A stretch of DNA of 64,000 bases from Jiangella asiatica. Its GTDB lineage: Bacteria > Actinomycetota > Actinomycetes > Jiangellales > Jiangellaceae. The stretch is from assembly GCF_004349065.1 (NCBI RefSeq), contig NZ_SMKZ01000002.1, positions 186,001 to 250,000 of the forward strand, in the 5' to 3' direction. The notes beneath the pieces were generated by a model, which saw nothing but the letters and a program-made list of their open reading frames with translations, had not been told where the DNA came from and did no database searches. Of the stretch, positions 1 to 64,000 are shown one piece after another. Each line of letters opens with the position of its first letter. Position 1 is the stretch's first letter. The position numbers were made by a program, and so were the translations under genes.

Positions 1-523
1 GCACCTGGCTCTCCGGGGTGCGTGCCCCGATGGCGCCCCAGGAGACGGTGTCGGCGATGTACTGCGGGCTGATCGGCTCGAGGAACTCGCAGCCGACCGG
101 CAGCCCGACCCCGAGCACCTCGAACAGCAGCTCGCGGGCGACGCGCAGGCCGCGCTGCACGTCGAAGGTGCCGTCCAGGCCGGGGTCGTTGATGAGGCCC
201 TTCCAGCCCACCGTCGTGCGCGGCTTCTCGAAGTACACCCGCATGACGACGCACAGGTCGTCCCGCAGCGCGTCGGCCACCGGCCTCAGGCGCTGGGCGT
301 AGTCGAGTGCCGCGGCCGGGTCGTGCACCGAACATGGACCGACCACCACCAGCAGCCGGTCGTCGTCGCCGGCCATGATGCGGCGGACCTCCGCGCGGCT
401 GGACCGGACGAGCGCGGCGTGCTCCTCGTCCATCGGCAGCTCTTCGAGCATCCGGGCCGGCGGCAGCAGAGGCTGGAACCCGGTGATGCGCAGGTCGCCG
501 GTGGGGGAGTGGGGCTCGGACAT
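1..523 (-). CDS. aroG: Class I DAHP synthase, 5' part (runs off the window)
   Basis: 3-deoxy-7-phosphoheptulonate synthase condenses phosphoenolpyruvate with erythrose-4-phosphate, the first step of the shikimate pathway, in the cytoplasm. The minus strand reads from ATG at 523 without a stop to the window edge (about 174 residues). Class I (AroF/G/H) motifs are visible: VVVGPCSVHDP near residue 50, VMRVYFEKPRTTVGWKGLIN near 85-105, LPVGCEFLEP and ISPQYIADTVSWGAIGARTPES near 145-170. The start is supported by AAGGAG seven bases upstream. The C-terminal half lies outside the window. The leader region upstream (590-711) suggests control by attenuation sensing tyrosine/phenylalanine supply. Family assignment is firm; which aromatic amino acid feeds back on the enzyme cannot be read here. 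Confidence 0.93.
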   Translation of the reverse strand, partial: MSEPHSPTGDLRITGFQPLLPPARMLEELPMDEEHAALVRSSRAEVRRIMAGDDDRLLVVVGPCSVHDPAAALDYAQRLRPVADALRDDLCVVMRVYFEKPRTTVGWKGLINDPGLDGTFDVQRGLRVARELLFEVLGVGLPVGCEFLEPISPQYIADTVSWGAIGARTPESQV

Positions 524-595
524 GTGCGGCGTCTCCTTGTCTCAGGTGAGCGGGACGCCCGTGTGGTCACCCGAGCCGGCCCGTCTCATGACGAA

Positions 596-619
596 GGGCA
601 GAGACGAGTGTCTCTGCCC
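596..619 (-). terminator. Attenuator terminator hairpin before aroG
   Basis: GGGCAGAGAC (619-610), loop ACTC, GTCTCTGCCC (605-596): a perfect 10-bp stem with a 4-base loop, about 73 bases before the aroG start. It is followed by TTCGTC rather than a long U tract, which is usual for actinobacterial intrinsic terminators. The 3' arm can alternatively pair with GAGACG at 587-582. Confidence 0.6.
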
Positions 620-623
620 TGCT

Positions 624-669
624 GGCTCCGGGTGGGTCGGTCGATCAGCGCGCGGCTCCACCCGGAGCC
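624..669 (-). promoter_or_regulatory. Alternative stem of the aroG attenuator
   Basis: Minus-strand bases 669-658 (GGCTCCGGGTGG, inside leader codons 10-14) are perfectly complementary over 12 bases to 635-624 (CCACCCGGAGCC), just downstream of the leader stop. The first segment can also fold on itself as GGCTCC/GGAGCC (669-664 with 659-654). A ribosome paused at the Tyr-Phe codons would cover the first segment and change which pairing forms. A clear antiterminator pairing to the terminator arm was not found by eye. Confidence 0.5.
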
Positions 670-698
670 GGCGCAAAATACCTCGATCGACGAACCAC
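645..698 (-). CDS. Putative aromatic leader peptide (17 aa)
   Basis: GTG at 698-696 opens an 18-codon frame reading MVRRSRYFAPAPGGAAR and ending in TGA at 647-645, about 120 bases before aroG. Tyr (TAT) and Phe (TTT) codons stand side by side at residues 7-8; both are A/T-rich codons that are rare in this genome. Placed before an aromatic biosynthesis gene and followed by alternative stems and a terminator-like hairpin, it fits a classical attenuator leader peptide. There is no Shine-Dalgarno sequence, but the -10 box at 706-711 would put the transcript start at the GTG, and leaderless translation is common in actinobacteria. This is inference from layout; no homologous leader was compared. 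Confidence 0.55.
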   Translation of the reverse strand: MVRRSRYFAPAPGGAAR

Positions 699-705
699 GA
701 CGCCG

Positions 706-711
706 ACTATA
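706..711 (-). promoter_or_regulatory. Probable -10 box (TATAGT) of the aroG leader transcript
   Basis: TATAGT on the minus strand matches the actinobacterial -10 pattern TAnnnT. Transcription would start about seven bases downstream, at 698-699, which is the first base of the GTG of the leader peptide, so the leader would be leaderless. No good -35 box is visible about 17 bases upstream. Confidence 0.5.
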
Positions 712-739
712 GCCGATCCCCGCACGATCCCGCCGATGA

Positions 740-1540
740 TCAAGGGGAGAGCAGGGCGGCGTGGTAGCCGAGGTTGGACGAGATCTGGTCGGCGTGCTCG
801 ATGACGGTCATGCTGAGCTCGGTCTGCCGGGTGGAGACGTTCATGGCCGATAGTGGTCCGGACACCGACAGCGCGGCGACGATGCGCCCGGACCGGCCGC
901 GGATGGGCGCAGCCAGACAGGTCCGGCCGAAGGCCAGCTCCTCCAGCTCGGTGGCGTAGCCCCGCTCGCGGACCTCGGCGAGCGCCTCCAGCAGCGCGTC
1001 GACCCCGGCGATTGTGTGCGGGGTGTAGCGGGCGTACTCGCTGCCGATGAGTGAGCAGATCTCTTCCGGCGGCAGCTCGCAGATGAGCGCCTTGCCCAGC
1101 GCCGTGGCGTGGAGTGGGCCGCCGCGGCCGATCAGCGTGGACGGCCGTGGAGCGTTCGCGCCTTCGAAGTGGCACAGGTAGAAGAGGCCGGTCTCGTGGC
1201 GCTCTGCGACGTTGACGCCGAGGCCCAGCGACGCGGCGAGGTTCTGCGCGAGCTGCCGCGACTGCTGGTGCACCGGCGACTGGTTGAGTCCGATTCCGGC
1301 CAGCGTCACCACCCGGGGGCCGACGCCGTACAGCCCGCTGCGGGGGTCGTGACTGAGGAAGCCGAGGTTGACCAACGCGCCCACCAGGCGCGAGACGGTG
1401 GACTGGCCCAGGCCGGTGGCAGCCACCAGCTCCGACGTCCGCCGCTCGGGATGCTCCTCGGTGAACGCCGACAGCAGCGACATCGCCCGCTCGACGCTCT
1501 GGGTGCCGCCGGCGGACTCACGAGCAGAGACTCGGGACAT
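740..1540 (-). CDS. IclR-family transcriptional regulator (first copy)
   Basis: 266 residues, the usual IclR length. The N-terminal winged helix-turn-helix spans about residues 13-75 (TQSVERAMSLLSAF, then LVAATGLGQSTVSRLVGAL). The C-terminal effector domain, about 90-260, holds the IclR signatures RPSTLIGRGGPLHATALGKA and IAAPIRxRSGRIVAALSVSGP-like text. It is transcribed away from the sugar ABC transporter at 1735, with an inverted repeat at 1583-1600 between them, so it most likely controls that transporter and the glycan locus and possibly itself. Its closest relative in the window is the IclR gene at 39449-40249, same length and roughly four in five residues identical, with near-identical recognition helices. 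The stop codon lies in a TGATCA context like that of the palindromic repeats further on. Confidence 0.93.
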   Translation of the reverse strand: MSRVSARESAGGTQSVERAMSLLSAFTEEHPERRTSELVAATGLGQSTVSRLVGALVNLGFLSHDPRSGLYGVGPRVVTLAGIGLNQSPVHQQSRQLAQNLAASLGLGVNVAERHETGLFYLCHFEGANAPRPSTLIGRGGPLHATALGKALICELPPEEICSLIGSEYARYTPHTIAGVDALLEALAEVRERGYATELEELAFGRTCLAAPIRGRSGRIVAALSVSGPLSAMNVSTRQTELSMTVIEHADQISSNLGYHAALLSP

Positions 1541-1582
1541 CGTTCACTCTCCCACCCGACGGGCGATTTCGGAATTCACATC

Positions 1583-1600
1583 CACATCGTAGATGATGTG
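1583..1600. promoter_or_regulatory. Inverted repeat, candidate IclR operator
   Basis: CACATC-GTAGAT-GATGTG, a perfect 6-bp inverted repeat 43 bases upstream of the IclR start, in the divergent region facing the transporter. On the minus strand it reads CATCTACGATG, close to the CATCTACATG core of the larger palindrome next to the second IclR gene (40279-40301). Confidence 0.5.
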
Positions 1601-1665
1601 ATCGTCGATCGCGCGAGGCTCCGGGCCGGGGGCCGCCTGGATCGGCAGGCCGCCGGCTGAGATGC

Positions 1666-1693
1666 TTGACACGTGGCAACATATGCGTAACCT
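1666..1693 (+). promoter_or_regulatory. Candidate promoter of the sugar transporter / glycan locus
   Basis: TTGACA at 1666-1671 and TAACCT at 1688-1693, 16 bases apart, a good actinobacterial housekeeping-type promoter. A further inverted repeat (TGAATG-N7-CATTCA, 1703-1721) lies just downstream, where a regulator could block transcription. The downstream gene starts at 1735. Confidence 0.55.
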
Positions 1694-1734
1694 ACTCACA
1701 TACTGAATGCAACCTCCATTCAGTGCATGGAGGC

Positions 1735-2655
1735 ATGGTGGCAGTCACGCACAGCACATCCAACCGGACGGCAGGAGAACCTCGCCGGCTGGGCGACGGC
1801 GCGTTCGCGCTGGTCCTGACGCTGCCCGGGTTCGCACTGCTCGCTGCCGTCGTCCTGTACCCGTTGATCGCGGCGCTGGTGACGGCGTTCTTCGAGCAGA
1901 GCCTTGTGCTGCCGGGCCGCGAGTTCGTCGGCTTCGACAATCTGCGCGACGTCTTCCAGGACGACTTCTGGCAGCTGCTCCGGCAGACCCTTGTGTTCAC
2001 GGCCGGCAGCACCATCCTGCCGTTCGTCATTGGGTTCGGCTTGGCGCTGGCGTTGAACACCGGCATCCGCGGCCAGCGCGTCTTCCGCGGCCTGCTGCTG
2101 GTGCCGTGGCTGGTGCCCGGCGTCGTGGTGTCGTTCCTCTGGATGTGGATCTTCAACGCGAACTACGGCGTGCTGAACGGGGTCTTGGAGAACATCGGCC
2201 TGCTGGACTCCCCGCAGGCCTGGCTCGCCGACCCGGGTCAGGCGTCGGCAGCGGTGATCATCGCCAAGACCTGGCAGAGCTTCCCGTGGATCATGGTCAT
2301 GCTGCTGGCGGCGCTGCAGACGGTGCCGGTGGAGCTGCACGAGGCCGCGGAGGTGGATGGCGCCGGTGCGGTGCGGCGGTTCTTCGCCATCACGGTGCCG
2401 CACCTGAAGGGCATCATCGGCATCGTCCTGCTGCTGGAGCTGATCTGGAACTTCCAGCACTTCGACATCATCTACGTCATGACCGGCGGCGGTCCGGCCG
2501 GCAGCACCCAGACGTTCGCCACGGCCGTCTACGAGACCGCCTTCAAGGGCTTCGACCTCGGCCACGCCGGCGCGATCGGGCTGCTCTGGATGCTCATCCT
2601 GATGGTCTTCGTCGTGGTCTACGTGCGTTACTCGGAGAGGGGCGAGGAGAAGTGA
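1735..2655 (+). CDS. Sugar ABC transporter permease (MalF/UgpA-like)
   Basis: Inner-membrane permease subunit of a carbohydrate ABC importer, about 306 residues. Six hydrophobic segments are evident, beginning with FALVLTLPGFALLAAVVLYP near residue 22. The EAA loop that docks the ATPase is at ELHEAAEVDGAGAVRRFFAITVP-like text near residue 205-225. Translation could begin at ATG 1735 or GTG 1738; GGAGG at 1729-1733 suits the GTG slightly better, and an in-frame extension upstream would overlap the promoter. The next permease starts inside its stop codon (GTGA overlap at 2652-2655). No ATP-binding subunit is encoded nearby, as usual in actinobacteria that share one MsiK-type ATPase. Confidence 0.93.
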   Translation: MVAVTHSTSNRTAGEPRRLGDGAFALVLTLPGFALLAAVVLYPLIAALVTAFFEQSLVLPGREFVGFDNLRDVFQDDFWQLLRQTLVFTAGSTILPFVIGFGLALALNTGIRGQRVFRGLLLVPWLVPGVVVSFLWMWIFNANYGVLNGVLENIGLLDSPQAWLADPGQASAAVIIAKTWQSFPWIMVMLLAALQTVPVELHEAAEVDGAGAVRRFFAITVPHLKGIIGIVLLLELIWNFQHFDIIYVMTGGGPAGSTQTFATAVYETAFKGFDLGHAGAIGLLWMLILMVFVVVYVRYSERGEEK

Positions 2656-3548
2656 CGGCGACGCCGGTCGTGACCGAGCTGCCTCCGGCCGAGGCGTCCG
2701 CGCCGCCGGCAGCCCGCCGTCGGCGGTCCCGGCCGGGACGGCTGGCGGCCTGGGCCGTCGTCGTGGTGTTCGGCGGCTTCGGACTGCTGCCCGCGTACTG
2801 GATGCTGGTCACCTCGCTGACCCCGCGTGAGCAGGCCTTCAGCTACCCGCCGTCGCTGATTCCGGACTCGCTGACGCTGGACAACGTGGCCAGCCTGGGC
2901 GACAACCCCGACCTGTTCCGCTACCTGACCAACAGCATCGTCGTATCGGTCATCACGGCGGTCCTCAGCGTCATCGTGTCCGCGTACATGGGCTACTCGT
3001 TCTCCAAGTTCCGCTACCGGGGACGCCGCTCGCTCATGTACCTCGTGCTGTCGTCCCAGATGTTCCCGCAGGCGCTCATGCTCGTGACGCTCTACGCCGT
3101 CTTCAGCGCCTACGGCCTGCTGAACTCCTACGCCGCGCTGGTGCTGTCGTTCACGACGTTCACGCTGCCGCTGTGCGTGTGGATGCTGAAGGGCTTCTTC
3201 GACACGATCCCGGACTCCCTGGTCGAAGCGGCCCGGGTGGACGGCGCGTCGCGGCTGCGCATCATCCACGCGATCGTGCTGCCGCTGTCGGCGCCGGGTC
3301 TCGTGGCGGCCGGGCTGTTCGCGTTCGTCCGCGGCTGGAACGACTTCATCTTCGCTCTCACCCTGGCCGGCCCGGACAAGCAGACACTGCCGCCAGGCCT
3401 GGTGAACAGCTACCTCGGCGAGGCGAGCGCTGCCTGGCCGGAACTGATGGCCGCCTCGCTGATGGCGTCCATCCCGGTGGTGATCGCGTTCATCGCCGCT
3501 CAGCGGTACCTCGTCGGCGGTATCACCGTCGGCGCCATCAAAGGCTGA
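2652..3548 (+). CDS. Sugar ABC transporter permease (MalG/UgpE-like)
   Basis: Second permease subunit, 298 residues, starting at GTG 2652 overlapping the stop of the first permease by four bases. The N-terminus is cytoplasmic and rich in Arg and Pro (PAARRRRSRPGR), followed by a first membrane segment near residue 38-58. The EAA motif is SLVEAARVDGASRLRIIHAIVLP near residue 193-215. The C-terminus (AAQRYLVGGITVGAIKG) is typical of MalG-like subunits. It forms the translocation pore with the upstream subunit and the lipoprotein at 3576. Substrate cannot be read from the permease; the neighbouring enzymes suggest oligosaccharides containing uronic acid and/or rhamnose. Confidence 0.93.
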   Translation: MTATPVVTELPPAEASAPPAARRRRSRPGRLAAWAVVVVFGGFGLLPAYWMLVTSLTPREQAFSYPPSLIPDSLTLDNVASLGDNPDLFRYLTNSIVVSVITAVLSVIVSAYMGYSFSKFRYRGRRSLMYLVLSSQMFPQALMLVTLYAVFSAYGLLNSYAALVLSFTTFTLPLCVWMLKGFFDTIPDSLVEAARVDGASRLRIIHAIVLPLSAPGLVAAGLFAFVRGWNDFIFALTLAGPDKQTLPPGLVNSYLGEASAAWPELMAASLMASIPVVIAFIAAQRYLVGGITVGAIKG

Positions 3549-3575
3549 CTACCAGGACAACCATGGAGGTTGACC

Positions 3576-4874
3576 GTGACCGGTACAGTGACCCGCCGCG
3601 ACCTGCTCAGGCTCATGGGCGTGGGCGCCGGAGCGTTCGGCATCGGAGGGTTGGTGGCGTGCGCGCCGTCGGCCGACAATGACGACGACGACTCCGGCGG
3701 CACCAGCGAGACCGGCGACGCCGCCCAGGACTTCTCCTTCGCATCGTGGAGCCTGGCCGACGACGCCTCGAAGGCGGAGATCCAGAAGCTGATGGACGCG
3801 TTCGCCTCGGCCAACGACGTCTCGGTCTCCGGCGTGCCCTACGCCTACAACGACTATCTGAACCAACTCACGCTGCAGGTCCAGGGCGGGCAGTTCACCG
3901 GTGCGGCGCAGCTGGACATCGCCTGGCTCGCCGCGCTCTCCGCGCTCGGCAAGCTGCGCGATCTCGGCTCCGTCGCCGAGGGCGTCGACTACACCGAGTC
4001 GGGGCTGCTGTCCGGCCAGGTCGACGGCGTCCAGTACGGCCTGCCGTGGACGACGGCCGCCATCGGCCTGATCGCCAACCGGGAGCACCTCGACCAGGTC
4101 GGCGTCACCGAGCCGCCGGCCACGCTCGCGGACTTCGAGGCCGTGCTGACCGAGCTCAAGGGGGCCGGCTTCATCCCCTACGCCGCGTCCACCAAGGTCG
4201 CGCAGCTCAAGGACATCCTCATCTGGATGGAGACGTTCGGCAGCCCACTGATCGACGGCGACCAGGTCACCATCGGCGACGACGCCAGCATCGAGGCCGT
4301 CACCTGGTACAAGAAGCTCTACGACCAGGGCCTCATCGCACCTGACGTCGAGCGCCTCGACGCGCGCAACCTGTTCAGTCAGGGTCGCGCGGCCATGTAC
4401 GACGATGCCATCGTGGGCAAGGCGTTCGTGGTCGGCGAGTCGCCGGACCCGGAGCTGCTGAGCAAGCTGACGGCACTGCCGCGCCCGGTCCTGGCCGCCG
4501 GTGACACGCCTCGCGCGGTCCAGTGGGGCCACGCCATCGTCGTCGTCGACGGCGAAGGCGCGGACACGGCCGCCGAGTTCGCCAAGTTCGTCACCTCGGA
4601 CGAGGAGCTCGTCCTCGGCTACTTCGAGGCGCTGGGCCTGCCGCCCACCACTGATACCGCCCTGGCGTCGGACACGGTGCAGAACGACCCGTTCACCGCG
4701 GAGTTCGGCGAGCGCATCACCGCCACGGCCACCCCGAACCCGTTCTGGCGGTTCCCGCAGTACGCCCAGATGGAGACCGCGGTCGCCGAGCAGGTCCAGG
4801 CCGTCCTCACCGGTGCTTCCTCGCCCGCCGACGCGATGCGGGCCGCCGGCGAGGCAGTCCAGGGTCTCGTCTGA
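3576..4874 (+). CDS. Extracellular solute-binding lipoprotein for sugars
   Basis: 432-residue family 1 solute-binding protein that captures oligosaccharides outside the cell and delivers them to the permeases. The start is taken as GTG 3576, six bases after GGAGG (3565-3569); the in-frame TTG at 3570 touches that ribosome site and is less likely. The N-terminus carries a twin-arginine motif (TRRDLLR) followed by a lipobox ending at Cys (GGLVAC, about residue 27), so it is probably Tat-exported and lipidated. An acidic linker (DNDDDDSGG) follows. The mature domain shows typical family text (QLTLQVQGG, DIAWLAAL, YGLPW). It lies 27 bases after the second permease. Confident family call, unknown sugar. 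Confidence 0.92.
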   Translation: MTGTVTRRDLLRLMGVGAGAFGIGGLVACAPSADNDDDDSGGTSETGDAAQDFSFASWSLADDASKAEIQKLMDAFASANDVSVSGVPYAYNDYLNQLTLQVQGGQFTGAAQLDIAWLAALSALGKLRDLGSVAEGVDYTESGLLSGQVDGVQYGLPWTTAAIGLIANREHLDQVGVTEPPATLADFEAVLTELKGAGFIPYAASTKVAQLKDILIWMETFGSPLIDGDQVTIGDDASIEAVTWYKKLYDQGLIAPDVERLDARNLFSQGRAAMYDDAIVGKAFVVGESPDPELLSKLTALPRPVLAAGDTPRAVQWGHAIVVVDGEGADTAAEFAKFVTSDEELVLGYFEALGLPPTTDTALASDTVQNDPFTAEFGERITATATPNPFWRFPQYAQMETAVAEQVQAVLTGASSPADAMRAAGEAVQGLV

Positions 4875-4886
4875 GGGCCCGCGAGG

Positions 4887-6494
4887 ATGCCGATGTCAAC
4901 CTCGCTCGGGCGGGACCGCCTGCTCGCGGCGTCGGCCACGCGCCGGCGATTCCTGACGTTGACCGGCGCGTCCGCTGCCGCCGCCCTGAGCCCGTGGCTC
5001 CTGGGTATCGCGAGCGGCAGCGACGGGCCGGCCACGCCACGACCCAGCGGCTACCCGTTCGCCCTGGGCGTCGCCTCCGGTGACCCGTTGCCCACCGCCG
5101 TCGTCATCTGGACCCGGCTCGTCGTCGATCCGCTGGCCCCGTTCGGCGGCATGGACTACCTGCGGATGCCGGTCGAGTGGCAGGTCGCCGAGGACGAGAA
5201 CTTCCGCCGGGTCGTCCGCAGCGGTTCGGTACAGGCCGTGCCGGAGTGGGCACACAGCGTCCACGTCGACGTCACCGGCTTGCGGCCGGCCCGGCAGTAC
5301 TTCTACCGGTTCCGGTGCGGGCGCGAGGTCAGCCCCGTCGGGCGGACCCGTACCGCACCCGCGGCCAATGCGTCGCTGGACAGGTTCTCGTTCGCGTTCG
5401 TCTCCTGCCAGTCGTGGACCTCGGGCTACTACACCGCGTACGCGGACCTGGCGCGGTACGACTACGAGCTGGTCGTGCATCTGGGCGACTACCTGTACGA
5501 GTACGGAGCCCGGCCGGAGGTGGCCCGGCAGGCCGAGCTGCCCACCCACCTGAGATACCCGACGCTGGGCGAGACGTGGAGCCTGGACCAATACCGGGAC
5601 CAGTACGCGCTGTTCAAGGCCGACCCCGACCTGCAGGCCGCGCACGCGGCCGCACCCTGGATCACCACCATCGACGACCACGAGGTCGCGGACAACTGGG
5701 CCGACGAGGCCGCCTACGACGGCGAACCGTGGGAGACGTTCCTGATCCGGCGGGCGAACGCGTTCCGGGCCCACTGGGAGCACATGCCGATGCGGGTGCC
5801 GAAGCCGGTCGGGCCGGACCTCCCGCTGTACCGCCGGTTCACCTTCGGCGACCTGATGGAGTTGAACATCCTGGACACGCGGCAGTACCGGTCGCCGATA
5901 GTCGCCCAGGCCAGCCCCGAGTGGCAGGACCCGGACAGGAGCATCACCGGCGCCGAGCAGGAGGCCTGGCTGCTGGACGGGATGGGCGCGTCGACGGCGC
6001 GATGGAACGTCATCGGCCAGCAGAACGCCATCGCGCAGCTGGACTCCAGGGCGGGCGCGGGCCAGACGTTCGGGATGGACCGCTGGGACGGCTACCCGGC
6101 CTCGCGGGCGCGGGTGCTCGGCGGCATCCACGAGCGCGGTGTCGGGAACGTGATCTCCATCGGGGGTGACCTGCACCGCAGCATCGCCTCGGACCTCGCA
6201 CTCGACGCCGGCGATCCGGGCGCCCCGCTGGTGGCCGCGGAGTTCGTCGGCACGTCCATCTCCTCCGGCGGTGACGGAGTCGACATCGACGCCGCCGGGC
6301 AGCGCACTCTCGCCGAGAACCCGCACGTCAAGTACGTGAACGTGCAACGCGGCTACGTCGGCTGCACCGTGACGCCGGACCTGTGGCGGTCGGACTACCG
6401 GGTGGTCGAGTACATCACCCGGCCCGGGGCGCCGGCGTCCACCCGCACCAGCCTGGTCGTCGAAGACGGCCGGCCGGGCATCCAGGCCGGATGA
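4887..6494 (+). CDS. phoD: PhoD-family alkaline phosphatase/phosphodiesterase, Tat-exported
   Basis: 535 residues. A Tat signal (TRRRFLTLTGASAAAAL) is followed by a PhoD N-terminal beta domain (about 50-150) and a metallophosphatase domain. Metal-site motifs are FVSCQSW near residue 172, VVHLGDYLYEYG near 196, TTIDDHEVADNW near 262 and ISIGGDLHRSI near 425. PhoD enzymes use Fe/Ca to hydrolyse phosphomono- and diesters outside the cell, including teichoic acid chains. ATG 4887 or 4893 could be the start; GCGAGG precedes both. It sits 12 bases after the binding protein and before glycan-degrading genes, which suggests that the glycan, or a linkage in it, is phosphorylated. It could instead be a phosphate-starvation enzyme that happens to lie here. 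Confidence 0.9.
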   Translation: MPMSTSLGRDRLLAASATRRRFLTLTGASAAAALSPWLLGIASGSDGPATPRPSGYPFALGVASGDPLPTAVVIWTRLVVDPLAPFGGMDYLRMPVEWQVAEDENFRRVVRSGSVQAVPEWAHSVHVDVTGLRPARQYFYRFRCGREVSPVGRTRTAPAANASLDRFSFAFVSCQSWTSGYYTAYADLARYDYELVVHLGDYLYEYGARPEVARQAELPTHLRYPTLGETWSLDQYRDQYALFKADPDLQAAHAAAPWITTIDDHEVADNWADEAAYDGEPWETFLIRRANAFRAHWEHMPMRVPKPVGPDLPLYRRFTFGDLMELNILDTRQYRSPIVAQASPEWQDPDRSITGAEQEAWLLDGMGASTARWNVIGQQNAIAQLDSRAGAGQTFGMDRWDGYPASRARVLGGIHERGVGNVISIGGDLHRSIASDLALDAGDPGAPLVAAEFVGTSISSGGDGVDIDAAGQRTLAENPHVKYVNVQRGYVGCTVTPDLWRSDYRVVEYITRPGAPASTRTSLVVEDGRPGIQAG

Positions 6495-6507
6495 GGAGGA
6501 GACCACC

Positions 6508-7416
6508 ATGCGTACCAGCACGGTCGTCGCGACGGCCGCCGTCTCGATGCTGGTGTCGGCCGGTGTCGCACACCAGACCGGCGCACTCCCGGGACAGGCC
6601 GACGAGGCTCGCCCGTCCGCCGCGCCGGTCGAGTTGGCCGTGGCGCCGCAGCAGCTCGAGGTGCTGGCCGGCTTGCCGTGCCTGCCGCACCCGGCGATGA
6701 ACGTCAGCCTGACCAACCAAGGCGCGGAGCCGGTGTTCGCCGACTCCTTCCTGACGGCGGACGAACCCCTCGAGCTGTCCCGGCCGTCGTTCTCGAGCTA
6801 CCTCCCGCCCGGCCAGGAGGTGTCAGTGCCATTCGTGGTCACCGCGCCGCACGGCACCGCGCCCGGTACCTACGAGGTGACCGGCGAGCTGCTCCAGCGG
6901 CTGCCCCGGGGCGACACCGTCACCGCCCGGGTAGAGGTGACGGCGCCGCCGCCGAAGACGCCGGGCAGCAACGTGCTGCTCGGCGAGCGCGCGACGCCGT
7001 CGTCCAGCTATGTGACGGCGTCGACGGCGTTCAACCCGTGCGGCGCCGTCGACGGCGACCGCACCTGGTCGCACGCCACGGCCTGGAACTCCGCGAACAG
7101 CGGCGTGTTCCCGAGCACCTACGAGGTGACGCTGCCCGAGCCGCGGACGATGAACCGGGTCGACCTCTACACCAGCCAGTCGGCCAGCTCCACTCCGGAG
7201 CGGCACGGGCTGCGCGACTGGGACGTGGAGGTGCTGGTCAACGGCTCCTGGCGGACGGTCGCGCAGGTGCGAGGCAACACCCAGCTGGTGGTCAGCTCCG
7301 TGTTCGAGCCGGTCGAGACGACGGCGCTGCGGGTGGTCGCGCTCGCCTCGAACGACGGCAAGTACGCCCGGATCGCCGAGCTCGAGGCCTACTACGACGT
7401 CCCGGAGCAGCCATGA
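6508..7416 (+). CDS. Secreted non-catalytic protein with C-terminal F5/8C (discoidin) domain
   Basis: 302 residues. A Sec-type signal sits at residues 1-27 (VVATAAVSMLVSAGVAHQTGA). A beta-sandwich region (about 40-150) resembles NEW3/Ig-like spacers (PPGQEVSVPFVVTAPHGTAPGTYEVTGEL). A discoidin/CBM32-like domain covers about 153-302 (NVLLGERATPSSS, VDGDRTW, MNRVDLYTSQS, ALRVVALASND, IAELEAYYDV). No catalytic domain is visible. GAGGAGGAG lies just before ATG 6508, and the stop overlaps the next start by ATGA, so the two are translationally coupled. It probably binds the polysaccharide or tethers it to the cell surface; that role is inference from the domain. Confidence 0.82.
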   Translation: MRTSTVVATAAVSMLVSAGVAHQTGALPGQADEARPSAAPVELAVAPQQLEVLAGLPCLPHPAMNVSLTNQGAEPVFADSFLTADEPLELSRPSFSSYLPPGQEVSVPFVVTAPHGTAPGTYEVTGELLQRLPRGDTVTARVEVTAPPPKTPGSNVLLGERATPSSSYVTASTAFNPCGAVDGDRTWSHATAWNSANSGVFPSTYEVTLPEPRTMNRVDLYTSQSASSTPERHGLRDWDVEVLVNGSWRTVAQVRGNTQLVVSSVFEPVETTALRVVALASNDGKYARIAELEAYYDVPEQP

Positions 7417-10400
7417 CCGACGGTTCGACGACACTGCGCCCGACCGAGGGGGTCGCCGAAACCGCCGGATGGCGGCGGCTGGCCGGCGCCGCTGCGCGCT
7501 GGGCCAACGGCGATGAGGCCGGCGGCGATGAGGCCGGCACCGTCCGGGCCACCGCCACCGACGAGGAGCCCGATGCCTACCTGCTCGGGCCGGACCTGGC
7601 CGAGCTGACCGGCGACTATCGGGTGAGCATGCGCATCAAGATCACGGCGCCGGAGCGGGGCCGTCCGGCCAGCTCGGTCGACCTGCTGCTCAACGCGGTG
7701 GACCTGGACACCTGCTACCTCTCCCGGTTCCGGGTGCGCAACGGAGTGCGTTATCTGACGCTGGTCAAGCGGGTGGCCGGGGTCGAGGAGAACCTCGTCG
7801 ACGACATCTGGACGTGCGACTTCGACCGATGGCTGGACGTGTTTGTCGCGCTGGTCGGCGGCCGCTTCGAGGTGTCGGTCGACGGCCGCATGCTGGTGTC
7901 GGTCGCCGAGTTCGACCGGCTCACCGGCGGTGCCGTGGGTCTCGGCGTCAGTGACGCCGAGGCGAGCTTCGGCGCGATCGAGGTGACGGCGGTGGGCGCC
8001 GCCGCTGGGACAGCGCCGCCGCCCACCGCCGGTACGCCGCGGGTGAGCGGACCGGAGCTGTCGCGGCGAGACCTCGGCGCCATCGAGGGCGACGCGTACC
8101 GGGTGGAGTTCACCGAGGTCACCCGCCGGACCGGGACCACCTGTCAGGCGTCTGTGCACGTTCGCGACGACGACGGCTGGGTCCTCGCCGGCGACGGCGA
8201 CCAGTGGGTAGTGCTGACCGGAGACGCCGGCAGCCGGCGCGACCTGCATGCGTCGTTGGCCGAGCACTGGGTGGCCTTCGCCGGCGTGGACGTCGTCGAC
8301 ACGCACCGTGCGGTGCTGCGGGCGGCGGCCGACGACGCGTTCGACTTCGCCATCACCTGGGACGTCTCCGAGGCGCACCCGCGGGTCGGCCTCGAGCTGA
8401 CGCCGAAGCGCGACGGCCGGTACGTCGTCGGGTACCGGGCGTTCGGTGCCCGGCCGCACGCCGACGTCGACGAGGTGCTGTGCGGCCCGCTCCAGCACGG
8501 CCGCATGGTCCGCGGCCCGGAGTCGATCGGCCTGTCCGAGCTGACCGCGCCGTTCAGCCTGCGCCAGCACACCGAGGCGGGACGGCCTATGACGGTGGGC
8601 GTGTTCGTGCCTCCCGACGAGCTGCCGTTCGTGTACGAGCCGTCCCTGGGCGACGACGACCAGCCGCTGGGGATGAGCCTGCGTGGCGACGACGGCGACG
8701 TGCAGCCGGTGCTCTACGCGCCGCAGTACGGGCAGCGGGCCGCGATGACGGCCGGTGTCACCTACCGGTTCGGGCTCGGCGTCGTGGCCGCGCGGACCGA
8801 GCTGTTCGAGGTCTACCGCGAGCTGCTGCGCACGGTGTACGACTACGGCCGGTACCGCCAGAACGTGTTCGGCGCCACCCTCACCGACACCGCGCACAAC
8901 CTGATCGACCTGCTCGCCACGGGACCGGACGAGGACGACTCCGTCGAGTTCCGCGGATCCCCGAGCGGGTGGTGGAGCCGGGCCAAGGGCTACATCGACA
9001 TCGAGAACCACCGCACCGTCCGGGCCACCACCACCTCGGTGCTGCTCAGCGCCCACCTGCTGACCGGCGACGATCAGCTCTACGGCGCCCGGGCGCGGCC
9101 GATCCTGGAGTTCCACGCCTCACGCAACGGCTACGGCTGGACACCGGAGCGCGGCTTCACGGTCTACGGCGACCCGGCCAAGCACCGTGTCTGCGCCACC
9201 CCCTTCGGCGCGCCCGCGCTGGCGCCGCTGGCGGCGATGACCCGGGGGCGCGTGCCGGCGCTGCGGCGGCTGGCGACGGACCGGCTCGACGACGAGGATT
9301 ACTGGCTCAAACGCGCCCCGATGAGCACGCCGCTCGCGGCCTACCGGCTGACAGGCGACCCGGCGCTGCTGCGCCGCACGGAGGAGCTGGCCCGCGAGTA
9401 CGTCGACAGCCCTGAGCCGGACGCCGTCGACCCCCACGACTTCCAGAACTACTACGTCAAGTCCTGGGTCGACCTGCTGGAGCTGTACGAGGAGACCGGC
9501 GACAAGACCTACCTGGACGCGGCCTACCGGGAGGCCAAGCGCTACGTCACCCAGGTCTTCGTGCGGCCGGTACCTGACGGAACGATCACCGTGCCGAACG
9601 AGCCGGCCGTCGTGGACCACCAGATCGAGCTGGCCGGCTGGTGGGAGCCCGACGAGCTGTACCGGTACCCGAAGACCGACCTCGGCTCGGACGAGGTGCC
9701 CCGCTGGGTGGTGTCGCCGAACGGCATGAGCTTCGAGGCGCTGACCACCTACCGGTTCAACGGGTTCTCGATGAACCCGGCGTGGGCGCCGTTCCTGCTC
9801 CGGCTGGCCGCGTACACCGGCGACGACCTGCTGCGCGACGTCGCGCACAACGCCATCGTCGGCCGCTACACGAACTACCCGGGCTACTACTTCCGGCAGT
9901 TCTCGGTGAACCACCTCAAGCCGCGGTTCCCCTACGAGGGGCCGTTCTGGAACACGACCATCTACTACCACCACGCACCCGCCCAGCTGGGGATGACGCT
10001 GGACTACCTGCTGGCCGAGCACCAGACCCGCTCCGCCGGCAACATCGAGTTCCCCTCCGAGTTCGAGCAGAACTACGTCTGGTTCGCCTACCGGGTGTAC
10101 GGACACCGGCCCGGCCGGTTCTACGGGCACGACGGCGCCTGGCCGTGGCTGCCCAGGGGACTGGTGTCCACCGGGAACGACCAGGTCAACTGGGTCGCCG
10201 CGGAGGCCGGTGACCGCGTCTTCGTCAGCCTCACCAGCGAGTCCGGCGCCGCCGAGCTGGTGCGGCTGCGGCTGGACCCCGCGTTGGTGCCGATGGAGTC
10301 CGGACGTCCCTACCGGGCCACGGTGATCCGTGACAACGGCGCACCGACCGAGACCTGGATGACCGACCACGCGCTGGACACGACGGTGTCGGCGCACGGC

Positions 10401-10766
10401 ATCACCGCCGTGGTCGTGCACGACGTCGGGCCGATCCGGGTCGCGACGCACACCGAGCCGCCGTCCACGACGGCGCCGGAACGGTCGTACCACCTCGACG
10501 ACACCACGCCGATCGGAGCCGTCTGGGGGATGGTCATCGTCGCGCCGGACAACAGCCGGTACGACGCCTTCGTGCAGGCCGCGACCGACCAGCCGGCGAC
10601 GCTGTACTGGTCGACCGACGGCGGCGCGACCTACCAGCACAGCACCCGTGACGTGCTGCCGAACGAGTGGACCGTCACCGTGTCCGACCTCACCGCACCG
10701 CTGACCTACTACGTCGAGGCCGGGGGTGTCCGCACCGACCCGGTCGAGTTGGCCTGGATCGGCTGA
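7413..10766 (+). CDS. Large toroid-fold glycan-active protein without signal peptide (unrecognised family)
   Basis: 1117 residues, start fixed by the ATGA overlap with the previous stop. No signal peptide: it begins MTDGSTTLRPTEGVAE. A LamG/DUF1080-like beta jelly roll covers about 45-175 (DYRVSMRIKI, FEVSVDGRMLVSV). A second beta region follows to about 470. Then comes an alpha/alpha-toroid catalytic-type domain, about 490-900, rich in Trp, Tyr and His (FRGSPSGWWSRAKGYIDIEN, DFQNYYVKSWVDLLELYEE, FNGFSMNPAWAPFLLRLAAY, FWNTTIYYHHAPAQLGMTL). A C-terminal beta module completes it. The last 220 residues parallel those of the next gene (GHD, WLPRGLV versus MPRPLV, LRLDPALV versus VRLDPRSLV), so the two are distant paralogues, yet only the other has an export signal. 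I cannot name a GH or PL family; hydrolase or lyase are both possible. Confidence 0.8.
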   Translation: MTDGSTTLRPTEGVAETAGWRRLAGAAARWANGDEAGGDEAGTVRATATDEEPDAYLLGPDLAELTGDYRVSMRIKITAPERGRPASSVDLLLNAVDLDTCYLSRFRVRNGVRYLTLVKRVAGVEENLVDDIWTCDFDRWLDVFVALVGGRFEVSVDGRMLVSVAEFDRLTGGAVGLGVSDAEASFGAIEVTAVGAAAGTAPPPTAGTPRVSGPELSRRDLGAIEGDAYRVEFTEVTRRTGTTCQASVHVRDDDGWVLAGDGDQWVVLTGDAGSRRDLHASLAEHWVAFAGVDVVDTHRAVLRAAADDAFDFAITWDVSEAHPRVGLELTPKRDGRYVVGYRAFGARPHADVDEVLCGPLQHGRMVRGPESIGLSELTAPFSLRQHTEAGRPMTVGVFVPPDELPFVYEPSLGDDDQPLGMSLRGDDGDVQPVLYAPQYGQRAAMTAGVTYRFGLGVVAARTELFEVYRELLRTVYDYGRYRQNVFGATLTDTAHNLIDLLATGPDEDDSVEFRGSPSGWWSRAKGYIDIENHRTVRATTTSVLLSAHLLTGDDQLYGARARPILEFHASRNGYGWTPERGFTVYGDPAKHRVCATPFGAPALAPLAAMTRGRVPALRRLATDRLDDEDYWLKRAPMSTPLAAYRLTGDPALLRRTEELAREYVDSPEPDAVDPHDFQNYYVKSWVDLLELYEETGDKTYLDAAYREAKRYVTQVFVRPVPDGTITVPNEPAVVDHQIELAGWWEPDELYRYPKTDLGSDEVPRWVVSPNGMSFEALTTYRFNGFSMNPAWAPFLLRLAAYTGDDLLRDVAHNAIVGRYTNYPGYYFRQFSVNHLKPRFPYEGPFWNTTIYYHHAPAQLGMTLDYLLAEHQTRSAGNIEFPSEFEQNYVWFAYRVYGHRPGRFYGHDGAWPWLPRGLVSTGNDQVNWVAAEAGDRVFVSLTSESGAAELVRLRLDPALVPMESGRPYRATVIRDNGAPTETWMTDHALDTTVSAHGITAVVVHDVGPIRVATHTEPPSTTAPERSYHLDDTTPIGAVWGMVIVAPDNSRYDAFVQAATDQPATLYWSTDGGATYQHSTRDVLPNEWTVTVSDLTAPLTYYVEAGGVRTDPVELAWIG

Positions 10767-10820
10767 GCGCCCCGCCGGACCTGAGATCCGCGAACGTGTC
10801 CAACGCCTGGAGGAGATTCC

Positions 10821-13800
10821 ATGACAGTGCACGGTGCCCGGATTCATCGTCGTTCGTTCCTCGCCCTGGCCGGGGCAGGCGCCGCCGGGCTGGCGGCACC
10901 CGCCCTGTCCGCCGCGGGCGCCTCGGCCGACCAGGGCCGGGTCTTCCTGCACAGTGACCGGCTCCGGGTCCACTGGGCCCGCGACGCCGGAGGCTGGACC
11001 ACCGAGTCGATCCACGTGCGGGCCGACCAGGGCTGGCGGCAGGCGTTCGCGCCGGCCGGCGGCTACGGCGTCCTGATGCACGGCGACGACGCGGCGCCGG
11101 ACCGCGAGGCGGTGCGCCGGGCGCAGGCCGGCCGGTACCTTCAGCTGCGCGCCCGTGACGCCGTCGCCGACGGCGATACCGTCCGGTTCGGCTGCGAGCA
11201 CCCCAGCGGGACGCTGAGCGCGGACTGGAGCCTCGACCCGGAGTTCGGCCAGGACCTGCTGGTCACGGTGACCTGGACGCCGCGGCGGGCCGGCTGGTAC
11301 AGCCTGCCCAGCCCGACCCTTGCCACCGTCGGCGAGGACGACCTGGCCTGGGGCGTCGTGCCCGGCTACTGGTCGTCGTCGACGGCCGCGACCGACGCGG
11401 AGCTGAGCCGCCGCTACAACCTCGGCGTTCCGGCGGTGCCGCTGCTGGCCGAGGAGCGCAGCACCACCAGCCTGGTCGCGGCCGTGCAGAGCGCCGCCGA
11501 CGGCGCCACGCTCGCCGTCGCGGCCGACTCGGCGCTGGCCCGCGACCCGTGGCCGACCGACCGCAGCGAGCACACGGCCTGGCAGGTGGGCACGTCGCTG
11601 CGCGACCTGGGCGGCGCGCTGACCCCGACGCTGTTCTCGCCGGTGCTGGGCCAGCGCGGCTCCTGGCTGGAGGCCGGGCAGCCGGTCAGTGCGGCGTTCC
11701 GGTACGTGCTGGTGGCCGGCGGTTGGGCCGACGTCACCGACCACGTGACGCGCGACGTGTACCAGCTGCCGCGGCGGCAGGAGCTGGCCCGCAACGTCGA
11801 CTCGCTGTCGCACCGTATCCACCGCATGCACGACTTCCTGGTGACGCCGGAGTCGCAGTGGCACACCTGGACCTACGAGGGGCTGACGCTGGGCGCGGAG
11901 AGCGGCAAGCTGTCCGACGTCGGCGCCATGTGGATGATGACGCGGCTCACCGACGACCCTGTCTTCCGGCACGAGCGGCTGCCCTACGCGCGCAACTTCA
12001 AGCTGGCCCAGCAGCAGACCGCCGACGGGCCGTTCCGCGGCGCCGCACTCGGCGAGTACTTCCGCGACGGCCAGTGGATCAGCGAGATCGTCTGGGCGAA
12101 CCTGGTCGGCTCGCTCGGGCCGGACTACGTCTCGCCGATCTTCACGACGTTCTACACGCTGGCCGACGACGGCAACATCGCGCTGTTCGACCCCGACGAC
12201 GCGGAGATCCGCGAGCGGCTGCGGCTGGGCGCGGAGCGGCTGCTGGAGTGGCAGCACGACGACGGCAGCTTCGACATCGGCTACCTGCGCGACCAGCCGG
12301 ACCAGGTCAAGTACCCGGAGCTGCCGGACCTGCGCGCCACCTGGTACGGGTTCGTCGCCGCCTACCGGGTGCTCGGCGACCAGCGCTACCTCGACGCCGC
12401 GAAGCGCGGCGCGGACTGGTTCATCGAGCACGCCGTCGCCACCGGCGACTTCCTCGGCGTCTGTGACGACGCCCGGCTGATCCGCGACTTCCAGGTGATC
12501 TTCGCCGCGCAGGCGCTGCTCGACCTGTACGAGGTGACCGAGGATGAGCGCTACCGCGACGCCGCGGTCGAGGCGGCCACGTTCTACACGCTGCACATCT
12601 TCGACCACCCGATCGCCACCGACGAGCCGAAGACGTTCAACGGCGGCCCGGTCGAGGACTGGCAGCTCGGCCAGTCCGGGCTCCCGTTCGAGCACGCCGG
12701 GTTCCACGGCAGCGTCAACGGTGTCGGGCCGATCACGCTGGCCAGCCACGCCGGCGCGTTCGTTCGGTTCCACGAGCTGACCGGCCGGCAGCTCTTCCTC
12801 GACCTGGCCCGGGCCGCCGCCCGGGGCAGGGACGAGTGGGTCGGCGAGCAGAGCGGCATCCCGTCGTACTACTGGTCGGCCGGCAACGGCGGGTCCAGCG
12901 TCTTCCCGTGGCACGGCTGGTGGCACATGGGCTGGCTGATGGACTATGTGCTTGCGGAGTCGCACTTGCGCAGCGGCGGCGAGATCGCGTTCCCGCACGG
13001 CTTCTGCACCGCCAAGGTCGGCTCGCACCGGCCCTACGGGTTCGCCGCCGGCACGATCTTCGGCCACGACGTCCAGCTGTGGATGCCGCGTCCGCTGGTG
13101 ACCGTCGACGACCCTGAGGTCGACTGGCTGACGGCCCGCTCCGTCGACGGCGGCCGGCTGTTCGTCGTCGCCGTGAACGAGTCGCCGGAACCGACGACGG
13201 CGACGGTGCGGCTGGACCCGCGCAGCCTGGTCGCCGGGCAGCGGGCCACCTGGGGCGACACGCAGGTGCTCGCCGGTGACGCGGCCGCCGGGCCGGAGGA
13301 CGGCGCGTGGACGGTCGAGCTGCCCGGCCTCGGCGTCGCGGTGTTCGCCGTCGACGCGACCCTGGACGCCGACCCCGAGGGCCCGCGGCTGCGCGGCTTC
13401 GACCTCACCGGCTCCGAGACGGAGCTGCGGGTGAGCTGGGCGTACTGGGCCTCCGTCACCACCTGGGCGCAGTGGCGGGTGGGCGGCGGCGACTGGACGG
13501 ACACCCCGCGCCAGGAGGGCTATTCGCTCACCGCGACGATCGACCTGCGTGACGTGACGGCGCCGGCGACGGTGGAGGTGCGGGTCGCCGCGGAGCAGCC
13601 GAACGGCGTCGGATACTCCGAGCCGCTGCGCTGGCCGGTCCCGCGACTCGGCCAGAACATCGCGCTCGGCCGCCCGGTCGAGGTGAGCTCGACCTACGCG
13701 CCGCAGTACGTCGGCGCGAACCTGGTCGACGGCGACCGCACCTCCACCGCCAGCAGGTGGCTGTCCGCCGTCGACGACGAGCAGCCCACGGCGACCTTCA

Positions 13801-14078
13801 CGCTGGCTGAGACCACCACGCCGAAGCTGCTCCGGCTCTACACCGGCACGCTGGACCGGCAGGTCGTCGTGGCCTGGACGGTGCAGGCACGCACCGCAAC
13901 CGGCTGGGTCGACGTGGGGGCGGTGGCCGACAACACCTCGCTGCGCCGCGACGTCTGGCTCGACCCGGTCGCCACCGACCACGTCCGGCTGGTGGTCACC
14001 GAGCGCTCCCGCGACTCGATCGACGTCGCCCGAATCTTCGAAATCGAGATCTACGACGACGCGGAGGTCGCACCGTGA
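10821..14078 (+). CDS. Tat-exported toroid-fold glycan-active enzyme with C-terminal discoidin domain
   Basis: 1085 residues. The Tat signal is HRRSFLALAGAGAAGLAAP at residues 9-27. An N-terminal beta supersandwich is followed by an alpha/alpha toroid, about 320-730 (HRIHRMHDFLVTPESQWHTW, ISEIVWANLVGSLGPDY, ATWYGFVAAYRVLGDQRYLD, WHGWWHMGWLMDYVLAESHL). Then come a beta domain, about 740-935, and a discoidin domain, about 943-1085 (NIALGRPVEVSST, VDGDRTSTASRWLS, VARIFEIEIYDD). ATG 10821 follows GGAGGAG. It overlaps the next gene by four bases. It is a distant paralogue of the product of 7413-10766. The fold is that of many uronate lyases and uronyl hydrolases, so a role in cutting the polysaccharide backbone is likely, but catalytic residues could not be assigned. 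Confidence 0.82.
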   Translation: MTVHGARIHRRSFLALAGAGAAGLAAPALSAAGASADQGRVFLHSDRLRVHWARDAGGWTTESIHVRADQGWRQAFAPAGGYGVLMHGDDAAPDREAVRRAQAGRYLQLRARDAVADGDTVRFGCEHPSGTLSADWSLDPEFGQDLLVTVTWTPRRAGWYSLPSPTLATVGEDDLAWGVVPGYWSSSTAATDAELSRRYNLGVPAVPLLAEERSTTSLVAAVQSAADGATLAVAADSALARDPWPTDRSEHTAWQVGTSLRDLGGALTPTLFSPVLGQRGSWLEAGQPVSAAFRYVLVAGGWADVTDHVTRDVYQLPRRQELARNVDSLSHRIHRMHDFLVTPESQWHTWTYEGLTLGAESGKLSDVGAMWMMTRLTDDPVFRHERLPYARNFKLAQQQTADGPFRGAALGEYFRDGQWISEIVWANLVGSLGPDYVSPIFTTFYTLADDGNIALFDPDDAEIRERLRLGAERLLEWQHDDGSFDIGYLRDQPDQVKYPELPDLRATWYGFVAAYRVLGDQRYLDAAKRGADWFIEHAVATGDFLGVCDDARLIRDFQVIFAAQALLDLYEVTEDERYRDAAVEAATFYTLHIFDHPIATDEPKTFNGGPVEDWQLGQSGLPFEHAGFHGSVNGVGPITLASHAGAFVRFHELTGRQLFLDLARAAARGRDEWVGEQSGIPSYYWSAGNGGSSVFPWHGWWHMGWLMDYVLAESHLRSGGEIAFPHGFCTAKVGSHRPYGFAAGTIFGHDVQLWMPRPLVTVDDPEVDWLTARSVDGGRLFVVAVNESPEPTTATVRLDPRSLVAGQRATWGDTQVLAGDAAAGPEDGAWTVELPGLGVAVFAVDATLDADPEGPRLRGFDLTGSETELRVSWAYWASVTTWAQWRVGGGDWTDTPRQEGYSLTATIDLRDVTAPATVEVRVAAEQPNGVGYSEPLRWPVPRLGQNIALGRPVEVSSTYAPQYVGANLVDGDRTSTASRWLSAVDDEQPTATFTLAETTTPKLLRLYTGTLDRQVVVAWTVQARTATGWVDVGAVADNTSLRRDVWLDPVATDHVRLVVTERSRDSIDVARIFEIEIYDDAEVAP

Positions 14079-17000
14079 CCGGAGGACGCAGGTTCAGGTC
14101 GATGACGACGCGGCTGGCGGTCGCGGTGCTGGTGCTCGGCGTGGCCGGGGCGCCGAGGGTCGCGGCGCTGCCGGCGGCACTCAACGCACCACCCGCGGGT
14201 GCCCGGACCGGGGTCACCGAGACCGCCGACACCATCGTGGTGCGTGGTGACACCTACGCCATGACCATCGTCAAGGACGGGTTCCGCTACGGGTTCACCG
14301 ACACCGCCGGCCGCGAGACGCTGCCTCCGCACCCGGAGTCCGGGCTGCGCGTGGACGAGGCCGACGCCGCCGCCACCGAGCTGGTCAGCGACCCGAACGC
14401 GGCCACGGCGGTCCTCGACGTCACGCTCGACGACGGTGCCACGGTGCGGGTGCACGTCCACCCGTCGCCCACCACCGTGCGGATCACCGTCGACGACCTC
14501 GCCGGGCCGGCCACCGTCGACCTGCGCACCGCGCCGGCCGGGCCCGCCTACGGCCTGGGCGACTACGGCGCACACGCCGACGGCCAGCCCGACGAGGGCA
14601 CGCCGTGCAGCGGCAACATCGAGGCCCGGCCCACCCTCGAGCTGACCGGCATCGTGCTGGACAACCTCACCAACCAGGGCTCCTGTAAGCGGTTCATCAG
14701 CACGTTCATGGTGTTCCCCCAGCAGGGCGTGGCCCAGGTGCTGTTCGACGAGGGCCAGAAGCGGGTCGCGCTCACCGACACCGAGAACCGGCTGGGCGCC
14801 GCGGCGGTGGACCGGATCGACGCCGTCCACTACTTCCTCGCCGGCGACGTGAGGCGCGTCTACGCCGACTACCGCGACGCCCGCGAGGCGCACGGCTACG
14901 TCGACGTCGAGCCGCGGCCGGACATGTTCGAGCTGGGCTGGGAGGCCTACGGCGCGCTGGCCTGGAACACCTACCAGTCGTCGGTAGAGGAGACCGTCCA
15001 GGGCTTCCTCGACCACGGGTACCCGCTGGGCTGGGGCGTCGTCGGCTCCGGGTTCTGGCCAGGGCCGCGCGGCCGACCCACCGAGGGGACCACCAACAGC
15101 TTCGGCATGTGGGACGACACCGAGGAGCCGGGCCGCGAGGACGCCCAGCCTGGGCTGCCGAACCCGCGCTACCCGGACCCGGACCGGCTCAAGGCGCTGT
15201 TCGCGGACAACGACCTCGACCTGCTGCTGGGCGCGCGGAACAACGTCAAGGCGCTCCCGGCCGACGGCGGCAACCACAACCCGGTCCACGACGGGCCGTT
15301 CACGGAGGAGGCCGCCGCAGCGGGCTTCCTCCTGCAGGACGCCGACGGCACACCCACGGTCGTGACCCGCGCGCAGTTCCCCAGCGGTCCCAGCTACGTG
15401 CTCGACGGCTCCGACCCCGACGCCGTCGAGTGGTACGTCGACCGGACCCGCGCTTGGGGAGTGGACGGGTGGAAGGAGGACACCATGCTCTACGAGCCGG
15501 ACCTCCACCGCGACGGCAACTGGAACCCGGTGCAGACGGCACTGGCCGACGCCGGCGACCTGCTCATGGTCCGCAACGCCGCCTACTCCGTGCCCGGCGA
15601 CATCGTCCGGATCAACGACACCATCTACGGCACCGGCGAGGTGTTCCACGAGGACCCCGACCGGATGCCGGTGAACCTGCTGAACCTGGCCGCCAGCGGC
15701 GCGGGCAACCTGTACCCGGACTACGTCGGCGGCACCCCGGGACCGTCGATGACCGACCCGGCGTACATGGACTACTTCATGCGCAACGCCCAGTTCAACG
15801 CCGTGACGCCGGTGCTTGCGTTCGGCAAGGGACCGTGGGAGCTGGGCCGTGCGGACTATGCGGAGTCGGTGAAGGAACTGGCCCGGTGGCACGACGCTTT
15901 GCACCCATACGTCTACGATGCCGTGCTCGACGGCAACGCGACCGGCTACCCGGCCGCGATGACCCCGCTGCCGATCGCTTACCCCGACGACGAGAACACC
16001 TACGGCCTGGTCAACGACGAGACCCGTCAGTACGAGTGGATGTTCGGCGAGTCGCTGCTGGCCACCCCGGTGTTCGGGGCCGACTTCGACACAGCGCAGG
16101 CCCGTGACGTCTACCTGCCCGCGGGTAAGTGGATCGACTACGAGACCGGCGCCGTCTTCACCGGTCCACGCACGCTCGATGATTACGCCATCGGCACCGA
16201 TCGGGTGCCGGCGTTCGTCGGCGGCAAGGGCGTCTTGGTGACGCGTGACCGCGACGACTCCGGCGAGCTCACCGGCATGACGGCCGAGGTCTACCCGATC
16301 GCCACCGGCACGAGGTACGAGTGGACCGACGGTTCCGCCCGGAGCCGGGTGCTCAACGCCAACACCGGCTGGGACGCCGCAAAGCTGCGAATCACCGACC
16401 GGACCACCGGCGAGACCGTGCCGTTCGAGGTCGACGACGTGACCGGCGCGTTCCGGTTCGTGTTCGAGCCGGGCCACGACTACGTCCTCAGCGGCGGCGG
16501 CTGGGCGGCACATTCGCTGCCGGTGCCCGAGGCCGCGCCCACTGCCTCGCCGGACCCGGTCGAGGTCGACGCCTCGTCCGAGGGAACGTCGCTGTCCTGG
16601 TCGGCGGTCGACGACGCTCGGCACTACGTCGTCGAGGTCAGTGACAGTGAGAAGTGCCTCGGCGGCATCGTAGGAGCGACCGCGGAGACGACGTTCCCGC
16701 TGGGCCTGTCCGGCATCGGCGGCACGTACACGGTGTCCGCGGTGAACGAGCAGGGAGCCGGGCCGCGCTCGGCGCCGGTGGTCGTCGATCCCACCGACGA
16801 CGGAGCCGGCGTGGTCACGGTCACCGATGAGGGCACGCCACCGAGGTGTGATCCGGACCGGCCCGCGTACGCGGAGACCGGGACGTGGCAGGGCAGCTCA
16901 CTGGCGGGCTTCGACGGCACGAAGTCCCGGTTCACCCGAACACGCGGGGACACCGCCACCTGGACCGCCGACCTCACCGCGCAGACGTACGACGTCTCCG

Positions 17001-17578
17001 TCTGGTTCCCCCGGCACACCAACAGCGCCACCGAGGTGACCTACACCGTTCATCACGCGGGCGGCGAGACCGACGTGTCCATGGTCCAGGCCGACGCCGG
17101 AAACGCCTGGTTGTCGCTAGGGGAGTTCGCGTTCACCGACACCGAACCGGCATCGGTGACGCTCACCGCCGGCGGCACCGGAGTCTCCCGAACCGACGCG
17201 GTCCGGTTCACTCCGGCGGTGCAGGACGCGCCGCATCCGGGCACCGGCACGTGGACGGCGTCGTCGTCGCTGTTGCAGGACGTGACGATCTCCGGCCAGA
17301 CGGTGCGCAACGTCGTAGACACCAGCATCGGCGGGTCGGACCGGCTCCCAGGTCCCGCTCACCGGGTCGCCGTCCCGGCTGGCACTTCGGCGATCAGCAA
17401 CCCGATCCGCCAACATGCCGACGCCGACGCGGTGCTCGATTTCGACGTGGCGCTGGCCGATCCCGACGACCCCACCCGGCTCGCGCCGGAGTACGACAAG
17501 GGCGACCACCTGCACCCCAGCGATGCGGCCCGCGCACGGCTGGCAGAGGTCGTCGACCTCGCGAGCCTGCTTCCGTGA
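14075..17578 (+). CDS. Secreted GH31 glycosidase with golvesin-like module and a degenerate SGNH tail
   Basis: 1167 residues. GH31 enzymes are retaining exo-glycosidases such as alpha-glucosidases and alpha-xylosidases. A signal peptide lies near residues 10-35. The GH31 N-terminal beta domain covers about 45-270. The barrel covers about 280-640, with WGVDGWKEDTMLY near 460-472 holding the presumed nucleophile Asp, and then RNAQFNAVTPVLAFG. Beta domains (FATPVFGADF-like text, DVYLPAGKWIDYETG) follow. An FN3-like stretch is near 835-900, and a golvesin/CBM-like module near 930-1050 (GTWQGSSLAGFDGTKSRF, YDVSVWFPRHTNS, TDAVRFTP). Residues about 1055-1167 are remnants of an SGNH esterase (separate entry). 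It starts inside the previous stop (ATGA). Its closest relative is the next gene. Exact substrate specificity is unknown. Confidence 0.9.
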   Translation: MTGGRRFRSMTTRLAVAVLVLGVAGAPRVAALPAALNAPPAGARTGVTETADTIVVRGDTYAMTIVKDGFRYGFTDTAGRETLPPHPESGLRVDEADAAATELVSDPNAATAVLDVTLDDGATVRVHVHPSPTTVRITVDDLAGPATVDLRTAPAGPAYGLGDYGAHADGQPDEGTPCSGNIEARPTLELTGIVLDNLTNQGSCKRFISTFMVFPQQGVAQVLFDEGQKRVALTDTENRLGAAAVDRIDAVHYFLAGDVRRVYADYRDAREAHGYVDVEPRPDMFELGWEAYGALAWNTYQSSVEETVQGFLDHGYPLGWGVVGSGFWPGPRGRPTEGTTNSFGMWDDTEEPGREDAQPGLPNPRYPDPDRLKALFADNDLDLLLGARNNVKALPADGGNHNPVHDGPFTEEAAAAGFLLQDADGTPTVVTRAQFPSGPSYVLDGSDPDAVEWYVDRTRAWGVDGWKEDTMLYEPDLHRDGNWNPVQTALADAGDLLMVRNAAYSVPGDIVRINDTIYGTGEVFHEDPDRMPVNLLNLAASGAGNLYPDYVGGTPGPSMTDPAYMDYFMRNAQFNAVTPVLAFGKGPWELGRADYAESVKELARWHDALHPYVYDAVLDGNATGYPAAMTPLPIAYPDDENTYGLVNDETRQYEWMFGESLLATPVFGADFDTAQARDVYLPAGKWIDYETGAVFTGPRTLDDYAIGTDRVPAFVGGKGVLVTRDRDDSGELTGMTAEVYPIATGTRYEWTDGSARSRVLNANTGWDAAKLRITDRTTGETVPFEVDDVTGAFRFVFEPGHDYVLSGGGWAAHSLPVPEAAPTASPDPVEVDASSEGTSLSWSAVDDARHYVVEVSDSEKCLGGIVGATAETTFPLGLSGIGGTYTVSAVNEQGAGPRSAPVVVDPTDDGAGVVTVTDEGTPPRCDPDRPAYAETGTWQGSSLAGFDGTKSRFTRTRGDTATWTADLTAQTYDVSVWFPRHTNSATEVTYTVHHAGGETDVSMVQADAGNAWLSLGEFAFTDTEPASVTLTAGGTGVSRTDAVRFTPAVQDAPHPGTGTWTASSSLLQDVTISGQTVRNVVDTSIGGSDRLPGPAHRVAVPAGTSAISNPIRQHADADAVLDFDVALADPDDPTRLAPEYDKGDHLHPSDAARARLAEVVDLASLLP
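17239..17578 (+). pseudogene. Internally deleted SGNH-hydrolase domain fused to the GH31 C-terminus
   Basis: This in-frame tail of the GH31 gene begins like actinobacterial SGNH esterases (TGTWTASSS, QTVRNVVDTSIGGSDRL, RVAVPAGTSAISNP). It then jumps, around 17401-17412, straight to the family's C-terminal end (AVLDFDVALADPDDPTRLAP, YDKGDHLHPSDAARARLAE). Roughly the middle two hundred residues expected in that family are missing, including the GDS serine block and the oxyanion Gly and Asn blocks. Only the DHLHP histidine block remains. It therefore cannot be an active esterase. The reading frame is kept through the deletion, and the sister GH31 at 17629 has no such tail. Confidence 0.7.
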
Positions 17579-17628
17579 CGGCGCGGACCTGTCGAGCGTG
17601 TCCTCATCCTTCGAAGCGAGGGGTACTC

Positions 17629-20600
17629 ATGCACCGACCCATGACCAGACGATCAGCCGCCGGAGTTCTCGCCCTGTCACTGACGATCGCCGCGCTGGTG
17701 GCGCCGGCAACGGCGGCACCCGATGCCGGCGCGGCGACCGGTGTCGTCGACACCGGAGACACGCTCGTGGTGTCCGGAGACACATATGACCTGCGGATCG
17801 TCAAAGGCGGCTTTCGCTATTCGTTCGCCGATCGATCCGGTGCGGAGATCGTTCCGGCGCACCATGAGTCGGGGATTCGGTTCCTCCCGCAAGGTGAATC
17901 GCAATTCGCAGACGCGGTCGACGCCGAGTTGATCTCTCGTCCGAATGCCCGCACCGCCATCATCAAGGTGACGCTGGAGGGCGGTTCACGCATCACGGTG
18001 AACGTCCGCCCGTTCGACAGCCATGCACGCATCTCGGTGGGGAACCTTCCCGGCGAGGGCGGCACAATCGACTTCCGCACCGGCTACGTCGCGCCCGGCT
18101 ACGGCCTTGGTGACCACGGCTCATGGGCCGACGGATCGGACGAGCAGGGCGAGTCGTGCAACAGCCGGGTGCGATCGCGACCGACCACAGAATTGACCGG
18201 GCTGGTTCTGGAGGACGTCACCAACGGCGGCAGTTGCCAGCGCTTCATCAGCAACTTCACCGTCTTCCCGAAGCAACGGTTCGGGCAGGTGCTGTTCGAG
18301 GACGGGCAGAAGCGGTTCGGGCTCACCGATACGGAGAACCGCCTCGGTGCCGCCGGTGTGGACCGGGTGGACGGCCTGTACTACTTCGTCGGCCGCGACC
18401 TGAAGGAGGTCTACGCCGATTACCGGCACGTACGTGCAGAACACGGCTACTACGACGGGCGACCCAACCAGGAGTTCTTCGGCCTGGGCTGGGAGGCTTT
18501 CGGAGCCCTGCGCTGGGACACCTATCAATCGTCAGTGACCGAAACAGTGCAGAGGTTCCTCGACGAGGGCTACCCGTTGTCCTGGGGTGTGGTCGGGTCG
18601 GGCTTCTGGCCGGGCGAGCGGAGCACCCCGGAGGAGGGCACGACCAACAGCTTCGGCATGTGGGACGACACCGCCGAAGTCGGGCGGGACGACGGGTTGC
18701 CCAATCCGCGCTATCCCGATCCCGATGCGCTGAAGCAGTTCTTCGCCGACAACGAGGTGAAACTGATACTCGGCGCCCGCAACAACTTCAAGGCGCTCCC
18801 GGAGGACGGGGGCAACTTCGTCGAGAAGTACGACGGCCCCTTTGTTCATGAGGCGATCGACCGCGGCTACCTGGTCAGCGACGCCGACGGCGCGCCCACG
18901 GTGATCACGAAGGCCGTGTTTCCCTCCGGCCACAGCTATGTGCTCGACGGCTCGAACGGCGAGGCCGTGGATTGGTTCGTGGAGCAGCTGCAGAAGTGGG
19001 GCGTGGACGGGTGGAAGGAGGACGCCATGCTCTACACGCCCAGACTCCACCGGGATGCGAACTGGAACCCGGTTCTGCGGGCGATGCACGAGGCCGGCGA
19101 TCTGGTGATGGCGAGGAACGCCGCGTACTCACTCCCGGGAGACATTCTTCGGATCAACGACACGATCTACGGCACCGGCGAGAACTATCACACCGATCCG
19201 GACCGCATGCCGATCAACCTGCTGAACTACGCCGCCAGCGGCGTCTCCAGCCTGTATGGCGACTACGTGGGCGGGACGCCGGAAGTACCCATGAGCGATC
19301 CGTCGTACCAGAAGTACTACGTCCGAAACGCTCAGTTCAACGCGCTGCAGCCGGTGATGGCGTTCGGGCGCGGCCCATGGGAAATGGGCCGAGACGACTA
19401 CGCGCGCGCCGTGAAAGACGTGGCGCTGTGGCACGAATCGATGCGGCCGTACATCTACGACGCGGCATTGGACGGGCACGAGACGGGCTTCCCATACGCG
19501 ATGACGCCGCTACCCCTTGCCTACCCCGACGACGAGAACACGTACCAGCTCGCCAACGACACGACCCGTCAGTATGAATGGATGCTCGGTGAATCCGTGC
19601 TGGCTACTCCGGTGTTCGGTGCCGACTTCGGGACGGCACAGTCGCGTGATGTGTATCTGCCCGCCGGAAAGTGGATCGACATCGCGACGGGCTCGGTCTT
19701 CAACGGGCCGACGACTCTCGAGGACTACGTGATCGGCTACGACCGGGTGCCGGCGTTCGTCGGTGGCAAGGGCGTCACCGTCACCGGCGCCGACGACCAC
19801 CTGCAGGCCCAGGTGTATCCGATCCAGACCGGTTCGAGCTACGACTTCAGCGACGGTGAGGACACCACCCGGATCCGCAATGACAACACCGGATGGGACA
19901 CGGAATCCCTCTCGATCACCGACACGTCCACGCGCGGAGTGGTGGAGTTCGACGTCGACCCGGTCACCGGGGCGCTGTCGTTCCCGATCACGCCCGGCCA
20001 TGACTACCGCCTCTCCGGAGGCGGCGCCGCGGAGCACACCGTGCCGCTGGACACCGAACCGCCGGAGCAGGTCACCGGCCTGTCGCACGCCGAGGCAGAC
20101 GGTTTGACGACACTACGGTGGGACGCGGCCGTCGGTGCCCGCAGTTACGTGGTGTCGGTCAGTGGCCACGGCGCTTGCCCGAGCGACGAGGAGGTCGTCT
20201 TCGGCGCCACGACCGGCGCGGTCGAACTCACGCTGGGCGCGGCCGATTCGGTCGGCGGGACCTATCGGGTCCATGCGGTCAACAACGCCGGCACCGGCCC
20301 ATTCTCCGAGGGTTACACCGTCGTCGCGCCCGACGACGAACCCGGCCCGGTCATCGTCACCAATGAAGGAGAACCACCCACCTGCAACCCGGAGAAGCCC
20401 GCGTACCACGAGACGGGCACCTGGTCACCCAGCGCCGTGCGCGGATTCGACGAGTCCAGAACGCGCTTCAGCCGGGACATCGGCGCCACGGCGACCTGGC
20501 GGGCCTCGCTGACACCCGGCGCATACGACGTTGCCGTCTGGTTCCCAGAGAACAGCATCTGCAGCGACGACACCACCTACGCCGTCCACCACGCGGGCGG

Positions 20601-20757
20601 CTCGACGGATGTCCCGGTGGATCAGTGCGCCACCGGCGGCCAATGGCATTCGCTCGGCACCTATGACTTCACAGCTGCCTACGCAGAGGTCACCCTCACA
20701 GTGGGCGGCGGGACCGTGCGAGCCGACGCCGTGCGCTTCAGCCACAGCCCTGAGTGA
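17629..20757 (+). CDS. Secreted GH31 glycosidase (second copy)
   Basis: 1042 residues, ATG 17629 after GCGAGGGG. The signal peptide is SAAGVLALSLTIAALVAPATA, residues 9-29. The GH31 catalytic domain is collinear with the previous gene: GLGWEAFGALRWDTYQSSVT, FFADNEVKLILGARNNFKAL, WGVDGWKEDAMLYTPRLHRD (nucleophile region near 457-466), RNAQFNALQPVMAFGRGPWE. FN3-like and golvesin-like modules end the protein (TGTWSPSAVRGFDESRT, YDVAVWFPENSICSDD, TVRADAVRFSHS). A pair of cysteines (CSDDTT, DQCATGG) in the last module may form a disulfide. It uses visibly more A/T-ending codons than the gene before it, so the pair may not be a recent local duplication. It probably acts on the same or a related linkage. 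Confidence 0.9.
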   Translation: MHRPMTRRSAAGVLALSLTIAALVAPATAAPDAGAATGVVDTGDTLVVSGDTYDLRIVKGGFRYSFADRSGAEIVPAHHESGIRFLPQGESQFADAVDAELISRPNARTAIIKVTLEGGSRITVNVRPFDSHARISVGNLPGEGGTIDFRTGYVAPGYGLGDHGSWADGSDEQGESCNSRVRSRPTTELTGLVLEDVTNGGSCQRFISNFTVFPKQRFGQVLFEDGQKRFGLTDTENRLGAAGVDRVDGLYYFVGRDLKEVYADYRHVRAEHGYYDGRPNQEFFGLGWEAFGALRWDTYQSSVTETVQRFLDEGYPLSWGVVGSGFWPGERSTPEEGTTNSFGMWDDTAEVGRDDGLPNPRYPDPDALKQFFADNEVKLILGARNNFKALPEDGGNFVEKYDGPFVHEAIDRGYLVSDADGAPTVITKAVFPSGHSYVLDGSNGEAVDWFVEQLQKWGVDGWKEDAMLYTPRLHRDANWNPVLRAMHEAGDLVMARNAAYSLPGDILRINDTIYGTGENYHTDPDRMPINLLNYAASGVSSLYGDYVGGTPEVPMSDPSYQKYYVRNAQFNALQPVMAFGRGPWEMGRDDYARAVKDVALWHESMRPYIYDAALDGHETGFPYAMTPLPLAYPDDENTYQLANDTTRQYEWMLGESVLATPVFGADFGTAQSRDVYLPAGKWIDIATGSVFNGPTTLEDYVIGYDRVPAFVGGKGVTVTGADDHLQAQVYPIQTGSSYDFSDGEDTTRIRNDNTGWDTESLSITDTSTRGVVEFDVDPVTGALSFPITPGHDYRLSGGGAAEHTVPLDTEPPEQVTGLSHAEADGLTTLRWDAAVGARSYVVSVSGHGACPSDEEVVFGATTGAVELTLGAADSVGGTYRVHAVNNAGTGPFSEGYTVVAPDDEPGPVIVTNEGEPPTCNPEKPAYHETGTWSPSAVRGFDESRTRFSRDIGATATWRASLTPGAYDVAVWFPENSICSDDTTYAVHHAGGSTDVPVDQCATGGQWHSLGTYDFTAAYAEVTLTVGGGTVRADAVRFSHSPE

Positions 20758-20810
20758 CGGTACGACCGCTTGTTCGGGTTCAGTAACCTGCGATCTTGCC
20801 GGGAGGCATC

Positions 20811-23800
20811 ATGCTCCGACGCCGACTGTTCGTTGCTCCGACCATGGCGGCGCTGTTATTGGCCTTCCACTTGTCAGCGCCTGCGGCGATGCCGGCGCCG
20901 GGTCAGGACATGGTCGTGACCGACACAACAGTGGAGTATGCGCACAATCCACTGGGTGTCGACGCACCTCATCCCCTCCTGAGCTGGGTGTTGGAGTCCC
21001 CGGAGCGGGCGCAGGTGCAGAGTGCCTATCGGCTTCAGGTGGCGTCCACGGAGGATCGGTTGACCGGCGGCCGGCCGGATGTGTGGGACTCCGGCTGGGT
21101 GTCGTCGTCGCAGTCGGTCAACGTCGCGTACGCAGGTCCGAGCCTGGAGTCCGGAGCGCGGTACTTCTGGCGGGTACAGGTCGCCGACGGGGACGGTGAC
21201 CGCTCCGGATGGAGCGAGCCGGCCTGGTGGGAGATGGGGCTGCTCGACGAGTCCGACTGGGAGGCCGACTGGATCGGCATGCCGGAGGGCCCCAACAATC
21301 CAGCCGGGGCCTCCTGGATCTGGACCCCGGAGGGCGACCCGGCGACCTCCGTGGCCGCCGGCACTCGCTACTTCCGCCGGACGCTCGAGCTGTCGGCGCA
21401 ACCCGTGGAGCGGGCCATGATGGTCCTGGCCGCGGATGACGCGTTCGTGTTGCATGTCAACGGCACGGAGGCCGCCCGCTCTCACACGCGGGTCTTCGGC
21501 GGTCGCATGGCCATCGAGGTCGACCTCGCCGATCTGCTGACCGCCGGGTCCAACACTCTGGCGGTGTCGGCCCGCAACCGGTACGTCGGCCCGGCGGGCC
21601 TGGTCGCCAAACTCGAGGTCGAGCTGGCCGACGGTCAGCGCGTCGAGGTCCTGACGGACTCGTCCTGGCGGGTGTCGCGGCGGAACGAGTCGGGCTGGGA
21701 CCGGCCCGGTTTCGACGACTCCGAGTGGTCCGGCGCGCGCGAGGTCGCGGCCTACGGGGAAGGGCCGTGGCCGAACCAGGTCCGGCTTCGGCCGACCCAT
21801 CCGCCGGCACCTCTGCTTCGCAAGGAGTTCACCGTCACCAAGCCGGTCAGCCGCGCACGGCTCTATGTGAGCGGGCTCGGATACGGCACGTACTTCCTCA
21901 ACGGTGAGCGGATCGGTGACCGTGTCCTCGATCCGGCGTTCACCGACTACAACAGGCGGGTGCTGTACTCGACCTACGACGTGACCAACCAGCTCGAGCC
22001 GGGTGCCAACGCGTTCGGCGCTGAGCTGGGTCGAGGCCACCTCGGGTTCGTTCTCCCGGCCGGGGGCGCGGATTTCGTCGACGACACCAAGATGCTGATG
22101 CAGCTGGAGGTCGAATACACCGACGGCACCACCCAGACGGTGGCCTCGGACGGGACCTGGCAGGTGACCGAGGGGCCAACTGTCTACGACAACATCGCCA
22201 CCGGCGAGACCTACGACGCCCGGCGGGAGCAGCCGGGTTGGGCGACGCCCGGCTTCGAGGCAACGGACTGGTCCAGCGCAGCGGTCCTTCCGCCGCCGGC
22301 GCCGGTGCTTCGGGCACAGTCGATGCCCCCGATCACGGCGACCGACATCGAGCCGGTGCGCATCACCGAGCCGAAGCCAGGTGTCCACGTGTTCGACATG
22401 GGCCGGACGACGGCCGGTTGGGCCAGATTGTCGGTCTCCGGTGCGGCCGGCACCGCGGTCCGGATGTTGTACGGCGAGGAGCTGAATGACGACGGGACGG
22501 TGCGGAACCTCGGTCACCACGACCCGGAACGAAGCGACGCGGCCGGACAGCTCGACATCTACATCCTCAACGGCAAGGGCAGAGAAGTCTGGGAGCCCGA
22601 GTTCAGCTACACCGGTTTCCAGTACGTCCAGGTGGAGGGCCTGCCAGAGCCGCCCACCACCGACACCATCACAGGCCGCGAGGTACACAACGCCGTCGAC
22701 TCCGTGGGCGCCTTCGAGTCCTCCAACGAGCTGTACGGTCAGATCCACGACGCGATGCGTGCCACCATCCTCAACAACCTGCAGAGCATGCCGACCGACA
22801 GTCCGACGTTCGAGCGGCGCGGCTGGTCCGGTGACGCGCACGTGGCGCTGCCGACCATGCTCTACAACTTCGACATGGCCGCGTTCTTCAAGAAGTGGCT
22901 GGACGATTTCGAGGACAACCAGGTCGACACCGCAGAGAACCGAACCGACGACCGCGAACGAGGGCTCGGGCGGGTGACCGTCGTCGCTCCCTGGCCGAAC
23001 GACTTCCGCTCCACCAGCATCTCCGCTGCCTGGACCGGGGTCCTCCCGGCTCTGGTGTGGTCGCTCTACACCGACTACGGCGACCGCACCGTGCTCACCG
23101 ATCACTACGCGTTCCTCACCAGATACATGGATTTCATGGAGACCCTGCTCGACGACGGGATCATGAGCGTCGAGCAGTACGGAGACCACGCATCACCCTT
23201 CGGATCCAACCCCGAGGAGGACAGGCGCCTGGCCGGCACCGCGTACTTCTACAAGTCGCTGCGCGAAATGGCACGCATCGCCACCGTCCTCGGCGAGGCC
23301 GCCGACGCCGAGCGCTACGACACCGTGGCCGAGCACGTACGGGACCGTTTCAACGCCGTCTTCTTCGACCGGGACGGCGGCTACTACGACACCTTCGAGG
23401 GGTTCGAGTACAAGCAGACGTCGAACGCTGTGCCCCTCGCCTTCGGCCTGGTCCCCGAGGAACACGAGGCGTCGGTGGTCCAGAGCCTGGTCGACGACAT
23501 CGAGGCTCGCGGCTGGCATCTCAACACCGGCATCCTGGGCACCAGCGTGTTGCTGCCGGTGCTGTCCGAGCACGGCCACCATGACGTCGCGCATCGTCTT
23601 GCCGGCCAGACCACGGACCCCAGCTGGGGCCACTGGATCGAGAACGGGATGACGACGATCCCGTCCCGCTGGCCCATGAGGCCCGGCTCCAACAACCACT
23701 ACATGCTCGGAACGGTCGATGAGTGGTTCTACAGCCACGTCGCCGGCCTCTCCCCGGATCCTTCCGGGCCGGGCTACGAGAAGTTCGTCGTCCGGCCGTA

Positions 23801-24101
23801 CCCCGGGGGCGTCGACGAGGCCAAGACGACGTACGAGTCCGTCCGTGGCGAGATCGAAACCGAGTGGGAACACGACGACGACATCTTCAGGCTCGAGGTC
23901 ACCGTTCCCGTCAACGCGACGGCAACGGTCCATGTCCCCACCTCTGATCCGGGCAGCGTCACCGAAGGCGGGGGTCCAGCCGACCGTGCCGACGGCGTCC
24001 GGTTCCTCGAAGTGCGAGACGGATACGCCGTCTACGTGGTCGGCTCGGGCGAGTACCGATTCCACTCGGAGATCCAGGTGGCTCGGACGGTCAACCAATG
24101 A
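20811..24101 (+). CDS. Secreted GH78 alpha-L-rhamnosidase
   Basis: 1096 residues, inverting alpha-L-rhamnosidase releasing terminal rhamnose. The start is ATG 20811, four bases after GGGAGG; an upstream in-frame TTG at 20796 precedes that site. The signal peptide is FVAPTMAALLLAFHLSAPAA. An FN3-like N-terminal domain contains NPLGVDAPHPLLSW and RYFWRVQVADGDG. Two beta domains follow (VNGTEAARSHTRVF, RARLYVSGLGYGTYFLNGER). The alpha/alpha-six barrel begins near 640 with the GH78 signature SPTFERRGWSGDAHVALP near 665, whose Glu lies in the conserved acidic motif. Further barrel text is WPNDFRST, YFYKSLREMARIA and WGHWIENGMTTIPSRW. The C-terminal domain ends GSGEYRFHSEI. It shares the softer codon use of the preceding GH31 gene. 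Confidence 0.95.
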   Translation: MLRRRLFVAPTMAALLLAFHLSAPAAMPAPGQDMVVTDTTVEYAHNPLGVDAPHPLLSWVLESPERAQVQSAYRLQVASTEDRLTGGRPDVWDSGWVSSSQSVNVAYAGPSLESGARYFWRVQVADGDGDRSGWSEPAWWEMGLLDESDWEADWIGMPEGPNNPAGASWIWTPEGDPATSVAAGTRYFRRTLELSAQPVERAMMVLAADDAFVLHVNGTEAARSHTRVFGGRMAIEVDLADLLTAGSNTLAVSARNRYVGPAGLVAKLEVELADGQRVEVLTDSSWRVSRRNESGWDRPGFDDSEWSGAREVAAYGEGPWPNQVRLRPTHPPAPLLRKEFTVTKPVSRARLYVSGLGYGTYFLNGERIGDRVLDPAFTDYNRRVLYSTYDVTNQLEPGANAFGAELGRGHLGFVLPAGGADFVDDTKMLMQLEVEYTDGTTQTVASDGTWQVTEGPTVYDNIATGETYDARREQPGWATPGFEATDWSSAAVLPPPAPVLRAQSMPPITATDIEPVRITEPKPGVHVFDMGRTTAGWARLSVSGAAGTAVRMLYGEELNDDGTVRNLGHHDPERSDAAGQLDIYILNGKGREVWEPEFSYTGFQYVQVEGLPEPPTTDTITGREVHNAVDSVGAFESSNELYGQIHDAMRATILNNLQSMPTDSPTFERRGWSGDAHVALPTMLYNFDMAAFFKKWLDDFEDNQVDTAENRTDDRERGLGRVTVVAPWPNDFRSTSISAAWTGVLPALVWSLYTDYGDRTVLTDHYAFLTRYMDFMETLLDDGIMSVEQYGDHASPFGSNPEEDRRLAGTAYFYKSLREMARIATVLGEAADAERYDTVAEHVRDRFNAVFFDRDGGYYDTFEGFEYKQTSNAVPLAFGLVPEEHEASVVQSLVDDIEARGWHLNTGILGTSVLLPVLSEHGHHDVAHRLAGQTTDPSWGHWIENGMTTIPSRWPMRPGSNNHYMLGTVDEWFYSHVAGLSPDPSGPGYEKFVVRPYPGGVDEAKTTYESVRGEIETEWEHDDDIFRLEVTVPVNATATVHVPTSDPGSVTEGGGPADRADGVRFLEVRDGYAVYVVGSGEYRFHSEIQVARTVNQ

Positions 24102-24637
24102 GCCCTGCGCGGCCGACGCCGACCACAACCTCGACACGATCTACGGCCATGGCCAGGCGTACCTCCACGACCGGACGTCGGTCGAGCACGGCCACACCCA
24201 TGGAGCACCTCCTGCGGCTGGCGCAGGCCACGGATGCGCCTACGGCCGCCCGCTGGCGTGGCCAGGTGATTGGCTGGGCGCGCCGCGACACCGGCCCGGC
24301 GCTGCTGCCTTCCGCTCCGGTGGCCCCGGTGGGGTTGTTCCAGCACGTACTGAACTGCCTGGCGGCGCCACAGCGGTCGGAGCACCGGCAGCTCCCGGTG
24401 ATGGACCGCGCCGTTCACCGGCGTCCCACCTGGACGTACGCCATCTCGATGTCGAGCCGCCGCATCCGCTACTACGAGCAGATCAACAACCAGAACAAGC
24501 GGGGCTGGCACACCGGCTCGGGCAGTGCCTACCTGTACAACGACGACGACACCCAGATCGGCGACGCGTCCTGGCTCACCGCCGACCTGCGCACCAGCGT
24601 CGGCGGCACCCGCATCGCCCGGCTCCGGCTTGCCTGA
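24100..24637 (+). pseudogene. Remnant of a PL8 polysaccharide lyase
   Basis: Frame 2 reads, from about 24200, MEHLLRLAQATDAPTAARWR, PVMDRAVHRRPTWTYAISMS, SSRRIRYYEQINNQNKRGWH, TGSGSAYLYNDDDTQIGDAS. This matches the middle of PL8 (hyaluronate/chondroitin/xanthan lyase family), whose signature has a HRPxWxFALxMSSxRIxxYExINxEN-like run and GWHTGDGxTYLYxxD. The preceding part (DTIYGHGQAYLHDRTSVEHG) is in frame 1, so a frameshift lies near 24200. There is no N-terminal signal or upstream half, and the frame ends (RIARLRLA, stop) where the family should continue into its beta domains. The catalytic Asn/His/Tyr segment upstream is absent. It is therefore a non-functional fragment between the rhamnosidase and the next enzyme, and evidence that the locus once used a PL8 lyase. 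Confidence 0.75.
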
Positions 24638-24669
24638 CCCCGCATCGGTCACCGCTACAGGAGGACAAG

Positions 24670-26841
24670 ATGTCTGCCGTACGCCGCCGGCTCGCCGGAC
24701 TGGCCGCCACCGCGGCCGTCGTGCTGACACTGACGGCCGCACCGGCCCAGAGCACCGAGGAGAACGACTCCGGCGCGGCGGCCGCCGTCGTGCCCATCGA
24801 CTGGGACCGGTTCACCGCCGGGCTCCCCGACGACGACCAGGCCGAGCGCACCCGGGCCATCCTGCTGAACGCCAACGAGTACGCGCTGCGCACCTGGTTC
24901 CCGGCGAAGTTCGGGTCACAGACGGGGCCCTACCTCGACCTCGGCGGCGTCGGGGAGGGCAGCATCCGCCCGCCCGGCAGCGAGGCGCTCGCGCTGGCGA
25001 CGTCGGTGGCCACCGGTGCCTACGACGCCGCTGCGACCGGCGTACCCGAGCCGCGGGCCAGGGAGGTCGCGATCCTACTGACGACGTCGATCGCGTACCG
25101 GCACGAGACCAACTCCGCCGGCGGGTGGGGGACGGCCTGGCAGAGCGCGCTGTGGGCGTTCAACGCCGCGTTCGCCGGCTGGCTGCTCTGGGACGACCTG
25201 ACCCTCGCCGACCAGGAGCGGGTGGCGCGGATGGTGCAGGCGGAGGCGGACGTGTTCCTGGACTACACCGTGCCCTACTACCAGCGGCCGGACGGCACCG
25301 TCGTCACGCCCGGCGACAGCAAGGCCGAGGAAAACGCCTGGAACGCCGCGTTCCTCAACCTCGCCGTGTCGATGATGCCGGAGCACCCGAACGTCGCGGT
25401 GTGGCAGGACAAGGCGATCGAGCTCATGATCTCGGCGTACTCGCGCCCCACGGACCTGCACGACGACACCGTCGTGAACGGCAAGGAGCTGCGCGAGTGG
25501 CTGAACGGCTCGAACATCTTCGAGGACGGCACGCTGGTCAACCATTCCCGCATCCACCCGGACTACTTCACCAGCATCGCCAACAGTGTCGGCGCCCCGC
25601 TGGCGTACGGGCTGGCCGGCCGGGCGACGCCGCGCGCGGCGCTGCACAACGCCGGCGTCGTCTACCATGCGCTGGCCGACCACGAGTTCGCCGCGCCGCC
25701 GTACGCCGAACCCGGCGGCACCATCTACATGCGTGACGCCGAGGGCGCGGCGACCGCGGACATCTACTACCCGCAGGGCAACGACTGGGGCACCAGCCGG
25801 CAGCTGCACTTCCTGCTGCTGGACACCCTGGCCGCCGTCTTCGGCTTCGACACCGGTACCGCCGTGCCGGCCGCGGACTGGGCCGCGGCGCATGCCGGGC
25901 GCGCGCTGGCCATGCAGGCCCGGTTCGACGACGGCCGCACGTACGGCGCGCCGTCGGAGGACACGTACTCCGGGCGCGAGGAGTGGGTCGCGCTGCTGGC
26001 CGGCCGGACCTACCTGACGAACTGGCTGGACCACAACGCGCCCATCCAGTTCACCGACCAGGCGTTCCCGGTGCGCCCGGGCGACCACCTCGGCGCCACC
26101 CTCACCGTCGACGCGGCGGCGTCCTACCCGCGCGGTGTGCCCACACCGCTGACCGCGACCGTCACCAGCCGCTCCGAAGTGCCGCTGCATCGGCTGGAGT
26201 TTCAGCTCGTGCTGCCTGACGGCTGGCAGGCGGTCCGCCAGTCCGGCGCCGACGGCCTGCTGCGACCCGGCGCGATGTCGACGACGACCTGGCTGGTGAC
26301 CGCACCGGACGACGGCGGCGACACCGCGGAGCTGCGTGCCGGTGTCAGCTATCGCGGCTTCGGCGTTCAGCGTGAGCTGGAGCGGACCGCGTTCGTGGCG
26401 GTCCCGCCGGGTGTCAACGTCGCGCTGGGCAAGCCGGTGACGGTGTCGTCGGTGCTGCGCGCCACCGCGGGCGGCGACAAGGCCGTCGACGGCGGGTTCG
26501 CCGACGCCAGCCGGTGGATCTCGGCCGAAGGGGACCCCGCGCCGTGGCTCGTCGTCGACCTGACCGCGCCCACCCGGATCGGCGAGATCCACCTCTACTC
26601 CGGCTACGTCACCACCAACCACGACCCGACGACGACCTTGAAGGACTTCACGGTCGAGGCCCGGACCGACGCCGGCTGGCGCGAGGTCGCGCGGTTCACC
26701 GGCAACGTCGCGCACCGGGTGGTGGTCGACGACGTCGGGCTCTCCGCCGACCAGGTGCGACTGTCCATCACCGACCCGTCGGGCAGCACGATCGACGTCG
26801 CGCGGGTCTTCGAGGTCGAGGTCTATGAGGAGGCGTCGTGA
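24670..26841 (+). CDS. Secreted toroid-fold protein with C-terminal discoidin domain, candidate polysaccharide lyase/hydrolase
   Basis: 723 residues, ATG 24670 after GAGGAC. The signal peptide is RRRLAGLAATAAVVLTLTAAPAQS. An alpha/alpha-toroid domain covers about 45-455 (GGWGTAWQSALWAFNAAFAGW, KAEENAWNAAFLNLAVSMMP, VVNGKELREWLNGSNIFEDG, VNHSRIHPDYFTSIANS, YYPQGNDWGTSRQLHFLLLD). A beta spacer covers about 460-575 (GDHLGATLTVDAAASYPRGV, LTATVTSRSEVPLHRLEFQL). A discoidin domain covers about 582-723 (NVALGKPVTVSSVL, VDGGFADASRWIS, IHLYSGYVTT, VARVFEVEVYEE). The Asn/His/Tyr-rich stretch (NVNGKE, NGSN, VNHSRIHPDY) looks like the active groove of toroid lyases, but I cannot assign a PL family. Context with an unsaturated uronyl hydrolase favours lyase activity. 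Confidence 0.8.
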   Translation: MSAVRRRLAGLAATAAVVLTLTAAPAQSTEENDSGAAAAVVPIDWDRFTAGLPDDDQAERTRAILLNANEYALRTWFPAKFGSQTGPYLDLGGVGEGSIRPPGSEALALATSVATGAYDAAATGVPEPRAREVAILLTTSIAYRHETNSAGGWGTAWQSALWAFNAAFAGWLLWDDLTLADQERVARMVQAEADVFLDYTVPYYQRPDGTVVTPGDSKAEENAWNAAFLNLAVSMMPEHPNVAVWQDKAIELMISAYSRPTDLHDDTVVNGKELREWLNGSNIFEDGTLVNHSRIHPDYFTSIANSVGAPLAYGLAGRATPRAALHNAGVVYHALADHEFAAPPYAEPGGTIYMRDAEGAATADIYYPQGNDWGTSRQLHFLLLDTLAAVFGFDTGTAVPAADWAAAHAGRALAMQARFDDGRTYGAPSEDTYSGREEWVALLAGRTYLTNWLDHNAPIQFTDQAFPVRPGDHLGATLTVDAAASYPRGVPTPLTATVTSRSEVPLHRLEFQLVLPDGWQAVRQSGADGLLRPGAMSTTTWLVTAPDDGGDTAELRAGVSYRGFGVQRELERTAFVAVPPGVNVALGKPVTVSSVLRATAGGDKAVDGGFADASRWISAEGDPAPWLVVDLTAPTRIGEIHLYSGYVTTNHDPTTTLKDFTVEARTDAGWREVARFTGNVAHRVVVDDVGLSADQVRLSITDPSGSTIDVARVFEVEVYEEAS

Positions 26842-26982
26842 TGCGATCGTCCCGGCTCGGCCGGCCGGCACGGCGACCTCCGTCGTGCTCAGGGCCGTGT
26901 CGAGCGGCTTCACCCGAGCCGGCGCCGGCCCGCTTCGTCCCCGTGCCCTGATCTGCCGACATCCAGAGCGAAGGAGCATCTC

Positions 26983-29820
26983 GTGCGCACATCCCGTCGC
27001 CGGCTCGCCGGCCTGCTGGTCGCTCCCGTTCTCGCCGCCGGGTTGGCGGCCGGCCTCACCACCGGACCGGCCGCCAATTCCGCCAACGCCGGCGAGTCGT
27101 TGTTCGCCGAAGACTTCTCCGCCGGCATGGGCGCCTGGCGGGCCGTGACCGGGTCGCTCGACGAGTGGCGGATCGAGGGCACGGAGTTCGCATACACCAC
27201 CGTCGACACCCTGGCGCAGACCTCCGGGCGCTACATCACCCCGGACCCAGCGCTGGTGCTGCCGGAGGCGTACGAGGTCCGGGTCCGGGCCCGGGTCGAC
27301 GACCCCGGGCCCGGCGGTTCGGTGCCGCTCAACGTGCTGGCCGACTGGACCGACACTTCCGCGCCGACCCGGCAGAACCTGTCCCTGCAGCTCCCTGGTG
27401 GCGGCGGGATGCGGATGGCGCAGCCGATCGCCGGACAGATCGTCTGCAGCGGCCCGGCACCGCTGATCTCGCCCGGCGAGTGGTTCGACATCGTGCTGCG
27501 CCGGGCCGGCGGCATCCTCGTCGTGGAGATCAACGACCAGCGGGTCGCCGCGGTGCGAGCCGGCGACACGGGCGGCACGGTCGGGCTCGGCGTCTACCGG
27601 GCCCGGACCTCGGTCGACTCCGTGGTGGTGGAGGCGCTGGACGGCGTGCCGGATGACCACCCCACCGAGCCGAGCGGCTGCGACTGGAGCCCGCCCGGCG
27701 AGCCCGACGACGAGCAGCCGGTGCTGCTCAACCAGAGCGGCTTCAACACCAGCTGGCCGAAGCGGTTCACCGCGCCGAAGGCCGAGGACGGCGCCGCGTT
27801 CACCGTCGTCGACGCCGACGGAACGGTGCGCTTCTCCGGGACGGTGCACGGAGGGGTCGGTGACTTCAGCGCGTTCCGGCCGGGCGCGGGGGAGAGCGAC
27901 TTCCGCGTCGTCGTCGATGGCGAGGCCGGCACCGGCGAGTCGGTGGCGTTCGGCATCGGCCCGTCCTGGCTGGAGCGGGTGTCGTACGAGAACGCGGTCG
28001 AGTTCATGACCGGGTCGCGCTGCTACTTCGGCGACGCCGCGGCATCCGACGTCGGCTGGAACGGCTCACGCTGCCGATGGAGCGTCATGTGGCGCGACGG
28101 CGACACGTACTCGTTCGAGGTCCCGACGCTGATCGACCTGTTCTCGGCCAACCCGGCAGCCTTCGAGGGGATGCGCTTCGACGACGCCGTCTACCAGGGC
28201 ATGGCCTACGAGCTGCCGGCCGACACGCCCGAGGTCGTGCGGCTGATCGCTTGGGGCGTCGACCGGATGCTCGCGCACGACGTCAACCACACGCTGTGGA
28301 AGGGGCAGCTGGCGGCGTTCCTGCGTGCTTACCCCGACCTCGCCGCGTGGATCCCGGTCGAGATGTACGAGGACACCCGCGACTACCTGTTCCCGCTGTG
28401 GAGCCACCAGCCGCACGACCGGTTCACCTCCGCCTACGACTACACGCCGCACACCGCGGACCTGTTCCAGACCTACACCCAGGTCGGCACCGGCAAGGGC
28501 GAGCTCCCGCCCGGCCACTCGATCCGGCCGAACCTCGACATGCACGAGGTGGCGCTGCGCGAGGGCCGTGACGACGCCGATGCCTACCTCGACGCCGCCC
28601 GGCGCAACGCCGCCTGGATCGTCGACGAGCTGGACTGGAACGACCCCCGGACCACCAAGGGCCAGCGGATGTCCGAGCACGTCACGGTGACGGGGCTGGT
28701 CGACTTCCTGCGGCGGTACCCCGGCGAGGCGCCGGCCGGGACCGCCGCGAAGATCACGCAGTGGGCTTCGGTCGCCGTCGCCCGCTCGGCGAACCTGTGG
28801 GACTTCCGGCGCTACTCCGACGACCGCTGGACGATCCCGTCGTTCTCCGGCGGCGGCGGTGCCGACCCGAACGAGACGGGGAACCTCGCCGGCCTCGCGG
28901 CGCCGGCCCTCGCCGCGGCAAGTGTGGTCGACGACCCGGAGCTGGCCGGCCGGCTGCGCGAGATCGCCGTCGCCGCCGTCGACAACGTCTTCGGCCGCAA
29001 CCCCACGGGACGGCACGCCTCGTACCGCGCGCCGACGCAGCAGTGGGGCTTCGAGGGCGTGGAGCTGGGCTGGTACAGCGAGTACCAGGGCGGCGCCGGC
29101 CTGCTGCAAGGCATTCCCGGCGTGCTCGACGGGTCGCCGAAGAACGCGCACTACCCGTTCGCGCCCACCGTCGGCAACATCGGCCACAGCGAGGGCTGGG
29201 TGGCGTTCAACATGGCCTGGAACGCCTCGCTGGCCTGGCTCGCCGACACCGAGACGGCGGTGCGCGTCGTGTCGTCGTCCGGCGAGCCGGTCACGCACGT
29301 GCTGTCGAGGTCGGCCGCGACGGTGGAGCTGACCGCACCGCTCGACCTCGACACCGCCGTGCTCGACGAAGCCGAGGTGCGGGTGCGCGTCGGTTCCGGT
29401 CCCGCGCGGCCGCTGCCGGTGCGGCAGGTGAGCCCCGACACCACGACGTTCGCCGGGCCGCTCGACGTCGCGGCGCTCGGGGCCGAGCCCGGTGACGTCG
29501 TGACCGTGTCGTACGGGCTCGGCTCCTTCACGGCGCTGGCGCGGGTGACGGTCGAGGCGGCCGACGCCTGCCCGGACGGCCACGCCTCCGACGTGACGGT
29601 GACCTTCGGTGCCGTCGACTCCGGCGTGCCCAACCGCGACCGCGGCGACGGCTGCACGTTCCTCGACGTCGTCGAGGCACAGGGACCGTTCGCCGACCAT
29701 GGCGCGCTGGTCCGTGCCGTCCGCACGACAGCCGACGGCTGGCGCGAGGACGGCCTGCTGACCCGGCAGCAGAGCCAGGACCTGCTGACCGCGGCGGCCG
29801 CCTCGGGACGATCGTCATGA
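26983..29820 (+). CDS. Secreted multidomain enzyme with GH9-like toroid
   Basis: 945 residues, GTG 26983 six bases after AAGGAG. The signal peptide is RRRLAGLLVAPVLAAGLAAG. A concanavalin-like beta domain covers about 40-215 (FAEDFSAGMGAWRAVTGSLD, GGTVGLGVYRARTSVDSVVV). An Ig-like N-cap of GH9 type follows near 245-330 (PVLLNQSGFNTSWPKRFTAP). An alpha/alpha toroid runs about 340-770 (GSRCYFGDAAASDVGWNGSR, DVNHTLWKGQLAAFLRAYPD, NLDMHEVALREGRDDADAYL, VELGWYSEYQGGAGLLQGIP). A C-terminal Ig-like region and a short terminal module (SGVPNRDRGDGCTFLDVVEA) of a kind seen at the ends of actinobacterial exported enzymes complete it. It overlaps the next start by ATGA. The Ig-plus-toroid layout is that of GH9, but catalytic residues were not confirmed, so the activity is open. 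Confidence 0.78.
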   Translation: MRTSRRRLAGLLVAPVLAAGLAAGLTTGPAANSANAGESLFAEDFSAGMGAWRAVTGSLDEWRIEGTEFAYTTVDTLAQTSGRYITPDPALVLPEAYEVRVRARVDDPGPGGSVPLNVLADWTDTSAPTRQNLSLQLPGGGGMRMAQPIAGQIVCSGPAPLISPGEWFDIVLRRAGGILVVEINDQRVAAVRAGDTGGTVGLGVYRARTSVDSVVVEALDGVPDDHPTEPSGCDWSPPGEPDDEQPVLLNQSGFNTSWPKRFTAPKAEDGAAFTVVDADGTVRFSGTVHGGVGDFSAFRPGAGESDFRVVVDGEAGTGESVAFGIGPSWLERVSYENAVEFMTGSRCYFGDAAASDVGWNGSRCRWSVMWRDGDTYSFEVPTLIDLFSANPAAFEGMRFDDAVYQGMAYELPADTPEVVRLIAWGVDRMLAHDVNHTLWKGQLAAFLRAYPDLAAWIPVEMYEDTRDYLFPLWSHQPHDRFTSAYDYTPHTADLFQTYTQVGTGKGELPPGHSIRPNLDMHEVALREGRDDADAYLDAARRNAAWIVDELDWNDPRTTKGQRMSEHVTVTGLVDFLRRYPGEAPAGTAAKITQWASVAVARSANLWDFRRYSDDRWTIPSFSGGGGADPNETGNLAGLAAPALAAASVVDDPELAGRLREIAVAAVDNVFGRNPTGRHASYRAPTQQWGFEGVELGWYSEYQGGAGLLQGIPGVLDGSPKNAHYPFAPTVGNIGHSEGWVAFNMAWNASLAWLADTETAVRVVSSSGEPVTHVLSRSAATVELTAPLDLDTAVLDEAEVRVRVGSGPARPLPVRQVSPDTTTFAGPLDVAALGAEPGDVVTVSYGLGSFTALARVTVEAADACPDGHASDVTVTFGAVDSGVPNRDRGDGCTFLDVVEAQGPFADHGALVRAVRTTADGWREDGLLTRQQSQDLLTAAAASGRSS

Positions 29821-31694
29821 CCCGCCGGCACCGCGAGCACGGCAGACCCCGCATGAGGACGCTCGCTCTTTCACTGGCCGCATCCGTGCTACCACTGGTC
29901 ACGGCGAGCGCGGCCGTGGCGCCGCAACTCGCCGTCGAGCCGGTCCCGTTCGCCATGGACGCCACCAACCAAGCCGCGTGGTGGAATCCGGTGGCCGAGC
30001 ACGACGGCGCGACCTATTTCGCCTTCGACGCCCCGGCCGACGAGGAGAACCTGCACGAGGTCCACATCGCCAAGCGCACCGACACCGGCGAATGGACCGT
30101 CGGCTGCCTGCGCGCCGGCGACGGCAGTTGCGTCCGGTACAACGACGACATCGGCCACCACCAGCCGTCGATCGCGGTCGACGGCCGCGGCCACATCCAT
30201 GCGTTCGTGTCGATGCACGGCCACGGCTGGCGTTACTACCGCTCGGACGAACCGGGCTCGGTGACCACCCTCACCAACCACTCCGCCGAGATGCCCGACA
30301 CCGACGGCGGCGTCACCTACCCGACGACCACGTCGACACCGACCGGCGACGTGTACCTGATCGCCCGGGTGGCCTCCGCCGAGACCGGTGCGTCACCCAG
30401 CGGCCGGCTCTACCGGTGGGATGTCGACACGAGCACGTGGACCAGGGTGGCCGTCTTCGCCCACGAGCCCGGCTACGCCATCTACCCCGACCAGCTCCAG
30501 GCCGACCGGCGCGGGCAGGTGCACATCCTGTGGGAGTGGGCCGACGGCAGCGCCTCGGGCATCCGCCACCTCGGCTCCTACCTGGTGTACCAGCCAGAGC
30601 ACGACAGGTTCGTCGGTGCCGGCGGCCTGCCGGTGCGGGTGCCGGTCACGACCGAGGCTCCGGCCGACGTCGTGTACCAGCCGCTGGAAGGCGAGGAGAG
30701 CAAGGACGACGGCACCAGCAGCGTCGACCCGGGCATCCAGAGCGCCAAGCTGGTGCTCCTCGACCCGGCCGTGCGGCCCGGAGCTGTCGCGTACCGGTAC
30801 CGGCCCGAGCCGGGTGCGCTGTTCCAGGTGCGCTGGGCGCAGTGGGACGGACGGCGGTGGGTCCGCGAGACGATCTACTCCGGCGCCATGGAGACCGAGG
30901 CCGCCATCGGCGCGACCTACCACGACCGCGTCGCCCGGGTCTACTACACGTTCAAGCCGCCGATGTGCGATCCGGGCAGCACCGAGCGCGGTGGGCTCTT
31001 CCTGGCCGAGAAGGAGGTCTCGCTGCGGCCGGTTCGGACGGACGCGGGCTGGACGGTCTCGCTCCTCGAGGACGAGTCGGCGATCCTGCGGCTTGCCACG
31101 ACGACGAGGGACGACGGTACCGACGTGTTGTACCTGGCCGCGCCGAACATCGACGACCCGCCGGCCAGCCGGCTGTACTACGCGACCCTGCCGAGGACGG
31201 AGGACTCCGCCGAGGGGTCCGCCGACGTGCTGGCCTCGGCGTCGGCCGCCGAGGACGAGACGAACTGGGCGTATGCTGCCGACGTCATGGTCAGCTCGGC
31301 ACTGACACCGCAAAGCGGCGGCACCTGCCTGGTCGACGGCAACCGCACCGACCGCAACAGCAGGTGGATCTCCGCCCGCGGCGACCTGACGCCCACGGCC
31401 ACGATCCAGCTGGCCCAGCCGGTCGACGTCGACCGCGTCGAGGTGTACAGCGGCTACTTCACCGACAGCCGGGCGATCGTCCGGGCCTTCACCGTCGAGC
31501 TTCTCGTCGACGGGTTGTGGCAGCCGGTGGCGAGCGTCACGGACAACACGCGCAACCCCGTCGTCGTAGACGTGGCCGGGTCCGCTCCTGCCGACCAGGT
31601 GCGCCTGGTGCTGACCGACCCGTCGGGCTACGAGGGCGGTTCGGATCTGGCGCGGGTCTTCGAGGTCGAGGTCTACGGATCGAGGGTTCCATGA
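29817..31694 (+). CDS. Secreted BNR_4-type beta-propeller protein (PL42-like) with discoidin domain
   Basis: 625 residues. A signal peptide ends near residue 35 (LALSLAASVLPLVTASAAVA); ATG 29817 overlaps the previous stop, and ATG 29853 is an alternative start. A seven-bladed propeller of BNR_4 type covers about 40-455 (DAPADEENLHEVHIAKRTD, NDDIGHHQPSIAVDGRGHIH, FVSMHGHGWRYYRS, YPTTTSTPTGDVYLIARV, HILWEWADGS, VYYTFKPPMCDPGSTERGG). The HHQPSIAVDG run with following His residues matches the conserved region of the group that includes PL42 L-rhamnose-alpha-1,4-glucuronate lyases. The discoidin domain covers about 480-625 (SRWISARGDLTPTATIQL, VARVFEVEVYG-like end). Next to a rhamnosidase and a uronyl hydrolase, a lyase that frees rhamnose caps from glucuronate is the best guess. 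Confidence 0.75.
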   Translation: MTRRHREHGRPRMRTLALSLAASVLPLVTASAAVAPQLAVEPVPFAMDATNQAAWWNPVAEHDGATYFAFDAPADEENLHEVHIAKRTDTGEWTVGCLRAGDGSCVRYNDDIGHHQPSIAVDGRGHIHAFVSMHGHGWRYYRSDEPGSVTTLTNHSAEMPDTDGGVTYPTTTSTPTGDVYLIARVASAETGASPSGRLYRWDVDTSTWTRVAVFAHEPGYAIYPDQLQADRRGQVHILWEWADGSASGIRHLGSYLVYQPEHDRFVGAGGLPVRVPVTTEAPADVVYQPLEGEESKDDGTSSVDPGIQSAKLVLLDPAVRPGAVAYRYRPEPGALFQVRWAQWDGRRWVRETIYSGAMETEAAIGATYHDRVARVYYTFKPPMCDPGSTERGGLFLAEKEVSLRPVRTDAGWTVSLLEDESAILRLATTTRDDGTDVLYLAAPNIDDPPASRLYYATLPRTEDSAEGSADVLASASAAEDETNWAYAADVMVSSALTPQSGGTCLVDGNRTDRNSRWISARGDLTPTATIQLAQPVDVDRVEVYSGYFTDSRAIVRAFTVELLVDGLWQPVASVTDNTRNPVVVDVAGSAPADQVRLVLTDPSGYEGGSDLARVFEVEVYGSRVP

Positions 31695-32647
31695 CGCTGA
31701 CCGATCTCGCCGTCGACGTCGCGGCCCGGACCGCTGGCTGCCCGGTGACGATCTGGGGCTTCGGCATCGGCGGTACGCTGTCCGGACTGGTGCGGGCGTC
31801 GTCGGCGACCGGGTCGCCGGAGTTCGCGGACCGGGTGGTCGAGCTGGTGCGACCGGCGCTGTCCGCGCGGGCGGCACCCACGGACCACCTGATACCGGTC
31901 GAGGCCCTGCTCGAGCTGAACCGGGCCCGGCCGTCGGTGGCGGTGGGCGCCGCCTGCGAGCAGTGGGTGGCGACGGTGCTCGGCGCCCCGCGTGGCGGTC
32001 GCGGCGGGCCGAGGGTGCACCGGCCGGACCTGGAGCCGTGGTCGTCGACCATCTGGGTCGACTGCATGCACACCGACGGGCCGGGCCTGGCCGCGCTGGG
32101 GCTCGGCGAGGAGGCGGTCGCGTACGCCAGCGAGTACGCCGAGGTCCTGCAGCGCGACGACGGGCTGTTCCACCACGGCTACGACGTCGACACCGGCCGC
32201 GGCAACGGGGTGGCCTGGGGCCGCGGGCAGGCATGGGCGCTGTTCGGGCTCATGGACACCGTGCTGGCCGCGCCGGACGACGCGCTGTCCAAGCGGCTGA
32301 CCCGGCTGGTCGAGGCGCTGGCCCGGCACGAGGACGCCGGGCGCTGGCACACCGTCGTCGACGACCCGTCCTCGCCGGTGGAGCACAGCGTGGCCGCCTA
32401 CGTGGCCTGGGGCGTCGGACGGGCGGTTGCGCACGGCCTGGTGGGCGACGGCCACGGCGCGATGGCGCACCGGGCGTTCGAGGCGACGCTGGACGTGCTC
32501 GACGACGCGGAGCTCGAGGTCTCGGAGGCGACCCCGGTCGGCGACCGGACGAACTACGTGACCAGGGCCACCGGGGTCTTCCCGTGGGGCCAGGCGCCGG
32601 TGCTGCACGCGCTGCTGGACCGGCTGGATGGAGGAACGCACGCATGA
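31691..32647 (+). CDS. GH105/GH88-like unsaturated uronyl hydrolase, cytoplasmic
   Basis: 318 residues, no signal peptide, coupled to both neighbours by ATGA overlaps. Enzymes of this group hydrate and open the unsaturated uronic acid left by polysaccharide lyases, inside the cell. Family text: IWVDCMHTDGPGLAALGLGE near residue 120 (with the Asp expected in the active site), RDDGLFHHGYDVDTGRGNGV and AWGRGQAWALFGLMDTVLAA near 155-195, SVAAYVAWGVGRAV, and VFPWGQAPVLHALLDRL at the end. It is somewhat shorter than the usual 350-380 residues. It is the strongest sign that uronate lyases act upstream in this locus. Whether it prefers glucuronyl or rhamnogalacturonyl ends cannot be told. Confidence 0.82.
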   Translation: MTLTDLAVDVAARTAGCPVTIWGFGIGGTLSGLVRASSATGSPEFADRVVELVRPALSARAAPTDHLIPVEALLELNRARPSVAVGAACEQWVATVLGAPRGGRGGPRVHRPDLEPWSSTIWVDCMHTDGPGLAALGLGEEAVAYASEYAEVLQRDDGLFHHGYDVDTGRGNGVAWGRGQAWALFGLMDTVLAAPDDALSKRLTRLVEALARHEDAGRWHTVVDDPSSPVEHSVAAYVAWGVGRAVAHGLVGDGHGAMAHRAFEATLDVLDDAELEVSEATPVGDRTNYVTRATGVFPWGQAPVLHALLDRLDGGTHA

Positions 32648-33840
32648 AGGTGACGTCGGTCGAGACGTTCGTGCTCGGGGCCGCGCCCGAGGAGGTGTAC
32701 TGGGGCGCCCGCACGTGGAGCGCCACCAGCGGCCGCCCGCTCGTCGAATACCCGCCGGAGGCGAGGCGCCGCTACGTCTACAGCGACACCATCGACACCG
32801 TCCTCGTGCGGGTGGCCACCGCCGATGGCGCGGTCGGCTGGGGCGAGTCGAAGGCACCGGTCGGGGCGCGGGCGACCGCTGCCATCGTCGACGACCTGCT
32901 CGCGCCGCTCGTCGTCGGCACCCGGCTGGACGAGATCACCGCCACCTGGGAGCGCATGTACGCCGGGATGCGGGTGCGCGGGCACGACACCGGGTTCTGG
33001 CTGGAAGCGCTCGCGGGCGTCGACATCGCGCTGTGGGACGCGTGGGGGCGTACCCTCGGTCAGCCCCTGTCCGCGCTGCTCGGTGGGCGCTTCCGCGACA
33101 CCGTGCCGGTCTACGCGTCGGGCGTTCCGGGCGCGCCAGCCGGCTCTGGGGAGGCCGGTCAGGAGCAGGTGCGGGCGGAGGCTTCCCGGCTGCGCGAGCG
33201 GGGCTTCGGCGCGGTCAAGGTGGCGATCGGCGTGGCGCCCGCCGACGACGTCGCGTCCGTCGGCACCGTGCGGTCGGTGTTCGGTCCGGACGCTTCGGTG
33301 TTCGCCGACGCCGCCGGCCAGTACGAGCTGCCCCAGGCGCTGCGGGTCGGCCGGGCGCTGGCCGAGCTCGACGCGGGGTTCTTCGAGATGCCGCTGCCGC
33401 CGGAGGACATCGACGGGTACGCCCGGCTGGCGGCGGCACTGGACCTGCCGCTGGCCCTGGACAGCCTGGCCACCCGGCACCGGGCGCTGCAGTTCCTGCG
33501 CACCGGCGGCCTGCACGTACTGCAGCCCGACGTCTGCCGGGCGGGCGGCATCACCGAGACGATGCGCATCGCCGCCCTCGCCGACGCGTTCGGCGCCCAG
33601 GCCACGCCGCACGTCAGCATCGGCTCGCCCATCCACGTCGCCGCCAGCGTTCAGTGCGCCGCGGCGATGCCCAACTTCTCGATCATGGAGTTCTGGGTGG
33701 GTACGAACCCGCTGGCCGTGATCGCCCCGGATGCGCTGGCGCCGTCCGGTTCCGCGATCACCGTCCCCACCGGGCCCGGTCTCGGCGTCACCGTCGACGA
33801 GTCGGCCGTGCGCACCCTCGCCGCCACCTCTTCCAAATGA
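32644..33840 (+). CDS. Enolase-superfamily sugar-acid dehydratase/racemase (MR_MLE type)
   Basis: 398 residues, ATG 32644 overlapping the previous stop. The N-terminal capping domain covers about 1-130 and the barrel the rest. Visible active-site positions: Lys192 in AVKVAIG, Asp222 in VFADAAGQ, Glu248 in FFEMPLP, Asp273 in LALDSLATRH, and an Asp296/His323 dyad (LQPDVCRAGG, TPHVSIGSP) of the mandelate-racemase subgroup. Where many relatives have KxK, this one reads KVA, so the second Lys is missing. It is the last gene of the locus and probably processes a sugar acid derived from the glycan, by abstracting a proton alpha to the carboxylate. Its stop codon lies within the palindromic repeat at 33837. 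Confidence 0.88.
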   Translation: MKVTSVETFVLGAAPEEVYWGARTWSATSGRPLVEYPPEARRRYVYSDTIDTVLVRVATADGAVGWGESKAPVGARATAAIVDDLLAPLVVGTRLDEITATWERMYAGMRVRGHDTGFWLEALAGVDIALWDAWGRTLGQPLSALLGGRFRDTVPVYASGVPGAPAGSGEAGQEQVRAEASRLRERGFGAVKVAIGVAPADDVASVGTVRSVFGPDASVFADAAGQYELPQALRVGRALAELDAGFFEMPLPPEDIDGYARLAAALDLPLALDSLATRHRALQFLRTGGLHVLQPDVCRAGGITETMRIAALADAFGAQATPHVSIGSPIHVAASVQCAAAMPNFSIMEFWVGTNPLAVIAPDALAPSGSAITVPTGPGLGVTVDESAVRTLAATSSK

Positions 33841-33910
33841 TCACGTTCAGCACGAAATCTCGTGTCGCACCATGCTTGCAAGCCTGGTGACGCGCGTGAA
33901 GTCCTGGTGA
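33837..33910. repeat. Palindromic intergenic repeat, truncated copy (element A)
   Basis: Begins ATGATCACGTTCAGCACG, nearly the same as an arm of element C at 46342-46437, then holds CACCATGCTTGCAAGCCTGGTG, whose ends CACCA/TGGTG pair around CTTGCAAG. It then has TCCTGGTGA, shared with element B. The matching right outer arm is missing. It fills most of the gap between convergent genes ending at 33840 and 33984, and the TGA of the upstream gene is part of the arm. Confidence 0.65.
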
Positions 33911-33983
33911 CGGATGCCAGCGTGTGGCGCCGCTCGACAGACGGCGATCCGTGCTACTGAGACCGGCGTGACCGCGGCGGGTG

Positions 33984-35585
33984 TCAGGCGCGGAGGTTGA
34001 TCAGCGTCGGGCCGGTGCGAGTGCCGTCGGAGCGGGACAGCGCGACGACGCAGTGGCCGGCCGGGATGCGGGTGACGATGTCGGACACCGTCCACCGGGG
34101 GCGTTCGACGCGGCGCAGGCTGGTGCCCTTGGTGGTGCCCCAGTTGCGGGTCTCGCCGTCGGAGCGGTTCCAGCCGCCGCGGCTGTCGCGGGAGCTGCCG
34201 GTGGTACGGGCCAGGCCGACCGCCTCGCCCTGGCTGTAGCTGATCTCGGAGACCCAGTGATCGCCGAACCAGTCGGAGAAGACCTTCGCGTCGACGGGAT
34301 CGATGCCTCCGAACACGGCCTTGCAGCCGACGGAGCCGAACACCGTCGCCCGGACCTGGACGGGAAAGTCGCTGATGGTCTGGGCGAGCAGGATCAGCCC
34401 GGCGTTGTTGGAGCGCAGCTTCTGCACGCCGCGAGCGACGTAGTCGTCGACGAAGCGGCCGGCCTCGTCGATGGCCAGCGCCTTGAAGATGCCCCGGTTG
34501 GTGTCGGGAGCGGACGTGACCTGCACAAACTGCGACACCACCAGCCTGGCGAGGATGCGGGTGGCGTCGGGGAACTCCGCCTCCGGCAGCGAGACCCGGA
34601 CCCGGGTCGGCCGGTTGATGTCGTGCATGCGGAAGGTGTTGTCGCGGTCGAACAGCTCCATCAGCCGCGGCCGGGCCAGCAGCTGGAACCGCTCGACCAG
34701 GGACGCGGCGGGATCGGCGTTGCGGGCTTGCTGGTCGCGGCGGCTGTCCAGCAGCGCTTTGGCCTCCTTGCCATCCGGGCCGCGCAGGTTGGCCTTGACC
34801 TGGTCGGTCATGCCTTGCTCGGAGCGCAGCAGCGCGAGCATCTCGCGGATCTTCGGCCATCGGCCGAACGCGAGGTGGAACGGCGCCAGACAGGCGTAGA
34901 GCGCGTTGCGCGAGCCGTCCATGAAGTAGGCCATGTCGTCGGTGACGTACGGCGGCAGCATCGCGCTGGCCAGCCGGTCGGCCGCGGTGTCGGGGTGGTT
35001 GGTGCCGCCGTACAGGTCGAACCCGGTGGTCGGGTTGAGGGGGTCGATGGTGACATCGAACCAGCCGTCGTAGGCGAAGTCGTCGCCCTTGGGATCGACG
35101 ACGACGACGCTGGCCTGCTGCGCGAGCGCCGACAGCGACAGGTGCTCGACGAGCGGCAACGCGAAGCTGCGCGTCTTGCCCGACCCTGGCGGGCCGATGA
35201 CCAGCAGTGACGTGCGCAGGACGTCCTGGTCGATGCCGAAGTCGGTGGTGACGACGGTGTCGGCGTGCGGGTCCTGGACGGTGCGGCCGATGCGCACCTG
35301 ACCGGCGGCGAGGTTGTGCCGGGCCAGCCGCGGCACCGGGAGGTCGTGCAGGGCGGACGGGTGAGCCAGCGCCGACGGGCCGTAGCGGACGATCTCGTCG
35401 GCCAGCTGTGCCGTGGCGGTTGGATCGCCGGAGCGGGTTTCGATGGCGCCGACGATACGGGCGGTGTCGACGTCGGACAGCCGGCCGTCCTGGGTGAGTC
35501 GGTCCAGCGCGACAGCCGCGTCGGGGTGGTCCGCGCGCAGGGACTCCCAGGGCGTCGCGCGCTGCCGCCGTCTGCCGAGCATCAT
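33984..35585 (-). CDS. VirD4/TraG-type coupling ATPase (orphan)
   Basis: 533 residues, start ATG 35585 overlapping the stop of the M48 gene (ATGA). It contains a type IV coupling-protein ATPase domain: Walker A GPPGSGKTRS near residue 130-139, Walker B-like VVVVDPKGDDFAYDG near 160, a second acidic motif ALAIDEAGRFVDDYV near 368, and LLAQTISDFPVQV. There is no N-terminal membrane anchor; membrane contact may come from the M48 partner. Coupling ATPases bring DNA to conjugation pores, but no relaxase, T4SS gene or other conjugation gene lies in the window. The pairing with a membrane protease suggests a separate two-gene function. The C-terminus (TVSDIVTRIPAGHCVVALSR) is complete. Confidence 0.87.
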   Translation of the reverse strand: MMLGRRRQRATPWESLRADHPDAAVALDRLTQDGRLSDVDTARIVGAIETRSGDPTATAQLADEIVRYGPSALAHPSALHDLPVPRLARHNLAAGQVRIGRTVQDPHADTVVTTDFGIDQDVLRTSLLVIGPPGSGKTRSFALPLVEHLSLSALAQQASVVVVDPKGDDFAYDGWFDVTIDPLNPTTGFDLYGGTNHPDTAADRLASAMLPPYVTDDMAYFMDGSRNALYACLAPFHLAFGRWPKIREMLALLRSEQGMTDQVKANLRGPDGKEAKALLDSRRDQQARNADPAASLVERFQLLARPRLMELFDRDNTFRMHDINRPTRVRVSLPEAEFPDATRILARLVVSQFVQVTSAPDTNRGIFKALAIDEAGRFVDDYVARGVQKLRSNNAGLILLAQTISDFPVQVRATVFGSVGCKAVFGGIDPVDAKVFSDWFGDHWVSEISYSQGEAVGLARTTGSSRDSRGGWNRSDGETRNWGTTKGTSLRRVERPRWTVSDIVTRIPAGHCVVALSRSDGTRTGPTLINLRA

Positions 35586-36706
35586 GCGTTCTTCCTCAGG
35601 TAGGAGTCGAGCTTCTTGATGCGGGCCGCGAGCGCCGGGTGGGTGCTGAACAGCCGGACCCGCAGCACCGCGGTGCGGCGGTCGTCGTCGACACCCTGGC
35701 GCAGCCAGTCCTCGAAGACCTCGATGAGTGCGTGGCCGTACCCGAGCTCGGCGGCGACGCGGTCCGCGCGGAACTCGCTGCGCCGGGCCAGCCATGGCAG
35801 CAGCAGCGGTGACAGCACCACCACCAGCACCGTCGGCGGCGCCCATGCCTGCCCTGACTCGACCGCGGTGATCATGAGCATGACCAGGAAGAACGCCACG
35901 AACGCCAGCAGCGACCAGGTGATGACCCGGGCGATGAACGCGGCCAGCCCGGGCATCTTCGCCACGACCGCGAAGATGACCGAGAACACGCTGACCACCA
36001 GTCGCAGCACCATCCGCAGCGAGCGGGTGAGCAGCCGCGCCGGCACGGAGTACCAGTACGCCAGCAGGTTGCTCCACGGGTGCCCGCCCAAATGATGGCC
36101 CAGCTCGTGGCACAGCACCGCGGCCAGGTGGTGGTGCGGCATGGCGTCGAGGGTCTTGCGGGTGACGGTGACGATGTGCCCGGACGTGGCGTAGGCGTTG
36201 AGCGCGTCGCTGTCCTCGATGAACAGCTGGTAGCGCGCCCCGTCGCGGCCGGCGGCGTCGGTGACCTCGCGCCAGGCGTGATCCAGCCGCTCGCGCTCGC
36301 TGGGCGTGGGCCGGCGGGCCCGGAAGAAGTACCGCGCCAGCATGACCTCGACCGGGCGGTAGAAAATGAGGGCGCCGCTGAGCAGCCACAGCACCATGAC
36401 GAGGATGGGCACGACGGAGAGGTTGCCGACCAGCGACCCGACGCCCAGACCGACCAGGCCGACGACGGTGAGGCTGAAGAGGAACCACGGCAGTGCCAGG
36501 ACCAGCGACGCCCAGGTCGAGAGGTCGACGGTGCGCCGGTGCCGCATCGGTCGCGGCGTGGTGGCCTCGCTGGAGAACCGGCGCCGGAAGGCGCCCGGGG
36601 CCGCCGTCATCGCCTCCGGGTCGTCGAACCCCCCGGGTGGGCCGGTGGGCCGCGCCCGCGAAGAAGCGCCGGGTGGGCTGGTCCCGGCCTGTCGCTGGTC
36701 GCTCAT
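35582..36706 (-). CDS. M48-family membrane metalloprotease (HtpX/Ste24-like)
   Basis: 374 residues. ATG 36706 is preceded by GGAGG six bases upstream; a longer frame extends further up but lacks a ribosome site. The N-terminus is a disordered, Pro/Gly/Ser-rich cytoplasmic stretch of about 70 residues. Two membrane segments follow near 75-130 (WASLVLALPWFLFSLTVVGL, VVPILVMVLWLLSGALIF). The zinc site HELGH is near residue 200 in LAAVLCHELGHHLGGHPW. Further membrane segments are VVSVFSVIFAVVAKMPGLAA and LLAFVAFFLVMLMITAVESG, and the third-ligand region is SEFRADRVAAELGYG near 300. It is co-translated with the coupling ATPase. HtpX-like enzymes degrade damaged membrane proteins; the coupling here suggests a dedicated partnership. 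Confidence 0.9.
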   Translation of the reverse strand: MSDQRQAGTSPPGASSRARPTGPPGGFDDPEAMTAAPGAFRRRFSSEATTPRPMRHRRTVDLSTWASLVLALPWFLFSLTVVGLVGLGVGSLVGNLSVVPILVMVLWLLSGALIFYRPVEVMLARYFFRARRPTPSERERLDHAWREVTDAAGRDGARYQLFIEDSDALNAYATSGHIVTVTRKTLDAMPHHHLAAVLCHELGHHLGGHPWSNLLAYWYSVPARLLTRSLRMVLRLVVSVFSVIFAVVAKMPGLAAFIARVITWSLLAFVAFFLVMLMITAVESGQAWAPPTVLVVVLSPLLLPWLARRSEFRADRVAAELGYGHALIEVFEDWLRQGVDDDRRTAVLRVRLFSTHPALAARIKKLDSYLRKNA

Positions 36707-36915
36707 CGCCGCCTCCGATGGAGCTACTGATCTTCGATTGAAGCTGCCGACATGACCGCCGTGCAACCGTGAAAGTCACAATATGGCCCGCCGGTGACAC
36801 TCGTCGCCCGAATCGTTCCGGTCCGTACCACCCGCCGAATGCCCGCGAGCGGGGCGGCGCGGGGCGCGCGATCGACGGCGGGGGTGTGGGTCGGGCTCGC
36901 GTTCGCCGCGCCTCG

Positions 36916-37023
36916 TGATCATCAACGATTCGCGACATAACGAGGATTGTGTGTGCTCCACCGTGCTTGCATGCCTGGTGGAGCGCGAGAACTCCTGGTG
37001 ATGTCGCGGATCGTTGATGATCA
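36916..37023. repeat. Palindromic intergenic repeat (element B)
   Basis: Outer arms start TGATCATCAACGATTCGCG and end in its near-complement (CGCGGATCGTTGATGATCA) at 37005-37023. An inner stem CTCCACC (36956-36962)/GGTGGAG (36977-36983) encloses TGCTTGCATGCC-like text; TCCTGGTGA follows, as in element A. It lies in the roughly 400-base divergent region between the M48 gene (start 36706) and the amidase (start 37111). Apart from this element that region shows no gene. Confidence 0.7.
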
Positions 37024-37110
37024 GCCAGCACCCTGGCACGCCGAGTCGTCGCGCTGCCGGGAAGGGCCACTTCGGCCATGATCGACGGGAGAGGTGCGTA
37101 GGGTCGAGAC

Positions 37111-38550
37111 GTGACCGAGATCCATGACCTGACCGCGCTGGAGCTCGCCGCGGCGGTGCGCAAGCGCGAGGTGTCGCCCACCGAGGTGCTCGACCACACG
37201 CTGGCCCGCGCGGAGCGCCTGGACCCCGTCGTCGGAGCCTTCGTCACCACCACCCCGGAGCTGGCCCGTGAGCAGGCCGTCGAGGCTGAGCACGCCCTGG
37301 TCAGGCCCGACGACGACCTTCCGCCGTTCCTCGGGGTCCCGTGCCCGGTCAAGGACCTGGCGATGGTGGCCGGGGTGCCGTTCCGGGCCGGGAGCGCGGC
37401 TCTCGGTGAGGTCGTGGCGCCGGCCGACGACGGCGTCGTCACGCTGCTGCACGGGGCCGGGACCCTCATGGTCGGCAAGACCAACACGCCGGAGTTCGGG
37501 CTGCCGCCGTACACGGAGTCCGACATCGCGCCGCCGGCCCGGACCCCGTGGGACGTCGGCCGGTCCGCGGGCGGCTCCAGCGGCGGCGCGGCCGCGGCGG
37601 TGGCGGCCGGCATCGTCCCGGTGGCGCACGGCAGCGACGGCGGCGGCTCGATCCGCATACCCGCCAGCGCCTGCGGGCTCGTCGGCCTCAAGTCCACCCG
37701 CGGCCGGGTCAGCCCTGGTCCGTACCGTGCCGAAGGCGCCGGGCTCGCGCTGGAGGGAGTGCTCACCCGCGACGTGCGCGACACCGCGGCGTTCCTCGAC
37801 GTGCTGGCACATCCCTGGCCGGGTGACGCGTACGTGCTGGCCAGGCCGGCCGGCCGATTCCTCGACGCGTGCGAGCGCCCGCCCGGCCGGCTGACCGTGG
37901 GGCTGCTGACCCAGCCGGTGATCTCCGCCGAGGCGGCCGTCGACGGCGGCGTCCTCGCGGCCGTGGTCCGCACCGCCCGGCTGGTGGAGGATCTCGGGCA
38001 CGCCGTCGAGCCGGCGCCGGTGCCGTTCGAGCCGGAGCGCTGGGACTCCTTCGAGGCCATCTGGTCGGTGTCGAGCCTGAGCGCACCGGTCCCGGAGGAG
38101 AACGAGCACCTGTTGGTGCCGTTGACCAGGTGGTTGCGCGAGAAGGGCCGCGCGGTGAGCGGGCTGGAGTACGCGACCGCGATCCGTCTGATCCAGCTGA
38201 CGACGCGCGAAGCCGCAGCCACCTGGACCGGCTACGACGTGATCCTCGCGCCGACGCTGGCCCAGCCACCGGCGCCGGTCGGCTCGCAGCGCATCGACTC
38301 CGACCCGGCCGCGGACTTCGCCGCTCAGATGGCGTTCACGCCGTGGACCAGTGTCTGGAACCTGACCGGCTGGCCGGCCATCAGCCTGCCGTTGGAGGAG
38401 ACGGTCGTCGACGGTGTCACGCTCCCGGTCGGCGTCATGCTGGGTGGCCGGCACGGCGCGGAGGAGACGCTGCTGTCGTTGGCGGCCCAGCTGGAGGCGG
38501 CCCGGCCGTGGCGCGACCGCAGGCCGCCGGTCTGGAGCGGCACATGGTGA
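37111..38550 (+). CDS. Amidase of the amidase-signature (GatA-like) family
   Basis: 479 residues, GTG 37111. It hydrolyses a carboxamide by a Ser-cisSer-Lys triad. Lys is in PFLGVPCPVKDLAM near residue 75-80, the Gly/Ser-rich signature GRSAGGSSGGAAAAVAAGIV is near 150-170, and GSDGGGSIRIPASACGLVGL with the nucleophile is near 173-192. Text near residue 415 (WNLTGWPAISLPL) is also characteristic. It is not GatA of the tRNA amidotransferase, since no GatB/GatC is near. It overlaps the LLM gene by seven bases, so the two are co-translated and probably work on one small nitrogen-containing compound. Substrate unknown. Confidence 0.9.
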   Translation: MTEIHDLTALELAAAVRKREVSPTEVLDHTLARAERLDPVVGAFVTTTPELAREQAVEAEHALVRPDDDLPPFLGVPCPVKDLAMVAGVPFRAGSAALGEVVAPADDGVVTLLHGAGTLMVGKTNTPEFGLPPYTESDIAPPARTPWDVGRSAGGSSGGAAAAVAAGIVPVAHGSDGGGSIRIPASACGLVGLKSTRGRVSPGPYRAEGAGLALEGVLTRDVRDTAAFLDVLAHPWPGDAYVLARPAGRFLDACERPPGRLTVGLLTQPVISAEAAVDGGVLAAVVRTARLVEDLGHAVEPAPVPFEPERWDSFEAIWSVSSLSAPVPEENEHLLVPLTRWLREKGRAVSGLEYATAIRLIQLTTREAAATWTGYDVILAPTLAQPPAPVGSQRIDSDPAADFAAQMAFTPWTSVWNLTGWPAISLPLEETVVDGVTLPVGVMLGGRHGAEETLLSLAAQLEAARPWRDRRPPVWSGTW

Positions 38551-39404
38551 CCTTCGGCTACTTCCTGGTACCGAACGCCGCCGACCCGCTGCTGGACACC
38601 GCACGCGAGGTCGAGCGGCTCGGCCTGGACTGGGTGGGCATCCAGGATCACCCGTACCAGCGTCGCTACGTCGACACGTTCGCGCTGATGAGCGCGGTGC
38701 TGGCGGCCACGTCCACGCTGCGGGTGTTCCCCGAGGTGGCGTGCGTGCCGCTGCGTCCTGCCGGTGTGCTGGCCAAGACGGCGGCCTCCCTGGACGTGTT
38801 GTCTGGCGGCCGGTTCGAGCTGGGCCTGGGTGCCGGCGCGTTCTGGGACGCCATCGAGGGCTATGGCGGCGAGCGACGGACGCCGAGGCAGGCGCTGGAC
38901 CAGCTGGCCGAGGCGATCGAGGTCATCAGGCTGGTCTGGAGCGGCGATCGCGGGCTGCGGTTCGAGGGGGAGTACTACCACCTGCGCGGCGTGCACTCCG
39001 GCCCGCTGCCGGTGCACGACCTGGGCATCTGGCTGGGCGCCTACGGTCCGCGCGCGCTGCGCCTCACCGGCCGGGTCGCCGACGGCTGGGTGCCGTCGCT
39101 GAGCGCGGACGTGCTGGCCCGGCTGCCCGAGCTCAACGACCGCGTCGACGCCGGGGCGGCGGAGGCCGGACGGGACCCGTCGGCGGTGCGCCGGGTGTTC
39201 AGCCTCGGCGGCACCATCACCGACGGTGAGTCGGGCGGGTTCCTGGCCGGGCCGGCGACGCAGTGGGCCGACGAGCTGGCCATGCTCGTCACCGAGCACC
39301 GCGCCGACGTGCTGGTGTTCGGCGGCAGGCCCGGCGACCAACTGCGCCGGTTCGCGACGGAGGTCGTCCCCGCCGTCCGCGCCGTCCTCGCGCCGCACCC
39401 ATGA
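38544..39404 (+). CDS. LLM-class flavin/F420-dependent oxidoreductase
   Basis: 286 residues, luciferase-like monooxygenase barrel, ATG 38544 within the end of the amidase gene. Typical text: TFGYFLVPNAADPLLDTARE, VERLGLDWVGIQDHPYQRRY, LGPGAGAFW-like LGLGAGAFWDAIEGYGG, LAEAIEVIRLVWSG, LGIWLGAYGPRALRLTGRVA and DGWVPSL. These are the features of the F420-binding subgroup common in actinobacteria, although FMN use cannot be excluded. Its TGA is formed by the first arm of the palindrome at 39401-39452. Confidence 0.88.
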   Translation: MVTFGYFLVPNAADPLLDTAREVERLGLDWVGIQDHPYQRRYVDTFALMSAVLAATSTLRVFPEVACVPLRPAGVLAKTAASLDVLSGGRFELGLGAGAFWDAIEGYGGERRTPRQALDQLAEAIEVIRLVWSGDRGLRFEGEYYHLRGVHSGPLPVHDLGIWLGAYGPRALRLTGRVADGWVPSLSADVLARLPELNDRVDAGAAEAGRDPSAVRRVFSLGGTITDGESGGFLAGPATQWADELAMLVTEHRADVLVFGGRPGDQLRRFATEVVPAVRAVLAPHP

Positions 39405-39452
39405 TCATCAACGATTTCGGGTGTCATAGCCCTCGGAATCGTTGATGATCAT
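39401..39452. repeat. Palindromic repeat / bidirectional terminator (element D)
   Basis: ATGATCATCAACGATT (39401-39416) and AATCGTTGATGATCAT (39437-39452) form a perfect 16-bp stem with a 20-base loop. It lies between convergent genes, and both stop codons (TGA 39402-39404 plus strand, TGA 39451-39449 minus strand) are inside its two arms. The arms match the outer arms of element B. Confidence 0.75.
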
Positions 39453-40249
39453 GGGTAGGCGAGTGCGGCGTGGTAGCCGAGGTTCGACGAGACCTGGTCG
39501 GCGTGCTCGATGGCGATCATAGCCAGCTCGTTCTGGCGGGCCGGCAGGTTCATGGCCGACAGCGGTCCGGACACCGACAGTGCGGCGACGATACGCCCGG
39601 ACCGGTCGCGGATGGGCGCGGCGATGCACGCGCGCCCGAAGGCCAGCTCCTCCTGCTCGGTGGCGTAGCCGCGTTCACGGACGTCGCGCAGCGCGGCGGT
39701 GAGCTCCGGAAACGATGTGATGGTGTGCGGAGTGTAGCGGGCGTACTCGGTGCCGATAAGCGCGCTGACCTCGTCGGCCGTCAGCTCGCTGATCAGCGCC
39801 TTTCCCATGGCGGTGGCGTGCAGCGGACCGCCGCGGCCGATCAGTGTGGACGGTCGCGGTGCGTTCGCGCCTTCGAAGTGGCACAGGTAGAAGAGGCCGG
39901 TGTCGTGGCGCTCTGCGACGTTGACGCCGAGGCCCAGCGACGCGGCGAGGTTCTGGGCGAGCTGTCGCGACTGCTGGTGCACGGGCGACTGGTTGAGCCC
40001 GATGCCGGCCAGCGTGATCACGCGGGGGCCGACGCCGTACAGCCCGCTGCGCCCGTGATGCGTCAGGTACCCGAGGTTGACCAGGGCGCCGACCAGCCGC
40101 GAGACCGTGGACTGGCCCAGGCCGGTCTCGGCGACCAGCTCGGAGATGCGCCGCTCCGGGTGTTCCTCGGTGAACGCGGACAGCAGCGACAGCGCCCGCT
40201 CGACGCTCTGGGTGCCGCCGGCGGACTCACGGGCTGGTACTCGAGGCAC
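39449..40249 (-). CDS. IclR-family transcriptional regulator (second copy)
   Basis: 266 residues, the same length as the regulator at 740-1540 and collinear with it throughout. The helix-turn-helix (ETGLGQSTVSRLVGALVNLG) and ligand-domain signature (RPSTLIGRGGPLHATAMGKA) are almost identical. Differences cluster in the effector domain (TADEVSALIGTEY, TSFPELTAALRDV) and at the wing (YLTHHGRSGLY). This suggests the two read similar DNA but may sense different ligands. A strong palindrome lies 30 bases upstream of its start. The neighbours are the amidase/LLM pair (convergent) and pepN (upstream, same strand). Its target genes are not evident. Confidence 0.93.
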   Translation of the reverse strand: MPRVPARESAGGTQSVERALSLLSAFTEEHPERRISELVAETGLGQSTVSRLVGALVNLGYLTHHGRSGLYGVGPRVITLAGIGLNQSPVHQQSRQLAQNLAASLGLGVNVAERHDTGLFYLCHFEGANAPRPSTLIGRGGPLHATAMGKALISELTADEVSALIGTEYARYTPHTITSFPELTAALRDVRERGYATEQEELAFGRACIAAPIRDRSGRIVAALSVSGPLSAMNLPARQNELAMIAIEHADQVSSNLGYHAALAYP

Positions 40250-40278
40250 GGTCCTGACTCCACCATCACTCGCGGAAT

Positions 40279-40301
40279 GGTCATCTACATGCTAGATGAC
40301 C
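40279..40301. promoter_or_regulatory. Perfect 9-bp palindrome, candidate IclR operator
   Basis: GGTCATCTA-CATGC-TAGATGACC, upstream of the second IclR gene. Its half-site CATCTAC resembles that of the inverted repeat before the first IclR gene. It is placed to autoregulate this IclR; pepN upstream is on the same strand, so it is not an obvious target. Confidence 0.6.
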
Positions 40302-40347
40302 GACCGTACCTTCATGATCGCCCGCGCCGTTCCCGCCACGGCGACGA

Positions 40348-42897
40348 TCAGCCGGCCTGCCGGTCGCGGTCCTGGGCACGCAGCGCCCGCTCGAGGTCGG
40401 CCAGGCCCTCGACGACCAGCCGCCGGGCGGCGTCGGGGACCTCGGCCGTCTCCAGCCACGACCGCACCATGGACGCCGTCGGCGCGTCGGCCAGCACCCG
40501 CGGAAACAGCCCGACGATGATCGCCTGGGCGCTTTCGGTGGTGCGCTCGGCCCAGACCCGCGGCACCGCGTCGAGGTACGGGCCGATGTACGGGCGCACC
40601 AGCTCGCGCTGCTCAGGGTGGGCGAAGCCGCGCACCGTCGCCGTCAGCAGGGCGTTCGGCAGCTCGTCGCTCTCGACGGTGGCCTGCCAGGCGGACGCCT
40701 TGGCGGCGTACGTCGGGATCGAGGCGCGGGCGTAGGCGGCCTGCCGCTGGCCGGCCGCGGTGTTGTCGCGCTCCAGTTCCGCGGCGATGGCGTCCTCGCC
40801 GGCCGCGCCCAGGACCACGAGTCGCTGCAGCAGCGTCCACCGCAGGTCGGTGTCGACGACGAGCCCCGGCAGCGTCGACTCGTCCCCGTCGAGCATTGTG
40901 CGGATCTCGCCGACGTGGTCGTCGCTGGCCGCGGTGGCCACCCAGGCGCGAGCGAACGCGAGCTGCCGGTCGCCGCCGGGCTCGGCCCTGCCAGCCAGTT
41001 GGCGAAGCGCCGCCGCCCACCGCGACGCGAGCACGGTCCGGTTGGCCGGCCACGCGTAGAGGTCGATGGCCGCCCGGGCGGAGGCCAGCACGTGCTGCAC
41101 CACACCCATGGCGGTCTCGCGCTGGATGCCGCCCAGCACCAGCTCGACGAACGAGCTGGCCGACAGCTCGGCGTCGCGCAGCATGTCCGTGGACGCCGTC
41201 CAGCACAGTGCCCGCGGCAGAGACCCCAGCGCGCCGATGGACCGCACCACCGTCTGCTGAGACCGATCGTCCAGGCGGACCTTGGCGAAGGTGAGGTCGT
41301 CGTCGTTGACCAGGAGCAGGTCCGGCTGTTGCTCGCCGCGCAGCTCCTCGATCTCGGTGCGCGACCCGGCGAGGTCCAGCTCGACTCGGTGCCGGCGCAC
41401 CAGCTCGCCGTCCTCGGTGCGGTCGTAGAGGCCGACGGCGGCCCGGTGCGACCTGATCGTGGGATGCTCCGGCGGCGCAGTCTGCTCGATGGCGACCGAC
41501 GTGTAGGCACCGGCGCCGTCGACGGCGACCACCGGGCGCAGCGTGTTGACCCCGGCCGTGCGCAGCCACTGCTCGTTCCACTCGGAGAGGTCGCGGCCGC
41601 TGGTGCGCTCCAGGTGGGCGAAGAGGTCACCGAGCGAGGTGTTGCCCCAGGCGTGCTCGGCGAAGTACGCCCGCACCCCCTCCAGGAAGGCGTCCCGGCC
41701 GACCCAGGCGACCAGCTGCTTGAGCACGCTGGCGCCCTTGGCATAGGTGATGCCGTCGAAGTTGACCTCGACGTCCTCGAGGTCGCGGATGTCGGCGGAG
41801 ATCGGGTGCGTCGACGGCAGCTGGTCCTGGCGCAGCGCCCACAGCTTCTCGGTGACGGCGAACGTCGTCCAGGCATCGGTCCAGCGGGTGGCCTCGGCCA
41901 GCGACAGCACCGACGCCCAGGTGGCGAACGACTCGTTCAGCCACAGGTCGTCCCACCAGCGCATGGTGACGAGGTCGCCGAACCACATGTGCGCCATCTC
42001 GTGCAGGATCGTCTCGGCGCGGCGCTCGTAGGCGGCGTCGGTGACCCGGCTGCGGAACAGGTAGTCCTCGTGGTGGGTGACGGCGCCAGCGTTCTCCATC
42101 GCACCGGCGTTGAACTCCGGCACGAAGAGCTGGTCGTACTTGGCGAACGGGTAGGCCAGGCCGAAGACCTCCTCGAAGAAGGCGAACCCGCGCCGGGTGA
42201 CGTCGAACAGCTCGTCGGCGTCGAGGTACTCCGACAGCGACTTGCGGCAGTACAGCGCGAGCGGGACCGTCTTCTCCTTGCCCGTGTACTCCGACCGCAC
42301 GACGTGGTACGGGCCGGCCACGATGGCCGTCACGTACGTCGACAGCACCGGCGTCGCGTCGAACGTCCAGCGCCGCTTCTCCTTGTGCTTGCGGCTGTGG
42401 CCCGGCGAGTTCGAGACGACCTCCCAGTGTGTGGGGGCGTCGACGGTGAACGTCACGGCCGCCTTGAGGTCGGGCTGTTCGAAGCAGGCGTAGACCCGGC
42501 GGGCGTCGGCGACCTCGAACTGCGAGTACAGGTACACCTCGTCGTCGACGGGATCGACGAACCGGTGCAGCCCCTCGCCGGTGCGCATGTACGCAGCGTC
42601 GGCGACGATCTTGACCTCGTTCTCCGTCGCCAACCCGTCGAGCCGCACGCGGTTGCCGTCGAAGACGTCGGCCGGGTCGAGCGCATTGCCGTTGAGGACC
42701 ACCTCGTGGACAGCCGGCGCGATGAGGTCGAGCCAGGTACCGGCGCCTTCCGTCGAGGTGAACCGCGCCGTCGTCGTCGAACCGAACGTCGTGTCGCCCC
42801 GGGTCAGGTCGAGCTCGACGTCGTACTGGACGGACGAGGGATCTATGACGGAAGCGCGCTCGTGCGCCTCGTCTCGGGTCAGGTTCGTGCCAGGCAT
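40348..42897 (-). CDS. pepN: Aminopeptidase N (M1 metallopeptidase)
   Basis: 849 residues, the usual length of the actinobacterial enzyme. It removes N-terminal residues from peptides in the cytoplasm. The substrate motif is GAMENAG near residue 262, and the zinc site HEMAHMWFGDLV near 297 is followed by WLNESFATW, which brings the second Glu ligand. The C-terminal helical ERAP-like domain covers about 520-849. The start is taken as ATG 42897 (MPGTNLTRDEAHERA); an in-frame extension to 42981 lacks support and would enter the neighbouring promoter region. It is divergent from the nitroreductase gene at 43024. Confidence 0.95.
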   Translation of the reverse strand: MPGTNLTRDEAHERASVIDPSSVQYDVELDLTRGDTTFGSTTTARFTSTEGAGTWLDLIAPAVHEVVLNGNALDPADVFDGNRVRLDGLATENEVKIVADAAYMRTGEGLHRFVDPVDDEVYLYSQFEVADARRVYACFEQPDLKAAVTFTVDAPTHWEVVSNSPGHSRKHKEKRRWTFDATPVLSTYVTAIVAGPYHVVRSEYTGKEKTVPLALYCRKSLSEYLDADELFDVTRRGFAFFEEVFGLAYPFAKYDQLFVPEFNAGAMENAGAVTHHEDYLFRSRVTDAAYERRAETILHEMAHMWFGDLVTMRWWDDLWLNESFATWASVLSLAEATRWTDAWTTFAVTEKLWALRQDQLPSTHPISADIRDLEDVEVNFDGITYAKGASVLKQLVAWVGRDAFLEGVRAYFAEHAWGNTSLGDLFAHLERTSGRDLSEWNEQWLRTAGVNTLRPVVAVDGAGAYTSVAIEQTAPPEHPTIRSHRAAVGLYDRTEDGELVRRHRVELDLAGSRTEIEELRGEQQPDLLLVNDDDLTFAKVRLDDRSQQTVVRSIGALGSLPRALCWTASTDMLRDAELSASSFVELVLGGIQRETAMGVVQHVLASARAAIDLYAWPANRTVLASRWAAALRQLAGRAEPGGDRQLAFARAWVATAASDDHVGEIRTMLDGDESTLPGLVVDTDLRWTLLQRLVVLGAAGEDAIAAELERDNTAAGQRQAAYARASIPTYAAKASAWQATVESDELPNALLTATVRGFAHPEQRELVRPYIGPYLDAVPRVWAERTTESAQAIIVGLFPRVLADAPTASMVRSWLETAEVPDAARRLVVEGLADLERALRAQDRDRQAG

Positions 42898-42980
42898 GGC
42901 CCCGATCCTGACAGAACATCCGGACTCATGCTGTAGATAACCTGGCGGGAATCGCTTGCTCGCCCGTGCGGTTGGCCACA

Positions 42981-43010
42981 TCGATACCTCATTGATACGT
43001 CAATCGATAC
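42981..43010 (+). promoter_or_regulatory. Three direct heptamer repeats before the nitroreductase gene
   Basis: TCGATAC (42981-42987), TTGATAC (42992-42998) and TCGATAC (43004-43010) are spaced 11-12 bases apart, about one helical turn, immediately before the ribosome site (AAGGACGAG) of the gene at 43024. Such same-face repeats usually bind an activator or repressor oligomer. No protein can be assigned. Confidence 0.45.
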
Positions 43011-43023
43011 GAAGGACGAGCCG

Positions 43024-43631
43024 ATGACCCAGAACGGCGCCGTCGACTTCTGGTTCGACCCGACCTGCCCGTGGGCCTGGATGACGTCGCGTTGGATCCT
43101 GGAGGTCGAAAAGGTCCGGCCGATCGCGGTGACCTGGCACGTGATGTCGCTGTCGTACCTCAACGCCGAACGCGACCTCGGCGAGGACTACAACGCGCTG
43201 ATGCGCCGCGCCTGGGGACCGGTGCGGGTGGTCAACGCCGCGCGCGAGCTGCACGGCCAGGAGTACGTCAAGCCGCTCTACGACGCGATGGGCACGCGCC
43301 TGCACCCGGGCCGGCGGCGCGACTACGACGGGGTCATCGCCGAGGCGCTGGCCGAGGTGGGACTGCCGGAGACGCTGGCCGCCTACGCAGAGAGCGACGA
43401 GCTCGACGACACGCTGAAAAAAGCCACGACGCCGGCATGGACCAGGTCGGCACCGAGGTCGGCACGCCGGTCATCTCCATCGGCGGCTACGCGTTCTTCG
43501 GGCCGGTGCTGTCGCCCGCGCCGCGTGGCGAGGAGGCCGGCCGGATCTGGGACGGCGTGCGCGCGCTGGCGTCGTACGACGGCTTCTTCGAGCTGAAGCG
43601 GACCCGCACCCGCAAGCCCGTCTTCGACTGA
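43024..43631 (+). pseudogene. Mycothiol-dependent nitroreductase-like (Rv2466c group, DsbA fold), split by a frameshift
   Basis: From ATG 43024 the frame reads [20 protein letters not shown] (CPW redox site near residue 16), [20 protein letters not shown] and [19 protein letters not shown], to DDTLKK near residue 134. There it meets a run of six A (43418-43423). The family's remainder continues in the -1 frame: [40 protein letters not shown] and [15 protein letters not shown], stop at 43631. One extra A would restore a full 200-odd-residue protein. It may be a sequencing or assembly error, a recent mutation, or slippage on the A run; the 0-frame product would end in junk at 43596. The group uses mycothiol in oxidative and nitro-drug reduction in actinobacteria. 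All conserved text is present, so decay is slight. Confidence 0.75.
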
Positions 43632-43673
43632 CCCCGTCACGGGTGCCGGGTGCGGTACGGCAGACTGGCGCCC

Positions 43674-44153
43674 ATGCGTGTGCACGTCGGCTCCGACCAT
43701 GCCGGGTACGAGGTCAAGAACCGCCTCGTCGAGGTGCTCCGTGACGGCGGCCACGAGGTCGTCGACCACGGGCCGTTCGTCTACGACGAGCTCGACGACT
43801 ATCCCGCGTTCTGCCTGCGCGCCGGCGAGGCGGTCGCCGCCGACGCCGACAGCCTCGGCGTGGTCATCGGCGGCTCGGGCAACGGCGAACAGATCGCGGC
43901 CAACAAGGTCAAGGGCATCCGGGCGGCGCTGGCCTGGTCGGACGAGACCGCGCGGCTGGCCCGCGAGCACAACGACGCCCAGGTGGTCGCCGTCGGCGCC
44001 CGGATGCACCCGTTCGACGACGTCGTGAGCTTCGTCCAGACGTTCCTGGCCACGCCGTTCTCGCAGAGTGAGCGGCACGCGCGCCGCATCGGGATGCTCA
44101 GCCGTTACGAGGAGTCCGGCGAGCTTCCTCCGCTCGCGGCGGCCGCTGACTAG
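43674..44153 (+). CDS. rpiB: Ribose-5-phosphate isomerase B
   Basis: 159 residues, ATG 43674. It interconverts ribose-5-phosphate and ribulose-5-phosphate in the pentose phosphate pathway. The signatures are MRVHVGSDHAGYEVKNRL at the start and LGVVIGGSGNGEQIAANKVK near residue 62-80, where the Glu of GNGEQ takes the place of the Cys used by other RpiB enzymes, as in the mycobacterial type. REHNDAQVVAVGARMHP follows near 102-118. Its last 56 bases overlap a small gene on the other strand. Confidence 0.95.
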   Translation: MRVHVGSDHAGYEVKNRLVEVLRDGGHEVVDHGPFVYDELDDYPAFCLRAGEAVAADADSLGVVIGGSGNGEQIAANKVKGIRAALAWSDETARLAREHNDAQVVAVGARMHPFDDVVSFVQTFLATPFSQSERHARRIGMLSRYEESGELPPLAAAAD

Positions 44154-44316
44154 GGCGCGGCGGCAGCGGCGTCGACTCCAGCTTCGCCAGCGCCGCCTCG
44201 AGCTGGGCGGGACTGGGCCGCGAGACGTCGCGGGCACGCAGGGCCCGCGACACCCCGACTTGCGAGCGCCGGTCGACCTGGTCGAGCTTGCGCGCGGCCT
44301 TGTCTCGATCGTTCAT
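44098..44316 (-). CDS. Small basic hypothetical protein
   Basis: 72 residues, begins MNDRDKAARKLDQVDRRSQV and continues with SRPSPAQLEAALAKLES and a Pro/Arg-rich tail. It is highly charged, with no membrane segment or known motif. It starts only 14 bases from the divergent nei gene and its 3' end overlaps rpiB by 56 bases. No strong ribosome site is visible. The helix-like, non-shadow composition supports a real gene; its function is unknown. Confidence 0.5.
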   Translation of the reverse strand: MNDRDKAARKLDQVDRRSQVGVSRALRARDVSRPSPAQLEAALAKLESTPLPPRPSQRPPRAEEARRTPRNG

Positions 44317-44329
44317 GGAAGGACGGTAC

Positions 44330-45133
44330 GTGCCCGAGGGCCATACGATCCACCGTCTTGCTCACCAGGTGGTCCGCGCGTTCGGCGGCCGCCCCGTCGG
44401 TGTCAGCAGCCCGCAGGGGCGCTTCGCCGCCGGTGCCGCCGTCGTCGACGGTGTCGAGGTGCGGGACGCGCAGGCGCACGGCAAGCACCTGTTCATCGGG
44501 TTCGACGGGCGGCGCTGGGTACACGTCCACCTCGGGCTGTACGGGACGTTCGACGTCGTGGCCGGGCCGCCCGGTCCGGTGCGTGGCGAGGTCCGGATGC
44601 GGCTTGCCACGTCCGACGCGCACGCGGACCTGCGTGGGCCGACGGCGTGCGAGGTACTGGGCGAGGCGGAGAAGGCCGCCATCCACGCCCGCCTCGGCCC
44701 GGATCCGCTGCGCGGCGACGACCCCGCACCGGCGCTGGAGCGCATCGGTCGGAGCCGGACGCCCGTGGGCATCCTGCTCATGGACCAGACGGTGCTGGCC
44801 GGCGTCGGCAATGTCTACCGAGCCGAGACGCTGTTCCGCGCCGGCGTGGACCCGTCCAGGCCGGGCCGGACGGTGCCGGCGCCGGTGCTGCGCGCCGTCT
44901 GGGACGACCTGGTCGGGCTCATGGCGACGGGGGTCGCGACCGGCCGCATCGACACCGTCCGCCCCGAGCACGAACCCGAGGCGATGGGCCGACCGCCGCG
45001 TGTCGACGACCACGGCGGCGAGGTCTACGTCTACCGGCGGGCAGGCCAGCCCTGCCTGGTCTGCGGCACCCCGGTCCGGGTCGGCATCGCCGCTGCCCGG
45101 AACCTGTTCTGGTGCCCCCGATGTCAGTGTTGA
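44330..45133 (+). CDS. nei: Fpg/Nei-family DNA glycosylase/AP lyase
   Basis: 267 residues, start GTG 44330 six bases after GGAAGGA. The mature N-terminus then is PEGHTIHRLA, as required because Pro is the catalytic nucleophile, with the next Glu. It excises oxidised bases and nicks the abasic site in base-excision repair. Further motifs: AHGKHLFIGFDGRRWVHVHL near residue 50-65, the helix-two-turn-helix VGNVYRAETLFRAGVDPSRP near 160, and a C-terminal zinc finger C-x2-C-x16-C-x2-C (CLVCGTPVRVG to FWCPRCQC). PEGHT rather than PELPE places it in the Nei rather than Fpg group. Confidence 0.94.
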   Translation: MPEGHTIHRLAHQVVRAFGGRPVGVSSPQGRFAAGAAVVDGVEVRDAQAHGKHLFIGFDGRRWVHVHLGLYGTFDVVAGPPGPVRGEVRMRLATSDAHADLRGPTACEVLGEAEKAAIHARLGPDPLRGDDPAPALERIGRSRTPVGILLMDQTVLAGVGNVYRAETLFRAGVDPSRPGRTVPAPVLRAVWDDLVGLMATGVATGRIDTVRPEHEPEAMGRPPRVDDHGGEVYVYRRAGQPCLVCGTPVRVGIAAARNLFWCPRCQC

Positions 45134-45199
45134 CCGGGTCTTCGAGATGGTTTCCCGTGCTCTACCAGGACCGCTCTCTTTGCCGCTAGGGTCCTCGGT

Positions 45200-46303
45200 G
45201 TGACGACCCGACCGGCTGGCCTGCTCGGGCTTGCCGGAGTGGTCTCCGGTAGGCGTCCGGCCGGCCCCATCACCCGCCGGCTGATCCGTGAGCCGGTGGT
45301 CCTGGCGTGCCTGCTCGCGGTCACGCTGCTGCTGGGCCTGGCCATGGTGTCGTGGATGTCCATGGTGCCGGCCATCGCGCTGGTGCTGCCGCTGCTGTTC
45401 GGCGGGCTGTTCCTCGCGCCGCGGTCGCTGGCGTGGCTGGTCGGCACGGCCGCGTTCTGTCTCGTGGCCGGCGGTGTCGCCATCGACGTCGACCAGACGT
45501 TCGTCGCGGTCACCGTCGTCGTAGGCATCACCGCGGTCGTGTCGCTGGGGCTGGCTCGGTCGCGGGCACGCCTCGGGCTGCAGGGCACCATGGGCGAGTC
45601 GATGCTCGTCGACCTGCGTGACCGGCTCAGCGCGCAGGGCAAGGTCCCGGCGCTGCCGCGCGGCTGGGAGGTCGAGCTGGTCCACCACGCCGCTGAGCGG
45701 TCCAGCTTCTCTGGCGACTTCGCCGTGGCCACCCGGTCCGCCGACGGCGGCACGCTCGAGCTCGCGCTCGTGGACGTCTCCGGCAAGGGTCACAACGCCG
45801 GCACCCGGGCGCTGCTGCTGTCCGGCGCGTTCGGCGGGTTGCTCGGGTCGCTGCCGCCCGAGCAGTTCCTCCCCGCCGCCAACGCCTACCTGCTGCGGCA
45901 GCGCTGGCCCGAGGGGTTCGCGACCGCGGTGCACCTTGTGGTCGACCTGCGGACGGGGGAGTACGAGGTCCGCTCGGCCGGGCACCCGCCGGCCATCCAC
46001 TTCCATGCCGGGTCCGGACGCTGGGTCACGCTCGACACCGAGGGCGGCCTGCTCGGCGTCTTCGACCAGGACTTCTACGCGCCGGTCTGCGGGCGGCTGC
46101 GGCCCGGCGACGCGCTGATGCTCTACACGGACGGGTTGGTCGAGGCGCCCCGGCGCGACCTGTCCGACGGCATCGACAAGCTCCAGGGCGAGGCCGAGCG
46201 GCTGATCGCGAAGGGCTTCCGCCACGGCGCCAAGAAGCTCATCGACGCCGTCGCGTCCTCCGACGCCGACGACCGCGCACTCCTCCTCCTCTGGCGCATC
46301 TGA
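45200..46303 (+). CDS. Membrane-anchored PP2C/SpoIIE-type serine phosphatase
   Basis: 367 residues, GTG 45200. Three or four N-terminal membrane segments span about 28-115 (VVLACLLAVTLLLGLAMVSW, VPAIALVLPLLFGGLFLAP, FVAVTVVVGITAVVSLGLA). A SpoIIE-like PP2C domain follows, about 150-367 (FSGDFAVATR, ALVDVSGKGHNAGTRALLLS, VRSAGHPPAIHF, GDALMLYTDGLVEAPRRD, DDRALLLLW), with metal-binding Asp residues in the first, second and last motifs. Such proteins dephosphorylate anti-anti-sigma factors. No STAS or anti-sigma partner lies next to it. Element C follows downstream. Confidence 0.9.
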   Translation: MTTRPAGLLGLAGVVSGRRPAGPITRRLIREPVVLACLLAVTLLLGLAMVSWMSMVPAIALVLPLLFGGLFLAPRSLAWLVGTAAFCLVAGGVAIDVDQTFVAVTVVVGITAVVSLGLARSRARLGLQGTMGESMLVDLRDRLSAQGKVPALPRGWEVELVHHAAERSSFSGDFAVATRSADGGTLELALVDVSGKGHNAGTRALLLSGAFGGLLGSLPPEQFLPAANAYLLRQRWPEGFATAVHLVVDLRTGEYEVRSAGHPPAIHFHAGSGRWVTLDTEGGLLGVFDQDFYAPVCGRLRPGDALMLYTDGLVEAPRRDLSDGIDKLQGEAERLIAKGFRHGAKKLIDAVASSDADDRALLLLWRI

Positions 46304-46341
46304 CGGTGACCGGGCACGAGTCGACCCGTCGTCCCACGCGC

Positions 46342-46437
46342 CCCGAAATGATCACGTTCAGCAGGATCACACGAGCTTCACCATGCTTGTAATCATGGTG
46401 CGACACGCGATTTCGTGCTGAACGTGATCATTTCGGG
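46342..46437. repeat. Palindromic intergenic repeat with perfect 22-bp arms (element C)
   Basis: Outer arms at 46342-46363 (beginning CCCGAAATGATCACG) and 46416-46437 are perfect reverse complements over 22 bases. An inner stem CACCATG (46379-46385)/CATGGTG (46394-46400) encloses CTTGTAAT. It is the most complete copy of the family with elements A, B and D. It lies between convergent genes ending at 46303 and 46503 and may also act as a terminator. Confidence 0.75.
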
Positions 46438-46502
46438 TCAGGGGCGGGGGCCGGCGGCATTCACCCGACCTCGCCCGTGGCAAGGCTGGCTCCTACCCGA
46501 GC

Positions 46503-47153
46503 TCACCCCGGGTAGGCGGCGACCGCCTCGATCTCCACCAGCCAGCCGGCGACGGGCAGCGTCGCCACCTCCAGGTTGGTCCGCGACGGCCGGGTGGCGT
46601 TGGCGAACTCGACGGGCTGGTAGGCCGCGATGACCTCGCCGCTCACCCGGTCCACGTTCGCCATCCACTTGCGGTAGGCGCGGTTCCAGCCGTCGTAGTC
46701 GGCCCGGGCGGCGCCCGGTGGTGCCTGCAGGTAGATGCGCATGCTGGTGATGTCGGTCAGGGTGAGCCCCTGCGACTCCAGGTTCTCCCGGATGCGCGCC
46801 ATCGCGTTCATGCCCTGGGCCTGGGTGACGGTGACGCCGGCCGGTAGCTTGCCGCCCGGGTACTGAGCGGGGTCGATGTAGCGTTCGGGTGTCCCGGCCG
46901 GTGCGCCGGCGTTGAGCGCGGACGGTCCGATGCCGCTGGAGAAGTAGATCGACGCCTGCGAGCCGAACGCGACGCCGCTCGCGATGAACGGGTCGGGGGC
47001 CTGGGCGGCCGGCGCCAGGTTGTAGCGGATCTCCCGGGGGCGCGGCTGCCCGATCCGGCTGGCCGCGATGGCGCCGCCGGTCACGGCCAGTGTCGTGAGC
47101 CCGGTGCCGACGGTCACGGCGAGCAGACGGCGCCGGGTGGGGTGCTGGGACAT
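46503..47153 (-). CDS. RidA/YjgF-family protein with Tat signal
   Basis: 216 residues. ATG 47153 after AAGGAGAC. The Tat-type signal is PTRRRLLAVTVGTGLTTLAV. The RidA-like fold covers about 60-216 (FSSGIGPSALNAGAPAGTPE, QAQGMNAMARIRENLESQGL, LTDITSMRIYLQAPPG, RPSRTNLEVATLPVAGWLVE, IEAVAAYPG). The SRTNLEV Arg is the residue RidA enzymes use to bind the imine carboxylate. RidA proteins deaminate reactive enamines/imines; exported versions are unusual. It lies 28 bases after the amine oxidase, whose imine products it could hydrolyse in the same compartment. Confidence 0.88.
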   Translation of the reverse strand: MSQHPTRRRLLAVTVGTGLTTLAVTGGAIAASRIGQPRPREIRYNLAPAAQAPDPFIASGVAFGSQASIYFSSGIGPSALNAGAPAGTPERYIDPAQYPGGKLPAGVTVTQAQGMNAMARIRENLESQGLTLTDITSMRIYLQAPPGAARADYDGWNRAYRKWMANVDRVSGEVIAAYQPVEFANATRPSRTNLEVATLPVAGWLVEIEAVAAYPG

Positions 47154-47181
47154 CGTGTCTCCTTCGGGGACGGTGACGGGG

Positions 47182-48795
47182 TCAGGCCGCGGTCGCGGCG
47201 ACGCGCTGGTGCAGGTCCGTGACGACCTGCCGGGCGGACTCGAACGCGCCCGCCTGCCAGGCGATCAGGTAGCTCAGGTGGTCGCCGGCGAAGTAGACGT
47301 TGCCGTCGGGGCGCAGCAGGTGGTCGTACGCGGCCCCGCGCCCGCCGGGCCAGCTGACCCAGCCGCCCAGGCTGTAGGGCTCCTTGGGCCAGGCGACGGA
47401 GAACGACGTGTCCAGTTCGTCGCGGTACTTCGTCCCGTGGATCTTCACGCCCTGGGCGACGGCGCGCGCCGCCCGCTCCGGAACGGACAGGTCGGTGTAC
47501 GCGCCGGAGTAGTAACCGACGACGACCCCCTTGCGGCCGAGGAAGCCCGACGACGGGTACCAGATCCCGGAGATGTCCATGTTCGTCGCCGTGATGCCGC
47601 CGAAGATCTTGTCGTCCTCCTCCCACCACCGGCGGCCGTACTGCAGGCCGATCTTGCCGGTGTTGGCCGCCGTGGGCACGGTGAGCGCGTCCTTGGTGGC
47701 CTGGGAGAAGTTGGACGGGATGTCCTTGAGCACCATCGGCGGGATCGTGGAGATGCAGTAGTCCGCCTCGATGGTGCGGACGCGCCCGTTCGACCGGTAG
47801 CTGACGCGGACCCCGTCGCCGGTGTTGCTGATCTGGGTGACCGGGGCCTCGTAGGTGATGCGGCGGCGGCCGCCGACGGCGTCGGCGAGGGCGGCGCTGA
47901 TGCGGTCCATGCCGCCGACGGGCTGCCACATCATCATGGCCTGGTCGAAGCCGAACTCGAACGCGAACCTGGTGCCGAACTCACTTTGCAGGACCGCCGA
48001 CATCGACGGCGGGGTACCGACGACGCCGGCGTCGTGCCCGGCGCCGGGCGCGTCGACGTAACCGCGCCGGCTGTTGCCGACGTAGCGGCCGCCGGTGAGC
48101 CCGCCCAGGCTCTCGGCGAACGAGACCAGCCTGTCGACGTCGTCGGAACTGAGCACGGCAGCGAGAGCGCCCTGGTCGGCCGCCTGCGCGAGCAGCTCGG
48201 ACACGTAGCCGTAGACATCGGCCTTGGCCTGCCGGTGTGTGACCGGAGTGCTGGCCAGCGGCCCGTAGTCGGTGGTCGAGGTGTTCTCGTGGTAGTAGAG
48301 GCTCTCCGCGTTCGCGTTGACCAGTGCCTCGATCTCGACGCCCAGCTCGCGGCAGTAGTCGAGCGTGACGTGATGGTTGGGGATGCGCGCCGGGCCGGCG
48401 TTGAAGTAGAGCCCGTCGTCGAACCGGCAGACCTGCGTGACGCCGTCGGTGTCGGTCAAGCGGTCGCCGCGGCGGATGGTCTTCGCCCTACCGCCCGGCC
48501 GGTCGCGTGCCTCCAGGACGTGGCAGTCGTAGCCGGCCTTTCCCAGCTCGTACGCGGCGGTCAGCCCGGCGGTACCCGCGCCGAGCACAACGACCTTCGT
48601 GCGGCGCCCGCGGGCGGAGTCGGGCAGGTCGGCCGCGCGCGGCGGCTGGAAGTCGGTGGCGGCCTCGGCGGGCGAGGCGAAGAGGCCGAGGGCCTCCATG
48701 CCGCCGTAGAGCGCCGTCGCGCCGCCGACCATGCCGACCCTGGTCAGAAAGCTGCGCCTGCTGTGTCCGCGAGGTGTACCCGCTGTCGTGGTCAA
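47182..48795 (-). CDS. Tat-exported flavin amine oxidase (monoamine/L-amino-acid oxidase type)
   Basis: 537 residues from TTG 48795, chosen because AGGAGG ends five bases before it; the longer frame from GTG 48816 begins upstream of that site. The Tat signal is SRRSFLTRVGMVGGATALYG. The FAD dinucleotide fold is VVVLGAGTAGLTAAYELGKA near residue 70, followed by VLEARDRPGGRAKT. The substrate domain contains YFNAGPARIPNHH. The C-terminal FAD motif is NVYFAGDHLSYLIAWQAGAF near 500-520. It oxidises an amine or amino acid to imine, H2O2 and ammonia outside the membrane. The gene order suggests an operon with the exported RidA-like protein under TetR control. Confidence 0.93.
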   Translation of the reverse strand: MTTTAGTPRGHSRRSFLTRVGMVGGATALYGGMEALGLFASPAEAATDFQPPRAADLPDSARGRRTKVVVLGAGTAGLTAAYELGKAGYDCHVLEARDRPGGRAKTIRRGDRLTDTDGVTQVCRFDDGLYFNAGPARIPNHHVTLDYCRELGVEIEALVNANAESLYYHENTSTTDYGPLASTPVTHRQAKADVYGYVSELLAQAADQGALAAVLSSDDVDRLVSFAESLGGLTGGRYVGNSRRGYVDAPGAGHDAGVVGTPPSMSAVLQSEFGTRFAFEFGFDQAMMMWQPVGGMDRISAALADAVGGRRRITYEAPVTQISNTGDGVRVSYRSNGRVRTIEADYCISTIPPMVLKDIPSNFSQATKDALTVPTAANTGKIGLQYGRRWWEEDDKIFGGITATNMDISGIWYPSSGFLGRKGVVVGYYSGAYTDLSVPERAARAVAQGVKIHGTKYRDELDTSFSVAWPKEPYSLGGWVSWPGGRGAAYDHLLRPDGNVYFAGDHLSYLIAWQAGAFESARQVVTDLHQRVAATAA

Positions 48796-48864
48796 CGTCG
48801 CCTCCTGTCGGTGCACCCGGCCGGGGGTGCCGGGTCGCAGGAGCAGTCTTCGGAGGTTCCGTTA

Positions 48865-48873
48865 TGTATCGAT
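48865..48873. promoter_or_regulatory. Half-operator TGTATCGAT upstream of the amine oxidase
   Basis: TGTATCGAT, identical to 49542-49550 in the TetR/cupin operator. It lies in the 99-base gap between the TetR gene and the oxidase start, which suggests the TetR protein also controls the oxidase operon. Confidence 0.4.
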
Positions 48874-48894
48874 TTCGTCGGAGTTATCGGGGGA

Positions 48895-49524
48895 TCACCG
48901 TCTGTCGGCGGTGCCGGTGTCGCTGGCGGCCGCCAGTGCGTCCCAGGCGGCCATGGTGAGGTCGACGGTGCGCTGCAGCGCCGCGCGCGAGGCGCCCTCC
49001 AGTGCCCGGACCGCCAGCCCTTGGATCAGGGCGTCGTAGTGCTGGGCGAGCGTGTCCACGTCGTTCGACGGCAGCGGCTCGCCGGCTTCCGTCGCCATGC
49101 CCAGTCGGGACCGCAGCGCCGCGAGCCGGTCGCGGCGGCTCCGATCGAGGTACGCCCGGACCTCGGCGTCCTCGGGCGGGCAGGTCAGCATCGCACGGGT
49201 GAGCAGGCAGCCGCGCGGCCCGCCGCGCCGGGTGAAGACCTCGACGTTCGCGCGCAGCAACCGTTCGATGCCGTCGCGGGCGGTGGTGGCCGCCGCCAGC
49301 TCGACGCCGGGCCAGCCGCCGTCGCCGGCTTGGTAGCGGTCGGCGGCCTCGCGGAACAGGTCGGCCTTGGAGCCGAACGCGCCGTACAGACTGGGGGAGC
49401 CGATCTGGAGTTGCTCGGTGAGGTCGGCGATGGATGTGTCCTGGTAGCCCTTGGCCCAGAACAGCCGCATCGCCCGGTCGAGCGCGGTGTCGCGGTCGAA
49501 CCCGCGCGGCCGGCCGCGTCCCAT
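48895..49524 (-). CDS. TetR-family transcriptional repressor
   Basis: 209 residues, ATG 49524 after AGGAGAT. The N-terminal helix-turn-helix is ALDRAMRLFWAKGYQDTSIA, DLTEQLQIGSPSLYGAFGSK, about residues 14-55. A C-terminal ligand domain (TetR_C_16-like) contains RGGPRGCLLTRAML near 100-113, with a Cys that many relatives use or share. It is divergent from a cupin gene across a long inverted repeat, and upstream of the amine-oxidase operon on the same strand. It probably represses all of them. Confidence 0.92.
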   Translation of the reverse strand: MGRGRPRGFDRDTALDRAMRLFWAKGYQDTSIADLTEQLQIGSPSLYGAFGSKADLFREAADRYQAGDGGWPGVELAAATTARDGIERLLRANVEVFTRRGGPRGCLLTRAMLTCPPEDAEVRAYLDRSRRDRLAALRSRLGMATEAGEPLPSNDVDTLAQHYDALIQGLAVRALEGASRAALQRTVDLTMAAWDALAAASDTGTADRR

Positions 49525-49535
49525 GCCTCGGATCT

Positions 49536-49620
49536 CCTTTCTGTATCGATCCCTACATTAACCCCTTGACGGCATGACGTGGCGTGTGATGGCTTTATGT
49601 AGTGACCGATACAGAAAGGA
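49536..49620. promoter_or_regulatory. Long inverted repeat between TetR and cupin genes
   Basis: TCCTTTCTGTATCG (49535-49548) and CGATACAGAAAGGA (49607-49620) are perfect reverse complements, and TACAT (49554-49558) pairs with ATGTA (49597-49601) inside. The arms contain both genes' ribosome sites, so repressor bound to the half-sites would block both transcripts. TTGACG at 49566-49571 is a possible -35 box between the arms. Confidence 0.6.
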
Positions 49621-49627
49621 GCCACCC

Positions 49628-50035
49628 ATGCCCGAGGTGACCAAGGTGACGAGCGCGGACGCACTCGAGTGGTACCGTCGAGACGACCAGGACCTACTGC
49701 TGGCCGACGCGATCGACCATCGCCACGACGCAGCGATGACGGTCGGGTTCGCGCGGTACGGCGCGGGCGAGTCGAACCCGTGGACGGTGTCGTACGACGA
49801 GGCGCTGATCGTTACGAAGGGTCGGTTCAGCGTCGAGAGCGGCGGCGTCGTGCGGACGGCCGCCGTCGGCGAGGTCATCTACCTGCGCGCGGGTACCGAT
49901 CTCGTCTACCGCGCGGAGGAGGAGTCCGAGGTCGTCTACGTCTCGTATCCGCACTGGATGCCGGCGACGCAGGCGTCTGCCCATGCCGAGCGGCTGGCCG
50001 AGTTCGCGCCGGCGCGGCCGGAGCGGGCAGGTTGA
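49628..50035 (+). CDS. EutQ-like cupin protein
   Basis: 135 residues, ATG 49628 after AAGGAG. A single cupin fold: DAAMTVGFARYGAGESNPWT, VSYDEALIVTKGRFSVESGG, AAVGEVIYLRAGTDLVYRAE, VVYVSYPHWMP. It resembles the C-terminal domain of the ethanolamine-utilisation protein EutQ. Classical cupin His ligands are mostly absent (YDEALIVTKG where HxH would be), so metal catalysis is uncertain. Divergent from and co-controlled with the TetR gene. Linked by regulation to amine oxidation. Confidence 0.82.
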   Translation: MPEVTKVTSADALEWYRRDDQDLLLADAIDHRHDAAMTVGFARYGAGESNPWTVSYDEALIVTKGRFSVESGGVVRTAAVGEVIYLRAGTDLVYRAEEESEVVYVSYPHWMPATQASAHAERLAEFAPARPERAG

Positions 50036-50284
50036 GGCTCTTCTGGTGCTCGCGCGGGTGTGGCCGGGGTGTCCGCCGTGATCGCCGCGTCCTGCTACCC
50101 CGTCGAGCAGCACCCTACCCACGGAAGCGATAGGAGAGCCCGAGTCGCTCGAGGGCCGTACGCGTCTTCGTCGGTCTGCGAATGTCAGTAGGCGGGTGTT
50201 GTATATGAGGGCCGAACCCGTTCGTCGTCATGGTGAAGGGTGGCACCGGGCCGCCCTGGCGACCCCGGGAAGGGGGAGACCGAG

Positions 50285-50638
50285 ATGCAATACCTGCTGT
50301 TGATCTACGGTACGGAGCCGAGCGAGCAGCCGGCACCGGAGCAGCTCGAGGCCGAGATGGCGGAGTGGTTCGCCTACGACGAGCAGATCCGGAAGTCCGG
50401 GTTCTACGTCGACGGCAACGCGTTGGAGCGGGCAAACACTGCCACCACGCTGCGCGTGCGCGACGGCGACCGGGTGGTCACCGACGGCCCTTTCGCCGAG
50501 ACCCGTGAAGTCCTGGGCGGCTACTACCTGGTGGACGTGCCGGACCTCGACACGGCGCTGGACTGGGCGGCCAAGTGCCCGGGTGCCAGGTTCGGCAGCA
50601 TGGAGGTCCGCCCGATCACCGTCTTCGACCAGGGCTGA
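50285..50638 (+). CDS. YCII-related (DGPF-domain) protein
   Basis: 117 residues, ATG 50285 after AGGGGGAG. The family text is MQYLLLIYGTEPSEQPAPEQ and VVTDGPFAETREVLGGYYLV with the DGPF motif near residue 65. It stands four bases before an ECF42-type sigma factor, the standard partnership of this family; the sigma factor typically drives its own DGPF gene. The 250 bases before it hold no gene I can see; a promoter should lie there but none was convincing by eye. Confidence 0.93.
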   Translation: MQYLLLIYGTEPSEQPAPEQLEAEMAEWFAYDEQIRKSGFYVDGNALERANTATTLRVRDGDRVVTDGPFAETREVLGGYYLVDVPDLDTALDWAAKCPGARFGSMEVRPITVFDQG

Positions 50639-50641
50639 GGG

Positions 50642-51901
50642 GTGAGTGAGCGAGCAGCCGATCCCGCGGAAGCTGTCTTCCGCGAGGAGTGGGGCCGGCT
50701 GCTCGCCACGCTCGTGCGCTGGCTCGGCGACTTCGACCTGGCCGAGGAGGTCGCGGCCGAGGCCATGGCCGCGGCCGTGGAACGCTGGCCGGTCGACGGG
50801 GTCCCCGACCGCCCCGGCGGGTGGCTGCTCACCACCGCGCGCCGGCGTGCCGTCGACACGCTGCGGCGGCGACAGAACTACGCGGCCAAGCTGGCCGTGC
50901 TCAAGATCGAGAGCGAGCGCGCCGAGACCGAGAGGCTGACCGCCCCCGTCGCCGAACCAGATGTCATCGGCGACGACCGGCTGCGGCTGTTCTTCACCTG
51001 CTGCCACCCCGCGCTCGGTGCCGAGGCGCGGGTGGCGCTCACGCTGCGCTACCTCGCCGGGCTCTCGACGGCGCAAGTGGCGCGGGCGTTCCTGGTGCCG
51101 GAGGGCACCATGGCGCAGCGGCTGGTCCGGGCCAAGCACAAGATCGGCAAGGCCGGCATCCCGTACCGGGTGCCGTCGGCGGCGGAGCTGCCGGGCCGGC
51201 TGCCGGCGGTGCTCAGGGTCGTCTATGTCATCTTCACCGAGGCGTACGCGGCCAGCAGCGGAGCGGCGCTGGTCCAGCCCGACCTGGCGGGCGAGGCCAT
51301 CAGGCTGGCCCGCATCCTGCACGGACTGCTGCCGGCCGAGCCGGAGGTCGGCGGACTGCTCGCGCTGCTGTTGCTGGTCGACGCGCGGCGCCCGGCCCGG
51401 GTCGACGACGACGGCGAGCTGGTGCTGCTGGAAGACCAGGACCGTTCCCGCTGGAACCACGCCATGATCGACGAGGGCCGGGCCCTGGTGACGAGCGCAC
51501 TGCGGCACCGGCCGCCCGGGCCCTACGCGCTGCAGGCGGCCATCGCCGCGGTCCACGACGAGGCGCCGTCGCTGGCCGAGACCGACTGGCGGCAGATCGT
51601 CGCCCTCTACGACGTGCTGCGCGCCACGGCGCCGTCGCCGGTGGTCGACCTCAACCGGGCCGTGGCCGTGGCGATGCTCCTCGGTCCCGAGGCCGGCCTG
51701 GCGCTCATCGACACGCTCGTCGCGGCCGGCACGCTGGACCGCTACCACCCGCTGCACGCCGCCCGAGGGCACCTGCTCGACCGGCTCGGGCGGCGGGCCG
51801 AGGCGGCCGAGGCGTACCAGCTGGCGCTGGAGCTGTGCGGCAACGACCCCGAGCGTGCGTTCCTGGAACGGTGCCTGGCCGCTGCGCGGGCGGCGGGTTA
51901 G
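50642..51901 (+). CDS. ECF42-type RNA polymerase sigma factor with C-terminal TPR-like extension
   Basis: 419 residues, GTG 50642. Sigma region 2 covers about 12-80 (FREEWGRLLATLVRWLGDFD, LAEEVAAEAMAAAVERWP, DRPGGWLLTTARRRAVDTL). Region 4 covers about 120-175 (LTLRYLAGLSTAQVARAFLV, PEGTMAQRLVRAKHKI). A helical extension of about 230 residues follows (VVYVIFTEAYAASSG, LDRYHPLHAARGHLLDRLGR, AEAAEAYQLALELCGN), the hallmark of ECF42, which replaces an anti-sigma factor. It pairs with the YCII gene upstream. It ends in a hairpin shared with the convergent gene. Confidence 0.95.
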   Translation: MSERAADPAEAVFREEWGRLLATLVRWLGDFDLAEEVAAEAMAAAVERWPVDGVPDRPGGWLLTTARRRAVDTLRRRQNYAAKLAVLKIESERAETERLTAPVAEPDVIGDDRLRLFFTCCHPALGAEARVALTLRYLAGLSTAQVARAFLVPEGTMAQRLVRAKHKIGKAGIPYRVPSAAELPGRLPAVLRVVYVIFTEAYAASSGAALVQPDLAGEAIRLARILHGLLPAEPEVGGLLALLLLVDARRPARVDDDGELVLLEDQDRSRWNHAMIDEGRALVTSALRHRPPGPYALQAAIAAVHDEAPSLAETDWRQIVALYDVLRATAPSPVVDLNRAVAVAMLLGPEAGLALIDTLVAAGTLDRYHPLHAARGHLLDRLGRRAEAAEAYQLALELCGNDPERAFLERCLAAARAAG

Positions 51902-51919
51902 GGATGTCCGACACCCCTA
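51899..51919. terminator. Bidirectional terminator hairpin
   Basis: TAGGGATG (51899-51906), loop TCCGA, CACCCCTA (51912-51919): an 8-bp stem with one G-U pair. Its outer bases are the TAG stop codons of both convergent genes, so it can end both transcripts. Confidence 0.5.
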
Positions 51920-52600
51920 GCGGCCGGGAACGTCGAGCAGCTGCCAGCGCCCGCCCTCGCCCTGCTCCCGCCGGCGGCGCAGCCAGCGCTCGCCCAGGAC
52001 GCCGGCCACCGCGCCGGCGACGACGGCCGGCACCGCCCAGGCGGCGCCGTTGCCCGGCCCGGACGGGGCGGGCAACGCGCCGTCCGCCTCGTCGGCCGCC
52101 GTGTCCTGCGCCGCGTCGGCGGGGTCGGCGCCGGGTGCGATGCCGCCGGTCAGCCCGAGCCCTTTGAGGATCACCATGAGCCCCGTGGGGTCGGACGGGC
52201 GGTGCCAGACGCCTTCGGCGCCCAGGTCGACGTCGCCGCCGACCGACTCCGTGGTGTGGATCCACTCCGGCAGGCCGTTGCCGCCCAGCATGATCCGATC
52301 GACGCGCCACGGCTGCACGTCGTGGATCATCCAGGTGGCGACGAAGTTCGAGCCGCTCAGGTCCGGTGGCTGGGAGTGCGGTGCCCGCTGCGCCACCGGC
52401 TGCCGGTTCAGCGCCGTCGCCAGCCGGTCGTACGCCTCGTTCGTGTTGTGCAGGGCGGCGGAGGCGCCGTGCTGGGGTGCGACGAGCAGGACGCTGGTCG
52501 GGCCGCCGGCCGACACCGGCGCCGCGGTCAGCAGGACGGCGCTCAGGGCGGCAGCTGTTGCGGCGACGGCGGCGACGGCGGCACGGCGGACGCTGCGCAT
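51917..52600 (-). CDS. Exported membrane-anchored hypothetical protein
   Basis: 227 residues, ATG 52600 after GGGAG. The signal peptide is AVAAVAATAAALSAVLLTAA. An extracellular domain of about 140 residues (SVLLVAPQHGASAALHNTNE, AYDRLATALN, NFVATWMIHDVQPWRVDRIM, PEWIHTTESVGGDVD) is followed by an Ala/Asp-rich linker, a C-terminal membrane segment (AAWAVPAVVAGAVAGVLGER) and a basic cytoplasmic tail. I do not recognise the family. It lies in a minus-strand group with an ECF sigma factor and its partner, 52 bases downstream, so it is a likely member of that regulon. Confidence 0.75.
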   Translation of the reverse strand: MRSVRRAAVAAVAATAAALSAVLLTAAPVSAGGPTSVLLVAPQHGASAALHNTNEAYDRLATALNRQPVAQRAPHSQPPDLSGSNFVATWMIHDVQPWRVDRIMLGGNGLPEWIHTTESVGGDVDLGAEGVWHRPSDPTGLMVILKGLGLTGGIAPGADPADAAQDTAADEADGALPAPSGPGNGAAWAVPAVVAGAVAGVLGERWLRRRREQGEGGRWQLLDVPGR

Positions 52601-52652
52601 GGGTGCTCCCGGGGGTTCGAGGGTGCGGACACTTCTCTTACACCGCTCGTGC

Positions 52653-53384
52653 TCAGTCGGTTCCGAGCGTCGACGCGGCCACCGCAAGGGACTCGTCGCG
52701 ATCCATGCCCTCCAGCCGCAGGCTGACGCCGTCGACGACCCACACCAGCGTGGGACCGGCCACCCGGGTCAGGTGCGCCTGCTCGCGGCCGTCCCCGTCG
52801 AGCATCCGAAGGTCGTGCGGCTCGCTGAACCACCAGACGGTGGTGTCGCCGACCGGGATCGAGACAGCGGTCTCGCCCAGCAGCGCCGTCTTCACGAACA
52901 TCGGCGACGGCTCGCCGTCGAACTGGTCCAGCCGTACCGTGCCGGCGCCGTCGCCCCAGGTCATGGTGAGCAGCCGGGCGTCGGCCGACACCTCGACGCC
53001 AGTGGGCGGGCCCAGCCGCGCCGGCTGGAGCGGCTCGAACGCCACCAGCTCGCGCGCCTGGGCGAGCGTCAGCCCGGACGCCGTCGGCGGCGCGGACGCC
53101 GACGGCTGCGACGGCCCGGGCCGCACCACGACGCCGCCGAACCCCAACCACTCGCCCACGGCCGCGCGCACCGGCGGGGTGAGCACGAGCGCGACCAGGA
53201 GTGCCACGGCGACGGCGGCCAGCCTCGCCCGCAGCCGGCGCCGCGGTACGCGAGCGGCCGGTGCCGCCTCCTCGGTCGCGATCCGGTCCAGGACGGCGAC
53301 GGCGACCGCCGCCGGGTCCGGGCCGTGAACCTCCAGCGAGGCGCCGAGGTCACGCAGCTCGGCGGTGAGAGCCCGGTCATCCAT
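52653..53384 (-). CDS. Membrane protein, probable anti-sigma partner
   Basis: 243 residues, ATG 53384 overlapping the end of the sigma gene by eight bases. A cytoplasmic N-terminus of about 55 residues (MDDRALTAELRDLGASLEVH) is followed by one membrane segment (LAAVAVALLVALVLTPPVRA) and an exported domain (LAQARELVAFEPLQPARLGP, DTTVWWFSEPHDL, VWVVDGVSLRLEGM) similar to outside domains of sigma-regulon proteins. It lacks an obvious zinc-type anti-sigma HxxxCxxC motif. Role inferred from coupling with the sigma gene and topology. Confidence 0.75.
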   Translation of the reverse strand: MDDRALTAELRDLGASLEVHGPDPAAVAVAVLDRIATEEAAPAARVPRRRLRARLAAVAVALLVALVLTPPVRAAVGEWLGFGGVVVRPGPSQPSASAPPTASGLTLAQARELVAFEPLQPARLGPPTGVEVSADARLLTMTWGDGAGTVRLDQFDGEPSPMFVKTALLGETAVSIPVGDTTVWWFSEPHDLRMLDGDGREQAHLTRVAGPTLVWVVDGVSLRLEGMDRDESLAVAASTLGTD

Positions 53385-53892
53385 GGTCCACCTCCCGCTC
53401 GAGGTCGTTCCTGTGCTCCGGCTGGAGATCGGCCTCCAGGCGGCGCAGGGCACGGTGCAGCCGCGACTTCACCGTGCCGCGCGGCCAGCCGAGCACCGTC
53501 GCGGTCTCCTGCTCGTCCAGGTCCAGGAAGTAGCGGCAGGCCACGACCCGTCGCTGCGGTTCCGGCAACGACCGGACCGCGGCCAGCAGTGCCGTCCGTC
53601 GTTCCGCCGTCACCACCTCCGCCGCCGGGTCGACGCTCAGGACCGCGTCGTCGAGCCCGTCCAGCAGCGCCGACCGCTCCGTCGCCCGCCGGTACCGCCG
53701 GGCCGCGCGGGCGGCGTTGCGTGCCTCGTTGACGACGATGCGCAGCAGCCACGGCCGGAACGGTGCGCCGTCGCGGAACCTACCCAGCGTCCGGTACGCC
53801 TTGACGAACGCCACCTGAACCACGTCCTCCGCCTCCGGCCCGGCCCCGACCAGTACCGCGACCCGGTACGCGTCGGCCGCATGACGGCGCAC
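53377..53892 (-). CDS. ECF sigma factor (SigE/RpoE-like); true start uncertain
   Basis: From GTG 53892: 171 residues. Region 2: DVVQVAFVKAYRTLGRFRDG, FRPWLLRIVVNEARNAARA. Region 4: LLAAVRSLPEPQRRVVACRY, FLDLDEQETATVLGWPRGTV, KSRLHRALRRL. In-frame sequence before this GTG, up to about 53960, reads AVIARVRAGDRDAYGDLV, which is the normal N-terminal part of region 2 in this family. Yet no ATG, GTG or TTG lies upstream in that frame. Either the gene starts at a rare codon such as ATC near 53969 or there is a small indel near the 5' end. It is coupled to a membrane partner gene downstream. Confidence 0.85.
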   Translation of the reverse strand: MRRHAADAYRVAVLVGAGPEAEDVVQVAFVKAYRTLGRFRDGAPFRPWLLRIVVNEARNAARAARRYRRATERSALLDGLDDAVLSVDPAAEVVTAERRTALLAAVRSLPEPQRRVVACRYFLDLDEQETATVLGWPRGTVKSRLHRALRRLEADLQPEHRNDLEREVDHG

Positions 53893-54045
53893 GAGATCGC
53901 CGTACGCGTCCCGGTCTCCGGCGCGTACGCGGGCGATGACGGCCTCGTCGGTGTCGTCGGCGATGGATGCGGTCCTGTTCCTCGGCGCGGTTGCACTCTT
54001 CCTACACCGCCCGGGTGCCCCAGGTTCCCGGTGGCGGAAGAATCT

Positions 54046-54927
54046 TCAGCCGGCGCGGCCGGCGGCGTGAAGCACGTTGGCGGCGCGCAGGTTGAGCATG
54101 TCGTTGTCCGGGCCGCGCCCCCAGTCGACGGAGGGACGCATCTGGGCGTTCCACCAGGCCGGGCCCGAGAAGCGGCCGTCGCCGCGCCGGGCCCCTTCGA
54201 CGACGTCCAGGGCGTCCTGGGCGCGCGGGTCGTCGAGCAGGCCGAGCACCTGCAGCAGCCGCAGCCCCTGTCCGACGTCGTAGTGCCAGTAGGCGGGGTA
54301 ATGCAGCTTGACCCAAGTCGGGTGGATGACGGAGCCGTCGGCCAGTCGGCGGAACATCCGGTGCTCCAGGAATAGCTCGGCCGACCGCGCGGCGGCCGCG
54401 CGGGCATCGAGGTCGCCGGTGGCGGCGTGGTACGCGGCCAGCCCGAGCGCCGGCGTTACGGTCTCGTGGAACGACGAGCGCCAGGCGTCTGGTGCGCCGT
54501 TGCAGTTCCAGCCGCCGTCCGGCCACTGCCAGGCCAGCAGGTTCTCGACCAGCTGCCGAACCCGCGGATCGTCGGCGAAGCCCAGGGTCGCGCAGGCGTA
54601 AAGGGCGTTGCCCTCCTGCGAGGCGCACCTCCGGTACCGCCCGTTGACCGCCGTGACGGCGCGCACGTGCGCCGGCGACGTCAGCCAGGACAGCTCGCGG
54701 TCGACGGCGGCCTCCAGAGCCCCACGCTGCGGCCGGGCACCGAGGTCGGCCAGCTCGACCAGCCGCCAGTGGATGCCCCACCACTTGCGGTACGGGTGGA
54801 CGTCGGTGGGAAAGTCCAGCAGGGTCCGGACCCTGCGGCTGTCCATCGGGTCGGCGGCATCGTCGCCGGCCAGCCGCCGCATCGCGGGGTCGGTGGAGTC
54901 ACGCAGCGTCGTCAGCACGTCGCCCAT
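54046..54927 (-). CDS. Prenyltransferase/squalene-cyclase-like alpha-toroid protein, unknown function
   Basis: 293 residues, ATG 54927 after GAGAGG. Repeated helical units with W-x-x-G-G and similar text (VENLLAWQWPDGGWNCNGAP, DAWRSSFHETVTPALGLAAY, YWHYDVGQGLRLLQVLGLLD, GRFSGPAWWNAQMRPSVDWG, RGPDNDMLNLRAANVLHAAG). This is the alpha/alpha-toroid of the terpene-cyclase/prenyltransferase fold; the cyclase DxDD motif is not seen. No signal peptide. It stands alone between the sigma gene and a small RHH-like gene. I cannot assign an activity. Confidence 0.75.
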   Translation of the reverse strand: MGDVLTTLRDSTDPAMRRLAGDDAADPMDSRRVRTLLDFPTDVHPYRKWWGIHWRLVELADLGARPQRGALEAAVDRELSWLTSPAHVRAVTAVNGRYRRCASQEGNALYACATLGFADDPRVRQLVENLLAWQWPDGGWNCNGAPDAWRSSFHETVTPALGLAAYHAATGDLDARAAAARSAELFLEHRMFRRLADGSVIHPTWVKLHYPAYWHYDVGQGLRLLQVLGLLDDPRAQDALDVVEGARRGDGRFSGPAWWNAQMRPSVDWGRGPDNDMLNLRAANVLHAAGRAG

Positions 54928-55064
54928 GGGGTGCCTCTCAGCGGCTCGCCTTCTGCTGTGCACGGTAGTGGGCCGGCTGTCCGCCGTCGAGGTGCTCGGC
55001 TCGCCCATCTCGTAGGCCCGCCCGCCGGCGCAGAACTCGCATTCTTCCCCCCGCCATCGCCGGG

Positions 55065-55376
55065 TCAGCTCGCGGCGAGGATGTCGGGGCGCAGGGGTTC
55101 TCGCAGCGCCCGCACCACGGCGTCATGTACCGCGACGTCGCCAGGCCCACGGGTTGACGTGCGCAGCGCGTCGACGATGAGCGACCGGGCCAGTGTCGAG
55201 ACCGGGATGCTGCGTTCGGCGGCGAGTGCGGCCAGTTGCTCGGCCTCATCCTTCCCGCGGCGCACGGACAGTACGGTTGCCCGCCCCGGTCGGGACGGCG
55301 TTGCGTCGGCGGGAACGTCCATGTCCCGGCTGAGCTCGGATGCTTCGGCCTCGATGTCCACGACGTGCCTGCCCAT
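55065..55376 (-). CDS. Putative ribbon-helix-helix antitoxin-like protein
   Basis: 103 residues, ATG 55376 after GGAAGG. The middle holds a beta strand plus helices typical of RHH/CopG DNA-binding proteins (ATVLSVRRGKDEAEQLAALA, AERSIPVSTLARSLIVDALR). The acidic N-terminus (EAEASELSRDMDVP) could hold a toxin. No intact toxin gene is next to it: the minus strand upstream (55377-55560) is open and reads into NAWRANSKDIAVYENDEGRP before a stop, but has no recognisable start or motif. It may be a relic of a toxin-antitoxin pair or a lone regulator. Confidence 0.55.
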   Translation of the reverse strand: MGRHVVDIEAEASELSRDMDVPADATPSRPGRATVLSVRRGKDEAEQLAALAAERSIPVSTLARSLIVDALRTSTRGPGDVAVHDAVVRALREPLRPDILAAS

Positions 55377-55568
55377 CAGGGCCTTCCTTCGTCGTTCTCG
55401 TAGACGGCGATGTCCTTGCTGTTTGCTCGCCACGCGTTCACACCCCACAGGTGGCCGCAGACGTCAAGGTGACGACCCTCGGACGCACAGTGCTGTCCAG
55501 CCTCGAGGCCGCTGAGCGACTGTGCAAGAGGGCTCAGCGGCCAGTTGAGGACCCAGTCACGGGGCGCG

Positions 55569-55844
55569 TTACAAATCGGCGGGGCAGGCGGCCGGGTCCT
55601 GGGAAGCTGCGAACCTGACGAGGTCGCCGATGTGACGGAACCCGGACTCCTGCAAGACTTCGGGATGCGTGGCCAAGAACGCGACGGTCTCCTGGCCCCA
55701 GGACGTGCCGTAGAACTCGTGCTCGGCCTGGATCGTCTGGGCGACGCAGCTCGGCGTCGCGGCGGCGGGTGGCGCCGTCACCAGGAGCGCGGTCGTCAAT
55801 GCGCCGAGGGACAGGGCGATCCGGCTGAACGTGTTCTTCATCAT
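55569..55844 (-). CDS. Small secreted protein
   Basis: 91 residues, ATG 55844 after GGGAGGTGG. The signal peptide is RIALSLGALTTALLVTAPPA and ends before ATPSCVAQ. The mature part is about 62 residues with two Cys (SCVAQ and AACPADL) that may form a disulfide, and a helical middle (ETVAFLATHPEVLQESGFRH). Family unknown. It lies 14 bases after the SnoaL-like gene, so they may be co-transcribed. Confidence 0.7.
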   Translation of the reverse strand: MMKNTFSRIALSLGALTTALLVTAPPAAATPSCVAQTIQAEHEFYGTSWGQETVAFLATHPEVLQESGFRHIGDLVRFAASQDPAACPADL

Positions 55845-55858
55845 GGCCAGCCACCTCC

Positions 55859-56272
55859 CTACGCCGGCGCCGCGGTCGGCAGCGCACCGATCTGGCCCAT
55901 GATCGTGAACAGATCGCAGTACTGCGTGATCTCCACGATCTTGCCGTCCTGCACCCGGATCAGGTCCCACGCAGCGAACTTCACGTGGCGTCCGCTCGCC
56001 GGGACGCCGGCGAACTCGGCCCGGTGCGTTGCGGTGTAGGACAGCCAAACGCAGACCAAGTTGCCTTCCTGGACCAGGTGCCGCACCTCGGCGGCAAGGT
56101 CGGGGAACGGCGCCACGTAGCTGGCGATCGACGCCTTGAGGTCTGCCAGGTTTGAACCGGCGCCTGCGTGACCGACCAGGTCTGAAGCGCAGACTTCGTC
56201 GAGCGCCTCGGGTCGGCCTTCGCCGATGATTTCGTAGAAACGCCGCACGACGTCCTTTTCCTTGCTCCCCAT
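55859..56272 (-). CDS. SnoaL-like polyketide-cyclase-fold (NTF2) protein
   Basis: 137 residues, ATG 56272 after GAGGGGG. SnoaL/ester-cyclase fold: KDVVRRFYEIIGEGRPEALD, DVCASDLVGHAG-like text, ASYVAPFPDLAAEVRHLVQE, GNLVCVWLSYTATHRAEFAG, VPASGRHVKFAAWDLIRVQD, GKIVEITQYCDLFTIMGQIG. Proteins of this group range from true cyclases to stress proteins of unknown role; no biosynthetic cluster is here. It is downstream of the LuxR-type regulator gene, which ends 110 bases away on the same strand. Confidence 0.88.
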   Translation of the reverse strand: MGSKEKDVVRRFYEIIGEGRPEALDEVCASDLVGHAGAGSNLADLKASIASYVAPFPDLAAEVRHLVQEGNLVCVWLSYTATHRAEFAGVPASGRHVKFAAWDLIRVQDGKIVEITQYCDLFTIMGQIGALPTAAPA

Positions 56273-56382
56273 GGTTCCCCCTCGTGGTGTTGGACGGTCA
56301 GCTCCAAGGGTGCTCCCAATCACGCCGGCGAGCATGGGGAGGAATCCCCACCGGTGTCCTCGTTCCTCGGGCGCCGGCCCGG

Positions 56383-58062
56383 TCATCGGCGTGGGCCCAG
56401 GTGGAGCAACGCGAAAGCGGCCGCCTCGGTTCGGCTGCGGACCCCGAGCTTGGTGAGGATGTTGCCGACGTGGTTGCCGGCCGTCTTCTGGCTGATGAAC
56501 AGCCGCTCCGCGATCTCGGCGTTGGTGAGGCCGTCGGTTACCAGCGCCAGGACCTCCTTCTCTCGCTGGCTGAGTACACCGACTCCGCGCGCGCCGGTGC
56601 GGCCGCGGACACCGAGCTCGCGCAGGAACGCGGCGGCCCGATCAGCATCGGCGGCTGCCCCCATCCGGTCGAAGGCCTGCAGGGCACTGCGGGCCTCGGT
56701 GATCGCGACCCCACGATCCGTCGTCACCAGCGAGTGGGCCAGCGCCATCCGCGCCCGGCACGCCAGCAGCGGCACCCCATACGCGGCAAAGCCCCGCGCG
56801 GCGGATCGCAGCAGACCCGGGGCCTCGGTGTCCGCGCCGGCGAGCGCCACCCGGCCGCGCGCGAGCTCGGACTGCGCCCGGTGCAATCTCGATCCGGTCA
56901 TCGTCGCGACCTCGTCGATCGCGCCGGCCGAAGCCCGTGCGGATGTGTCGTCGTCGTTCGCCAGGGCGGCTTCGACGAGTTGGGCATGGACCGGCAGGGC
57001 GAGGACGGGCACCTGGGCCAGGCCGTCGAGCGCCTCGCGGAGCCGCCGTACGGCCTGGGCGGGTCGGCCCAGCGCGAGGTCGAGGCCCGCGCCTGCGACG
57101 GCGCACTCCCATTCCTCGTCGTAGCCGGTGAGCAGGACTTCGGCCTCGGCGAGCCGCCCCTGGAGCACGCGCAGCTCCACGAGTTGCGCGACCGGGTGGA
57201 GGCACCGGGGCCGCACGCCGGTGGTCGCCATCACGCTCACCGCGTCGGCCAGCTGCTGCTCCGCGGCGTCGAGCCGGCCTGTCACCAGGTAGACCCCACC
57301 GCAGCAGCCCGTGCAGAACGCCGAGATCAGGTCAGTCGCCGACGCCTCCAAGGGCACCAGCGGACCGAAGGCGTACGACGATCGGAAGTCGATGATCAAC
57401 TGCGCCCAGGGTTCCACTGTCTGGCGATCGCCCAGCCAGCCGGCTACCTCGAGCAGAGTGCACAGGGCCTCTCCGACGTACTGTACGTCCTCGCCCTCGC
57501 CCGAGGTGGCCGCCACCATCGCCTCGTTCAGGTCCGACAGGCCGGGCGCCAGCTGACCCGTGGCGACGCTGAGGGCCCCCCGACGAGCGAGAGCCACGAT
57601 TTCGAGGTCGACGTCTCCCTGGTACCGCGCGATGGCCACGGCACGGTCTGCGGCCGTGGAGGCGCGGGGACCCGGCTCGGCCGCCTCGGATTCAGCCAGC
57701 GCAATCCATCCAGCCATGCTCGCGGCGTCGTCGAGCCCGGCGAGCAGCGACTTCGCCCGGGTCAGCCAACCATCCGCCATGGCGTCGCGGTGGTAGAGAT
57801 TGCGGTACTGCCGGGAGATCCAGATCGCCACTGCGGCCGCCGTGCTGTCGCGGTGCGCACGGCGCAGCTGTGCGAAGGCCCGGGCACGGACGTCGAGTGC
57901 CTCTCCCGGGTCGCCCAGCCACCACAACGCCCTGCCCAGCCCGTCCAGGGCCTCGACGGACTCGGACGCATCCCACTCCAACCCGAAGGCGTCGCGGGCG
58001 GCCGGCCAGTCGCCTGCGGCCAGGGCGTCCTCACCTGCCGCGACGAGGTCGCGGGCGTTCAT
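56383..58062 (-). CDS. LuxR-family regulator with helical-repeat sensor region
   Basis: 559 residues, ATG 58062. Most of the protein is TPR/MalT-like helical repeats (VEALDGLGRALWWLGDPGEA, LDAAEQQLADAVSVMATTGV, LQGRLAEAEVLLTGYDEEWE). The C-terminal LuxR helix-turn-helix is at about 490-555 (LSQREKEVLALVTDGLTNAE, IAERLFISQKTAGNHVGNIL, TKLGVRSRTEAAAFALLHLG). There is no ATPase or receiver domain, so it differs from LAL and response-regulator types. The genes downstream on the same strand (SnoaL-like, small secreted protein) may be its targets. The 287 bases upstream to the next operon hold no gene I can support. Confidence 0.9.
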   Translation of the reverse strand: MNARDLVAAGEDALAAGDWPAARDAFGLEWDASESVEALDGLGRALWWLGDPGEALDVRARAFAQLRRAHRDSTAAAVAIWISRQYRNLYHRDAMADGWLTRAKSLLAGLDDAASMAGWIALAESEAAEPGPRASTAADRAVAIARYQGDVDLEIVALARRGALSVATGQLAPGLSDLNEAMVAATSGEGEDVQYVGEALCTLLEVAGWLGDRQTVEPWAQLIIDFRSSYAFGPLVPLEASATDLISAFCTGCCGGVYLVTGRLDAAEQQLADAVSVMATTGVRPRCLHPVAQLVELRVLQGRLAEAEVLLTGYDEEWECAVAGAGLDLALGRPAQAVRRLREALDGLAQVPVLALPVHAQLVEAALANDDDTSARASAGAIDEVATMTGSRLHRAQSELARGRVALAGADTEAPGLLRSAARGFAAYGVPLLACRARMALAHSLVTTDRGVAITEARSALQAFDRMGAAADADRAAAFLRELGVRGRTGARGVGVLSQREKEVLALVTDGLTNAEIAERLFISQKTAGNHVGNILTKLGVRSRTEAAAFALLHLGPRR

Positions 58063-58349
58063 CCTCCGATGATGCCACCGAACGAGTGTCGGCGGCGTGG
58101 CCCCCAGGCAGGGGACTGGCCGGGCTGTCCGACCGAGTCACCGCCCGACCCTTGCACCGCAAGATCGAGCGGCCCGGCGGAGGGGCCCTCCTGCTGAAGT
58201 CCGGGCCTCCGGTTCACATCAGTGCTGCGACGCGGTCCGGAGGACCTCGGTTGTTCCAGCGGCCGGTGCCAGCGACGATTTGACGGAAGCGATCCTCCGC
58301 GCCTGTCACGCCGGACTCGGCGTGGCGCCAGGCGTCCCGGCTGGGCCCG

Positions 58350-59390
58350 TCAGCGCAGTGCGTCGGGGTTCACCAGGCCCGGCGGCCGGGTCCCGGCCAG
58401 GTACGCCGCCACGGAGGCGGCTGCCTGCGACGCCGCGCGGTGGGCGGTCTGTCGGGTCGCGCCGGCCAGGTGTGGCGTCATGACCACGCGGTCCGAGCGC
58501 AGCAGTGGCCAGTCAGGTGCCGGCGGCTCGGTGGGGAAGACGTCGAAGCCGGCGCCGGCCAGGTGGCCGCCGTCCAGGGCGGCGGCGAGCGCGTCGTAGT
58601 CGACCAGCCCGCCGCGGGCGGAGTTGACCAGGTAGCTGCCCGGTCGCATGGCCGCCAGCGCGGCGGCGTCGATCATGCCGGTGGTCTCGGGGGTCAGCCG
58701 GGCGTGCAGGCTGACCACGTCGCTGCGCTCCAGCAGCTCCGGCAGGCCGACCAGCGAGACGTCGGGCTCGAGGGAGCCGGCGTCCACGAACGGGTCGGCC
58801 ACCAGCACGTGGGCGTCGAAGGCCCGCAGGATGCGTGCGACTCGCCGGCCGATCGCGCCGTAGCCGACCAGCCCGACCGTCGACCCGCCCAGCTCGAGGC
58901 CGCACTCGTCGTAGGCGTAGAGGTCGCTGCGCCACTGCCCGGCCGCGACGGTGCCGTGGATGCGGGGGATCGCCCGCACGGTGCTGAGGATCAGCGTGAC
59001 GGCGTGCTCGGCGGCCGCGACGGCGTTGCGTCCGGGCGTGTTGCACACGAGCACGCCCCGCTTCGTGCACTCCTCGACGTTGACGTTCACCGGCCCGCCC
59101 CGGGTGCAGACGACCAGCCGCAACGACGGTGTCGCGTCCAGCAGGCGCCGTGTCACCGGCCCCATCTGGGTGACGATCACCTCGACGCCGTCGACCAACG
59201 CGAGCAGGTCGTCCTCGACGTCGGAGGCCTCGTCGACCTCGGCGACGCGGCCGAACGGCACGTGCGGCCACGGCAGCTCCAGCGTCCGCAGTTCGAGCTG
59301 TGCCGGCGGCGATCCCACCGCCGCCCGCAGCTCGTCGGCCAGGAGCTCGTTGCGGACGAAATCGTCCCCGGCCAGCAGGATCAGGCTCAT
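58350..59390 (-). CDS. D-isomer-specific 2-hydroxyacid dehydrogenase
   Basis: 346 residues, ATG 59390 inside the stop of the FGGY kinase (ATGA). NAD fold: GGSTVGLVGYGAIGRRVARI near residue 160-180. Catalytic triad: Arg in LVNSARGGLVDYDALAAALD near 255, Glu in GAGFDVFPTEPPAPDWPL near 285, His in VVMTPHLAGATRQTAHRAA near 305. Similar to phosphoglycerate-dehydrogenase-like enzymes that oxidise or reduce sugar acids. Last gene of the sugar operon; it presumably handles the phosphorylated sugar or acid made upstream. Confidence 0.92.
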   Translation of the reverse strand: MSLILLAGDDFVRNELLADELRAAVGSPPAQLELRTLELPWPHVPFGRVAEVDEASDVEDDLLALVDGVEVIVTQMGPVTRRLLDATPSLRLVVCTRGGPVNVNVEECTKRGVLVCNTPGRNAVAAAEHAVTLILSTVRAIPRIHGTVAAGQWRSDLYAYDECGLELGGSTVGLVGYGAIGRRVARILRAFDAHVLVADPFVDAGSLEPDVSLVGLPELLERSDVVSLHARLTPETTGMIDAAALAAMRPGSYLVNSARGGLVDYDALAAALDGGHLAGAGFDVFPTEPPAPDWPLLRSDRVVMTPHLAGATRQTAHRAASQAAASVAAYLAGTRPPGLVNPDALR

Positions 59391-60844
59391 GCGTCCCCTC
59401 TCGAACCAGTGCCCGCCCAGACCTCCCGGGCGCGTTCGACCCGGTCGAGGTAGTCGGCGAAGGCGTCGTCGTACAGCGATCGCGACGACGGCGTCGGCGT
59501 CACGGTGTGGGCGGGGATCGGCCAGCCGGGCGACTCCCCGCGCGCTTCCAGGGCCGACAGGACCGCGCCGTAGGCACCGGCCTGCGGCACCTCGACCACG
59601 TCCAGCGGCCGGCCGAGCACGTCGGCGAAGAGTTGGGTCCACTCCGCGCTCTGCGCGCCGCCGCCGCAGACGGCCAGCCGGCCGGTCAGTCCGGCGGCGT
59701 CGAAGCAGTGCCTGGCGGCGAACGCGAGCCCTTCGCACAGCGCGCGGACGAGGTCGGCGCGGGTGGTGCCGAGGTGCAGGCCGTCGAACCGGCCGCGGGC
59801 CGACGCCTCGACGAACGGTGCCCGCTCGCCGGACGCGGACCAGTACGGCAGCACCCGGACGCCGCGCGCCCCGGCCGGCGAGTCCGCCAGCAGCGACGCC
59901 AGTGCGGAGACGTCGGCGCCCAGCAGGTCGAGCAGCCAGCCCAGCGACGCGGTCCCGACCATGGCCGGCATGGCCCGCAGCCACCGCCCGTCCTGCCAGG
60001 TGCCCAGCAGCAGGCCGGCCCGGTGCCCGATCGGCGCGGGGTCGTCGGTGACCACCTGGCAGGCCAGCGTGGTGCCGATGATCAGCAGGCCGTCGCCGGG
60101 CGAGACGATGCCGCTGCCGCGCGCGGAGGCCAGCAGGTCGTACGGTCCGGCGCTCACCGGCGTCCCGGCCGGCACGCCCAGGTCGGCCGCCGCGGCGGCC
60201 GCGAGCGGCGCGGCCGGCCCGCCCGGCCCGACCACCGGCGGCAGCAGCTCGCGGCGGTGCGACAGGCCGGTGAGCTCGAGGATCTCGTCGGACCAGTCCC
60301 GCCGGACCGGGTCGAGGAACGGGTACGACGCGTCGGAGACGTCGATGGCCCGCTCGCCGGTGAGCCGGCCGAACATCGTCCCGACACAGTGCCCGGCGGT
60401 GGCGGCGCGGCCCAGCACCGCCGGCTCGTCCCGGTCCAGCACCGCCAGGATGGCCGCCGACGCGCCCGGGAAGATCATGCCGCCGTTGCGGGCCAGGATG
60501 GCGTCGGCGGTGCCGTCGCGGTCCCAGGTCCGCACGATGTCGGCCGCGCGGCCGTCCAGCCAGGACGCCGCGGGGCGCACCGCGCTGCCCGCGCCGTCGG
60601 TGAGCCAGCAGCCGTCGCCCTGGCCGGTCAGCGCCACCAGGTCCGGGTCGCCGGGCAGGTCGACCGCGACCGCACGCACTACCGCACCGACCGAGCCCGC
60701 GACCGCGTCGATGTCCTGCTCGACCCGGCCGTCCTCGCCGTGCGTCAGCTCGGTGGGGACGCTGTGCACGCACAGCTCCGAGCCGTCCGCGGCGTACCCG
60801 ACGGCCTTCGTGAGGGACGTGCCGATGTCGACCCCGATGTACAT
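59387..60844 (-). CDS. FGGY-family carbohydrate kinase (first)
   Basis: 485 residues, ATG 60844. N-terminal phosphate-1 motif MYIGVDIGTSLTKAVGYAAD, the catalytic Asp region AASWLDGRAADIVR near 95, and C-terminal LTGRLAVCGGGAQSAEWTQL, FADVLGRPLDVVEVPQAGAY, GAVLSALEARG near 395-440. Sugar or polyol kinase resembling the xylulokinase/erythritol-kinase branch. Coupled to the dehydrogenase; 45 bases after the DeoR gene. Sugar not determined. Confidence 0.93.
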   Translation of the reverse strand: MYIGVDIGTSLTKAVGYAADGSELCVHSVPTELTHGEDGRVEQDIDAVAGSVGAVVRAVAVDLPGDPDLVALTGQGDGCWLTDGAGSAVRPAASWLDGRAADIVRTWDRDGTADAILARNGGMIFPGASAAILAVLDRDEPAVLGRAATAGHCVGTMFGRLTGERAIDVSDASYPFLDPVRRDWSDEILELTGLSHRRELLPPVVGPGGPAAPLAAAAAADLGVPAGTPVSAGPYDLLASARGSGIVSPGDGLLIIGTTLACQVVTDDPAPIGHRAGLLLGTWQDGRWLRAMPAMVGTASLGWLLDLLGADVSALASLLADSPAGARGVRVLPYWSASGERAPFVEASARGRFDGLHLGTTRADLVRALCEGLAFAARHCFDAAGLTGRLAVCGGGAQSAEWTQLFADVLGRPLDVVEVPQAGAYGAVLSALEARGESPGWPIPAHTVTPTPSSRSLYDDAFADYLDRVERAREVWAGTGSRGDA

Positions 60845-60889
60845 GATCGCCTCCTCGCGAGCGGTACCGGTCAGCCGGTGGCCGGTGCG

Positions 60890-61678
60890 TCAGTCGGTCT
60901 CCAGCGGCGCGACGTGCACGTTCACTCGGCGCTCCCGCAGCGCCCGGACGACGTCGGGCGGCGCGCCGCCGTCCACCACGACGTCGTCGAAGTCGGTCAG
61001 TGGTGCGAGCTGGTGCAGTGCGGTGCCGCCCAGCTTGGTGTGGTCCATGAGCAGGACCTTGCGGTTCGCCGAGCGCATCATCGCCCGCTTGACCAGGACG
61101 ATCTCCTGCTCCTGGTGGTAGGCGAGGCCGGCCGACGCCGCCGACGTCGACGTGAGCAGCACGTCGGCGCGCAGCGCCTCGATCGCCTCGATGCACGGGA
61201 CGCCGAGGAAGGAGTCGTGGGTCGGGTAGTACTCCCCGCCCAGCGCCATGAGCCGCACCCCGGGCTGCCGGGCGACCTCGTTGACCATCCGCAGGAAGTT
61301 CGTGATCACGGTGAGCGGGGTGATCTCGGGGAGCAGGCCCGCCACCTCGAGCGTCGTCGTGGAGTCGTCGAGCATGACCGCCATGCCGGGCTCGATCATG
61401 GTCCGCGCGTACCGGGCGATGGCGGCCTTCTCCGCCCTCGCGGTGCGCAGCCGGTAGACGACGTTGCTCTCGAACACGCTCGACGGCTGAGCGCTCACGC
61501 CGCCGCGGAACTTGCGCACCACGCCCTGGCGCTCCAGCTCGTCGAGGTCGCGGTGGACCGTCATGATGCTGACGCCGAAAGTATCCGCGAGCTGGCTGGC
61601 CGACACCGAGCCCTCGCGCAGGACGTGGTCGGCGATCCGGTCCTGCCGGTCGTGGCGTGACGTCGGCCGCTCAACCAT
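60890..61678 (-). CDS. DeoR-family transcriptional regulator
   Basis: 262 residues. Helix-turn-helix at about 8-60 (HDRQDRIADHVLREGSVSAS, QLADTFGVSIMTVHRDLDEL, ERQGVVRKFRGG). DeoR sensor domain: VMLDDSTTTLEVAGLLPEIT, VLLTSTSAASAGLAYHQEQE, KVLLMDHTKLGGTALHQLAP. Binds sugar phosphates in this family, so probably the operon's local repressor. Its 5' end overlaps the phosphatase gene by eight bases. A candidate operator lies at 63827-63844. Confidence 0.94.
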   Translation of the reverse strand: MVERPTSRHDRQDRIADHVLREGSVSASQLADTFGVSIMTVHRDLDELERQGVVRKFRGGVSAQPSSVFESNVVYRLRTARAEKAAIARYARTMIEPGMAVMLDDSTTTLEVAGLLPEITPLTVITNFLRMVNEVARQPGVRLMALGGEYYPTHDSFLGVPCIEAIEALRADVLLTSTSAASAGLAYHQEQEIVLVKRAMMRSANRKVLLMDHTKLGGTALHQLAPLTDFDDVVVDGGAPPDVVRALRERRVNVHVAPLETD

Positions 61679-62309
61679 CGCTGCCGCCGGGCCGGTTGAA
61701 GTGCTCCAGGGTGACGGTGCCGTCGGCGGCGAAGGTCAGCGCGGTGGTCGCGGTCGGCTCCGGGCCGCGCAACGCTGTGCGGTAGGCCCGCAGCGGGACG
61801 CCCACCAGCCGGCACAGCACGAGCCGGATCATCGTGTTGTGGCCCACGACGAGGACGTGCTGGCCGGCGTGCCGGGCGGCGATCTCACGCAGCGCCCGCT
61901 CGGCCCGGTCGGCGGCCGCCGCCGGGTGCTCACCGCCGGGCAGATGGTGCTCGACGGGGTCGCGCAGGAACCGCTCGACGGCGCCGGGGTCCACGGCGCG
62001 CAGCTCCGACAGCATCATCCCCTCGGCGCTGCCGAAGTCCAGCTCGCGCAGCCGGGCGTCGACGCCGACCGACAGGCCGGTCGCGGCGGCCACCGTGCCG
62101 GCGGTCTCGCGGGAACGCAGCAGGTCCGAGGCGTACAACGCGTCCGGGCGCGCTCGCGCGGCCCAGCCGGCCAGGGCCTCGGCCTGCCGCCGCCCGACGT
62201 CGTCGATCCCGATGTCGCTGGAGCCGGTGTAGCGATTGCCCTCGTGCCAGGGCGTGCGCCCGTGCCGAGCCAGGGTCACGAGGGTGGGTGGCGTGTTCGG
62301 CTGCGTCAT
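61671..62309 (-). CDS. Histidine phosphatase (phosphoglycerate-mutase-like)
   Basis: 212 residues, ATG 62309 overlapping the kinase stop. The phosphohistidine motif is LVTLARHGRTPWHEGNRYTG near residue 15. It continues with LYASDLLRSRETAGTVAAAT, LRELDFGSAEGMMLSELRAV and HVLVVGHNTMIRLVLCRLVG near 155 with the second His. In this operon it could dephosphorylate a sugar phosphate. Distinguishing mutase from phosphatase by motif alone is not possible, but the small size and context favour phosphatase. Confidence 0.92.
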   Translation of the reverse strand: MTQPNTPPTLVTLARHGRTPWHEGNRYTGSSDIGIDDVGRRQAEALAGWAARARPDALYASDLLRSRETAGTVAAATGLSVGVDARLRELDFGSAEGMMLSELRAVDPGAVERFLRDPVEHHLPGGEHPAAAADRAERALREIAARHAGQHVLVVGHNTMIRLVLCRLVGVPLRAYRTALRGPEPTATTALTFAADGTVTLEHFNRPGGSDG

Positions 62310-63772
62310 GGCCGGCTGCCGGTGAGGGAGGCGGTGCCGAGGTAGCCCCGGCGGACCAGCTCGGCGGTGAGCCGTTCGTAGCCGGCGGACAGCCGCTCGT
62401 GGGCGCCGGGCCGGGGCTCGACGACGGCGCGCCGGCCGACCATGCGCGCGGCCCGGTCGGTGACCCGCCTGCCGCGCGCCGACGCCAGCACCGCCATGCC
62501 GAACGCCGGCTCCGGCGTGGCGGGCAGCACCAGCGGCCGGCCGAGCACGTCGGCGCGCAGCTGGTTCCAGTAGTCGTTGCGGGTGGCCCCGCCGGTCACG
62601 CTGATCTCGCCGCCGACGTCGGCGCCGATGGCGGCCAGGTGCTCGATGCACAGCCGCTCGACGAACGCCACACCCTGCAACAGCGCCGCGTACCGCTCGG
62701 CCGGGCCGCTGACCTCGCCGAGCTGGAAGCCGACCGCGTCGGGCCGGACGAAGGGGAACCGCTCGCCGCGCGCGGTCAGCGGATACATGACCGCGCCGGC
62801 CGGTTCGAACCCGGCGGCTTCGGCGCTGAGGGCGTCGAGGTCGTCGGTGCTGAACTCGGCGGCGACGGCACCGGCACCGACGTTGGACGCCCCGCCGGGC
62901 AGCCAGCCGCCGTCGGGATGCAGGTGGCTGTAGACGGCACCGTCGGGGTCCTCGATCAGCGTGGTCGACACGCCCTTGAGCACCAGCGTCGTGCCGAGGA
63001 CGGAGTTCCAGGAGCCCGCCGCCAGCGCGCCGGCCGCGATCTGCGCCGCGCACCCGTCGGTCATGCCGGCCACCACTGCCGTGCCGGCGGGGATGCCGGT
63101 GTGGGCGGCCGCCTCGGCGGTGACCGTCCCCAGCTCCGCTCCCGGACGGACGACCTCGGGCAGCGTGGCAGGGTCGACGGCGGCCGCCTCGAGCAGCGCC
63201 GCGTCCCAGCGGCCGGCGACGACGTCGTAGCCGGACTTCAGCGCGTGGCTGGTGTCGGTGCGCACCCGGTGCCCGACGAGGCCGGCGGCGATGACGTCGG
63301 CACTGTGCGCGACGTACCGGGGCGCCGGGCCGGTGCGGGTGTGGTGCCGGAACAGCCAGTCGATCTTCGGTAGCGCCCAGGAGAGCTGGATGCCGCGGGC
63401 GACCCGACGGTTGATCCGGTCGAGCTCGTCGACGGCACGGGCGTCGTCGTACATCAGTGCCGGGGTCAGCGGCGCGCCGCGGTCGTCGGTGAGCAGGACG
63501 GTTCCGGACGTGCTGCAGATGGCGACGGCGCTGGCTCGGGCCCCGCCGCCGGGCAGCGCGGCGAAGGCCTGTCGCGACGCCGCGCCGAGCGCCTCCCACC
63601 ACTGGTGCGGGTCCTGCTCGTGCTGCCGCATACGGACGCTGCGGCGCCGGCTCTCCAGCGGCGCCGAACCTAGGGCCAGCACCCGGCCGCCGTCGTCGAC
63701 CACCATCACCCGGACGCTCTGGGTGCCGATGTCGACGCCGACCCACCTCGCGCCTGCCGGACTCGGCTCCAT
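62306..63772 (-). CDS. FGGY-family carbohydrate kinase (second)
   Basis: 488 residues from ATG 63772; GTG 63778 and ATG 63832 are possible earlier starts, but the latter lies within the likely promoter. ATP-binding starts with ARWVGVDIGTQSVRVMVVDD. Then AVAICSTSGTVLLTDDRGAP, LTPALMYDDARAVDELDRIN with the catalytic Asp, GTTLVLKGVS, and GGEISVTGGATRNDYWNQLR, ADVLGRPLVLPATPEPAFGM near the C-terminus. It resembles xylulokinase/ribulokinase relatives and differs clearly from the kinase at 59387, so the operon may phosphorylate two different sugars or both anomers/isomers. First gene of the operon. Confidence 0.92.
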   Translation of the reverse strand: MEPSPAGARWVGVDIGTQSVRVMVVDDGGRVLALGSAPLESRRRSVRMRQHEQDPHQWWEALGAASRQAFAALPGGGARASAVAICSTSGTVLLTDDRGAPLTPALMYDDARAVDELDRINRRVARGIQLSWALPKIDWLFRHHTRTGPAPRYVAHSADVIAAGLVGHRVRTDTSHALKSGYDVVAGRWDAALLEAAAVDPATLPEVVRPGAELGTVTAEAAAHTGIPAGTAVVAGMTDGCAAQIAAGALAAGSWNSVLGTTLVLKGVSTTLIEDPDGAVYSHLHPDGGWLPGGASNVGAGAVAAEFSTDDLDALSAEAAGFEPAGAVMYPLTARGERFPFVRPDAVGFQLGEVSGPAERYAALLQGVAFVERLCIEHLAAIGADVGGEISVTGGATRNDYWNQLRADVLGRPLVLPATPEPAFGMAVLASARGRRVTDRAARMVGRRAVVEPRPGAHERLSAGYERLTAELVRRGYLGTASLTGSRP

Positions 63773-63826
63773 GTGCACCCCGTCGCGATCGGTCTCCAGG
63801 ACTAGCCCGACACGATATCGCATAGA

Positions 63827-63844
63827 TAACACTAAGCTTTGTTA
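63827..63844. promoter_or_regulatory. Inverted repeat, candidate DeoR operator
   Basis: TAACA-CTAAGCTT-TGTTA lies in an A/T-rich stretch between the FGGY operon and the divergent plus-strand gene, where a shared operator would be expected. TATCTATG-like text next to it could supply the -10 box of the operon. Confidence 0.4.
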
Positions 63845-63953
63845 AACCTATCCGAACGGATGGTGGAACCCCGTGACGACCAACGGCGAACCCCCGAACC
63901 TGGCCGCGCGCCGAACGGGCCTCTCGACCCGGCGCTCCGCCACACTGGGTGGC

Positions 63954-64000
63954 ATGACGTCCGCCACCCGCAGCCAGCCGCCGTCCCGGCGGACCCAGGC
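63954..64000 (+). CDS. Start of a divergent gene, product unknown (runs off the window)
   Basis: ATG 63954 opens a frame reading MTSATRSQPPSRRTQ to the window edge; an in-frame GTG at 63873 could start it earlier. The basic, Ser/Pro-rich N-terminus resembles the cytoplasmic tails of sugar ABC permeases, and position opposite a sugar-kinase operon makes a transporter plausible, but only about 16 residues are visible. Confidence 0.35.
   Translation, partial: MTSATRSQPPSRRTQ

Follow-up and report, generated by a model that had tools for sequence, protein, structure and literature searches.

The stretch of DNA analysed here (the window) comprises 64,000 nucleotides of the 7.0-Mb, GC-rich genome of Jiangella asiatica (contig NZ_SMKZ01000002.1, positions 186,001 to 250,000). 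Its left edge cuts a gene for a type I (alpha) DAHP synthase of the aroFGH family (aroG), the product of which scores 494.7 bits with TIGR00034 (cut-off 173.2) and also matches PF00793; this enzyme gates entry into aromatic biosynthesis. A gene for an IclR-family regulator lies directly upstream, and the 216 bases between the two genes hold all of the other elements listed for the window in Table 1. For Corynebacterium glutamicum, the sections of PMC11802643 available to us describe an IclR-type regulator, LtbR, that acts on trp, and report a consensus site at a DAHP synthase promoter.

The original prediction, made from the letters of the sequence, had placed a –10 box, a GTG, a 17-codon open reading frame (ORF) with adjacent TAT and TTT codons, a 12-bp stem and a 10-bp hairpin before the DAHP synthase gene, and we find every one of these at its predicted place. 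The –10 element and the leader GTG (698-696) are separated by 7 nt, and among 74 leaders (that of the window counted) this spacing is 7 nt in 57, 6 nt in 12 and 8 nt in 5; a spacing of 6–8 nt was the search criterion itself, so that this distribution is not independent support for a leaderless start. The –10 spacing is the one mark that points to such a start; the transcript would then begin at or next to G698, with the leader translated from its very 5′ end. Consensus scanning of positions 400–1700 yielded no sigma-70 promoter pair, with no recognised –35, and no terminator with a U tract, the tail after hairpin P3 (UUCGUC) being U-poor. P3, for all its perfect 10-bp stem, does not qualify as an intrinsic terminator with a U tract. 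Further downstream a 6-bp hairpin (GGCGTC/GACGCC, 559-554 with 533-528, minus strand) is predicted to flank the Shine–Dalgarno (SD) sequence of aroG. A plasmid search with the leader sequence returned 0 matches.

Table 1. Elements at the aroG locus of the window, and a set of similar leaders named after chorismate mutase (five downstream genes checked)
Element	Position	Strand	Remarks
DAHP synthase, type I alpha (aroFGH family)	2..523	minus	ATG at 523; runs past window edge; 352 codons in whole gene
Small hairpin directly after P3	594-590 with 585-581	minus	predicted fold and consensus fold; no two-sided change
Arm A″, GCCGGCTCGGGTG	568..580	minus	predicted to pair with 634-629, 627-624 and 622-621; would enclose P3
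P3, terminator-like hairpin with weak U tract	619-610/605-596	minus	perfect 10 bp; 11 bp with A620-U595 (595..620)
Stem arm A′, CCACCCGGAGCC	624..635	minus	pairs with A or A″
Stem arm A, GGCTCCGGGTGG	658..669	minus	perfect 12-bp pairing with A′
P1, hairpin inside the ORF, sequestering arm A	674-664 with 659-648	minus	predicted fold
P0, possible protector stem	691-684 with 647-640	minus	predicted fold; codons just before Tyr against stop codon onward
Leaderless-type leader-peptide ORF, MVRRSRYFAPAPGGAAR	645..698	minus	17 codons; stop TGA 647-645
Tyr-Phe sensor codons TAT TTT	675..680	minus	adjacent; from the sequence
–10 element TATAGT	711-706	minus	7 nt upstream of leader GTG
IclR-family regulator	1540-740	minus	same strand as aroG; directly upstream
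Chorismate mutase set	L172-L175, L177-L184, L192-L196		17 leaders, family f15; matches of covariance model R1

Distribution of the leader

The DAHP synthase gene is present in all 12 genomes of the genus (our own included) and in 20 of the 22 genomes of the family, and the leader ORF precedes it at 12/12 genus loci and at 19/20 family loci (genus included), the twentieth of which reads N. A protein search of 393 genomes of the class, which misses divergent copies, found the aroG gene in 86; the leader ORF is present at 56 of these 86 loci, spread over nine families, with 0/27 in family f15 and 56/59 elsewhere, and one of the three missing outside f15 is an unreadable locus. It is also found at 19 of the 26 named actinobacterial loci (among 80 loci). 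For the family of genome G062, where an HMM search finds the aroG gene in 171 of 201 genomes, we read 20 of the 171 upstream regions (allowing a spacing of 5–9 nt) and all 20 carry the ORF.

Altogether 75 of the 112 upstream regions scanned have a leader ORF, or 74 leaders after one exact duplicate is dropped, whereas the unfiltered controls gave 0/112 on the antisense strand and a mean of 0.65 (maximum 2/112) over 20 rounds of mononucleotide shuffling. The scan had first given hits at 86 loci, of which 11 were dropped by hand because the match was the C-terminal end of the gene next door, RE(F/Y)WEEDL, and two more spurious hits (L110 and L156) were excluded by pattern. At least two pairs, L018/L137 and L030/L146, are the same leader twice and were kept, which slightly inflates the counts of 74 and of 60, the latter being the set without the 14 leaders of groups II and VI. 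One Streptosporangiaceae locus (L017) has RWYWRF after a –10 box with no stop within 45 codons and was counted as having no leader. Family f15, in which all 27 type I DAHP synthase genes are without the leader, has other genomes that carry a similar one before chorismate mutase. Of the 22 genomes of family f1, 20 have the type I gene and 21 have a type II DAHP synthase.

The leader ORF and its codons

Read from its GTG start, the leader peptide of the window is V(M)VRRSRYFAPAPGGAAR followed by the stop. Alignment of aroG upstream regions agrees with the original prediction, in that the peptide, its aromatic codons and the stems are kept in close relatives. All 74 DAHP synthase leaders contain Tyr, 72 contain Phe and 58 contain Trp, with all three in 56. 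The aromatic residues fall into a few core motifs, namely YWRF (mycobacteria and others), RWYxRF, YFWF, YRWF and RWYAYF, with RY(x)YF in most leaders of the genus Jiangella; Trp codons are absent from the leaders of this genus.

The choice among synonymous codons is strongly skewed. Codons 1–14 of all 74 leaders include 89 TAT against 5 TAC and 72 TTT against 11 TTC (besides 67 TGG), while 38 aroG frames from the same kind of loci have 1 TAT against 196 TAC and 1 TTT against 296 TTC. The leaders therefore choose the codons that aroG avoids, as is expected of a sensor; in group Ib the TTT also lies within a predicted stem, which may contribute to the codon preference there. The reading frame is kept as well: start codon and arm A lie 29, 32, 35, 38 or 41 nt apart (2 mod 3) in 53 of 54 sequences and 30 nt apart in the remaining one, while the distance from the stop codon to A′ is spread over the three frames (24/24/6). 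Frame and codon choice together argue that the leader ORF is under coding selection.

Covariation of the RNA stems

The 116 nt at 705-590 fold at –66.5 kcal/mol compared with –47.1 ± 3.8 kcal/mol for 200 dinucleotide shuffles (z –5.11), none of which was as low. In 33 aligned sequences 93.4% of the cells of A:A′ are paired with 13 two-sided changes, and 98.7% of those of P3 with 30 two-sided changes spread over 7 of 9 pairs; 0/500 shuffles were as high for either stem, and slid controls for both were far lower. It should be noted that the shuffles leave relatedness in and that kinship inflates covariation counts. Within the group of the window itself A:A′ hardly varies (one two-sided cell, 51/500 shuffles as high). 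In alignment A1, MAFFT misplaced P3 in some rows, which gives the lower count of 91.3% there. A counterpart of P0 is 79.7% paired with 12 two-sided changes in the 21 sequences of the window's group (alignment A1), with 0/500 shuffles as high; because one slid control nearly matches its covariation score (0.172 versus 0.184), P0 is less sure than A:A′ and P3. The counterpart of P1 in group Ib has 94.3% of its cells paired and one two-sided change, with 22/500 shuffles as high.

A:A′ beats the pairing of a shuffled arm A at p ≤ 0.01 in 55 of 60 sequences, and when arms are exchanged between groups the own pair is the better one in, on average, 84.5% of swaps, but it beats all 40 shuffles of the whole region after the stop codon in just 25 of 74. 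A covariance model of A:A′ and P3 (R1) has one significant full-length match in its own genome, the aroG leader (E 1.5e-25), the same locus read backwards scoring E 0.001, and at E ≤ 0.01 it has matches in 79 of the 393 genomes of the class, a count that takes in weak hits and hits read backwards.

The original prediction set the 12-bp stem against the hairpin as alternatives. Both stems are real and covary, but they compete for a few bases at most: in the window they are 3–4 nt apart and have no base in common, and across the 60 sequences the uncapped A:A′ duplex takes 1–4 bases of the 5′ arm of P3 in 31 and none in 29. What the prediction had missed is a third arm at 580-568.

A putative third arm and the predicted switch

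The free leader of the window is predicted to fold as P0, P1 and A′:A″, the last enclosing P3. For 24 of the 60 leaders A′:A″ is better than in dinucleotide shuffles at p ≤ 0.05, and for 17 of the 60 at p ≤ 0.01. Overall, 68% of swaps pair less well than the leader's own arms, a figure that varies with the group: 86% in the window's group Ia, 86% in the RWYAYF leaders, 83% in the Isoptericola type, 71% in the Micromonospora type and 69% for one single leader, whereas group Ib (mycobacteria and kin) shows no such advantage, with 41% of swaps weaker. Among the YFWF leaders (Rhodococcus, Amycolatopsis and others) A′:A″ appears by eye as a simple hairpin with no separate P3, and in one member (L219) it is followed by TTTTTTT, making a textbook terminator, which most of the relatives shown do not have; in a separate set of rows, no U tract was seen by eye after A″. 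Taken together, these comparisons and predicted folds give moderate support to A′:A″, which would be mutually exclusive with A:A′.

When a ribosome is masked onto the first aromatic codon, A:A′ becomes dominant in the predicted folds of 58 of 60 sequences, as compared with 31 of 60 unmasked, which fits antitermination on stalling. With the mask at the last aromatic codon, A:A′ prevails in no more than 21 of 60, although that codon is usually Phe, the amino acid to which the C. glutamicum attenuator is reported to respond; with the mask at the stop codon it prevails in 56 of 60, contrary to simple logic. Neither figure fits the simple scheme. The window's own leader behaves more simply, since a mask at Tyr turns the fold to A:A′ and a mask at the stop favours A′:A″, the latter because this leader is short. 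Simple ribosome-footprint models of this kind account for part of the switching only.

We propose that the element is an attenuator of the aroR type, in which the ribosome controls transcription. The transcript would start at G698 or its neighbour, and leaderless initiation at its 5′ end would set off translation of the 17-codon leader, with the rare codons TAT and TTT reading the supply of Tyr and Phe. If tRNA-Tyr or tRNA-Phe were uncharged, the ribosome would stall, leaving P0 unfolded and P1 loosened, and A:A′ could form as the antiterminator. With both tRNAs charged, A would be kept in P1 or be passed by the ribosome, and the free A′ would pair with A″ around P3, so that the transcript would end in the leader and little DAHP synthase would be made. 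We regard it as very probable that a translated leader here makes attenuation of aroG depend on the supply of aromatic amino acids, whichever hairpin is responsible. The whole mechanism with A′:A″ as the decision is also probable, yet here our confidence is more reserved on account of the small overlap between A:A′ and P3 and of the weak result against shuffles of the post-stop region. As the scan gave no terminator with a U tract, our claim is limited to an element that works like an attenuator of the aroR kind, rather than one with every textbook feature.

The most serious competitor to this mechanism is that P3 itself is the terminator, weakened when A:A′ invades the edge of its 5′ arm by a few bases, as has been proposed for ilvBNC, or that Rho is involved, in which case A″ would be incidental. 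P3 is indeed the best-covarying hairpin, it is followed by 4–6 T within 8 nt in 40 of 60 sequences and, in the chorismate mutase set, 15 of the 16 leaders that were readable by pattern have at least 4 T after it, the invasion could take place in the 31 of 60 leaders noted above, and the published ilvBNC model, in the excerpts of PMC11857589 available, has just such a 'boundary trinucleotide' common to both hairpins. Against this explanation, 29 of 60 leaders have no overlap, an upstream competitor for the whole 5′ arm of P3 does better than shuffles (p ≤ 0.05) in just 1 of 60, and the YFWF group seems to make do with A′:A″. We therefore consider it possible but rather unlikely.

A switch at the level of translation, with sequestration of A″ freeing or trapping the SD sequence of aroG, would draw on the 6-bp hairpin predicted around that sequence in the window (559-554 with 533-528), but the predicted pairing of the SD barely shifts when A″ is blocked (0.51 free, 0.45 blocked, in the 37 of 60 sequences that were assessable) and is 0.41 when other segments are blocked (possible in 21 of the 37). 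Since blocking A″ scarcely alters SD pairing, we rejected SD occlusion as unsupported and hold it to be improbable. The strong and conserved structure could also suggest a tRNA- or metabolite-binding riboswitch or a T-box in place of a translated leader, but the ORF bears coding marks in its frame and codon choice, which makes this very improbable; Rfam gave 0 matches in the window at gathering score, and with a relaxed threshold three microRNA matches far below gathering score. Stems are abundant in GC-rich DNA, and a chance alignment of all these features would still have to produce both the folding energy (z –5.11) and the conservation and covariation seen in relatives, so that chance deserves hardly any credence. 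The attenuator with A′:A″ as its decision thus remains the reading that we prefer, and it makes the locus a case for testing attenuation with weak U tracts and a defined switch that engineers could remove for aromatic production.

Comparison with known attenuators

The attenuators of C. glutamicum, aroR included, are reportedly leaderless, as Neshat et al. are said to have described in 2014. Leader peptides have been named in this species before ilvBNC, trpE, leuA and aroF, that of aroF with Phe-Tyr-Phe, in the portions of PMC4046766 and PMC11802643 available, and the latter reports that the aroF attenuator responds to Phe and not to Tyr. Like the element in the window, aroR has clustered aromatic codons in a leader before a DAHP synthase gene, while by its published description its motif is F-Y-F and that of the window's leader is Y-F with a GTG start. 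A match to TIGR00034 is likewise present in C. glutamicum. Three of our leaders (L201-L203) come from genomes of 2.3–2.7 Mb in the family of G062, which are probably Corynebacterium, and have RFYF with, by eye, corresponding A, A′ and P3. FYF with corresponding stems in these leaders, together with the aroR report, indicates that the element in the window belongs to an already known kind.

The ilvBNC attenuator of C. glutamicum resembles the element in the window in that its antiterminator adjoins the terminator and overlaps it slightly, and its three hairpins (anti-antiterminator, antiterminator and terminator) have roles that can be matched in the window, whereas it uses branched-chain codons and a common trinucleotide carries the switch, in contrast to the overlap of 0–4 bases and the competing third arm found here (PMC11857589, as excerpted). 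The trp attenuators of actinobacteria (Seliverstov et al. 2005, PMC1262725, in the sections available) have a complementary triple common to antiterminator and terminator, as here, but differ from the window's element in their Trp codons and poly-U tracts; according to the same sections, that survey saw no structures conserved upstream of genes for any amino acid pathway beyond those it lists. The original prediction held attenuation with a leaderless leader to be unusual. This is contradicted by Streptomyces lividans, for which seven of the eight attenuator leaders listed in the available part of PMC8079986 are called leaderless; to the extent of this source, leaderless attenuators are common in actinobacteria. 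The S. lividans leaders (trpL, leuL, ilvL and others) share the leaderless start predicted for the window's leader, and several are likewise without a U tract, but they sense other amino acids and none of the eight in Table 4 of that paper precedes a DAHP synthase gene.

Among the open-access listings and excerpts inspected, no paper describes this attenuator outside Corynebacterium. Its spread, its third arm, its codon bias and its versions before chorismate mutase and tyrS genes apparently are new with respect to that literature, and one published attenuator of C. glutamicum becomes a family that extends across nine families of our class sample.

Probable loss of the Trp codon, and similar leaders in the pathway

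One pair of P0 is U-A in seven sequences, C-G in eleven and unpaired in three, and the first base of the relatives' TGG is C (CGG) in most of the window's genus and its sister genus. This suggests that the Trp codon and the partner base changed together, and that Trp was probably lost (to Arg) rather than gained in the window's genus. A second DAHP synthase was considered as the reason for the Trp-free leader and rejected, as the type II enzyme is present in 21 of the 22 genomes of the family, both with and without the Trp codon.

From the R1 matches we fetched 25 places that are not in front of aroG, setting other weak hits aside. Seventeen of these, all in family f15, have leaderless-type ORFs with Phe or with Phe and Tyr, the first 13 residues of which contain no Trp, and make up the chorismate mutase set of Table 1. 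Trp is thus found in 58 of 74 DAHP synthase leaders versus 0 of 17 in this set (Fisher p 1e-9, relatedness left in). A further leader (L176) is similar, has a single Tyr codon (MLTRRVYPNGSG...) and stands before tyrS, the gene for tyrosyl-tRNA synthetase, while the other seven places (L185-L191) had no such leader by eye and were set aside. This amounts to a natural experiment in which the codon set of the leader fits the gene behind it.

As a joint reading, which we offer tentatively and would not rate as the probable one, a single ancestral leaderless attenuator may have spread through the pathway with its codons re-tuned for each gene: Tyr, Trp and Phe before DAHP synthase, Phe/Tyr before chorismate mutase and Tyr before tyrS. 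The same reading would include a two-storey terminator, in which an outer A′:A″ stem encloses a complete inner hairpin, and an RNA stem that outlived its sensor codon when Trp was replaced by Arg and the partner base changed too. A Pfam search with five of the proteins encoded behind leaders of the chorismate mutase set found nothing but chorismate mutase in two, while three combine a partial DAHP synthase-like stretch (over the Pfam cut-off in two) with chorismate mutase.
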